DNA of 35,598 nucleotides from Solirubrobacter deserti (lineage in GTDB: Bacteria > Actinomycetota > Thermoleophilia > Solirubrobacterales > Solirubrobacteraceae): positions 1-35,598 of the forward strand of contig NZ_JAPCID010000071.1 of assembly GCF_027587175.1 (NCBI RefSeq), written 5' to 3'. Position numbers and translations under genes: made by a program. The notes under the pieces were generated by a model. It saw only the letters and a list, made by a program, of their open reading frames with translations, had not been told where the DNA came from and did not search any database. Below are positions 1 through 35,598 of the stretch, in pieces (the stretch's first letter is position 1; each line of letters starts with the position of its first letter).

Positions 1-1008
<1,008 letters not shown>

Positions 1009-1012
<4 letters not shown>

Positions 1013-1578
1013 GCCGCGTGCCGCTCCGCCATCCACTTCACGAAGGCGACGTCCGCCTGCGCGACCTCGACCACCTGCGTCCCGCGCACGAGCACGCCGA
1101 CCCCGTGCTCATCGTCGATCGGGCTCGCGAACGAGAAGCCGACGAACGGCCCGCCGTCCAGCGGATGCACGTACACGTTCCCGAGGGCGAGGACGTGGCG
1201 CAGCTCCTCCGGGCGCGTGATGACCGGGAGCTCGTCCGCGAGCTCGCCGTCCGTCGCCGCGAGCGCCTCCTCACGCAGCGCGGGGTACTCCGCCAGCACG
1301 GCCGCCATGACGGCGTCGAACAGCTCGCGCTCGTGGTCGGCGACCCACTGCACCCGGGCGATCTCCTCCGGCTCGAGCGGCGCTTGCGAGCGACCCTCGG
1401 GCGCGTAGCCGACGAGCATCCCGGCCGCCTCCCAGCTGGTCATCGGAAGCCGCGTGGTCCACATGCCGTAGTCGATCACGAAGTCGTCCGCGGTGAGCGC
1501 CGCCGGGTCGCGCGCGATCGGCGGGGTCCTCTCCACCAGAGGCTCGGGCTCATGTCGGCGGCGGCGCCAGAAAGGCAT
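1009..1578 (-). CDS. Conserved-looking hypothetical protein, coupled to the kinase gene
   Basis: 189 aa, ATG start. The N-terminus is strongly basic (WRRRRHEPEP); the rest is acidic and looks globular. It has no signal peptide or membrane segment. The middle (about 40-110) carries WEAAGMLVGYAPEG and a helix-rich DHERELFDAVMAAVLAEYP segment. The C-terminal part (about 125-185) is beta-rich with GPFVGFSFASPIDDEHG. The arrangement faintly resembles DUF6985/DUF2004-type domains seen in immunity-like proteins, but I cannot confirm this by eye. Its TGA overlaps the ATG of the Ser/Thr kinase gene by 3 nt, so it is likely made in fixed ratio with the kinase and could be its substrate or regulator. 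That role is inferred from position only. Confidence 0.8.
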
Positions 1579-1594
1579 AAGCGGTGCCGATGCT

Positions 1595-1623
1595 ACCCGG
1601 GCCGGCGCGACACCGGCCCGGGT
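1595..1623 (-). terminator. Strong hairpin downstream of the M36 peptidase gene
   Basis: A perfect inverted repeat with 11-bp arms (ACCCGGGCCGG at 1595-1605, CCGGCCCGGGT at 1613-1623) and a 7-nt loop. It begins 13 bases past the peptidase stop and ends before the next gene starts at 1578. There is no T-tract, as is common in very GC-rich genomes. It is probably a terminator or mRNA-end stabiliser for the peptidase transcript. Confidence 0.7.
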
Positions 1624-1635
1624 TCCAACATCGCT

Positions 1636-4380
1636 TTACGTGAAGCGGTAGTACGTGCGGAACTGCGCGCCCGTGCGTGCCACCGTCGCGACGACCTCGC
1701 GGCAGGTCCCGGCCCATGCGGCGTCGGTGCGCCACGGGAACGTGTACTGGCCGCGGTCGTTGACCCGCAGCTCACCCACCAACGGGATCGGGAACGGACG
1801 CGGGGTGATCGTGGTCTGACCCGGCGTCACCGTCTGCAGCGTCGTGCAGTCGACCTGACGTGAGTACGGCGAGCCCTTCGCGAACACGTCGAGCTCGCGG
1901 TAGCCGTCCGCGGTGAACCGCAGCTGCACTCGGTCGCCCGCCGCCACGGTGTTGATCGCCGGCTCGGGCGTCACCCCCTGGAACGCGCGCCGGCAGTTCG
2001 GGTGCGTGTCGAACGCCTCCGTGTTGTCGTTGCGGTCGGCGGACAGGCCCTGGACGGCGCTGTAGCCGAGCCCGCGGCGCGCGAACGAGGCCCACAGCGT
2101 GCACGTGTCGGCGCCACCGCTGCGTTCCTGGGCGGCCGCGATGATCGCCGAGCGCGCCGCGACCAGGCCGGGGAAGCAGCCCTGGAACTTCAGGCCGTCC
2201 ATGACGTACTGGATCGCGCGCAGGTTGCCGCCGCTGTTCCAGGCGCCATAGACGTTCGGGTTGAACCCGTACTTGTCGACGAGGTCCCACGTCATGTCGT
2301 ACAGGACCGCCGCCCAGCCGTGGCCGAGGCCGTGGGGGAGCGCCAACGTCGTCCCGTTCAGCCAGCCGCCCGTCTTGATCGAGTCGTAGGTGAACGGCTG
2401 GATCTCCATGTTGCGCGAGTACGGACGCGGGCGGATGCCCGGGCCGCCGCGGTTGGGCTGGAACAGCGCGTACGCGCCCATGCCGCGCGGGCCGTCCGGG
2501 TTGTCCTTGGTGACGTCCATCAGCAGCGAGATCGCGAGATAGTCGCTCCAGCCCTCGCCGGCCTGCTCCTGGCCGCCCAGGCAGTTGATGCCGGGGCCGC
2601 CGGTGAGGCGGTTCGAGACGCCGTGGCCGTACTCATGGATGATGATCCCGTTCTCCAGGTCGCCGTCGCGGATGCCCGGGTGCTCGGCGCGCTTGTGCAG
2701 GTTCGCCCGCGGCGCCGGGCCGGCGGCGATCAGGCCCTTGATCGCGGCGCCGTCGGCCTGCGAGACCGCGACCGCCGGGATCACCGGCGCGATGTCGATC
2801 ATCGAGCCGGTCAGCACCGGCGGGGCGCCCTCGGCGTTGTGCGCGACCACGACGGCGTCGGCGCCGAGCGACTGCGCCACCAGCACGCGCTGCAGGTACG
2901 TGCACGCCTCGGTGCCGCCGTCGACCACCGCGATGAACCGCCGCGCGGGCCGCGAGGCGGGATAGGCGGCGTCGTTGCAGCCGTTGCCGGCGTAGACGAG
3001 CGTGCGGTTCGCCAGGCCCTCGTTGGTCGGAGCCGGCGTGAAGCGCGACCAGCCGGCCTGGTAGACGGCGCCGCCGCGGCCCCGGATCGTGAGCGCGTTC
3101 GGCAGCCCGAACGTGGTCGTGGAGCCCGGCCACACGTACATCTGCATGCGCGGGGTGCCGCCGTCCTGCGCCGGGGTGCCGAAGTTGGCGTTGTTGACGC
3201 CGTTGCCGTCCTGGGCCTCAGCGCGGACGTAGTCGCCCTCGCCGCCGCCGCGGTTGTAGTTGTTGGCCTGGAAGTTGCCCGCCACCTCGTCGAACCCGAA
3301 CCGGTGGAGGACATCGTGGATCATGTTGTTGTTGTAAAAGAGGTTCGTCACCGCGGCTTCGCGGTAGTTCTGGGCGTGCTCGTCGAGCTCCGCCGGGAAG
3401 TCGAACCGCAGCGCCGCGCCGCCGCGCGGGCTCGAGTTGTAGTCGGGCGCGTTGTTGGCGTCCTGGTCCAGGTACGCGTGGACGTTGTTGCCCTGCGTGG
3501 TCGCGAAGTCCGCGCCGGCGACGCCGTTGACGTCATGCCAGCCGTACGGCGAGCCCGGCGTGTCCGCGGGGTTGCCGATCAGCGAGCGGACGGCGTCGTT
3601 CGGGCTCTCCGCCGGCCACGCGATCACGCGGTAGGCCGAGCCGTCGTTGACCGGCGTCGGCGACGCGAGGGTGAACGTGGTCTGGAAGGCCTTGGCGAGC
3701 TTGGGCGCCTCGGCCTCCGCCTCACCGCCGAGCCGCTGCTCGAGCTGGTCGAGGTCGTCGTGATCGACCCAGTCGTCGCGCGCGAGCTCCTCGCCGGTGC
3801 GCGCGTCGATCGTGACGTTCCACAGGTGCGAGTCGGTCGCGTCGTCGATGGTCACCTGGTAGGCGAGCCGCAGCGCGTTGCCGTCGTGGTGCCAGAGGAG
3901 CTTGGCGCCGATCGGGACTGACGAGATGCCGCCGTCGGTCAGCGTCGTCTCGGCGCCACGGCGGCTCGTCACGCGCAGCCGCTCGGGATCTTCGAGGCCG
4001 AGCTCGTCGGCCGCGGACTCGACCGCGCCGACCGCGTCGAGCGTCGCCGCGGTGGAGGCGGGCGGAGCCACCTTCAGCAGCCGGCCGGCCGCGTACTTGA
4101 CCTGCTTGTCGGCGCCGACGTTGACGGTCACGTGACCGCCCGCGACGTCCAGCTGGTTGTAGCGCTGATTGAGATTGACGTGCGTCACGCCCGTCGACGC
4201 CGTCACGTAGATGCTCGTCGGCGTCGTGTCGGCGACGTCCGCGGCCGTCACCCCGAACTGCGCCGCGTTCTGCTTCAGGTACTCGCGCGCGATCGCGAGC
4301 GGCTCCTGCGCCGACGCGGTCGCCGGTGCCGCCAGCACGGCAGCGACGACCAACGCGGGCACAGGCCCGCGAAGCTTCAA
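1636..4380 (-). CDS. Secreted M36 (fungalysin-type) zinc metallopeptidase
   Basis: 914 aa if it starts at TTG 4380. I chose this start because a GGGGAAGG-type ribosome site lies about 7 nt upstream and the protein then opens with a clean signal peptide (MKLRGPVPALVV..., cleavage near ATASA-Q). A longer GTG start at 4416 would put charged residues before it and bury the ribosome site. Order of parts: signal peptide; N-terminal FTP/PepSY-type propeptide (about 25-200); catalytic domain with an inserted PA-like segment (about 455-560); the zinc site HEYGH (His582, Glu583, His586) with third ligand Glu609 in EGWSD; and a C-terminal beta-rich tail. M36 enzymes are made as zymogens and digest extracellular protein. 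It appears monocistronic, ended by the hairpin at 1595-1623. Confidence 0.93.
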   Translation of the reverse strand: MKLRGPVPALVVAAVLAAPATASAQEPLAIAREYLKQNAAQFGVTAADVADTTPTSIYVTASTGVTHVNLNQRYNQLDVAGGHVTVNVGADKQVKYAAGRLLKVAPPASTAATLDAVGAVESAADELGLEDPERLRVTSRRGAETTLTDGGISSVPIGAKLLWHHDGNALRLAYQVTIDDATDSHLWNVTIDARTGEELARDDWVDHDDLDQLEQRLGGEAEAEAPKLAKAFQTTFTLASPTPVNDGSAYRVIAWPAESPNDAVRSLIGNPADTPGSPYGWHDVNGVAGADFATTQGNNVHAYLDQDANNAPDYNSSPRGGAALRFDFPAELDEHAQNYREAAVTNLFYNNNMIHDVLHRFGFDEVAGNFQANNYNRGGGEGDYVRAEAQDGNGVNNANFGTPAQDGGTPRMQMYVWPGSTTTFGLPNALTIRGRGGAVYQAGWSRFTPAPTNEGLANRTLVYAGNGCNDAAYPASRPARRFIAVVDGGTEACTYLQRVLVAQSLGADAVVVAHNAEGAPPVLTGSMIDIAPVIPAVAVSQADGAAIKGLIAAGPAPRANLHKRAEHPGIRDGDLENGIIIHEYGHGVSNRLTGGPGINCLGGQEQAGEGWSDYLAISLLMDVTKDNPDGPRGMGAYALFQPNRGGPGIRPRPYSRNMEIQPFTYDSIKTGGWLNGTTLALPHGLGHGWAAVLYDMTWDLVDKYGFNPNVYGAWNSGGNLRAIQYVMDGLKFQGCFPGLVAARSAIIAAAQERSGGADTCTLWASFARRGLGYSAVQGLSADRNDNTEAFDTHPNCRRAFQGVTPEPAINTVAAGDRVQLRFTADGYRELDVFAKGSPYSRQVDCTTLQTVTPGQTTITPRPFPIPLVGELRVNDRGQYTFPWRTDAAWAGTCREVVATVARTGAQFRTYYRFT

Positions 4381-4407
4381 GGACAACCCTTCCCCCCTTC
4401 GATTGTC

Positions 4408-4429
4408 CCGGGCCACCCCATTGGCCCGG
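4408..4429 (-). promoter_or_regulatory. Hairpin in the leader of the M36 peptidase gene
   Basis: A 7-bp perfect inverted repeat (CCGGGCC at 4408-4414, GGCCCGG at 4423-4429) with an 8-nt loop, just upstream of the ribosome site of the TTG start. It would form in the untranslated leader and could affect stability or initiation. The function is inferred only from position. Confidence 0.35.
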
Positions 4430-4488
4430 TTCCCGCTCTGCCGCGGCGACGTTAGGGGTTCGCGCCGTTCATCACAAACTCATAGGCG

Positions 4489-4504
4489 TTGAGGTCTATC
4501 AACA
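4489..4504. promoter_or_regulatory. Palindromic site in the AT-rich stretch upstream of the M36 gene
   Basis: GTTGA and TCAAC flank six bases, inside the only clearly AT-rich stretch nearby (about 4465-4520). That stretch must hold the peptidase promoter. TTGACC and TTGATA hexamers on the minus strand could be -35 elements, but no well-spaced -10 stands out. The 16-bp site is a candidate operator. Confidence 0.3.
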
Positions 4505-4512
4505 CTCATTGG

Positions 4513-4983
4513 TCAATCTTCCAGTGTCTTCTCGAACCAGCGGTCGGCGTACTCGTCGTCGTTGAACGGGTCGACGTCGACGAAGCCCTCGGCGAGGTAG
4601 AGCGCCTGCGCCTCCACCAGGTCCTCGCGCGTGTCCAGGCGCAGCCGCTTGAGGCCGTGCGCGCGGGCCGCGTCCTCGACGGCGCGCACGAGCCGCCGCC
4701 CGCCTCCGCGCCGCCGGAACGGGGCGGCGACGTACATGCGCGTGAGCGCGCCATCGGGGCGCAGGCCGGCGCAGCCCGCGGGCTCACCGTTCCAGCGCGC
4801 GACGAAGAACGCGGCGAGGCCCTCCGTGCGGTCCTCCTCCATCGCCTCGTCGACCTCGCGCGGGTCGATCGGACGCCGGTGGTAGCGCTCGACGATGTCG
4901 GCAAAGTACGCACGCAGCAGCGCCTCGGCCACCGGGCTGTCCAACGGTTCGGGCTGCACGCTCCACACGGCGGTTAGCCCCAC
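4513..4983 (-). CDS. GNAT family N-acetyltransferase
   Basis: 156 aa from GTG 4983. The frame stays open further upstream, but that part would run into the divergent gene at 5021 and reads as non-coding. The acetyl-CoA signature (motif A) is MYVAAPFRRRGGGRRLV (about residues 82-98), preceded by GCAGLRPDGALTRM and followed by LKRLRLDT and the ALYLAEGF motif B region. GNAT enzymes move an acetyl group from acetyl-CoA to an amine; the substrate here cannot be told. It is divergent from the small secreted-protein gene, with only 37 bp between starts, and lies upstream of the M36 peptidase on the same strand, though about 130 bp of AT-rich DNA separates them. Confidence 0.85.
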   Translation of the reverse strand: MGLTAVWSVQPEPLDSPVAEALLRAYFADIVERYHRRPIDPREVDEAMEEDRTEGLAAFFVARWNGEPAGCAGLRPDGALTRMYVAAPFRRRGGGRRLVRAVEDAARAHGLKRLRLDTREDLVEAQALYLAEGFVDVDPFNDDEYADRWFEKTLED

Positions 4984-5020
4984 TTTACGTACCTGAGCAT
5001 CCCGGGTAGGTTCGGTAACC

Positions 5021-5443
5021 GTGCGACGTCCCGTCACCGCTTTGATCGCGCTCGGCGCGGCGTTCGGCATCGGAGCCACCGCGCTCGCCCAGAGCGGCGA
5101 CGACCGGCTGTCGATCGACCTGCAGAACGGCTGCCTCAATCACGCGCGGGTCACGATGCTGATCGAGCCGCCGTCCGGCAAGTCGATTGACGCGTTGAGC
5201 GTGTACGCGAACGGTCGCGAGGTCCTGGACCTGACCGGCCTGAGCGGCGACGCGCGGATGACCGTCCGCCTCACGTCCCCGCGGGGCCGCGTGACGGTGC
5301 GCGGCGAGCTGGCCGGCGGCGAGAACTTCTCCCGCTCGCGTGACTACCGCCCGTGCGCGCCGGCCCCGCCGCCGCGCCCCGCCCCCCAGCGCACGACCCG
5401 GCCGGAGCCGGAGCCGACGCTGAGCGGCGGCGGCGAGGGCTAG
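5021..5443 (+). CDS. Small secreted protein of unknown function
   Basis: 140 aa from GTG. It has a typical signal peptide (MRRPVTALIALGAAFG..., probable cleavage near ATALAQ-SGDD), a core of about 75 residues predicted mostly beta, then a Pro/Arg-rich tail (PAPPPRPAPQ) ending in SGGGEG. There are two cysteines, one near the start of the core (NGCLNHARV) and one near its end (YRPCAP), so a single disulfide tying the domain together is possible. The core may be a beta-sandwich, with ALSVYANGREVLDLTGL and MTVRLTSPRGRVTVRGE as strands. I do not recognise the family. Confidence 0.8.
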   Translation: MRRPVTALIALGAAFGIGATALAQSGDDRLSIDLQNGCLNHARVTMLIEPPSGKSIDALSVYANGREVLDLTGLSGDARMTVRLTSPRGRVTVRGELAGGENFSRSRDYRPCAPAPPPRPAPQRTTRPEPEPTLSGGGEG

Positions 5444-5446
5444 GCC

Positions 5447-5467
5447 GCATCGCCCAGAGGGCGATGC
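5447..5467. terminator. Hairpin terminator after the small secreted-protein gene
   Basis: A perfect 9-bp stem (GCATCGCCC / GGGCGATGC) with a 3-nt AGA loop, starting 4 nt after the stop at 5443 and followed by TTC. The position between convergent genes and the tight loop make it a likely terminator for the plus-strand gene. Confidence 0.65.
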
Positions 5468-5471
5468 TTCG

Positions 5472-5518
5472 GCGAGTTCGCCGAGCGCCGCCAGGGTGCG
5501 GCCGGCGGGCGAACTCGC
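5472..5518. terminator. Second, longer inverted repeat between convergent genes
   Basis: 11-bp perfect arms (GCGAGTTCGCC at 5472-5482, GGCGAACTCGC at 5508-5518) with a 25-nt GC-rich loop. The right arm ends on the first base of the amidohydrolase stop. It probably serves as terminator for the minus-strand gene. Confidence 0.5.
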
Positions 5519-6684
5519 TAGGCGGGGCTGTCCGCCTCGTCGCGCGTCGGCGGCGGGACGTGGAACTCGTCGGGCAGCGGCACCGTCGGCGTGCGCGCGA
5601 CCGTCAGCGCGGCGATCAGCAGGCGCGCCGCGAGCGGGAACACGCGGCCGGGCGGCGGCGGCGCGAGGTGCTCGTAGTAGAGCTCCAGCAGCTGCTCGGT
5701 GGCGCCGCAGACGTCGGCGTGCGGCGCGTCGTCGCCGACCGCGCAGGAAAGCCGCGCGAGCGCGATCGACTCGTCGGGGTCCCCGCCGCCGAACGCGCGG
5801 CCCATCGCGCTGATCAGGTGCGTGACGACGCGGTCGAGCAGCGGGTGCAGCGCCGGCTCCACCGCGCCCGGCGCCTCGCCGACCCAGGCCGGGTCCTCGC
5901 CGGCGACGAGCCGCGCGATCTGGCCGCCCATGATCGAGCGCAGCGCCTCGTCGCCGACGCCCGCCTGCAGCGCGCAGCGCGCGTGGGTGAAGGCGGACGT
6001 CACCGGCATCCCGTAGGGCGAGTCGCTGGCCCACACGATCTGCGAGGGCGCGACCAGCGAGAACAGCGCGATCAGATCCGCCGGGTTCCACCACGCGGTG
6101 TCGATGAAGATGTTCGGGTGGTCGCCCAGCACGTGCCACATCCACGCCAGGTCGGAGATCGCGGCGTGGGCGAGGATGAAGCGCGCGTCCGGGAACTCGG
6201 CCGACAGCTTCACCGTGTTCTGGCCCAGGGCCGGGATGCCGCGGCCGGCGTGGATGAGGATCGGGACGCGCCGCTCGTGCGCGACCGCGACGATCTCCCG
6301 TACGCCCGGCTCGTCCATCCCGAACTGCTCCGCGCGCGGGTGCAGCTTGATGCCGACGGCGCCGGCGTCCAGGCAGCGACGCGCCTCCGTGGCGGGTGAG
6401 TCGCGCGGGTCCAGCCGGCAGAAGGCGACCAGCCGGTCGGACGCGGCGGCGGACGCGATCGCGAAGTCGTTCGGGCCCGGGTAGCCGCCGGGCTCGTGCA
6501 TCGGGAACACGACGGCGCGCGCGTCGGCGCGCGTCATCACGTCGACGAGCTCCTCCGGCGTCTGCTTGAAGCCGTCCGGGTCGTTCTGCCCGATGTGGGT
6601 GTGGGCGTCGTAGAGGTCCAGCGGCCCGTGGGCGGCCTGGATGCTGTCCCACCAGGGGCGCAGGATCGCGTCGATGTCCAGCAT
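5518..6684 (-). CDS. Amidohydrolase-2 family metal-dependent hydrolase
   Basis: 388 aa, ATG start. A TIM-barrel amidohydrolase of the PF04909 type (amidohydrolase_2). The metal motif on strand 1 is DAHTH (His28, His30), with later ligands in LIHAGRG and ILAHAAISD and the conserved Asp in WASDSPYGMP. GIKLHP supplies a strand-3 motif. The family includes decarboxylases of aromatic acids and lactone hydrolases; the substrate is unknown. The last 150 or so residues (after LVAGEDPAWVG) are not part of the usual barrel and form an alpha-rich tail, longer than most relatives. It is convergent with the small secreted-protein gene and divergent from the 87-aa gene, so probably transcribed alone. Confidence 0.87.
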   Translation of the reverse strand: MLDIDAILRPWWDSIQAAHGPLDLYDAHTHIGQNDPDGFKQTPEELVDVMTRADARAVVFPMHEPGGYPGPNDFAIASAAASDRLVAFCRLDPRDSPATEARRCLDAGAVGIKLHPRAEQFGMDEPGVREIVAVAHERRVPILIHAGRGIPALGQNTVKLSAEFPDARFILAHAAISDLAWMWHVLGDHPNIFIDTAWWNPADLIALFSLVAPSQIVWASDSPYGMPVTSAFTHARCALQAGVGDEALRSIMGGQIARLVAGEDPAWVGEAPGAVEPALHPLLDRVVTHLISAMGRAFGGGDPDESIALARLSCAVGDDAPHADVCGATEQLLELYYEHLAPPPPGRVFPLAARLLIAALTVARTPTVPLPDEFHVPPPTRDEADSPA

Positions 6685-6735
6685 GGGTTCGCAACCCTAC
6701 AGACGCGCTTGTCCCGGCCCTGCATACTGGGGGCC

Positions 6736-6999
6736 ATGCAGTTCCGCCCGCAGCGCGTGCGCATCGAGACGGTCCGCCACGAGATCGAGGCGACGCTGCA
6801 ACTGCCGGTGGACGGCTTCCGTTCGCGCCTGACGGACTTCCTCAACGCCCTGTCGGAGGACTTCCTCGCGCTCACCGACGTGGAGGTCGCCTGGCTCGAC
6901 GGCGCGCGCGAGCCCGAGCATCACGAGTACCTCGCGCTCGCGAGCCGGCACGTGGTGCTCGTGGTGGAGCTCAGCTCAGCGCCGACGCCATCCGGCTGA
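6736..6999 (+). CDS. Small conserved-looking hypothetical protein
   Basis: 87 aa from ATG 6736, preceded by a GGGGG run 4 nt upstream. The sequence reads as one small alpha/beta domain: RVRIETVRHEIEATLQLP, then DGFRSRLTDFLNALSEDFLALTDVEVAWL, and a final beta strand SRHVVLVVEL. This resembles short actinobacterial proteins with an RIEG.L.LP...RLSD.LN.....F..LTDVE pattern (DUF6812-like, from memory and unverified). Its last 29 bases overlap, tail to tail, with the 3' end of the aminotransferase gene on the other strand. Confidence 0.72.
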   Translation: MQFRPQRVRIETVRHEIEATLQLPVDGFRSRLTDFLNALSEDFLALTDVEVAWLDGAREPEHHEYLALASRHVVLVVELSSAPTPSG

Positions 7000-8035
7000 C
7001 GGCCTCGCGCACGAGCTCGGGCCGCGTGCCCACGTTCAGCCTGGCGTAGCGGCCGTAGGCGGCGCCGAAGTCGCGGCCCGGGTTGAGCGCGACACGCCCG
7101 CGCTCGAGGAATACGTCGGCGGGGTGATCGATGTCGCACTCGAGCCAGGTGAGGAAGGAAGCCGCCGCCGGATAGGCCACGCGCACGCCGTCCGGCAGCA
7201 GCTCGGGCAGCGCGCGGTGGTTGGCGGCGATGGTCGCGAGCGTCTCATCCAGCCACTCGTCGCCTTCGTTGAACGCGGCCTGCGCGGCGATCACGCCCGC
7301 GTAGCCCGCGTGATCGGTCAGGTCCTCGGGGAGCGCGGAGGCGGCCTCGCCGACGACGAACCCGAGCTTCAAGCCCGGCACGTTGAACGCCTTCGAGGCG
7401 GACGTGAGCACGGCGCCGCCTTCGACCACGTGCTGCCACGGGACGAACTGCGCCCCGAACGTCAGCGGCGCATGGATCTCGTCGACGATCACGAGCGCGC
7501 CGTGCGCCTCGGCGACGGCGGCCACCGCCGCCAGCTCGTCCCGCGTGTACACGCGCCCGGACGGGTTGTGCGGCGAGCACAGCAGCAGCGCCTTCGCACC
7601 GGCTCCGAACGCGCGGTCCAGCCCGTCGACGTCCACGCCGAAGTCGGCCAGCAGCGGCACCTCGACCACCCGGCGACCGGTGTGCGGGATCTCCCGGTAG
7701 TACGGCGGGTACGCGGGCGGGTTGATGATCACCGCGTCATCAGGGCGGGTACGGGCGCGCAGCAGCTCCTGCAGGCCGACGGTCACGTCGGCGACGAGCG
7801 CGATGTACTGGCCCTCGAGGTCCCACCCGAGGCGGCGGTCGAAGAAGTAGTACATGGCCTCGATGAGCCCGTCGACGTTGCCGATGTAGCCGAGGTCGCC
7901 GCGCTCGATCGCCCGCACGAGTGCCTCCCGCACGGGCGGCGCCAGCTCGAAGTCCATCTCGGCGACGAACGCCGGCAGGACGTCAGGCGGGTACTTCGTC
8001 CACTTGTCGGACCCGCGTTCTAGGAGATCGTCCAC
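6971..8035 (-). CDS. PLP-dependent aminotransferase / C-S lyase, MalY-PatB type
   Basis: 354 aa from GTG 8035, which lies inside the end of korB (16-nt overlap). The fold-type I PLP enzyme opens with the MalY/PatB hallmark RGSDKWTKYPPDVLPAFVAE. The SPHNPSGRVYT motif, the DEIHAPL segment and the Schiff-base lysine Lys215 in SASKAFNVPGLK are all present. A C-terminal RLNVGT...R supplies the carboxylate-binding arginine region. Relatives are cystathionine beta-lyases making homocysteine, or aminotransferases. At 354 residues it is somewhat shorter than the usual 385-400, with a short N-terminus. The overlap with korB points to co-transcription, but no metabolic link is obvious. Confidence 0.88.
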   Translation of the reverse strand: MDDLLERGSDKWTKYPPDVLPAFVAEMDFELAPPVREALVRAIERGDLGYIGNVDGLIEAMYYFFDRRLGWDLEGQYIALVADVTVGLQELLRARTRPDDAVIINPPAYPPYYREIPHTGRRVVEVPLLADFGVDVDGLDRAFGAGAKALLLCSPHNPSGRVYTRDELAAVAAVAEAHGALVIVDEIHAPLTFGAQFVPWQHVVEGGAVLTSASKAFNVPGLKLGFVVGEAASALPEDLTDHAGYAGVIAAQAAFNEGDEWLDETLATIAANHRALPELLPDGVRVAYPAAASFLTWLECDIDHPADVFLERGRVALNPGRDFGAAYGRYARLNVGTRPELVREAVSRMASALS

Positions 8036-8997
8036 GTGTCACCGGCGCGCATGAGAGCGTCCAGTGAAGCATCGTCGGCCGCGGCGCGCGCCGCGGCCAG
8101 CTGCCTGGCGAGGTCGCGGCCGCTCACCGGCCGCCGCACGTCGCGGAAGATCCCGATCGGCGTCGGACCGTCGGGCGAGGAGGACAGCCGCGAGAGCGCG
8201 AACGCGTACGACGGGTCCTCGCGGTGCGCGTCGTGGATCACCGGCTCGCCCTCGCCGCCGATCCGCAGCGCGCCTTCCGCGTCGCGCACGACGCCGCGGA
8301 TCGGCTCGCCGTGCTCGAGGTAGATCCGGTTCTCGGCACCGCGCTTCTTGTCGCGCAGCGCGTCGAACGCGCCGTCGTTGAACACGGGGCAGTTCTGGTA
8401 GATCTCGACCAGCGCCGCGCCCTCGTGGGCGGCGGCCGCGCGCAGCACCATCGGCAGGTGCTGCTTGTCGGTGTCGATCGTCCGCGCCACGAACGTGGCC
8501 TCGGCGCCCAGAGCGAGGCTGACGGGGTTGAACGGCCCGTCGATCGACCCGAACGGCGTCGACTTGGTCACCTTGCCGAGCTCGGAGGTCGGTGACGCCT
8601 GCCCCTTCGTCAGCCCGTAGATCTGGTTGTTGAACAGCAGGATCTTGATTGGCACGTTGCGCCGCAGCGCGTGGATGAGGTGGTTGCCGCCGATGCTCAG
8701 GGCGTCGCCGTCGCCGGTCACGACCCAGATCGACAGGTCGTCGCGCGCGGCCGCCAGCCCGGTCGCGAGCGCCGGCCCGCGCCCGTGGATGCCGTGCATC
8801 CCGTACGTGTCCATGTAGTAGGCGAAGCGCCCCGCACACCCGATCCCGGAGACGAACACGATCCGCTCCGGCGGGATGCCCAGCTCGGGGAAGAACGCCT
8901 GCACGGCCGCGAGCACGGCGTAGTCCCCGCAGCCCGGGCACCAGCGCGTCTCCTGGTCGGACTGGAAGTCCGCCTTCGTCAGCTCAGGTGCCGCCAT
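8020..8997 (-). CDS. korB: 2-oxoacid:ferredoxin oxidoreductase, beta subunit (2-oxoglutarate type)
   Basis: 325 aa from ATG 8997, overlapping the 3' end of korA by 19 nt. This subunit carries thiamine diphosphate and one 4Fe-4S cluster. Cluster cysteines are in RWCPGCGDY (Cys20, Cys23), GIGCAGR and YQNCPVFN. The TPP/Mg motif is VTGDGDALSIGGNHLIHA, followed by FNNQIYGLTKGQ. With KorA it catalyses oxidative decarboxylation of 2-oxoglutarate to succinyl-CoA, reducing ferredoxin. This route in actinobacteria substitutes for or complements 2-oxoglutarate dehydrogenase. Substrate is assigned by resemblance to the two-subunit KorAB type, not proven. Confidence 0.93.
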   Translation of the reverse strand: MAAPELTKADFQSDQETRWCPGCGDYAVLAAVQAFFPELGIPPERIVFVSGIGCAGRFAYYMDTYGMHGIHGRGPALATGLAAARDDLSIWVVTGDGDALSIGGNHLIHALRRNVPIKILLFNNQIYGLTKGQASPTSELGKVTKSTPFGSIDGPFNPVSLALGAEATFVARTIDTDKQHLPMVLRAAAAHEGAALVEIYQNCPVFNDGAFDALRDKKRGAENRIYLEHGEPIRGVVRDAEGALRIGGEGEPVIHDAHREDPSYAFALSRLSSSPDGPTPIGIFRDVRRPVSGRDLARQLAAARAAADDASLDALMRAGDTWTIS

Positions 8998-10808
8998 ATC
9001 TGCTGCTCCATCTCCGACGGCAGCAACGGCTGCCCCTGGACCTTGCTGTAGGAGATCACGTCGACCAGGTAGCGCGCCCGCAGCTCGTGCGCGAGCTGGC
9101 CGCTGTTCATCTCCGGCACGAGCACGCGCTCGAACTTGCGCAGCAGCGCGCCCGTGTTCGCGGGCATCGGCCGCAGGTGGCGCAGGTGCGCCGTCGCGAC
9201 CCGCCCGCCGCCCTCCCGGACGCGCCGCGCACCCGCCCGGATCGTCCCGTAGCTCGAGCCCCAGCCGAGCACGAGCAGGTCCGCGTCCGGCTCGCCGTGG
9301 ATCTCGAGGTCGGGCACCGGGATGCCGTCCACCTTCTCGGCCCGCAGCTGCGTCATGCGCGCGTGGTTCGGGCCGTCGTAGGAGATCGCGCCGGTGCGGT
9401 CGGCCTTCTCCAGCCCGCCGATCCGGTGCTGGAGGCCGGGCGTGCCGGGGATCGCCCACGGCCGCGCGAGGTTGTCGTCGCGCGAGTACGGGAGGAACGG
9501 CCCGGTGGTCGTGGTGCGAAGGCGCGGGTCGATCGGCGGCAGCGAAGCGGCGTCCGGGATCCGCCACGGCTCGCTCGAGTTCGCGACGAAGAGGTCGGAG
9601 AGCAGGATCACCGGCGTGCGGTACTTGATCGCCAGCTGCGCCGCCTCGAAGACCGCCTCGAAGCACTGCCCCGGCGACTGCGCCGCGACCACCGGCAGCG
9701 GCGACTCGCCGTGGCGCCCGTACAGCGCCTGCAGCAGGTCGGACTGCTCGGTCTTGGTCGGCATGCCCGTCGACGGGCCGGCGCGCTGGACGTCGATGAT
9801 GACCATCGGCAGCTCCAGCGCCACCGCGAGCCCGATCGTCTCCGTCTTCAAGTCCAGGCCCGGCCCGGACGTGCACGTCACGCCCAGCGCGCCGCCGAAC
9901 GCCGCGCCCAGCGCCATCGACGCCGCCGCGATCTCGTCCTCGGCCTGGATGGTCCGCGCGCCCATGTCGTGCCGGCGCGCGAGCGCGTGCAGCAGGTCCG
10001 ACGCGGGCGTGATGGGGTACGCCCCGAACACCAGCGGCAACCCCGACTTCACCGACGCCGCGATCAACCCGAGCGCCGTCGCCTCGGTGCCGTTGACGTT
10101 GCGGTAGGTGCCGGGCGCGACGTCGACGTTGCGGTCGACCTTCACCTGCACGTCGATCAGCTCGGACGTCTCGCCGAAGCTCCAGCCCGCGCGGAACGCG
10201 GCCAGGTTCGCCTCGCACACCGGGCCCTTGAACTTGCCGCGGATCCAGCGCTCGGTGACGTCCACCGGCCGGTCGTAGAGCCAGGACAGCACGCCGAGCG
10301 CGAACAGGTTCTTGGCCTTCTGCGCGTCGCGGCTGGTCGCGCCCTCGATGCCTTCGACGGCGCGCGTCGTGAGCGAGCTCATCGGCACCCGCTTGACCGT
10401 GAAGCCGGCCAGCGTCCCGTCTTCCAGCGGGTTCTCCGCGTAGCCCGCCTTCTGCACCGCACGCACGCTGAACGCGTCCTCGTTGACGAGGATCGTCGCG
10501 CCGCGTTGCATCAGCGGCAGGTTCGCCTTCAGCGCCGCCGGGTTCATGGCCACGAGCACGTCCGGCGTGTCCCCGGGGGTGAGGATGTCGCGCGAGGCGA
10601 AGTGGATCTGGAAGGCCGACACGCCGGCGACCGTGCCGGCGGGCGCGCGGATCTCGGCCGGGAAGTCGGGCAGCGTGGCGAGGTCGTTGCCGAACACGGC
10701 GGTCGCGTCCGTGAAGCGGCTGCCCGCGAGCTGCATCCCGTCCCCGGAATCCCCCGCCATGCGGACGACGACGCGTTCACGGGTTTCACTCCGGTGGCTC
10801 GTCTCCAC
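8979..10808 (-). CDS. korA: 2-oxoacid:ferredoxin oxidoreductase, fused gamma-alpha subunit
   Basis: 609 aa from GTG 10808, chosen because AAAGG lies 8 nt upstream. An upstream ATG at 10829 would overlap the divergent hydrolase start. The first 185 or so residues are the gamma domain (VRMAGDSGDGMQLAGSRF; FPAEIRAPAG). The alpha domain follows, with GAYPITPASDLLHALA, QAEDEIAAASMALGAAFGG and TCTSGPGLDLKTE (pyruvate-ferredoxin oxidoreductase N-terminal signature). The C-terminal domain holds LVLGWGSSYG. This gamma-alpha fusion paired with a beta subunit, and no separate ferredoxin-like delta subunit nearby, is the arrangement of mycobacterial KorAB. First gene of the operon korA-korB-aminotransferase. 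Confidence 0.93.
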   Translation of the reverse strand: METSHRSETRERVVVRMAGDSGDGMQLAGSRFTDATAVFGNDLATLPDFPAEIRAPAGTVAGVSAFQIHFASRDILTPGDTPDVLVAMNPAALKANLPLMQRGATILVNEDAFSVRAVQKAGYAENPLEDGTLAGFTVKRVPMSSLTTRAVEGIEGATSRDAQKAKNLFALGVLSWLYDRPVDVTERWIRGKFKGPVCEANLAAFRAGWSFGETSELIDVQVKVDRNVDVAPGTYRNVNGTEATALGLIAASVKSGLPLVFGAYPITPASDLLHALARRHDMGARTIQAEDEIAAASMALGAAFGGALGVTCTSGPGLDLKTETIGLAVALELPMVIIDVQRAGPSTGMPTKTEQSDLLQALYGRHGESPLPVVAAQSPGQCFEAVFEAAQLAIKYRTPVILLSDLFVANSSEPWRIPDAASLPPIDPRLRTTTTGPFLPYSRDDNLARPWAIPGTPGLQHRIGGLEKADRTGAISYDGPNHARMTQLRAEKVDGIPVPDLEIHGEPDADLLVLGWGSSYGTIRAGARRVREGGGRVATAHLRHLRPMPANTGALLRKFERVLVPEMNSGQLAHELRARYLVDVISYSKVQGQPLLPSEMEQQIWRHLS

Positions 10809-10827
10809 GCTTGTAGCCTTTCGCATC

Positions 10828-11616
10828 ATGCGGCGGATGGAAAGTGCGGATGGTGTCGAACTCGCCGTTCGGGTGGAGGGCTCGGGACCGCCGCTGCTGC
10901 TGCTGCACGGGTTCCCGGACCGCGCCGATCTCTGGCGCCATCAGATCGAGGATCTGAAATCTGACTTCACCGTGATCGCGCCCGACCTGCGCGGCTTCGG
11001 CGACTCCGACAAGCCGGACGACGTGCGCGTCGGCAAGAGCGTCGGGGACATGGTGTCTCTGCTGGATCAGCTCGGCTTCGCAAAGGCGCACGTGGTCGGC
11101 CACGACTGGGGCGCGGGCGTCGCCTGGGCGTTCGCGTTCTCGGCCGCCGAGCGCCTGGACCGGTTCGCGGTGCTGTCGGTCGGCCACCCCGGCGTCCCGC
11201 CCACGCTCGCCCAGCGCGAGAAGGGCTGGTACCGCGACTTCTTCCTGCACGCCGAAGCCGAGGAGATCGTGCGCCGCGACGACTGGAAGCTGCTGCGCGA
11301 GTGGGCGGGCACGCATCCGGAGCCGGACCGCGTGCTCGCCGACCTCGAGCGCCCGGGCGCGCTCACCGCGGCGCTCAACTGGTACCGCTGCAACCACCGT
11401 CCCCGCAACGAGCTCAACCCGCCGCGCTTCACGGTCAATGCGCCCACGCTCGGCGTGTGGAGCAGCGGCGACGCCTACCTGCTCGAGGACCAGATGACCG
11501 GCTCGGCGGACTTCGTGCCCGACTTCCGCTACGAGCGGATCGACGGCGCCGGCCACTGGATGCAACTCGACGCCCCGGACCGGGTGACGGCGTTGCTAAG
11601 AAGCCATCTGTGCTGA
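10828..11616 (+). CDS. Alpha/beta hydrolase, epoxide hydrolase-like
   Basis: 262 aa from ATG 10828 (a second ATG at 10837 is equally possible; neither has a clear ribosome site). Landmarks: HGFPD (27-31, oxyanion region), DLRGFGDSDKP, nucleophile elbow GHDWGAG with Asp93 as nucleophile, and the catalytic His243 in GAGHWMQ. An Asp rather than Ser nucleophile, with a HGFPD motif, places it with epoxide hydrolases and haloalkane dehalogenases. The substrate is unknown. The amidase gene starts inside its last codons, so both are probably one operon. Its 5' end is 19 bp from the korA start on the other strand. Confidence 0.88.
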   Translation: MRRMESADGVELAVRVEGSGPPLLLLHGFPDRADLWRHQIEDLKSDFTVIAPDLRGFGDSDKPDDVRVGKSVGDMVSLLDQLGFAKAHVVGHDWGAGVAWAFAFSAAERLDRFAVLSVGHPGVPPTLAQREKGWYRDFFLHAEAEEIVRRDDWKLLREWAGTHPEPDRVLADLERPGALTAALNWYRCNHRPRNELNPPRFTVNAPTLGVWSSGDAYLLEDQMTGSADFVPDFRYERIDGAGHWMQLDAPDRVTALLRSHLC

Positions 11617-12899
11617 GTGCCGCATCGCTGCGCGCCGCGTTCGCCGCGCGTGAGATCTCCCCGGTCGAGGTCATCGACGCGTTCGACCCGCTGCCCGAGT
11701 ACGGCGCGTTCATCACGCTCACGCTCGAGCGCGCGCGCGAGGAGGCCAAGGCCGCCGAGGCCGCGTACCGCGACGGCACGCAGCGTCCGCTGGAAGGGCT
11801 TACGCTCGCGGTCAAGGACCTGTTCGACACCGAAGGCGTGCGCACGACCTACGGGTCGAAGCTCTTCGCCGAGCACGTCCCGAGCGCCGACGCCGCGCTC
11901 GTGCACCGCGCCCGCGACGCCGGCGCGATCGTCGTCGGCAAGACGCTCACGCACGAGTTCGCGTGGGGCATCACGAGCGTGAACCCGCACTTTGCGCCGT
12001 GCCGGAACCCGCACGACCCCGCGCGCGTCGCGGGCGGAAGCAGCGGCGGCTCGGGCGTGGCGCTTGCGCTCGGTCAGGCGGCGCTCGCGCTGGGGACCGA
12101 CACGGGCGGCTCGATCCGCATCCCGGCCGCCTTCTGCGGCGTGTCCGGGCTCAAGCCCACGTACGGCCTGCTGTCCACCGACGGCGTGTATCCGCTCGCG
12201 CGCTCGCTCGACCACGCCGGGCCGATGGCGCGCACCCCCGCCGACGTCAAGCTCTTCTTCGAGGCCCTGGCGGGCCGCGCGCCGGCGAAGCCGGCCGAGC
12301 GCATCGCGGTCTGCCCCGACCTGCACGTGCGTCCGCTCGAGCCGGGGATCCAGCGCGCCTTCGACCACGCCGTCTCCTCCTTCGGCACGTTCGAGGTGCC
12401 GTTCGAGCACGCCGGCCGCCTGTATCCCACCTACGCCGCGATCCAGAACGGCGAGGCGGCGCAAACCCACGCGCAGCTGTTCCCCAAGCGCCGCGCCGAC
12501 TACGGGCAGGACGTCGCCGCACGCATCGACAACGCGCTGAAGGTCACGCTGGCCGAGTACGCGGAGGCGATCGCCGAGCGCGAGCGCATCCGGGCCGCGT
12601 TCCAGCGCATCTTCGTCGCCGCCGACCTGCTGCTCACGCCGGTCTCGGCCGTTCCGCCGGAGCGTCGCGACGAGCCCGACCCGCAGGGCTTCCGCGACGG
12701 CGTGCTGCCCTACACCGTCCCGCAGGACCTCGCAGGCCTGCCGGCGTGCGCGGTGCCCGTCGGCTTCGACGACGACGGCCTACCCGTGGCCGTCCAGATC
12801 ACGGGACCGCCGCGCAGCGAGGGCCGCGTGCTCGCGTTCGCCGAAACGCTCTTTAGCGCGACAGCATCGGCGAGGGCGGGATCTGCGTCCGCCCCTTGA
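11610..12899 (+). CDS. Amidase signature family hydrolase
   Basis: 429 aa from GTG 11610, overlapping the hydrolase stop by 7 nt. The Ser-cisSer-Lys triad is intact and correctly spaced: Lys69 (AVKDLFD), Ser144 in GGSSGGSG and the nucleophile Ser168 in GTDTGGSIRIP; GVSGLKPTYG follows. It hydrolyses an amide to acid plus amine or ammonia. At 429 aa it is shorter than GatA (about 480), there are no gatB or gatC neighbours, and the N-terminal helix region is trimmed, so a catabolic amidase is more likely than the tRNA amidotransferase subunit. Its last 47 bases overlap tail to tail with the UBP zinc-finger gene. Confidence 0.9.
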   Translation: MLSAASLRAAFAAREISPVEVIDAFDPLPEYGAFITLTLERAREEAKAAEAAYRDGTQRPLEGLTLAVKDLFDTEGVRTTYGSKLFAEHVPSADAALVHRARDAGAIVVGKTLTHEFAWGITSVNPHFAPCRNPHDPARVAGGSSGGSGVALALGQAALALGTDTGGSIRIPAAFCGVSGLKPTYGLLSTDGVYPLARSLDHAGPMARTPADVKLFFEALAGRAPAKPAERIAVCPDLHVRPLEPGIQRAFDHAVSSFGTFEVPFEHAGRLYPTYAAIQNGEAAQTHAQLFPKRRADYGQDVAARIDNALKVTLAEYAEAIAERERIRAAFQRIFVAADLLLTPVSAVPPERRDEPDPQGFRDGVLPYTVPQDLAGLPACAVPVGFDDDGLPVAVQITGPPRSEGRVLAFAETLFSATASARAGSASAP

Positions 12900-13173
12900 T
12901 CTGCGGGATCAGCATCCCGACCTCGTCCTCGAAGCACCAGCACCACTCCTCACCCGGCTCCAGCGAGCGGATGATTGGGTGCTCGGTCGCGCGCGCGTGC
13001 GCGCTCGCGTGCTTGTTGGGCGAGTCGTCGCAGCAGCCGACGTGCCCGCAGCTGAGGCAGATGCGCAGGTGCAGCCAGACGCCTCCCGCGGCGAGGCAGT
13101 CCTCGCAGCCCGCGGACTCGGCCGGCAGCTCGGTGAGCTCGATCTGATCGGTGTGGGAGCAGCGTTTCGTCAT
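12853..13173 (-). CDS. UBP-type (ZnF-UBP) zinc finger protein
   Basis: 106 aa, ATG start overlapping the histidine kinase stop (ATGA). One compact ZnF-UBP domain fills most of the protein: Cys5-x-His7, Cys23-x2-Cys26, Cys39-x2-Cys42, Cys47, His55, His59 and His65, with the typical LRICLSCGHVGCCDDSPNKHA core. A second Cys pair (Trp-Cys78-Trp-Cys80) follows in the tail. In eukaryotes this finger grips the free C-terminal Gly-Gly of ubiquitin; its role in bacteria is not established. Its place as last gene in a tightly coupled set with a sensor kinase and a receiver/thioredoxin-reductase fusion suggests it is a working part of that signalling module. Confidence 0.9.
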   Translation of the reverse strand: MTKRCSHTDQIELTELPAESAGCEDCLAAGGVWLHLRICLSCGHVGCCDDSPNKHASAHARATEHPIIRSLEPGEEWCWCFEDEVGMLIPQIKGRTQIPPSPMLSR

Positions 13174-14585
13174 TTCTTCTTTCCGTCGATCGGGAGCCAG
13201 ACGTGGAAGACCGTGCCTTCGCCGTTGCTCTCGAATGAAAGCGAGCCGCCGTGGCGCTGCTCGACGATCCGGCGCGCGGTGTCCAGACCCATGCCCGTCC
13301 CGCTCCCCGGCGCCTTGGTGGTGAAGAACGGGTCGAAGATGCGCGCGCGGACGTCCTCGGGGATGCCTGGCCCGTTGTCGGCGATGTCGACCCGCACGCA
13401 ACCGTTGTCGGGCAGGGTCCGGATGGTGATCGTGCCCGTCTCGCCCAGCGCGCCGATCGCGTTGTCGAGCAGGTTCGTCCACACCTGGTTGAGCTCGGAG
13501 CCGCGCATCGTGAGCTTGGGCAGCGTCTCGTCGTACTCGCGCTTGACCTTGATGCTCGTGTGCTTGAGCTTGTGCTTGAGCATGATCAGCGTGCTGTCGA
13601 GGCCCTCGTGCACGTCGGCCACGACGACCTCGCCGCGGTCCATGTACGCGTAGGTCTTGATCGCCTTCACCAGCTTGGACATGCGGTCGGTGGAGTCGAC
13701 GAGCTCGTTGGCCAGCTCCTGCGCGGACAGCGTGGACGCCACCCACCACAGCGCCTTCAGAGAGGCGTGCGTCCCCTCGCCGGTGACGGCGACCACGCGC
13801 CGGACCCAGTCCTCGTCGAGGCCGGCGGACGCGAGCGGCTCCGAGAAGCGATAGCCGTCGGTGATGCCGAGCTCGTCGAGGATGTCCTCCATCGCGTCGA
13901 TCGCGTCGGACTCGTCGAGCGCGCCCTGCGCCTCGCGCTTCTCGGCCCGGTCGAGCGCCTCCTTCTGCAGCTCGAGCAGCTTCTCCGCGTCCACGCGCTC
14001 GATGCCGGCCTCCACGAACGCCCGCAGCGCGTAGTTGATGACGTGCATCGCCTGCACGAGGTCGCTCGCGGCGCGCCGTGCCGCGGCGGCCGGGTTGTTG
14101 AGCTCGTGCGCGAGCCCGGCGGCCATCGTGCCCAGCGAGGTGAGCCGTTCGCGGCTGGACTCGCGTGCGTTGATGCTGCGCATGACCGGCCCGATCACCT
14201 GCATCACATGGCGGTGGACCGAGCGGTGCTTGAGCGCCAGCTGGATGAACGCCTCGCGCGGGATGATCGAGACGCGGCAGTCGACGCCCGCCTCGACGGT
14301 CAGCGGCAGTTGGCTCTCGGTGATGGCGGCGATCGCGCCGATCCAGGTCGGCGCCTGATTGACCGTGCCCGGGTCGACACCGCCGGCGGTGCGGATGAAG
14401 CCGCGCGTGGTCCCGCCGAACAGCAGCAGCGGGCCGGGCGAGTCGACGCCCTGCTCGAGCAGCACCTCGCCCTCTTCGGCCTCGCGGATCGGCGGGGTGA
14501 TCGCGGCCCACTCCGCCAGCTCCTCGTCGGTCAGCCCGTCGAAGAGGTCCATGCGGCGCAGCTCGTCGATCAGCTCCATGTTCAT
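13170..14585 (-). CDS. Sensor histidine kinase with N-terminal cyclic-nucleotide-binding-like domain
   Basis: 471 aa, no membrane segments, so cytosolic. Residues about 10-125 form a Crp-like cNMP-binding fold (LFDGLTDEELAEWA..., EEGEVLLEQG, IIPREAF). HisKA follows with the phospho-accepting His160 in AAGLAHELNNP, then an inserted helical stretch of about 130 residues. The ATPase domain has an N box (NQVWTNLLDNAIGAL), G1 (DNGPGIPEDV), F box (FDPFFTTK) and G2 (GSGTGMGL). It should autophosphorylate and hand phosphate to the receiver domain encoded just upstream, with which its start overlaps (ATGA). The ligand of the sensor domain is unknown. An in-frame ATG two codons later is an alternative start. 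Confidence 0.92.
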   Translation of the reverse strand: MNMELIDELRRMDLFDGLTDEELAEWAAITPPIREAEEGEVLLEQGVDSPGPLLLFGGTTRGFIRTAGGVDPGTVNQAPTWIGAIAAITESQLPLTVEAGVDCRVSIIPREAFIQLALKHRSVHRHVMQVIGPVMRSINARESSRERLTSLGTMAAGLAHELNNPAAAARRAASDLVQAMHVINYALRAFVEAGIERVDAEKLLELQKEALDRAEKREAQGALDESDAIDAMEDILDELGITDGYRFSEPLASAGLDEDWVRRVVAVTGEGTHASLKALWWVASTLSAQELANELVDSTDRMSKLVKAIKTYAYMDRGEVVVADVHEGLDSTLIMLKHKLKHTSIKVKREYDETLPKLTMRGSELNQVWTNLLDNAIGALGETGTITIRTLPDNGCVRVDIADNGPGIPEDVRARIFDPFFTTKAPGSGTGMGLDTARRIVEQRHGGSLSFESNGEGTVFHVWLPIDGKKK

Positions 14586-16237
14586 TCCGCCAGGTACTCG
14601 TGGATCAGTGAGACGGCCATCGAGCCCTCGCCCACCGCGCTCGCGACGCGCTTGATCGAACGCGCGCGCACGTCTCCCGCAACGAACACGCCCGGCACCG
14701 TCGTCTCCAGCGTGTACGGGTCGCGTTTGAGCGGGAACGCGGACCGGGCGTCCGCGCCGGCGAGGATGAAGCCGCGCTCGTCGCGCCCGACCACGCCCTC
14801 CAGCCAGTCCGTGCGGGGCGCGGCGCCGATGAACACGAACATCGCGTCCACCGTCTCGTCGCGCTCGCCGTCCTCGTCGCGGATGCGGATCGAGTGCAGG
14901 TGGTCGTTGCCCTCGGCCGCCACCACCTGCGCGTTCACGCGCACGTCGATGTTCTCGATCGCCGCGATCTGCTCGATCAGGTAGTGCGACATGGAGCGGA
15001 CGAGCGAGTCACCGCGGACCAGCATCGTCACCCTGCTCGCGTAGTTGCTGAAGTGCACGGCGGCCTGGCCGGCGGAGTTCGCGCCACCGATGATCACCAC
15101 GTGCTGCTGGGCGCACGAGCGCGCCTCGGTGAGCGCCGCGCCGTAGTAGATGCCCTTGCCGGTGAAGGTGTCGAAACCGGGCGCGTCGAGCCGGCGATAG
15201 GAGACGCCGGAGGCCACGAGCACGCAGTTGGCGGAGAGCACGCCGCCGCCGGACAGCTCGACGATCCGCCCCGCGCCCTCGACGCGCAACGCGACCGCGT
15301 CCTGCACCGCCAGCAGCTCGGCGCCGAGCCGGCGCGCCTGGTCGGTCGCGCGACGGGCGAGGTCGGAGCCGGACAGGCCGGCCGGGAAGCCGAGGTAGTT
15401 CTCGATCCGGGAGGACGTGCCGGCCTGGCCGCCGGGCGCCTCGCGCTCGACCATCACGGTCTTCAGGCCCTCGGACGCGCCGTACACGGCCGCCGCCAGG
15501 CCCGCCGGCCCGCCGCCGACGATCGCCAGGTCGTAGTGGTCCTCCGCGGGCGCGGCCGACACGCCGAGCCGCTCGGCCAGCTCCAGCACCGTCGGGCGCT
15601 CGAGCACGGTCCCGTCCTCGAGCAGCGCGACCGGCAGCCGGCCGTCGGAGACGTCGGCGACCTGCAGCAGCTCGCGCGCCTCGGCGTCGCGCTCGACGTC
15701 CAGCCAGCGCATCGGGACGCGGTTGCGGGCCAGGAAGTCGCGCAGGTCGTGCGAGTCGCGGCTGAAGCGGTGCCCGACGACGCGCACGCCGCCCGACTCG
15801 AGCGCCGCGCCCGCCTCCCACGTGGTCAGCAGGTCCTCCACCACCGGGTACAGCTGCTCCTCCGGCGGGTCCCACGGCTTGAGCAGGTAGTAGTCGAGGT
15901 CGACCTCGTTGATGGCCTGGATCGCCGCCTCGGTGTCCGCGTACGCCGTCAGCAGCACGCGCTTGGCGTCGGGCACGAGCTTGCGCGCCTCAACCAGGTA
16001 CTCGGTGCCCGCCATCCCCGGCATGCGCTGATCGGCCACCAGCAGCGCCACCTGCTCGCCGCGCGCGACGAGCTCCTTCAGCGCGTCCAGCGCCTCGGGC
16101 CCGCTGGTGGCGCGCACGATCCGGTAGCGCTCGCCGAACTGGCGCCGCAGATCACGAGCGACCGCCGCGAGCACGGCGGGCTCGTCGTCGACGCAGACGA
16201 TCGCAGCGCGGCGACGGCGCGGTTCGGATGCCTCCAT
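14582..16237 (-). CDS. Fused response-regulator receiver / thioredoxin reductase-like flavoprotein
   Basis: 551 aa. Residues about 10-140 are a full receiver domain: acidic pair Asp17-Asp18, phospho-acceptor Asp69 (VADQRMPG), Thr/Ala pair in LLTAYA, and Lys120 (LLKPW). Residues about 150-228 form a thioredoxin/glutaredoxin-like domain whose CxxC position reads Ser159-Arg-Asp-Ser162. From about 233 on it is a thioredoxin reductase-type flavoprotein, with FAD motif GGGPAG (241-246), NAD(P) motif IGGANSAG and the C-terminal FVAGDVRARS FAD motif. The redox-active CATC of true thioredoxin reductase is missing; the region reads YYGAALTEARSC. It should bind FAD and NAD(P)H but not reduce thioredoxin in the usual way. 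Partner of the histidine kinase downstream. Confidence 0.92.
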   Translation of the reverse strand: MEASEPRRRRAAIVCVDDEPAVLAAVARDLRRQFGERYRIVRATSGPEALDALKELVARGEQVALLVADQRMPGMAGTEYLVEARKLVPDAKRVLLTAYADTEAAIQAINEVDLDYYLLKPWDPPEEQLYPVVEDLLTTWEAGAALESGGVRVVGHRFSRDSHDLRDFLARNRVPMRWLDVERDAEARELLQVADVSDGRLPVALLEDGTVLERPTVLELAERLGVSAAPAEDHYDLAIVGGGPAGLAAAVYGASEGLKTVMVEREAPGGQAGTSSRIENYLGFPAGLSGSDLARRATDQARRLGAELLAVQDAVALRVEGAGRIVELSGGGVLSANCVLVASGVSYRRLDAPGFDTFTGKGIYYGAALTEARSCAQQHVVIIGGANSAGQAAVHFSNYASRVTMLVRGDSLVRSMSHYLIEQIAAIENIDVRVNAQVVAAEGNDHLHSIRIRDEDGERDETVDAMFVFIGAAPRTDWLEGVVGRDERGFILAGADARSAFPLKRDPYTLETTVPGVFVAGDVRARSIKRVASAVGEGSMAVSLIHEYLAE

Positions 16238-16247
16238 GGCAGAAACG

Positions 16248-17258
16248 CTATATGACGCGGACCGGCGTCCCGACTTCCACGAACTCGAAGACCACTTCGA
16301 CCTCGGGCATCGGGATCCGCGCGCCGCCGTGCGAGGCGGGGCCGGCGGGCACGTCGGCGGCGCCGTAGATGGCCAGGCCTACGCCCCAGTACACGGCGTG
16401 GTCCATGAACATCTTGAACGGCACCGACCACGCCTCTTCGACCTCGCGCGTGACCTTGAAGTTGCCGGGCGGCGTCCCCAGGTCGGTCGAGTTGTTGCCG
16501 ACGCCGGTGGAGGTGTGGATGACGCGCACCACGCGTCCGGCCTCGATCAGCAGGATCACGCCCTGGCCGCGGTGGATCTCGACCTTGCGGCCGCTGCCGG
16601 TGCGGTTCTGGGCCAGCGGCCGGCCCGCGCTGTCCAGCCGGTCCTGGGTCATCTCTCCGACGATCCCGTCGCGCTCGAGCCCTTCCCAGGACTGGAAGGC
16701 GAGCACGGCCTGCTGGGAGCGGTAGTCCCACTTGCCGGTGACCGCGTCCTCGGGTAGGTAGCCCAGCTGCGCCAGCTTGTCCTGCACGGCGCGCGGGTCG
16801 CTCGGTGCGGCCGGCTTCTTGGTCGGCGGCTTGGGCGCCTCGTACTCCTCCGGCGGCGCGAAGTCCGCGCGCGTGAACGTGCGCCCGCGGATCTCGACCT
16901 CCTCGATCTCGCTGTCGGCGCCCGTGGCCGTGTACACGACCTGCGCCACGCGCGCGAGGTAGGAGACGTCGGAGGCGGCGAAGGTGCCGGAGAACTCGAG
17001 CTCGACCTTGTTGTCTTCGACCTCGGCGGAGGTGAGCGTCACGCCGCTCGGGATCGCCGAGCCGTAGCCCTTCTTGCGCTCGGCGGCGGTGACGCCCTGC
17101 AGCAGCACCTTCAGCGCCGCCTCGGGGCCGTCCGCGGCCTGGCGCTTGACCGAGGACAGCGCCTCGCCGCGCAACACGTAGATCTTGACCGTCTTGGCCT
17201 CCGCGACGGCGGGAAGCAGCAGGACGAAGGCGGCGATGAGCAGGGACAAACGGGCCAT
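16248..17258 (-). CDS. Exported GerMN / peptidoglycan-binding / YkuD-like protein, probably inactive
   Basis: 336 aa from ATG 17258 (GTG 17267 also possible). A signal peptide (MARLSLLIAAFVLLLPAVAEA) is followed by a GerMN-like domain (about 22-130), a Pro/Lys linker, a peptidoglycan-binding repeat (about 150-210: DPRAVQDKLAQLGYLPEDA and AVLAFQSWEGLERDGIVG) and a C-terminal YkuD/L,D-transpeptidase fold (about 225-336). In active enzymes the fold ends in IHG...SHGCxR. Here the two spots read AIYG and SHGGAR: the catalytic Cys is Gly312 and the partner His is Tyr. It therefore probably binds cell wall without crosslinking it. The receiver/thioredoxin-reductase gene starts 10 nt downstream on the same strand. 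Confidence 0.86.
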   Translation of the reverse strand: MARLSLLIAAFVLLLPAVAEAKTVKIYVLRGEALSSVKRQAADGPEAALKVLLQGVTAAERKKGYGSAIPSGVTLTSAEVEDNKVELEFSGTFAASDVSYLARVAQVVYTATGADSEIEEVEIRGRTFTRADFAPPEEYEAPKPPTKKPAAPSDPRAVQDKLAQLGYLPEDAVTGKWDYRSQQAVLAFQSWEGLERDGIVGEMTQDRLDSAGRPLAQNRTGSGRKVEIHRGQGVILLIEAGRVVRVIHTSTGVGNNSTDLGTPPGNFKVTREVEEAWSVPFKMFMDHAVYWGVGLAIYGAADVPAGPASHGGARIPMPEVEVVFEFVEVGTPVRVI

Positions 17259-17271
17259 GAGGCCCACAAGG

Positions 17272-17442
17272 CTAGTCGGGAGTCACAGCCAACGCGAGCA
17301 ACGCGGACAAATCGAGCAGGAGATCCTTCATCGAGAAGTCGTCCAGGGCGACCATCGGCTCGTCGTCGATCTCGTAGCGGCGCCCGCTGATCCAGCCGCC
17401 CTCGAGCTCCAGCGCCTCCGCTAACGACTTTGGCGAATGTAC
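17272..17442 (-). CDS. Possible small or decayed protein-coding stretch
   Basis: The 200 bp between the YkuD-like gene and the GH13 gene hold an open minus-strand frame. Its translation looks protein-like: EALELEGGWISGRRYEID, then DDEPMVALDD, then FSMKDLLLDLSALLALAV, ending at TAG 17272. No ATG, GTG or TTG lies at the 5' end of the convincing part. The only in-frame ATG (17355) leaves 27 residues, and a TTA codon (17424), rare in this genome, sits upstream. The next in-frame stop upstream is inside the GH13 gene. It may be a small gene with an unusual start, a 5'-truncated remnant, or chance. It ends 5 nt before a possible GTG start of the YkuD-like gene. Confidence 0.3.
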   Translation of the reverse strand, partial: VHSPKSLAEALELEGGWISGRRYEIDDEPMVALDDFSMKDLLLDLSALLALAVTPD

Positions 17443-17458
17443 CAGCGGCCCGTATGGT
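17430..17458 (+). promoter_or_regulatory. Candidate promoter of the GH13 gene
   Basis: TTGGCG (17430-17435) and TATGGT (17453-17458) are separated by 17 bp, each matching 4 of 6 consensus bases. Transcription would start about 17465, only a few bases before the GTG at 17468. That would give an almost leaderless mRNA, in keeping with the absence of a ribosome site there. Confidence 0.45.
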
Positions 17459-17467
17459 CCCGAGGCG

Positions 17468-18715
17468 GTGACCCGGCTCTCGATCTACGAGATCAACACC
17501 GCCGTGTGGCTGGGCGGGCACTCGCTGGCCGACGTGCCGGCCAAACGCTGGGACGCGATCGCGGCGCTGCCGGTCGACGCCGTCTGGCTGATGGGCGTGT
17601 GGCGGCGCTCGCCCGCCGGGCTGGCGATCGCGGCCGTCGACGACGGCCTGTCGGCGTCGTTTCGCGCCGCGCTGACCGACCTGCGGCCCGGCGACGTGAT
17701 CGGCTCGCCCTACTGCGTGCGCGACTACGTCGTCGACGAGCGCTTCGGCGGGCGCGAGGGGCTGGCCGTGGCGCGGCACGAGCTGGCCGCGCGCGGGCTC
17801 CGGCTGATCCTCGACTACGTCCCCAACCACGTCGCGCCCGACCATCCGTGGCTGGCGTCCAACCCCGAGTACTTCATCCGCGGGACGGAGGCGCAGCTGG
17901 CCGAGCGGCCCGCGGACTTCGTGCGCACGGCCGGCGGGATCGTCGCGCGCGGGCGTGACCCGTACTTCCCGCCGTGGCCGGACGTCGTCCAGCTCGACGC
18001 GTTCAACGACGGCCTGCGGTCGGCCGTGGCCGAGACGCTCGTCGACGTGGGCGCGCAGTGCGACGGGCTGCGCTGCGACATGGCGATGCTGATGATCAGC
18101 GAGGTCTTCGCGGGCACGTGGGGCGTCGAGCCGCACGCGGAGGAGTTCTGGCCGCAGCTGATCACGCGCGTGAAGTGGACGCACCCGGGCCTGCTGTTCA
18201 TCGCCGAGGCGTACTGGGACATGGAGTTCGCGCTGATGGAGCAGGGGTTCGACCTCTGCTACGACAAGCGGCTCTACGACCGGCTGGTGGAGCGCGGCGA
18301 CGTGCGCGGCCATCTGACGGCGCCGGTCGAGTACCAGGAGCGGCTCGTGCGCTTCATCGAGAACCACGACGAGCCGCGCGCCGCGTCCGTGTTCGGGCCT
18401 GAGCAGGCGCGCGCGGCCGCGGTCGTGATGTCGACCCTGCCGGGCGCGCGGCTCTACCACGACGGGCAGCTCTCCGGCCGGCGGGCGCACGTTCCCGTGT
18501 TCCTGGGCCGCGGCCCGGACGAGCCGCCGGACGCCGAGCTGCGCGCGTTCTACGCCTGGCTGCTCCCGCGCGCAGCGCGGTTGCAGGGCACGTGGCGGCT
18601 GCTGGAAAGCGAGCCGCCGCTGGTCTCGTGGGCGTGGGACGACGACGTCGTGGTCGTCAACTTGAGCGACGAGCCGGCGGGCGGCCTGCCGCCCTGGGGC
18701 TTCCAGCTGGGATAA
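17468..18715 (+). CDS. GH13 alpha-amylase family glycoside hydrolase
   Basis: 415 aa from GTG. All four conserved GH13 regions are present: I DYVPNH (115-120), II GLRCDMAM with nucleophile Asp204, III FIAEAYWD with acid/base Glu247, and IV FIENHDE with transition-state Asp301. It is therefore probably active on alpha-glucans or related sugars. It has no signal peptide, so cytosolic, and is compact: domain B is short and the C-terminal beta domain is trimmed to about 50 residues (LLESEPPLVSWAWDDDVVVVNLSDE). The first barrel strand (SIYEINTAVWLGG) resembles GH13 proteins acting on maltooligosaccharides or trehalose. The exact substrate is open. It is followed by a 69-bp gap and the PII gene. 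Confidence 0.9.
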   Translation: MTRLSIYEINTAVWLGGHSLADVPAKRWDAIAALPVDAVWLMGVWRRSPAGLAIAAVDDGLSASFRAALTDLRPGDVIGSPYCVRDYVVDERFGGREGLAVARHELAARGLRLILDYVPNHVAPDHPWLASNPEYFIRGTEAQLAERPADFVRTAGGIVARGRDPYFPPWPDVVQLDAFNDGLRSAVAETLVDVGAQCDGLRCDMAMLMISEVFAGTWGVEPHAEEFWPQLITRVKWTHPGLLFIAEAYWDMEFALMEQGFDLCYDKRLYDRLVERGDVRGHLTAPVEYQERLVRFIENHDEPRAASVFGPEQARAAAVVMSTLPGARLYHDGQLSGRRAHVPVFLGRGPDEPPDAELRAFYAWLLPRAARLQGTWRLLESEPPLVSWAWDDDVVVVNLSDEPAGGLPPWGFQLG

Positions 18716-18784
18716 GAGCCCGCCGCTCGCCTTTGTACGGGCGGATAAAGACGCGCGGCCCGCGCGCCGGAAGGCTTCCCGGCC

Positions 18785-19144
18785 ATGAAGCTCGTGATCG
18801 GGATTGTCCGCCCCGAAAAGACGAATGAAGTGCTGGAAGCCCTCTACCGCGCCGAGGTCCGCGGCTTCTCGATGAGCCGCGTGCTGGGGCATGGCGGCGA
18901 GCTCGACCGCGTGGAGACCTACCGCGGGACGACCGTGCAGGTCGGGCTCACGGAGAAGGTGCGGTTCGAGATCGCCGTGTCCGAGGACTTCGTGGAACCG
19001 GCCATCGAGGCGCTCTGCTCTGCGGGGCAGACCGGCGAGGTCGGCGACGGCAAGATCTTCGTGATGGACCTGGAGCAGGTCGTGCGCATCCGCTCCGGTG
19101 AGACCGAGGAAGCCGCCGTCACGCCGGTGGAGGCTGCCCGATGA
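18785..19144 (+). CDS. PII-family nitrogen regulatory protein (GlnK/GlnB-like, atypical T-loop)
   Basis: 119 aa from ATG, with GGAAGG 10 nt upstream. The PII trimer fold is clear: MKLVIGIVRPEKTNEVLEAL, the B-loop GDGKIFVMDLE and the C-loop IRSGETEEAAV. Coupling to amt (ATGA overlap) is the classic glnK-amtB pair, in which PII plugs the transporter when nitrogen is plentiful. By alignment to E. coli GlnB the T-loop is unusual. Tyr51, the site for uridylylation or adenylylation, is Val (YRGTTVQVG). Gln39, which helps bind Mg-ATP and 2-oxoglutarate, is Glu. It may respond mainly to ATP/ADP and be free of covalent control. I leave the symbol blank because of this divergence. Confidence 0.92.
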   Translation: MKLVIGIVRPEKTNEVLEALYRAEVRGFSMSRVLGHGGELDRVETYRGTTVQVGLTEKVRFEIAVSEDFVEPAIEALCSAGQTGEVGDGKIFVMDLEQVVRIRSGETEEAAVTPVEAAR

Positions 19145-20472
19145 ACGCTGCGATCAACGCGGGCGACACCGCCTGGATCCTGATGTCGGCCGCACTGGTG
19201 CTGCTGATGACACCCGCGCTCGGCCTGTTCTACGCCGGCCTCGTGCGGTCCAAGAACACGCTCAACACGTTCATGATGTGCGTCGCCGCGGTGCCCGTCG
19301 CGATGATCACGTGGGCGCTGGTCGGCTACTCGTTCGCGTTCTCGCCGGGCAACGCCATCATCGGCGGCTTCGACCACGTCGGGTTGAGCGGCGTCGACTT
19401 CGAGCCGCGCGAGGGCCAGACGATCCCGCACCTGCTGTTCATGGCCTTCCAGGCCACGTTCTGCATCCTCACCACCGCGCTGGTCGCGGGCGCCGTGGTC
19501 GAGCGCATGCGCTTCGGCGCGTTCCTGATCTTCGCCGCCCTGTGGTCGGTGCTCGTGTACGCCGTCCTCGCCCACTGGGTGTGGGGCGGCGGCTGGCTGC
19601 AGGAGGCGGGCGTCCTGGACTTCGCGGGCGGCGTGCCGGTCGAGATGGGCTCGGGCTTCAGCGCCCTGGCCGCCGCATGGGTCGTCGGCCGGCGGCGCGA
19701 CCACGGCCGCGTCGCGATCCTCCCGCACAACTCGGTCTACGTCCTGCTCGGCGCCGGCCTGCTGTGGTTCGGCTGGTTCGGCTTCAACGGCGGCAGCGGG
19801 CTGACCGCCGGCAACTCGAGCGTGCTCGCGTTCACCAACACGCTGCTCACCCCGGCGTGCGCGCTGGCCGCCTGGTTCGTGCTCGACCTGCTGCGCTCGC
19901 GTCAGGTGACCGCGATCGGCGCCGCCACGGCGATCGTCGTCGGCTGCGTCGGCATCACGCCCGCCGCGGGCTACATCTCGCCGATCTGGGCGATGGTCCT
20001 GGGCGTCGTGGCCGCGATCCCGAGCTACTTCGTGATTATGTGGCGCCCGCGCTGGCGCGTGGACGAGACGCTCGACGTGCTCGCGGCGCACGGCGTCGCG
20101 GGCCTCACCGGCACCGTCTTCATCGGCCTGGTCGCCCAGGCGGGCTGGAACGGCGGCCTCGGCGACGGCGCCTTCTACGGCGACGTCGCGCAGCTCGGCA
20201 AGCAGCTGCTCGCCGTGCTCGCGGCCACCACCTACGCGTTCGTGGTGACGTTCGTCCTGCTCAAGCTGATCGGCCTGGTCATGCCGTTGCGCGCGACGGC
20301 GAAGGAAGAGGCGATCGGCATGGACATCATCGCCCACGGCGAGGAGGCGTACGCCACCGGCGAGGGCGCGATCCTGGTGGCGCTAGGCGACAAGGCGAAG
20401 CGCGGTGGTGAGCTCGACGAGCTCGGCGAAACGCCGCGGGTCCCGCCCCGTGAGGTCGTGCGCGCGCCGTAG
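19141..20472 (+). CDS. amt: Ammonium transporter, Amt/Mep/Rh family (Glu-His pore variant)
   Basis: 443 aa, a multi-spanning membrane protein with the usual 11-helix Amt pattern and no cleaved signal. Hallmarks are MTPALGLFYAGLVRSKN, the DFAGG motif (160-164) and the TGTVFIG region. In most bacterial Amt proteins two His residues line the pore. Here the first is Glu168 (VPVEMGSG) and the second is kept as His316 (LAAHGVAG). A Glu at the first position is known from some fungal Mep proteins. The last 40 or so residues form a cytosolic tail where PII normally docks. The gene starts inside the PII stop codon. Its last 90 bases lie antisense to the end of the PucR-type regulator gene. Confidence 0.94.
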   Translation: MNAAINAGDTAWILMSAALVLLMTPALGLFYAGLVRSKNTLNTFMMCVAAVPVAMITWALVGYSFAFSPGNAIIGGFDHVGLSGVDFEPREGQTIPHLLFMAFQATFCILTTALVAGAVVERMRFGAFLIFAALWSVLVYAVLAHWVWGGGWLQEAGVLDFAGGVPVEMGSGFSALAAAWVVGRRRDHGRVAILPHNSVYVLLGAGLLWFGWFGFNGGSGLTAGNSSVLAFTNTLLTPACALAAWFVLDLLRSRQVTAIGAATAIVVGCVGITPAAGYISPIWAMVLGVVAAIPSYFVIMWRPRWRVDETLDVLAAHGVAGLTGTVFIGLVAQAGWNGGLGDGAFYGDVAQLGKQLLAVLAATTYAFVVTFVLLKLIGLVMPLRATAKEEAIGMDIIAHGEEAYATGEGAILVALGDKAKRGGELDELGETPRVPPREVVRAP

Positions 20473-21474
20473 GCGGTAGTGGACCGTGTTCGGGTGCACG
20501 CCGAGGCGCTCCGCCGTGCGGGCGACGTTGAGGTCGCAGTCCGCGTAGGCGAGCAGCGTCTCGGCGAGCGGCTCGAGCCGGTCCAGGCCCGGTGGGAGCA
20601 GCCGCTGGGCGGTGTCGTCGGCGGCGTGCGCGAGGTAGTCGATCAGGCCGACCTCCTCCAGCGCCGCGACGGGGTCCGCGTGCCGCAGCGCGCAGCGGGC
20701 CTCGACGTAGCCGCGCGCCACATCAGCGAGGCCATGGCAGAGCGTCGAGATGCCGGCGGTCAGGCCGACGTCGAGTGTGAGCTCGGCGCGCAGCTCGGCG
20801 GGCGTGCGGCGGGAGATCGCGATCACCTCGTCGCCGCGGACGACGACGAACGGGTCCAGCCGCTCGAGCGCGCGCACCGCCTGGCGCTCCTCGCCCGGGT
20901 GCTTGACGACCACGACCGTGTGGTCGCCGTCCGGGCGGATGCCGAAGGCGTGGGCGCGCGCCGGATCGGTCGTGGCGCCGGAGAGCAGCTGCTCGAGGAA
21001 CGTGCGGCGGGCGCGGTCGACCTCGGTGGCGAGCGCGCGGGCCTCGCCGAGATAGGCCTCGGCGACGGCCACGTTGATCGCGTGCGTGTACTGGAACGTG
21101 AACCCGGTCAGCTCGCGCGCGACCAGGAGCCCTTCGCGAGTGTCGCCGGCGGCCCCGACGATCGTCTCCCAGAACAGGCGCTGGCCGATCAGGTACGTCT
21201 CGAGCAGCGAATCGAGCGGCATCAGATCACGCGCGCGCCAGGCACCGCGCTCGCGCACGAAGTCCAGCTCGGGGCCCTGCGGCGGGCGGCCGCGGCGGGC
21301 GCAGCGGACGAACGCGTGCACGTGCGCGATGGCGTGCGCGAACACCTGCGCGGCGAGGGCCGGATCGCGCACGGAGCGGTACTCCTCGACCTCGTCGCGG
21401 ATGACGGTCACGATCCGCCGGGCGAGGTCCTCAGCGTCGCGCTCCATGGCGTCGATGACGCTGCCGGCGTCCAT
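20383..21474 (-). CDS. PucR/CdaR-type transcriptional regulator
   Basis: 363 aa from ATG. The C-terminal 55 residues are the PucR-type helix-turn-helix (HTH_30): ADCDLNVARTAERLGVHPNTVHYRLRR, then ligand-independent helix DPRRFAELVEL. The middle (about 165-260) is a GGDEF-like/CdaR domain, and the N-terminus (about 10-160) is an all-helical RsbRD-like sensor. Such regulators often control purine, sugar-acid or amine metabolism, frequently of a neighbouring gene. Here the nearest neighbours are the amt operon, overlapped tail to tail by 90 bp, and the NarL-type gene 15 bp upstream on the same strand. The target is unknown. Confidence 0.88.
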   Translation of the reverse strand: MDAGSVIDAMERDAEDLARRIVTVIRDEVEEYRSVRDPALAAQVFAHAIAHVHAFVRCARRGRPPQGPELDFVRERGAWRARDLMPLDSLLETYLIGQRLFWETIVGAAGDTREGLLVARELTGFTFQYTHAINVAVAEAYLGEARALATEVDRARRTFLEQLLSGATTDPARAHAFGIRPDGDHTVVVVKHPGEERQAVRALERLDPFVVVRGDEVIAISRRTPAELRAELTLDVGLTAGISTLCHGLADVARGYVEARCALRHADPVAALEEVGLIDYLAHAADDTAQRLLPPGLDRLEPLAETLLAYADCDLNVARTAERLGVHPNTVHYRLRRAHDLTGRDPRRFAELVELTTALRLVA

Positions 21475-21489
21475 TCACGCGACAGTACC

Positions 21490-22089
21490 TCAGCACTGAA
21501 GGTGCGCGCGCACCGCGAGCACCCGGCGGTGCGTCCGGGAGGACGGGGGAAGCCGGAGCTTGTCGAAGATCGCGGTGACGTGCCGCTCGACGGCGCGCTC
21601 GGACAGGAACGCCGCTTGCGCGATCGCGCGGTTGCTTCGGCCCTGGGCCATCAGGCCGAGGACCTCGCGCTCGCGCGCAGTGAACGCGTCCCGGGCGGTG
21701 CGCCGGCCGAGCACCTCCGGCACGACGGCGGGGTCGAGCACGGAGCCGCCCGCGGCGACCTCGCGCACGGCGCCGATGAAGCGGCCGACGTCCGGGATCC
21801 GCTCCTCGAGCAGATAGCCGGCGCCGGCCGGACGGTCGTCGAGCAGGTCGAGCGCGACGTCGGGATCGGGCGCGTGCGCGAGCACGAGCAGCGGGAGGTC
21901 CTCGCGGACCGGCGGTTCCTTGAGGGCGACGACGGCCATGTCCGGGCGGTGCGCGCGGGCCTTGCGCTTGAGCTCCGCGCCGTCCACCGCCTGCGCGACG
22001 ACGGTGATCCCGTGGTCGGTGAGCAGGTGCGTCAGGCCGGCGCGCAGCAGTGCCGAGTCGGCCGCGACGATGACGTTGAGGGGCTGCAT
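21490..22089 (-). CDS. NarL/LuxR-type response regulator with degenerate receiver
   Basis: 199 aa from ATG, with AGGA 5 nt upstream. The C-terminal LuxR-type HTH is complete (FTAREREVLGLMAQGRSNRAIAQAAFLSERAVERHVTAIF is its extent, about residues 134-176), so it should bind DNA. The N-terminal receiver fold is recognisable, but the phospho-acceptor is Ala55 (in VVALKEPP, where others have Asp). The conserved Lys after GYLL is Glu (GAGYLLEER), and only one acidic residue remains in the first loop (VAADSALLR). It is therefore probably not switched by phosphorylation. First gene of a likely two-gene operon with the PucR-type regulator, and divergent from deoC across 56 bp. Confidence 0.88.
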   Translation of the reverse strand: MQPLNVIVAADSALLRAGLTHLLTDHGITVVAQAVDGAELKRKARAHRPDMAVVALKEPPVREDLPLLVLAHAPDPDVALDLLDDRPAGAGYLLEERIPDVGRFIGAVREVAAGGSVLDPAVVPEVLGRRTARDAFTAREREVLGLMAQGRSNRAIAQAAFLSERAVERHVTAIFDKLRLPPSSRTHRRVLAVRAHLQC

Positions 22090-22109
22090 GCCTGTCCTGA
22101 CGTCGTGGT

Positions 22110-22130
22110 GCCCCGGCCTATTCCCGGGGC
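22110..22130. promoter_or_regulatory. Palindromic candidate operator between the NarL-type gene and deoC
   Basis: GCCCCGG (22110-22116) and CCGGGGC (22124-22130) flank the AT-richer CCTATTC. The site is in the middle of the 56-bp divergent intergenic region. One bound regulator here could control both directions. TATTCC on the plus strand and GAATAG on the minus strand could serve as -10 elements. Inferred from symmetry and position. Confidence 0.4.
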
Positions 22131-22145
22131 TGCCACACTGCCCGC

Positions 22146-23033
22146 ATGAGCCGTTCCCTCACCCCCGTCAACCGCGTCGGGGTCGAAGAGCGGGCCGCGG
22201 CGCTCGGGCGCCGGTCGATCAAGACGACGGCCAAGCGCGAGGGGATCCGCCTTGCGACGTCGATGATCGACCTGACGACGCTCGAAGGGTCGGATACGCC
22301 CGGGAAGGTCCGCCACCTGTGCGCCAAGGCCGTGTGCCCGGACCCGTCGCGGCCGGAGCTGCCGTCGTGCGCCGCCGTGTGCGTGTACCCGTCGCTGGTC
22401 GGCGTGGCCGCCGCCGCGCTGGAGGGCTCCGGCGTGGCCGTCGCGTCCGTCGCGACCGGGTTCCCCGCCGGGCAGACGTCGCTGAAGGTCAAGGTGGACG
22501 AGACGCGCGAGGCGGTGGCCGCGGGCGCGAGCGAGATCGACATGGTGATCTCGCGCGACGCGTACCTGCGCGGGGACGACCGGACGGTCGCGCGCGAGAT
22601 CGAGGCCGTCAAGGAGGCGTGTGGGAGCGCGCACCTGAAGGTGATCCTGGAGACGGCGGAGCTGCCGACCTACGCGCACGTCCGGCACGCGTCCGAGCTG
22701 GCGATCGCGGCGGGCGCGGACGTGATCAAGACCTCGACGGGCAAGGCCTCCAGCGGGGCCACGCCGGGCGTCGTGCTCGTGATGCTCGAGGTCGTGCGCG
22801 ACCACTTCGAGCGGACGGGCCGGGTGGTCGGCGTCAAGGCCGCGGGCGGCGTCTCGACGACCAAGGCGGCGCTGCACATGCTCGTGCTGGTCAAGGAGAC
22901 GCTGGGTGACGAGTGGCTGACGCCGGACCGCTTCCGGATCGGCGCCTCCTCGCTGCTGAACGACCTGCTGATGCAGTACGCCAAGCTCGACGGCGGCCAC
23001 TACGGGCGCGCCGAGGACTTCTCGAAGGAGTGA
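22146..23033 (+). CDS. deoC: Deoxyribose-phosphate aldolase
   Basis: 295 aa. A class I aldolase that splits 2-deoxyribose 5-phosphate into glyceraldehyde 3-phosphate and acetaldehyde during deoxynucleoside breakdown. The Schiff-base lysine is Lys195 in DVIKTSTGK. The second active-site lysine is Lys231 in GVKAAGGVST, and the conserved acid is in EIDMVIS. The family usually has 220-260 residues; the extra length is mostly an N-terminal extension of about 35 residues (RRSIKTTAKREG). It is followed after 6 bp by an aldehyde dehydrogenase gene with a good ribosome site (GGAGTGAGG), fitting a pathway that clears the acetaldehyde formed. Confidence 0.95.
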   Translation: MSRSLTPVNRVGVEERAAALGRRSIKTTAKREGIRLATSMIDLTTLEGSDTPGKVRHLCAKAVCPDPSRPELPSCAAVCVYPSLVGVAAAALEGSGVAVASVATGFPAGQTSLKVKVDETREAVAAGASEIDMVISRDAYLRGDDRTVAREIEAVKEACGSAHLKVILETAELPTYAHVRHASELAIAAGADVIKTSTGKASSGATPGVVLVMLEVVRDHFERTGRVVGVKAAGGVSTTKAALHMLVLVKETLGDEWLTPDRFRIGASSLLNDLLMQYAKLDGGHYGRAEDFSKE

Positions 23034-23039
23034 GGCTTC

Positions 23040-24497
23040 ATGGCGACCGTTGAACGAGCAGCCCTGAGGTGGGACTACGCGCCGGCACCCGAGTCGCGCG
23101 ACGCGGCACCGCTGAAGCCGCGCTACGACCTGTTCATCGGGGGGTCGTTCGTCGCGCCCACCGACGGGACGGTCGTGGAGACGCGCAACCCCGCGACCGA
23201 GGAGACGCTGGCGGAGGTCGCGTTCGCGGGGCCTGGCGACGTGGCGGCGGCGGTCGACGCCGCGCGCGGCGCCGCGGACGGCTGGGCCGCGCTGCCGGCG
23301 CTCGAGCGCGGCAAGTACCTGTTCCGGATCGCGCGGCTGATCCAGGAGCGCGCGCGTGAGCTCGCGATCGTGGAGACGCTCGACGGTGGCAAGCCGATCC
23401 GCGAGTCACGCGACGTGGACGTCCCGCTCGCCGCCGCGCACTTCTTCTCCTACGCGGGTTGGGCGGACAAGCTGCAGTACGCGTTCGGCGGGCGCGCGTA
23501 CGAGCCACGCGGGGTGGTCGGCCAGGTGGTCCCATGGAACTTCCCGCTGCTGATGGCGGCGTGGAAGCTCGCGCCCGCGCTGGCGACCGGCAACACCGCG
23601 GTTCTGAAGCCCGCCGAGACGACGCCGCTCACCGCGCTCCTGCTCGCCGAGATCGTGCAGGAGGCCGGGCTGCCGGACGGCGTCGTGAACATCATCCCCG
23701 GCGACGGGTCCGCCGGCGCGGCGCTCGTGCGGTCCGAGGTCGACAAGGTCGCGTTCACCGGCTCGACGGCGGTCGGCAAGGAGATCCAGCGCGCGCTGGC
23801 CGGGACGGGCCGCGGGCTCACGCTGGAGCTCGGCGGCAAGTCCGCGAACATCGTCTTCGAGGACGCCGCGCTCGACCAGGCGGTCGAAGGCATCATCGAG
23901 GGCATCTTCTTCAACCAGGGCCACGTGTGCTGCGCGGGCTCGCGCCTGCTGCTGCAGGAGAGCGTGGCCGAGGAGGTCGTGCGCAAGCTGTGGGCGCGGA
24001 TGGAGCGCCTGCGCGTCGGCGACCCGCTGGACAAGAACACCGACGTCGGCGCGATCAACTCCGCCGAGCAGCTCGCGCGCATCACCGAGATGGTGGAGGC
24101 AGGCGAGCAGCAGGGCGCGGTGCGGCGCTCGGTGACCTGCGCGCTCCCGGACGCCGGCTACTGGTTCCCGCCGACGATGTTCCTCGACGTCGCGCCCGCG
24201 AACCGGATCGCGGTCGAGGAGATCTTCGGCCCGGTCGTGTCGGTCACGACGTTCCGGTCGCCCGCCGAGGCGGTCGAGCGCGCCAACAACTCGGCCTACG
24301 GCCTGGCCGCGGGCGTCTGGACCGACAACGGCGCGAAGGCGTTCGAGGTCGCGTCCAAGCTGCGGGCCGGCGTCGTGTGGCAGAACACCTACAACAAGTT
24401 CGACCCGACGGCCGCGTTCGGGGGCTACAAGGAGAGCGGGTTCGGCCGCGAGGGCGGGCCCGCCGGGCTGGCGCCGTACGTGAGGCTGGGCGGATGA
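23040..24497 (+). CDS. NAD(P)-dependent aldehyde dehydrogenase
   Basis: 485 aa. A complete aldehyde dehydrogenase: Asn167 (PWNFP), general base Glu263 (LELGGKS), catalytic Cys297 (GHVCCAGSRL), and the cofactor-binding Glu in EEIFGPV. It should oxidise an aldehyde to the acid. Its place between deoC and a half-length homologue suggests acetaldehyde from deoxyribose breakdown as substrate (inference). An N-terminal extension of about 25 residues precedes the usual start of the domain (YDLFIGGSFVAP). The sequence is close to the first domain of ALDH16-type two-domain enzymes; the next gene would match the second domain. Its TGA overlaps the ATG of that gene. Confidence 0.93.
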   Translation: MATVERAALRWDYAPAPESRDAAPLKPRYDLFIGGSFVAPTDGTVVETRNPATEETLAEVAFAGPGDVAAAVDAARGAADGWAALPALERGKYLFRIARLIQERARELAIVETLDGGKPIRESRDVDVPLAAAHFFSYAGWADKLQYAFGGRAYEPRGVVGQVVPWNFPLLMAAWKLAPALATGNTAVLKPAETTPLTALLLAEIVQEAGLPDGVVNIIPGDGSAGAALVRSEVDKVAFTGSTAVGKEIQRALAGTGRGLTLELGGKSANIVFEDAALDQAVEGIIEGIFFNQGHVCCAGSRLLLQESVAEEVVRKLWARMERLRVGDPLDKNTDVGAINSAEQLARITEMVEAGEQQGAVRRSVTCALPDAGYWFPPTMFLDVAPANRIAVEEIFGPVVSVTTFRSPAEAVERANNSAYGLAAGVWTDNGAKAFEVASKLRAGVVWQNTYNKFDPTAAFGGYKESGFGREGGPAGLAPYVRLGG

Positions 24498-25276
24498 GCG
24501 CCCGCCAGGCCGTCGCCAAGACGTACAAGCTCTACCTGGGAGGCGCGTTCGTGCGTTCGGAGTCCGGCCGGACCGACCCGATCGGCGGCGTCAACGTGCC
24601 GCGCGGCTCACGCAAGGACGTGCGCGACGCCGTCAAGGCCGCGCGCGCCGCCGCGCCCGGGTGGGCGAAGAAGACCGCGTACAACCGCGGGCAGGTGCTG
24701 TACCGGTTCGCGGAGGCGCTGGAGTCGCGCTCGGACCGCTCGGACGAGATCGACGAGGCGGTCGACCTGCTCGTCCACTACGCGGGCTGGACCGACAAGC
24801 TCGCGGCGGTCATGGGCGGCGTGAACCCGGTCGCGGCGCCGTTCCTCTCATTCTCCTCGCCGGAGCCGACCGGCGTGGTCGCGGTGCTCGCGCCGGACTC
24901 GCCGGACGTGCTGGGCCTGGTCCGCGAGATCGCGCCCGCGCTCGCCGCGGGCAACACCGTCGTCGCGGTGGTGTCGCGGACCAAGCCGCTGCGTCCGCTC
25001 GACCTCGGCGAGGTCGCCGGCGTCTCGGACATCCCGGGCGGCGTGCTCAACCTGCTCTCCGGCCGGCTGGACGAGCTGCTCACGCCGCTGTGCGGCCACC
25101 GCGACGTGAACGCGATCATCGACGCCACCTACGACGACGACGTGGCCAAGACGGTCGACGAGCTCGCCGCCGAGACCGTCAAGCGCGTCTCGCGGCCCTC
25201 GCCGCACACCGATTCGTTGACGCGCCTGGAGCCGCTCGTCGAGCTCAAGACCGCCTGGCACCCGGTCGGCAGTTGA
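24494..25276 (+). CDS. Half-length aldehyde dehydrogenase-like protein without catalytic domain
   Basis: 260 aa from ATG 24494 (ATGA overlap with the complete aldehyde dehydrogenase). Residues about 10-200 follow the N-terminal NAD-binding part of the fold: YKLYLGGAFVRSESGR, an AARAAAPGWAKKTAYNRGQVLYRFAE helix, VHYAGWTDKL, and PEPTGVVAVLAPDSP where PWN(F)P would be. The chain ends before the Cys-containing catalytic domain, and neither the LELGG glutamate nor the catalytic Cys is present. It is not a frameshift remnant: the frame is clean and well spaced with its neighbours. It probably acts as a structural partner of the full-length enzyme, like the shortened second domain of ALDH16 proteins. 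Confidence 0.88.
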   Translation: MSARQAVAKTYKLYLGGAFVRSESGRTDPIGGVNVPRGSRKDVRDAVKAARAAAPGWAKKTAYNRGQVLYRFAEALESRSDRSDEIDEAVDLLVHYAGWTDKLAAVMGGVNPVAAPFLSFSSPEPTGVVAVLAPDSPDVLGLVREIAPALAAGNTVVAVVSRTKPLRPLDLGEVAGVSDIPGGVLNLLSGRLDELLTPLCGHRDVNAIIDATYDDDVAKTVDELAAETVKRVSRPSPHTDSLTRLEPLVELKTAWHPVGS

Positions 25277-26589
25277 ACGGCCCGCTGGCGGATGGCCTCG
25301 CGGCCATCAGGGCGGAGCTCGACCTGCCCCGCGAGTTCTCGGACGAGGTGATGGCGGAGGCACAGGCCGCCGCCGCGAAGCCGGTCGAGGGCGAGCGCGT
25401 GGAGTTGCCGTTCATCACGATCGACCCGCCGGGCGCGCGCGATCTCGACCAGGCGATGCACCTCGCCGAGACCGACGACGGGTTCCGTGTGTCTTACGCG
25501 ATCGCCGACCCGGGGTACTTCGTCGATCCCGGCGGCGCGCTCGACCGCGAGGCGCACGCGCGCGGCGCGACGCTGTACCTGCCCGACGCGAAGATCCCGC
25601 TCTACCCACCCGTGCTCTCGGAGGGCGCGGGGTCGCTGCTCCCCGGCGAGTGGCGGCCCGCGGTGCTGTGGACGATCGACCTCGACCGGGCGGGCGAGCC
25701 CGTCCACCGCAGCGTCGCGCGGCGCGTGGTGCGCAGCGTCGGCCAGCACACCTACGACGACGTGCCAGAGGACGTCGCGCCGCTGCTGCGCGCGATCGGC
25801 CTGCTGCGGCTGGACATCGAGCGGGCGCGCGGCGGCGTCCGGCTGCCCCGTGCCGAGCAGGAGGTCGTTCCTTCCGATGGTGGCTGGACCGTCCGCTACC
25901 GCGTCCCGGGCGAGTTCGAGGAGTACAACGCGCAGATCTCGCTGCTGTGCGGGATGGTCGCGGCGAGCCTGATGCTCGACGCGGGCGTCGGCCTCCTGCG
26001 CACCCAGCCCGACCCGAAGCCGCAGGCCTTCGAGCGCCTGCGCTTGGCGGCGCGCGCGCTGGGGGTCGAGTGGCCCCAGGACGAGTCCTACCCGGAGTTC
26101 GTGCGCCGCCTGGACCCCGCCGTCCCGGCGCACGCCGCGATCGTGCACGAAGCGTCGCGGATCGGGTTCGGCGCGGGCTACACCGCGTTCGACGGCGAGG
26201 AGCCGGAGCTGCAGACCCACTGGGCGGTCGCGGCGCCCTACGCGCACGCCACCGCACCGCTGCGGCGGCTGCAGGACCGCTACGTCTCCGACTGCTGCCT
26301 CGGCGTCCCCGACCGCGCGGCGCTGCCCGCCCTGCCCGCGACGATGGCGGCCGCCTCGCGCCGCGCCGGCGCCGTGGACCGTGCGGTCGTCGATCTGCTT
26401 GAGGCCGTCGTCCTGCACGGGCGCGAGGGCGAGCGCTTCGACGCGGTGGTGATCGACGAGGGCGTGATCCAGCTGCGTGATCCCGCCGTGCGCGCGAAGG
26501 TCCCGGGCGTCCCCGTGCCCGGGAGCGAGGTGGTCGTGCGCCTCGAGCGCGCCGACCCGGCGACGCGCAGCGTCACCTTCACGCCGTAG
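25273..26589 (+). CDS. RNase II-like protein with RNB domain
   Basis: 438 aa from TTG 25273, overlapping the previous stop by 3 nt (TTGA); this start is the best one in frame but lacks a strong ribosome site. Most of the protein is an RNB exonuclease domain (about 45-375), with no N-terminal cold-shock domains. The metal-binding cluster reads Asp51-PPGAR-Asp57-Leu-Asp59-Gln60, where E. coli RNase II has Asp at the last position. The ISLLCGMVAAS, TAPLRRLQDRY and GFGAGYTAFDG segments are typical. The last 75 residues look like a small S1/OB-type barrel (FDAVVIDEGVIQL). It would degrade single-stranded RNA 3' to 5'. Operon placement after the deoC genes may be incidental. Confidence 0.88.
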   Translation: MNGPLADGLAAIRAELDLPREFSDEVMAEAQAAAAKPVEGERVELPFITIDPPGARDLDQAMHLAETDDGFRVSYAIADPGYFVDPGGALDREAHARGATLYLPDAKIPLYPPVLSEGAGSLLPGEWRPAVLWTIDLDRAGEPVHRSVARRVVRSVGQHTYDDVPEDVAPLLRAIGLLRLDIERARGGVRLPRAEQEVVPSDGGWTVRYRVPGEFEEYNAQISLLCGMVAASLMLDAGVGLLRTQPDPKPQAFERLRLAARALGVEWPQDESYPEFVRRLDPAVPAHAAIVHEASRIGFGAGYTAFDGEEPELQTHWAVAAPYAHATAPLRRLQDRYVSDCCLGVPDRAALPALPATMAAASRRAGAVDRAVVDLLEAVVLHGREGERFDAVVIDEGVIQLRDPAVRAKVPGVPVPGSEVVVRLERADPATRSVTFTP

Positions 26590-26590
26590 G

Positions 26591-27673
26591 TCAGCTCAGT
26601 GCGCGCACGTCGGCGATCCCGTCGCGCTCGAGCAGCGCGAGCAGGCCGCTCAGGATCTGCTTGACGAGGGCGGGCCCGTGGTAGACGAGCCCGGTGTAGA
26701 GCTGGACCGCGGTCGCGCCGAGCTGGAGCTTGGTGTACGCCGCCTCCGCGGTGGTCACGCCGCCCGCGGCGATCAGCGCGTAGCGGTCGCCGGTGATCGA
26801 CTTCAGCGTGCCGAGGATCGCGTTGACGAAGTCCTCCACGGGCGGGCCGCCGACGGCGCCGGGCAGCTTCTCCAGCGAGTCGCGGGCGACGGTGAAGCGC
26901 AGGTCGGCGGGCTTGCCGGAGGGCAGGTTGATGGCGAAGCCGGAGACGAACGGGTGGCCGTCGGCGATCGCGACGATCTCGCGCAGCACGCCCGCGTCGC
27001 GCGTCGGCTTGAGCTTGAGGATCAGCGGGCGGCGCACCTCGGCCTGCGCGAGCCGGGCGAGCAGCTCGTCCAGGCGCGTGAGATCGTCGAAGAAGTCCTT
27101 GTCGGCGGCCGAGTTCGGGCAGCTGAGGTTGAGCGCGATGTAGTCCGCGCGGTCCTGCAGCGCCACCAGCGAGGCCGCGTAGTCCTCATAGACCTCCGGC
27201 CCGGTGGCGGGGCGAGCGGGATCGTTGGTCTTGACCAGGTTCACGCCGACCGGCACCCGGCGCGGCGCGGCCAGGCGCTCGCGCACGACCTGCGCGCCCT
27301 CGTTGGGCACGCCGTAGGCGACGACGATCGCCTCGTCCTGCGGGACGCGGAACAGGCGCGGCTTCGGGTTGCCGTCCGACGCGTCGGCGGACACGGAGCC
27401 GATCTCCAGGTGCCCGAAGCCGAGGTTGCCGAGCATGCGCACGGCGCGCGCGTTCTTGTCGAACCCGGCCGCGAGGCCGAGCGGGTTCGGCACCGGCAGG
27501 CCTGCCAGCGTCGTCTCCAGGCGCGGGTCCCGCAGCGTGAACGCACGGCCCGCCGCGCGACGCACGAAGTCCGAGCGCCCGCCAAGCTCGGAGGCGGCGA
27601 GCGTCAGGTTGTGCGCGCGCTCGGCATCGAGCCGGAACAGCAGCGGCCGGACGGCGGACTCGTACACGCTCAT
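26591..27673 (-). CDS. Dihydroorotate dehydrogenase, class 2-like with class 1-type active-site Cys
   Basis: 360 aa. Length and N-terminus (YESAVRPLLFRLDAERAHNLTLAAS) match the membrane-associated, quinone-using class 2 PyrD, and the FMN barrel is clear (NPLGLAAGFDKNA, IAAGGVTTAEAA, VQLYTGLVYHGPALV). Several active-site positions differ. The catalytic base loop reads NLSCPNS with Cys185, where class 2 has Ser and class 1 has Cys. The orotate-binding loop that is usually NRMGFNN reads VAYGVPN. It could be the pyrimidine-pathway enzyme in a diverged form, or a paralogue with another substrate. I withhold pyrD for that reason. Divergent from the 77-aa gene with 18 bp between. Confidence 0.82.
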   Translation of the reverse strand: MSVYESAVRPLLFRLDAERAHNLTLAASELGGRSDFVRRAAGRAFTLRDPRLETTLAGLPVPNPLGLAAGFDKNARAVRMLGNLGFGHLEIGSVSADASDGNPKPRLFRVPQDEAIVVAYGVPNEGAQVVRERLAAPRRVPVGVNLVKTNDPARPATGPEVYEDYAASLVALQDRADYIALNLSCPNSAADKDFFDDLTRLDELLARLAQAEVRRPLILKLKPTRDAGVLREIVAIADGHPFVSGFAINLPSGKPADLRFTVARDSLEKLPGAVGGPPVEDFVNAILGTLKSITGDRYALIAAGGVTTAEAAYTKLQLGATAVQLYTGLVYHGPALVKQILSGLLALLERDGIADVRALS

Positions 27674-27691
27674 GCCAGCATCCTACGGACC

Positions 27692-27925
27692 ATGGACTTC
27701 ACGCTCGAGCCCCGCCCCGACGGCAGCGCCGTCCTCGCCGTCGAGGAAGCGCGGCTGACACTCGACCAGGCCGCTCTGCGCGAGCTGCGCGACGGGATCG
27801 ACGCCGCCGTCGCGCGCGGCGCCGCGGGCGGGCAGGGTCCGGTGTCGGAGTTCGCGGTCGGCGACGCGGTCGTCACGGTGTCCGCGGTGCCGGGCGGCGC
27901 AGTGAAGCTGCGCATCGATCGCTGA
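27692..27925 (+). CDS. Small hypothetical protein
   Basis: 77 aa, ATG start, no strong ribosome site. It is acidic and soluble, with a beta-rich start (FTLEPRPDGSAVLAVEEARL), a helix (LDQAALRELRDGIDAAVARG), a Gly-rich turn and a final pair of strands (FAVGDAVVTVSAVPGGAVKLRIDR). I do not recognise it. It lies 4 bp upstream of the universal stress protein gene and is probably co-transcribed with it. Confidence 0.65.
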   Translation: MDFTLEPRPDGSAVLAVEEARLTLDQAALRELRDGIDAAVARGAAGGQGPVSEFAVGDAVVTVSAVPGGAVKLRIDR

Positions 27926-27929
27926 GCCG

Positions 27930-28511
27930 ATGTACCGCGCGGCGCCGGAGGCGCACGAGTTCGCGTCCGTGCTCGCGCGGGCCGCGGGCACCAGCGTCGG
28001 TGAGGTCGACGATCCCGAGCTGATCGCCGTCGGGCGCGGCAAGGACGCGGTGCGGCTGCTGCACGGCGCCACGTGCCCCGTGCTGGTGGTGCCCGCCGGC
28101 ACCCGGCCCGAGATCGCGTTGGTGGGGGCGGCGTTCGACGGGCGCCCGCAGTCACGCCCCGCGCTGAACACGGCGATCTCGATCGCCGATCAGCTCGGCG
28201 TCGGCGTGCTCACGCTCGGCGTCCACCGCAGCGCGGCGCTGCCGGGTGAGCACGACCCGGGCCGCGACGACTTCGAGTTCATGCTCGGCAAGGTGTCGTT
28301 CAACACGCATGGCGGCGCGAATCACCGGCTGCTCACCGGGCGCCCCGGTCCCGCGTTGGCGGCCGCGAGCGCGGATGTGCAGCTGCTCGTGTGCGGGTCC
28401 AGCGGACACGGGACGGTGCGTGAGGTCGTCTTCGGCAGCGTCCCGAAGTACCTCGTCGAGCACGCGTCGTGCCCGGTGCTGGTGGTGCCTAGGCCGCCAG
28501 GTCGAGCGTGA
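27930..28511 (+). CDS. Universal stress protein, tandem type with shortened first domain
   Basis: 193 aa. The second half (about 60-190) is a UspA domain with the nucleotide-binding end GSSGHGTVREVVFGS followed by HASCPVLVVPR. The first 55 residues match only the end of another UspA domain (DPELIAVGRGKDAVRLLHGATCPVLVVP), so the protein looks like a tandem UspA whose first domain has lost its N-terminal part. I see no upstream start that restores it; the preceding 77-aa gene occupies that space in another frame. Function is presumably binding ATP or another nucleotide under stress. The last 23 bases overlap tail to tail with hemW. Confidence 0.85.
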   Translation: MYRAAPEAHEFASVLARAAGTSVGEVDDPELIAVGRGKDAVRLLHGATCPVLVVPAGTRPEIALVGAAFDGRPQSRPALNTAISIADQLGVGVLTLGVHRSAALPGEHDPGRDDFEFMLGKVSFNTHGGANHRLLTGRPGPALAAASADVQLLVCGSSGHGTVREVVFGSVPKYLVEHASCPVLVVPRPPGRA

Positions 28512-29691
28512 CGGGATCGGCGAGCAGCCGGCCGCGGAGCGTCAGCACGGCGCGGCCGGCGGCGTGATCGGCCGGTTCGAGCAGGCCCTCAGCGACGTGG
28601 CGCTGCGCGGCTTGCCGTCCGTCGCGCGTGAGGTGCGAGAGCGCGACGCCGGACCGAAGGCGCAGGCCGAGCATCACGCGCTCCAGCCGCGACTCGTCGG
28701 CGCCGGGCGTCTCCCGCGCGGCCGCGGGTGAGATCCCGGCGGCGAGTTTCTCGGTCCACGCGCGCGGGTGCAGGACGTTCCACCAGCGCACCCCGCCGAC
28801 GTGGCTGTGCGCACCCGGTCCCGCGCCCCACCAGTCGCCGCCGTTCCAGTAACCGAGGTTGTGCCGGCACCACGCGGCCTCGTCGCGCGCCCAGCTGCAC
28901 GTCTCGTACCACGACAGCCCGGCTTCGGCGAGCACGCGCTCGGCGGTCTCGAAGCGGTCCACGATCACGTCTTCACCCGGGACCTGCAGCTCCCCGCGGC
29001 GCACCTGGGCGGCCATGCGTGTGCCCGGCTCCACCACGAGCGAGTAGGTCGAGAGATGGTCGGGCTCGGCGCTCAGCGCGGCGTCGAGCGACGCCCGCCA
29101 CTCGTCGGCGGTCTCCCCCGGCGTGCCGTAGATCAGGTCCAGGCTCACCTGCTCGAACCCGGCCGCGCGCGCTTCCTGGACCGCCTGCTCGGGGCGGCCC
29201 GGCGTGTGGGTGCGGTCGAGGATCTCGAGGATGCGGGGCACGGCGCTCTGCATCCCGAGCGAGACGCGGGTGAACCCGGCGGCTCGCAGCGCCTCCAGCT
29301 TGCGCGGGTCCACCGACTCGGGGTTGGCCTCCGTCGTGACCTCGGCGCCGGGCCGGAGCCCGAAGCGCTCGTCGATCCGGCGCAGGACGCGGATCAGGTC
29401 GTCCGCGGACAGCAGCGTCGGCGTGCCCCCGCCGAAGAAGACCGTGTCGACGGCTCGCGGGCCGAGCACCCGCGCGGCGAGGTCGATCTCCGCCAGCACC
29501 GCGCCGACGTAGCCGCTGGCGTGCTCGGCCCCGCGTTCACCGGGCACGTAGGTGTTGAAGTCGCAGTAGCCGCAGCGCGTGGCGCAGAACGGCACGTGCA
29601 CGTAGAACCCGAACGGCCCGGCGGACCCGAGCGCCTCGGCGGGCAGTGCGCCGTCGGCCGGCGCGGGATCTCCTGCGGGTAGACGGGCCAC
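28489..29691 (-). CDS. hemW: Radical SAM protein HemW (heme chaperone, HemN-like)
   Basis: 400 aa from GTG 29691. The radical SAM cluster motif is CATRCGYCDF (Cys36, Cys40, Cys43), with the HemW-type CDFNTY, then VFFGGGTPTLL, TTEANPESV, SLGMQSA and SLDLIYGTPGE. Unlike true oxygen-independent coproporphyrinogen oxidase (HemN), HemW-type proteins have CxxxCxxC followed by Asp-Phe rather than HemN's extra Cys, and act in delivering heme to respiratory enzymes. That fits cytochrome-related cydDC in the same window, though they are 3 kb apart. The 25-residue N-terminus before FYVHVPF is poor in recognisable features, so the true start could be later. Confidence 0.9.
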   Translation of the reverse strand: MARLPAGDPAPADGALPAEALGSAGPFGFYVHVPFCATRCGYCDFNTYVPGERGAEHASGYVGAVLAEIDLAARVLGPRAVDTVFFGGGTPTLLSADDLIRVLRRIDERFGLRPGAEVTTEANPESVDPRKLEALRAAGFTRVSLGMQSAVPRILEILDRTHTPGRPEQAVQEARAAGFEQVSLDLIYGTPGETADEWRASLDAALSAEPDHLSTYSLVVEPGTRMAAQVRRGELQVPGEDVIVDRFETAERVLAEAGLSWYETCSWARDEAAWCRHNLGYWNGGDWWGAGPGAHSHVGGVRWWNVLHPRAWTEKLAAGISPAAARETPGADESRLERVMLGLRLRSGVALSHLTRDGRQAAQRHVAEGLLEPADHAAGRAVLTLRGRLLADPVTLDLAA

Positions 29692-29702
29692 GGCTGCTGG
29701 GA

Positions 29703-29792
29703 CGGAGAGGGAGGGATTCGAACCCTCGGACGAGGTTGACCCCCGTCACACGATTTCCAGTCGTGCCCGTTCAGCCGCTCCGGCACCTCTCC
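29703..29792 (-). tRNA. tRNA-Ser (GGA)
   Basis: A 90-nt class II tRNA. The acceptor stem is GGAGAGG/CCTCTCC with discriminator G, the anticodon loop is CTGGAAA with anticodon GGA (29756-29758), there is a long variable arm, and the T-loop is GGTTCGAATCC. It reads UCC/UCU serine codons. No CCA is encoded, so it must be added after transcription. It lies between hemW and the M29 aminopeptidase gene, all on the minus strand. Confidence 0.97.
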
Positions 29793-29819
29793 TGGATCAG
29801 CGCGACAGGCTAGCGCGAA

Positions 29820-31022
29820 TCAGATCTGCCAGGCACCGTTTTGCAGCACGGGCACGCGGTCCCCGTCGGCGGTGATGCCCGTGACCGTCAGCTGGTCGGA
29901 GCCGATCATGAAGTCGATGTGGATGTCGGACTCGTTCATGCGGCCCATCGTCTGCTCGTCGCCGGCCAGGAACGGGAAGGCCCGGCCGAGCGCGATGTGC
30001 GAGGCAGCGTTCTCGTCCAGCAGCGTGTCGTAGAAGACGGTGTCGAGCGCGCCGATGCGGCCCTCGTTGTCCACCAGCGCGACCTCGCCCAGGCGCGCGG
30101 CACCCTCGTCGCGCTCGATGATCGTGCGCATGACCTCCTGGGCGGTGGACGCGGTGAGCTCCACGGCGCGGCCGTGCTCGAAGCGCACGTAGAGGTCGCG
30201 GACGACGGTGCCGTCGATCAGCACGAGCGGCTTGGTGGAGCTGACGTGCCCGTCCACGCGCTGCGGGTCCGGGCTCGTGAAGACCTCCTCGGTGGGGAGG
30301 TTGGGCATGTGCGGGATGCCGTCGGCGGTCTCGAAGCGGGCGGCCTGCCAGGAGGCGCCCGGCAGCAGCCCGACCGTCATCTCGGTGCCCGGGCCCTCGT
30401 AGTGGAGGGCGTCCAGCTGCAGCTCCGTGAGCTTGGACGCGACGGACACGAGGCGGTCGGCGCGGGCGCGCCAGGCCGCGACGGGGTCCTCCTCGTCCAG
30501 GCGCAGGACGTGCAGGAGCTGCTCCTCGAGCTTGGCGAGCGCGGCCTCGGGCGAGAGGCCGGGGTGCACGAGCTCGGCCCAGGCGGGCGTCGGGCCGGGC
30601 AGGATGGTCCAGTTGATCTCGCGCCGGCCGACCACCTCGCCGGTCTCGCGGATCGCGGGCAGGCGGTCGCGGCCGGAGCGCACGGGGTCGAGGTCGTCCA
30701 TCAGGCCGGGGGCGACCGGGCCGGACAGCGTGATCGCGGCGCCGCGCTCCTTGCCGAGCGTGAGGATGCGGTCGCCGAGCCACGGCGGGACGTACTCGAG
30801 CGTGTCGTCGGCGGCGTGCTCGATGCGGGCGCGCTTGATCCAGGGATCGAACCACGCGAGGTCGACGAACTTGGCGCCCTTCTCGTACGCGCGATTGGCG
30901 ATTGCGCGGACGAGCCGCTCCTTGCCTGGCGCCCCGCTCAGAGACACCACCTGGCCGGGCTGGAGGTTGGCGCCGAAATCGACAGCGAGCTCGGCGAAGC
31001 GCGCAAGCGTTACATCGTCCAT
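29820..31022 (-). CDS. M29 family aminopeptidase
   Basis: 400 aa, ATG start. It resembles the thermophilic AmpS/AmpT/PepS metallo-aminopeptidases. The metal-binding acidic and His residues fall in PTEEVFTSPD, LGEVALVD, ASHIALG and SDIHIDFMIGS, the full M29 pattern. It is a cytosolic dimeric exopeptidase that removes N-terminal residues from peptides, usually with Co or Zn. The length is typical of the family (about 400-410). The gene is divergent from a universal stress protein gene with 35 bp between starts, and the tRNA-Ser gene follows 27 bp after its stop. Confidence 0.93.
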   Translation of the reverse strand: MDDVTLARFAELAVDFGANLQPGQVVSLSGAPGKERLVRAIANRAYEKGAKFVDLAWFDPWIKRARIEHAADDTLEYVPPWLGDRILTLGKERGAAITLSGPVAPGLMDDLDPVRSGRDRLPAIRETGEVVGRREINWTILPGPTPAWAELVHPGLSPEAALAKLEEQLLHVLRLDEEDPVAAWRARADRLVSVASKLTELQLDALHYEGPGTEMTVGLLPGASWQAARFETADGIPHMPNLPTEEVFTSPDPQRVDGHVSSTKPLVLIDGTVVRDLYVRFEHGRAVELTASTAQEVMRTIIERDEGAARLGEVALVDNEGRIGALDTVFYDTLLDENAASHIALGRAFPFLAGDEQTMGRMNESDIHIDFMIGSDQLTVTGITADGDRVPVLQNGAWQI

Positions 31023-31057
31023 GGCATCGCGAGCCTAGCTGGTGCCAGTATTGCGCC

Positions 31058-31516
31058 GTGCTGCGCTACCGCCATGTCCTCGTCGCGTTCGACGCCTCGC
31101 CGGAGGCCACGCTCGCCCTCGCCCACGCCGTCGCGATGGCGCAGGTGTACCGCGCGAAGGTCACGCTCGTCGCCGTCGTACCTCCGCCGCCGATGCTCGC
31201 GTGGCAGGCGCCGGGCGGGATGCGCGGCCTGCACGACGCGGAACAGCAGGAGCTCGAGAAGGCGCTGCGGGCGGCCGCGGACACCGTCCCCGACGACCTG
31301 TCCGTGACGACCCGGCTGCTCGACGGGGACCCGGCCCGGGAGCTGCTGGGCGTCGCCCGGGACGGCGACTTCGACGTGATCGTGATGGGCTCGCGCGGCC
31401 GCGGGCGGATGACCGCCGCGCTGCTCGGCAGCGTCTCCAACCGCGTCATGCACGACGCGGACGTGCCGGTGATCGTCATCCACCGACCGAGCGACGGGCC
31501 CGACCTTGCCGCATAG
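31058..31516 (+). CDS. Universal stress protein, single domain
   Basis: 152 aa from GTG 31058. A standard UspA domain: RYRHVLVAFDASPEATLALAHA at the start and the nucleotide-binding signature GSRGRGRMTAALLGSVS near the end, followed by ADVPVIVIHRP. The ATP-binding Gly motif is complete, so it likely binds ATP. CAGTAT (31046-31051) at the right distance for a -10 box suggests an almost leaderless mRNA; no ribosome site is visible. The arginase-fold gene begins inside its last codons, so the two are co-transcribed. Confidence 0.88.
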   Translation: MLRYRHVLVAFDASPEATLALAHAVAMAQVYRAKVTLVAVVPPPPMLAWQAPGGMRGLHDAEQQELEKALRAAADTVPDDLSVTTRLLDGDPARELLGVARDGDFDVIVMGSRGRGRMTAALLGSVSNRVMHDADVPVIVIHRPSDGPDLAA

Positions 31517-32300
31517 GGGCTGGACGGTCCTCGACGCGCCGTCGAACCTCGGCCTGCGGCAGCTGCGGCCGGGGGTCGAGCCGGGCGCGCGGCGGCTCGC
31601 TGACGCGCTCCGGGCGTGCGGGCTAGTCGAGCGGCTCGGCGGGCGGGACGCGGGGCGCGTGGAGGCGCCGCCGTGGACGTCGCTGCCCGAGAACCGGGCG
31701 AAGATCCCGGCCTACACGGTGGCGCTCGCCGACCGGCTCGGGGAGCTGCTGCGAGCGGGCGAGAAGCCGCTGGTGCTCGGCGGCGACTGCTCCATCCTGC
31801 TCGGGGCGATGCTCGCGCTGCGGCGGCACGGGCACTACGGGCTCGCGTTCGTCGACGGCCACCTCGACTTCCGGACCGAGAACGTGGACGCCGTTGCGGG
31901 CGAGGACCTGGCGGTCGTGACGGGGCGCGCCGAGGACGCGCTGGCCGACATCGACGGGCTGCGGCCGTACGTGCGCGACGAGGACGTGGTCGCCTACGGG
32001 GACCGTTCGGGTGATCGCGCGCCGGTGCGCGTCATCGACCTGGCGGCGCTGCGCGCGGGCGAGTGGGCGGTGCCGGACGTGCCCTACTGGGTGCACGTCG
32101 ACGCCGACGTGCTGCGTCTGGACGCGGTCGACTCGCCGCAGCCGGACGGGCTGTCCTACGACGAGCTGGCCGATGTGGTGCGGCGGTTGCTGCCGGGCGC
32201 GGTCGGGATGCAGGTGACGATCTTCGATCCCGACCTAGACCCGGACGGCAGCGCGGCCGCCGCGCTCACCGACTGCCTCGTGCGCGGCGCCCTCCCGTAG
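31506..32300 (+). CDS. Arginase/agmatinase-fold (ureohydrolase) protein with altered metal ligand
   Basis: 264 aa from TTG 31506, overlapping the stress-protein gene by 11 nt. The ureohydrolase fold and its metal motifs are in order: GGDCS (Asp94, Cys95), DGHLD (Asp117, His119, Asp121) and HVDADVLR. In arginase and agmatinase the first motif is GGDHS, where the His is a manganese ligand; here it is Cys. The last motif (DPDLDPDG) is also atypical. It may bind other metals, or hydrolyse another guanidino or amidino compound. It is shorter than typical arginases (about 300). Its last 66 bases overlap tail to tail with the cydDC gene. Confidence 0.85.
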   Translation: MPHRGWTVLDAPSNLGLRQLRPGVEPGARRLADALRACGLVERLGGRDAGRVEAPPWTSLPENRAKIPAYTVALADRLGELLRAGEKPLVLGGDCSILLGAMLALRRHGHYGLAFVDGHLDFRTENVDAVAGEDLAVVTGRAEDALADIDGLRPYVRDEDVVAYGDRSGDRAPVRVIDLAALRAGEWAVPDVPYWVHVDADVLRLDAVDSPQPDGLSYDELADVVRRLLPGAVGMQVTIFDPDLDPDGSAAAALTDCLVRGALP

Positions 32301-35300
32301 CTCGATCACGCGGTCGAAGCGGTCGAGGTGGGTCGGATCGTGCGTGATGAGGATGAGCGTGCGGTCGGTGCGCAGGATGTCGTCGATCAGGGCGTGGGCG
32401 GTCGTGGGGTCGAGCATCGCGGTCGGCTCGTCGAGAATCAGGATCTCGGCGGGGCTGAGCAGCGCGCGGGCGAGCCCGATGCGCTGGCGCTGGCCGCCGG
32501 ACACGGCGATCCCGTCCTCGCCCAGCGGCGTGTGGATGCCGTCGGGGAGGGCGCGCAGCCAGTCGGTGAGGCCGGCCTGTTTGAGCGCGTGCTCGACGTC
32601 GGTGTCGGTCGCTTCGGGCCGGCCGATGCGGACGTTCGCCGCGATCGTGCCCGCGAGCAGGTGCGCGTCCTGGCCGGCGAGCCGGATGCGCTCGCGCGTC
32701 TGCTGCGTGGGTGCGTGCCTGAGGTCGACGCCGCCGAGGGCGACGGTGCCGTGCTCCGGGTCGGCGAGGCGGGCGAGCAGGTCCGCGAGCGTGGATTTGC
32801 CGGCGCCGGACGGGCCGACGATCGCGACCCGCTCGCCGGGGTGGACGGTGAGGTCGAGGCCGGTGAGGACGTTGGGGCCGCCGTAGGAGTGGGTGATGTT
32901 CGTGGCCGTGAGCGTGGCGTCGCGCGGGAGCGGCTGATCGCCGCTCTCGGTGAGCTGCGGCGGGCCCTGGGTGGCGGTGTCGAGGCGCTCGCGCGCGGCG
33001 CGGACGCCGATCAGCCGCAGCGCCGCCTCCGGCAGCGCCGCGGGCGTCTCGAACGCACCGACCGTGAGCAGCGCGAGCGCGCCCAGCCAGACCGTGGCGA
33101 GATCGCTCGCGGCGCCGACGCTCAGGACGGCGGCGAGCGTCGCGCCCGCGGCGAGCGTGCTCGCGGTCGCGCCGAACGCGGCCGCGCGGGCCTGACCGCG
33201 TTCGATGCGGGCGAGCCGGCGGCTCTGCTCGGTCAGCGCCTGAAGGCGCCGCGGCCCTTGCCCGGCGACCGCGAGCTGCGGGCCGAGCGTCAGCGCCTCG
33301 ACGAGCTGCTCCCCGAACGCGGCGCGGGCTTTGCCGGGGGACGCGTGCCGGGCGAGCGCGTGCGCGGCGAGGGGGATGATCGTGGTGGCCGTGATGAGGC
33401 CGGCGGCAACGGGGAGCGCCGCCGCGGGCAGGATCGCGGCGGCGGCGATCACGACCGCCACGGACGTGATGCTCGCGACGGCGGCGGGCAGCACGACGCG
33501 TGGGTGACGGTGCTGCAGCTCGTCCACGTCGCTGGTGAAGCGCGTGAGCAGGTCGGCCTCGCCGGGCAGGCCGGGTCGCCCGATTCGCGCGGCGAGCGCG
33601 TTGAAGAACGCGACGCGGGTGGCGGCGAGCTGGCGCAGCGCGACGTCGTGCGAAGCGAGCCGCTCGTAGTAGCGCGCGATCGCGCGCGTGAGCCCGAGCG
33701 CCCGCACCGTGACGATCCCGACGAGCAACGCCAGCACGGGCGGCTGCTCCGCCGCGCGGGTCACGAGCCAGCCGCTCGCGCCCAGCAGCGCGAGCGCCGA
33801 CAGCGTGCCGACGACGCCGAGCGCGATTCCGGCGCCCTTCGGCCACGGCTTGGCCGGAGCGGCCGCCGCAGCGCCTCGCACCCTCAACCCCGCCCCAGAA
33901 CATAAAGAGGGACTGTCCCTCTTTAGGTTGCGCAGCGAACCGCGGCCCACAGCGTCCACGCGATGTGCCCGCAAAGAGCGACTTTCCCAGCGCTCCGAAT
34001 CTAAAGAGGGACTGTCCCTCTTTAGATTCACGACGACGTCGCAGATCGAGGCGAGGCGCTCATCGTGGGTCGCGACCACGAGGGTGCGGCCGCGGGCGCG
34101 GGCGAGGATGCCCTCGGCGACGCGGCGCGCGGAGGCCTGGTCGAGGTGGGCGGTCGGCTCGTCGAGCAGCAGCAGCGGCGTATCGGCGCCGAGCGCCGCG
34201 GCGAGCGCGAGGCGCTGTTCCTGGCCGCGCGAGAACCGGCGGCCTCCCGCGCCCACGCGGGTGTCCTCGGCCTCGACCACGTGGGTGGCATCCGCCCACG
34301 CCAGCGCCGGCTCGGCCCCGTGCAGGCGCAGCGCCTCGCCCAGCGTGCCCGTCGGCAGCGGCGGGCGCTGGTCGAGCCAGGTGACCTCGCGCCACCACGC
34401 CTGGCGGTCCGTGTCGCGGAAGTCGACGCCGCCGCTGGTGATCGTGCCCGCGTCGGGGTCCTGCACACGGGCGAGCAGCCGCAGGAGCGTGGACTTGCCG
34501 GCGCCGGACGCGCCGACGAGCGCGACCGACGTGCCCGGCTCGATGCGGAGGTTCAGGCCGTGCAACGGGTCAGGGCGGCCGTGGCCGTCGACGCGGACGT
34601 CGCGCAGCTCGATCGCGCCGAGGACGGGCGCGGCCGTGCCGGCGGGCGCGTACGGCGCGGGCTCGTCGAGCAGGTCAAAGATCCGCTGGACGGCGACCGC
34701 ACCGTCCTCGGCGGCGTGGAAGCGCGCGCCCGCGGCCCGCAGCGGCGCGTACACCTCCGGCGCGAGGAGGAGGATGAACAGCCCCGTCGCGAGGTCCATC
34801 TGCCCCTGCGCGAGGTACACGCCGGTCACGGCGGCGGCGATCGCCGTGCCGAGCATCGCCAGCAGCTCCAGCACGAGCGCGCTCAGGAACGCCACCCGGA
34901 GCGCGCCCAGCGACTCGTCCCGGTAGCGCTCGCCGACCGCCCGGAGCGACGCCGCCTGCGCCTGCTCGCGGCCGTGCGCCCGCAGCGTCGGCAGGCCGCG
35001 GACGACCTCGAGGAAGTGCGCGCCCAGGACCGCCAGCGCGTGCTGGCGTTCCCACACGTGCTCGGCCGAGCGCTTGCCGACCAGCACCATGAACACGACC
35101 ACGACCGGCAGCGTGATCGCGAGCAGCGCGCCGACGACCAGCTCTTGGGTCGCGATGACCGCGACGACGCCGATCGGCACCGCTGCGGCGAGTGCCAGCT
35201 GGGGCACCGCGCGCGCGTAGTACTCGGCCAGCGCGTCGACGCCCTGCGTCGCGGCGGTGGCGATGTCGCCCCGGCGCGCGTCGCGGGCGCGGCCGGCGAG

Positions 35301-35561
35301 CGCGCGCTCGGCCACGAGCTCCCGCAGCCGCGCGAGCGCGAGCTCCGCCGCGCGGCGCCCCGCAAGCTCCACGACGCCGCTGAGCAGCGCCCGCCCGGCC
35401 ACGACCGCGAGCAGCGCCCACGCGAGCTCGCGGGTCGCGACCGCGTCCGCCACGAACCAGGCCTGCACGACGAGCAGCACGGCCGCAGCGAGGCCCGCGC
35501 CGACGGCGACGCCGAGCGCAACCCGCGCCCGCGGCGCGACGTCGAGGAGCCGCCGGTACAC
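32235..35561 (-). CDS. cydDC: Fused CydDC-type ABC exporter (thiol exporter for cytochrome bd assembly)
   Basis: 1108 aa from GTG 35561. The frame stays open to the right edge, so the true start may lie beyond. CydD half: TM helices (about 13-290), Walker A GASGAGKST, signature FSRGQEQ (weaker than LSGGQ), Walker B LLLLDEPTAHLD and H-loop ATHD. CydC half from about 570: TM helices, Walker A GPSGAGKST, signature VSGGQRQ, Walker B LILDEPTAMLD and ITHD. CydDC exports glutathione or cysteine to the periplasm and is needed to assemble cytochrome bd; cydAB would be expected upstream, outside the window. The linker (about 512-553) is made of repeat-derived residues with NLKRDSPSL twice. An internal GTG at 33881 could start CydC separately. 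Confidence 0.92.
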   Translation of the reverse strand: MYRRLLDVAPRARVALGVAVGAGLAAAVLLVVQAWFVADAVATRELAWALLAVVAGRALLSGVVELAGRRAAELALARLRELVAERALAGRARDARRGDIATAATQGVDALAEYYARAVPQLALAAAVPIGVVAVIATQELVVGALLAITLPVVVVFMVLVGKRSAEHVWERQHALAVLGAHFLEVVRGLPTLRAHGREQAQAASLRAVGERYRDESLGALRVAFLSALVLELLAMLGTAIAAAVTGVYLAQGQMDLATGLFILLLAPEVYAPLRAAGARFHAAEDGAVAVQRIFDLLDEPAPYAPAGTAAPVLGAIELRDVRVDGHGRPDPLHGLNLRIEPGTSVALVGASGAGKSTLLRLLARVQDPDAGTITSGGVDFRDTDRQAWWREVTWLDQRPPLPTGTLGEALRLHGAEPALAWADATHVVEAEDTRVGAGGRRFSRGQEQRLALAAALGADTPLLLLDEPTAHLDQASARRVAEGILARARGRTLVVATHDERLASICDVVVNLKRDSPSLDSERWESRSLRAHRVDAVGRGSLRNLKRDSPSLCSGAGLRVRGAAAAAPAKPWPKGAGIALGVVGTLSALALLGASGWLVTRAAEQPPVLALLVGIVTVRALGLTRAIARYYERLASHDVALRQLAATRVAFFNALAARIGRPGLPGEADLLTRFTSDVDELQHRHPRVVLPAAVASITSVAVVIAAAAILPAAALPVAAGLITATTIIPLAAHALARHASPGKARAAFGEQLVEALTLGPQLAVAGQGPRRLQALTEQSRRLARIERGQARAAAFGATASTLAAGATLAAVLSVGAASDLATVWLGALALLTVGAFETPAALPEAALRLIGVRAARERLDTATQGPPQLTESGDQPLPRDATLTATNITHSYGGPNVLTGLDLTVHPGERVAIVGPSGAGKSTLADLLARLADPEHGTVALGGVDLRHAPTQQTRERIRLAGQDAHLLAGTIAANVRIGRPEATDTDVEHALKQAGLTDWLRALPDGIHTPLGEDGIAVSGGQRQRIGLARALLSPAEILILDEPTAMLDPTTAHALIDDILRTDRTLILITHDPTHLDRFDRVIELREGAAHEAVGERGGRAAVRV
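33903..33925. repeat. 23-bp REP-like palindrome, copy 1 (inside cydDC)
   Basis: Arms TAAAGAGGGAC and GTCCCTCTTTA around a single central T: a perfect palindrome with 11-bp arms. It is identical to the copy at 34002-34024. Read on the minus strand it encodes part of NLKRDSPSL in the cydDC frame. The base composition is AT-richer than its surroundings. It resembles the GGGACxGTCCC-centred palindromes scattered in many bacterial genomes and associated with REP-type transposases (from memory). Confidence 0.85.
33973..33988. repeat. Degenerate third copy of the palindrome unit
   Basis: AAAGAGCGACTTTCCC matches the corresponding 16 bases of the intact copies with two mismatches and lies between them. 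In the cydDC frame it gives WESRSL where the intact copies give RDSPSL. So all three copies are in the same reading frame and orientation. It is probably an older, decayed unit. Confidence 0.6.
34002..34024. repeat. 23-bp REP-like palindrome, copy 2 (inside cydDC)
   Basis: Same 23 bases as the copy at 33903-33925. Here one more base pair on each side matches (C at 34001, G at 34025), giving 12-bp arms. The copies are 99 bp apart, a multiple of 3, so both are read in the same frame. The minus-strand context AAYCTAAAG is also shared upstream, making the direct repeat about 27 bp. Confidence 0.85.
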
Positions 35562-35598
35562 GGCGTTGGCCGCGCCCGGCCCGCGCCGCGCCCCGCCG

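What the first reader, a model, noticed from the sequence alone, without database searches (positions are those of the whole stretch)
33903..34025. REP-like palindrome cluster translated as the linker of the CydD-CydC fusion
Two identical 23-bp palindromes (11-bp arms around one base) sit 99 bp apart, with a decayed third copy between them, exactly at the junction of the CydD and CydC halves. All three are read in frame, giving RDSPSL twice and WESRSL once. Mobile palindromes normally avoid genes. Here the insertion appears to have been domesticated as a flexible inter-domain linker, or even to have created the fusion by removing the cydD stop. The mRNA would also form a strong hairpin between the two halves, which could tune CydC output; an internal GTG at 33881 lies just past it.
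Basis: partly seen in the sequence, partly recalled or inferred. Interest (0 to 1): 0.75.

Follow-up and report, generated by a model that had tools for sequence, protein, structure and literature searches.

The report
Mobile palindromes translated inside CydDC linker
A short DNA palindrome that appears to be spread by a transposase in this soil-bacterium genus sits in frame between the two halves of a transporter protein, at a place shared by four species; it is a well-preserved case of a kind of in-gene palindrome that is already known.

Summary
Two 23-bp palindromes (33903-33925, 34002-34024) lie in frame in a fused cydD-cydC gene, in the gap between the CydD and CydC domains. They belong to a repeat family: 41 exact 21-bp copies in the genome, 57 sites with decayed ones, found in 5 of 146 family genomes, all of one genus. 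Four IS200-like (RAYT-type) transposases have the palindrome on both sides and group together in the tree. So "mobile palindrome" is well supported. "Created the fusion" is not: another genus has the fusion without palindromes. The copy at 33903 is at the same site in four species (75-79% protein identity, one copy worn); the copy at 34002 is absent from the three congeners. The "third copy" aligns with an ordinary conserved linker segment. cydDC is not unique: at least 15 of 57 sites lie inside genes, several at the same place in other species. In three genes, rare codons inside shared palindromes are kept 56/56 times against 6/81 elsewhere, so the DNA itself seems to be maintained. In the species without the matching transposase only 1 of 11 sites is exact. 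In-gene REPs are published (PMC3733652); retention across species is the added point.

The parts
32235..35597 (-). fused cydDC gene (thiol reductant ABC exporter CydD-CydC), 1120 codons inside the window; the 5' end may lie beyond the window edge
34023..35525 (-). CydD domain (TIGR02857, residues 25-525)
32334..33836 (-). CydC domain (TIGR02868, residues 588-1088)
33903..33925 (.). palindrome copy 1; translated LKRDSPSL (residues 558-565); at the same site in G003 and G004 (exact) and G001 (worn)
34002..34024 (.). palindrome copy 2 (perfect arms extend to 33997-34029); translated LKRDSPSL (residues 525-532); not at that place in G001, G003, G004
33973..33988 (.). partial resemblance to the unit (14 of 16 bases); aligns with the conserved non-palindromic linker of congeners
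33930..33989 (-). non-palindromic linker segment from W to G-S-L-R (residues 537-556), alignable in the four species

Best explanation
The two palindromes are copies of a non-autonomous palindromic repeat found in part of one genus (Solirubrobacter, by the one named record) and linked to one group of IS200-like (RAYT/TIRYT-type) transposases. One copy entered the interdomain linker of an already fused cydDC gene, most simply before four species split; a second copy came into the same linker later, in this species. Both lie in an open reading frame of the palindrome (LKRDSPSL) and in a spacer between folded domains, so the gene stayed intact and the repeat became part of the linker. Shown: membership of the repeat family, transposases flanked by it, reading frame, linker position, a site shared by four species, and better preservation of the DNA than codon drift predicts. 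Inferred: that the transposase moves and renews the copies, the order of events, and that the protein tolerates the insert rather than uses it.
For: Genome-wide copies: 41 exact, reversed control 0. Found in 5 of 146 family genomes, all one genus. Of 10 Y1_Tnp genes in five genomes, 4 have the palindrome on both sides and these 4 lie together on one branch, support 100/99. One species has a 42-45 bp insertion in a histidine kinase gene where four relatives have none. CydD model ends at residue 525 and CydC starts at 588; the palindromes are residues 525-532 and 558-565. Same site in four species with homologous flanks. Rare codons in shared palindromes kept 56/56 (cydDC, POP, APH; pairs without G001) against 6/81 outside in the same genes, and 104/648 over 219 gene pairs. 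In-gene doublet spacings are multiples of three in 7 of 7, other doublets in 7 of 12. G001 has no transposase of the flanked group and 1 exact copy in 11 sites, against 41/57, 17/27 and 41/53 in G000, G003, G004.
Against: No experiment. G001 is a single case of transposase absence, and where its amino acid is unchanged its palindrome codons are still mostly kept (22/28 inside, 40/99 outside). Sites compared with palindrome-free relatives do not all show a clean insertion: POP has the same length as its G005 relative, and the cydDC 34002 site has the same length as in congeners. The flanks are not constant and no GTAG/CGTC tag is seen. The counts of the codon test are two-way and not independent. 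G003 and G005 also carry transposases outside the flanked group, so a link of the family to that group alone rests on position.
Confidence: 0.85

Rival explanations
1. The palindrome is a fixed binding site (for a chromosome-organising or regulatory protein) kept by selection; the transposases are bystanders that happen to carry it.
For: Perfect long palindrome, exact DNA kept at orthologous sites even in genes.
Against: The four flanked transposases group together. Copies are missing in two genomes of the same genus, G002 and G005. There is an insertion seen in one species only. Few exact copies in G001, which lacks the flanked group.
Confidence: 0.15
2. The palindrome pair forms an mRNA hairpin that tunes how much of the CydC half is made.
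For: The 161-nt sense RNA folds at -80.7 against -57.81 +/- 3.93 kcal/mol for shuffles, z -5.82.
Against: Any perfect palindrome folds well. The second copy is absent at that place in three congeners and the shared copy is worn in G001. No terminator-like site; the internal GTG is not conserved.
Confidence: 0.08
3. An ordinary linker whose amino acids are selected; the DNA palindrome is incidental.
For: LKRDSP is retained in all four species compared.
Against: 41 exact copies in the genome, most of the 57 sites outside genes or at their ends. Rare codons are kept, including TTA, seen in only 13 other codons of about 212,700 in the called genes of the loci.
Confidence: 0.03
4. The palindrome created the CydD-CydC fusion by removing the cydD stop.
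For: It sits at the junction.
Against: G033 of another genus has a fused CydDC in one frame without it. At gene 3' ends the palindrome supplies a stop rather than removing one (43 of 46 such genes end in TAA).
Confidence: 0.02

Closest known systems
TIR repeats of TIRYT genes (tyrosine transposases flanked by inverted repeats; Di Nocera et al. 2013, PMC3733652; passages seen)
   Same: Dispersed repeat, in part self-complementary, flanking an IS200-like tyrosine transposase; single and doublet copies; the A-centred strand reads AGGGACAG, 7 of 8 positions of their GGGGWSAS motif.
   Different: Found here in Solirubrobacter; copies at orthologous in-gene sites in several species. Whether the transposase has TIRYT or RAYT signatures was not tested.
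GTAG/CGTC-tagged REPs with in-gene copies (same paper, same passages)
   Same: In-frame single and double copies inside genes; the authors already suggest flexible linkers or loops.
   Different: No constant GTAG or CGTC tag here; long near-perfect palindrome with a one-base centre. The passages seen do not compare orthologous in-gene sites between species; the whole text was not read.
Rickettsia palindromic elements, RPE (passages of the review PMC10969869; original papers not seen)
   Same: Palindromes inserted in frame in many genes.
   Different: RPE are about 150 bp; this unit is 23-33 bp and lies beside a group of transposase genes.
REPIN/RAYT systems (PMC8049555, one passage)
   Same: REP doublets (here often 75-78 bp apart) and a RAYT-type transposase.
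   Different: The single palindrome is near perfect by itself and occurs often as a singlet.

Membership tests
RAYT-associated palindromic repeat (REP in the wide sense) | Dispersed short palindrome, many copies per genome | tested here: met
   41 exact; 109 matches on both strands at up to 2 mismatches; reversed control 0
RAYT-associated palindromic repeat (REP in the wide sense) | IS200-like Y1 transposase gene flanked by the same palindrome | tested here: met
   4 of 10 Y1_Tnp loci in five genomes, on one branch of the tree
RAYT-associated palindromic repeat (REP in the wide sense) | Transposase mobilises the repeat | not testable with these tools
   needs biochemistry; one insertion with empty relatives is indirect support
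GTAG- or CGTC-tagged REP | Constant GTAG or CGTC tetranucleotide at one end | tested here: not met
   within about 14 bases of either end: GTAG 6, CTAC 1, CGTC 21, GACG 13 of 135 copies; no chance value computed
TIR repeat of a TIRYT gene | Inverted repeats flank the transposase gene and carry GGGGWSAS | tested here: inconclusive
   Flanking met; main form fits 7 of 8 motif positions; motif taken from a figure legend
TIR repeat of a TIRYT gene | TIRYT amino-acid signatures of the transposase | not tested
   the published alignment is in a supplementary file that was not available
Rickettsia palindromic element | About 150-bp element encoding a conserved peptide, in frame in genes | tested here: not met
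   unit is 23-33 bp; only the in-frame position agrees
Fused CydDC exporter | CydD and CydC models both over cut-off in one frame | tested here: met
   665 and 630.9 bits, cut-offs 435 and 329.05

The most novel reading that the evidence does not exclude
The transposase does not only spread the palindrome but keeps re-copying or correcting it at old sites, even inside protein-coding genes, so that a selfish DNA sequence dictates a linker peptide and its rare codons over species-level time. Where the matching transposase is missing (G001), exact copies are nearly gone. Same-length replacement at two sites (cydDC 34002, POP) would fit overwriting by single-stranded copies rather than simple insertion.
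Probability: 0.3. Interest if true: 0.75.

Novelty: new variant of a known kind. Interest (0 to 1): 0.5.

Why it matters
It gives a natural test set for an open question: what keeps short mobile palindromes intact for long times. The same in-gene site can be compared in species with and without the matching transposase, with codon usage as the yardstick. It also shows that linkers between protein domains in a high-GC soil bacterium can consist of repeat DNA.

Tried and rejected
Fusion created by the palindrome: rejected, since G033 is fused without it. Third decayed copy: left open; non-random but collinear with a conserved linker segment of congeners. Internal GTG start at 33881: not conserved in three congeners. 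Promoter or terminator in 33600-34300: none. GTAG/CGTC tag: none constant. Symmetric change of the arms as proof of a kept stem: weak. Outer arms match more than shuffled in the pooled set (which mixes species with different arms) and at 4 of 6 positions in G000 (p 0.009-0.03), but at only 1 of 6 in each of G003, G004 and G001; at core pair 4/16, 5 of 148 copies are symmetric variants and 34 asymmetric.

Codon test. Rows dropped before the 56/56 and 6/81 count: MocR and ADH (their stop-to-stop frames run into neighbouring genes, which raises the outside value) and all pairs with G001, so EamA too. With MocR and ADH kept, pairs without G001 give 80/82 inside and 70/169 outside; pairs with G001 give 22/28 and 40/99. 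Each pair is counted from both sides, and pairs are not independent.

Site survey. The home-made gene finder missed two MocR genes and the true start of an ADH gene; these were read by hand. An earlier pass gave 28 intergenic, 17 overlapping and 10 inside of 55. The site lists were drawn a little differently: G000, G001 and G003, G004; more decayed sites were not looked for, so the worn state of G001 may be understated.

Net length against palindrome-free relatives, by eye: +14/15 aa at the histidine kinase, +4 to +8 at ADH, +2 at a glycosyltransferase, 0 at POP (G000 and G003 against G005; G004 and G001 +1), 0 to -1 at cydDC 34002. Later small deletions, or a relative that has itself lost a copy, could explain the low values. 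For two further genes (LuxR-type, MFS) the relatives' frames were not found by the script, so one search gives no comparison.

Full report
What was claimed.

Check. Both palindromes are there (33903-33925 and 34002-34024), 99 bp apart, and the second has perfect arms of 16 bp. The 21-bp core is not expected by chance in the window (0 in 100 shuffles). One open frame of 1120 codons reads through both and gives LKRDSPSL twice. The protein matches the CydD model at residues 25-525 and the CydC model at 588-1088, so residues 525-532 and 558-565 fall in the gap between domains. The same 3363 bases are found unchanged in a larger scaffold of another assembly, Solirubrobacter sp. CPCC 204708 (L184); it may be the same strain, but it speaks against an assembly error.

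A repeat family. The home genome has 41 exact copies of the 21-bp core and none of the reversed control. At one or no mismatch the 23-bp form is found in 5 of 146 genomes of the family, all in this genus: the home genome, a second genome of the same species and three congeners, G001, G003 and G004; G002 and G005 of the same genus have none. Exact copies share about 23 near-invariant bases, softer CC/GG next to them, and then ends that differ between species; no GTAG or CGTC tag is constant.

Transposase. Y1_Tnp genes: three in the home genome and seven in four of the five congeners searched (G002 has none). Four of these ten are flanked on both sides by the palindrome: two in G000, one in G003, one in G004. 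The four lie together on one branch of the tree, support 100/99. G001 has one Y1_Tnp gene, outside that group and unflanked. Its palindromes are worn: 1 exact of 11 sites, against 41 of 57, 17 of 27 and 41 of 53 in G000, G003 and G004.

Where copies lie. For the 57 sites of G000 the gene finder called 30 intergenic, 16 at a gene 3' end, 10 inside and 1 near a start. Reading by hand moved 4 sites (two MocR-like genes) and 1 (a zinc-type dehydrogenase) into genes, so at least 15 lie inside and 25 between genes. Genes cover 91% of the window by the same finder, so genes are still avoided in bulk. Over four genomes 46 of 148 sites are at a 3' end, and 43 of these genes stop with TAA. Some in-gene copies lie between domains: CydD/CydC, GntR/aminotransferase in two MocR-like regulators, and Wzy_C/TPR. 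Others lie inside a matched domain, for example the amidase, the APH-type protein and one MFS transporter. In-gene doublets have spacings that are multiples of three in 7 of 7, others in 7 of 12; part of this follows from requiring an open frame.

History at cydDC. G003 and G004 carry the exact palindrome, and G001 a worn one, at the site of the copy at 33903, with homologous flanks; their proteins are 75-79% identical to this one. At the place of the copy at 34002 the congeners have 13-14 other residues; G004 has its own extra tandem copy next to the shared one. A CydDC of another genus, G033, is fused without any palindrome. So the fusion most likely came first. The third piece, 33973-33988, is closer to the unit than chance allows but is collinear with a conserved linker segment.

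Other in-gene sites. The same site is occupied in two or three species in a prolyl-oligopeptidase-type protein (POP), a MocR-like regulator, an EamA transporter, a zinc-type dehydrogenase and an APH-type protein. In a histidine kinase gene one species has 42-45 extra bases holding the palindrome, where four relatives have none: this is the cleanest sign of mobility.

DNA-level upkeep. Nine codons typical of the palindrome are rare in these genomes. Outside palindromes they are kept between species in 104 of 648 cases when the amino acid is the same (219 gene pairs). In cydDC, POP and APH, pairs without G001, they are kept in 56 of 56 cases inside shared palindromes and 6 of 81 outside (MocR and ADH left out because their frames run into other genes; full numbers are under Tried and rejected). 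Conservation of the peptide alone does not explain this. Either the DNA is selected, or the transposase system keeps renewing it. The scarcity of exact copies in G001 favours the second, but G001 is one genome, and in its pairs codons with unchanged amino acid are still kept in 22 of 28 cases inside and 40 of 99 outside.

What it is. It works like a RAYT-linked REP or TIR repeat that has entered coding sequence. GTAG/CGTC tags, the mark of the best known REPs, are absent, so it is not filed there. It resembles the TIR repeats of TIRYT genes (7 of 8 positions of their GGGGWSAS motif; passages of PMC3733652), but the transposase signatures were not tested. In-gene REPs, and the idea that they sit in flexible linkers, are in that paper; RPE are a further precedent (passages of PMC10969869). 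The search for Solirubrobacter with palindrom* listed 8 of 8 papers, whose titles concern other subjects. The lists were cut at 15 of more, while (14 papers; 8 papers) were complete; none of the titles listed names this palindrome. Apart from passages in three papers, only listings were seen. The name MocR is recalled, not from a call.

Function of the linker. Nothing here shows that the palindromes do anything for CydDC. The RNA folds strongly, but there is no sign of a terminator or promoter, and the internal GTG is not conserved. The most likely state is a tolerated passenger in a spacer.

Noticed in passing
L101 (G000 C96), L035 and L036 (cydDC of G003, G001), L112, L130 and others: A second palindrome, GCRACANNTGTCGC, abuts the 23-bp unit on one side at 18 of 148 sites (4/57 G000, 5/11 G001, 9/27 G003, 0/53 G004); a third, like AGGGGTCTGACCCCT, is seen nearby in L114, L121, L118 and L133.
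   Followed up: partly
46 sites in loci of G000, G001, G003, G004: At 46 of 148 sites the neighbouring called gene ends in the palindrome; 43 of these genes stop with TAA.
   Followed up: partly
window 33903, 34002 and in-gene copies in the LKRDSPSL frame: 15 of 28 TTA codons in called genes of the fetched loci lie in palindromes; loci were chosen around palindromes, so the share is biased.
   Followed up: no
L082, L120, L115, L165: One zinc-type dehydrogenase gene carries the palindrome near its start in G000 and G003 and at another place in G001 and G004.
   Followed up: partly
L219 and L223 (POP); window 34002: At two in-gene sites the palindrome stands in for a stretch of equal length in palindrome-free relatives instead of lengthening the protein.
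   Followed up: partly
window 31506-32300: A reading frame that looks arginase-like overlaps the 3' end of cydDC by 66 bases on the opposite strand; its family was not tested.
   Followed up: no
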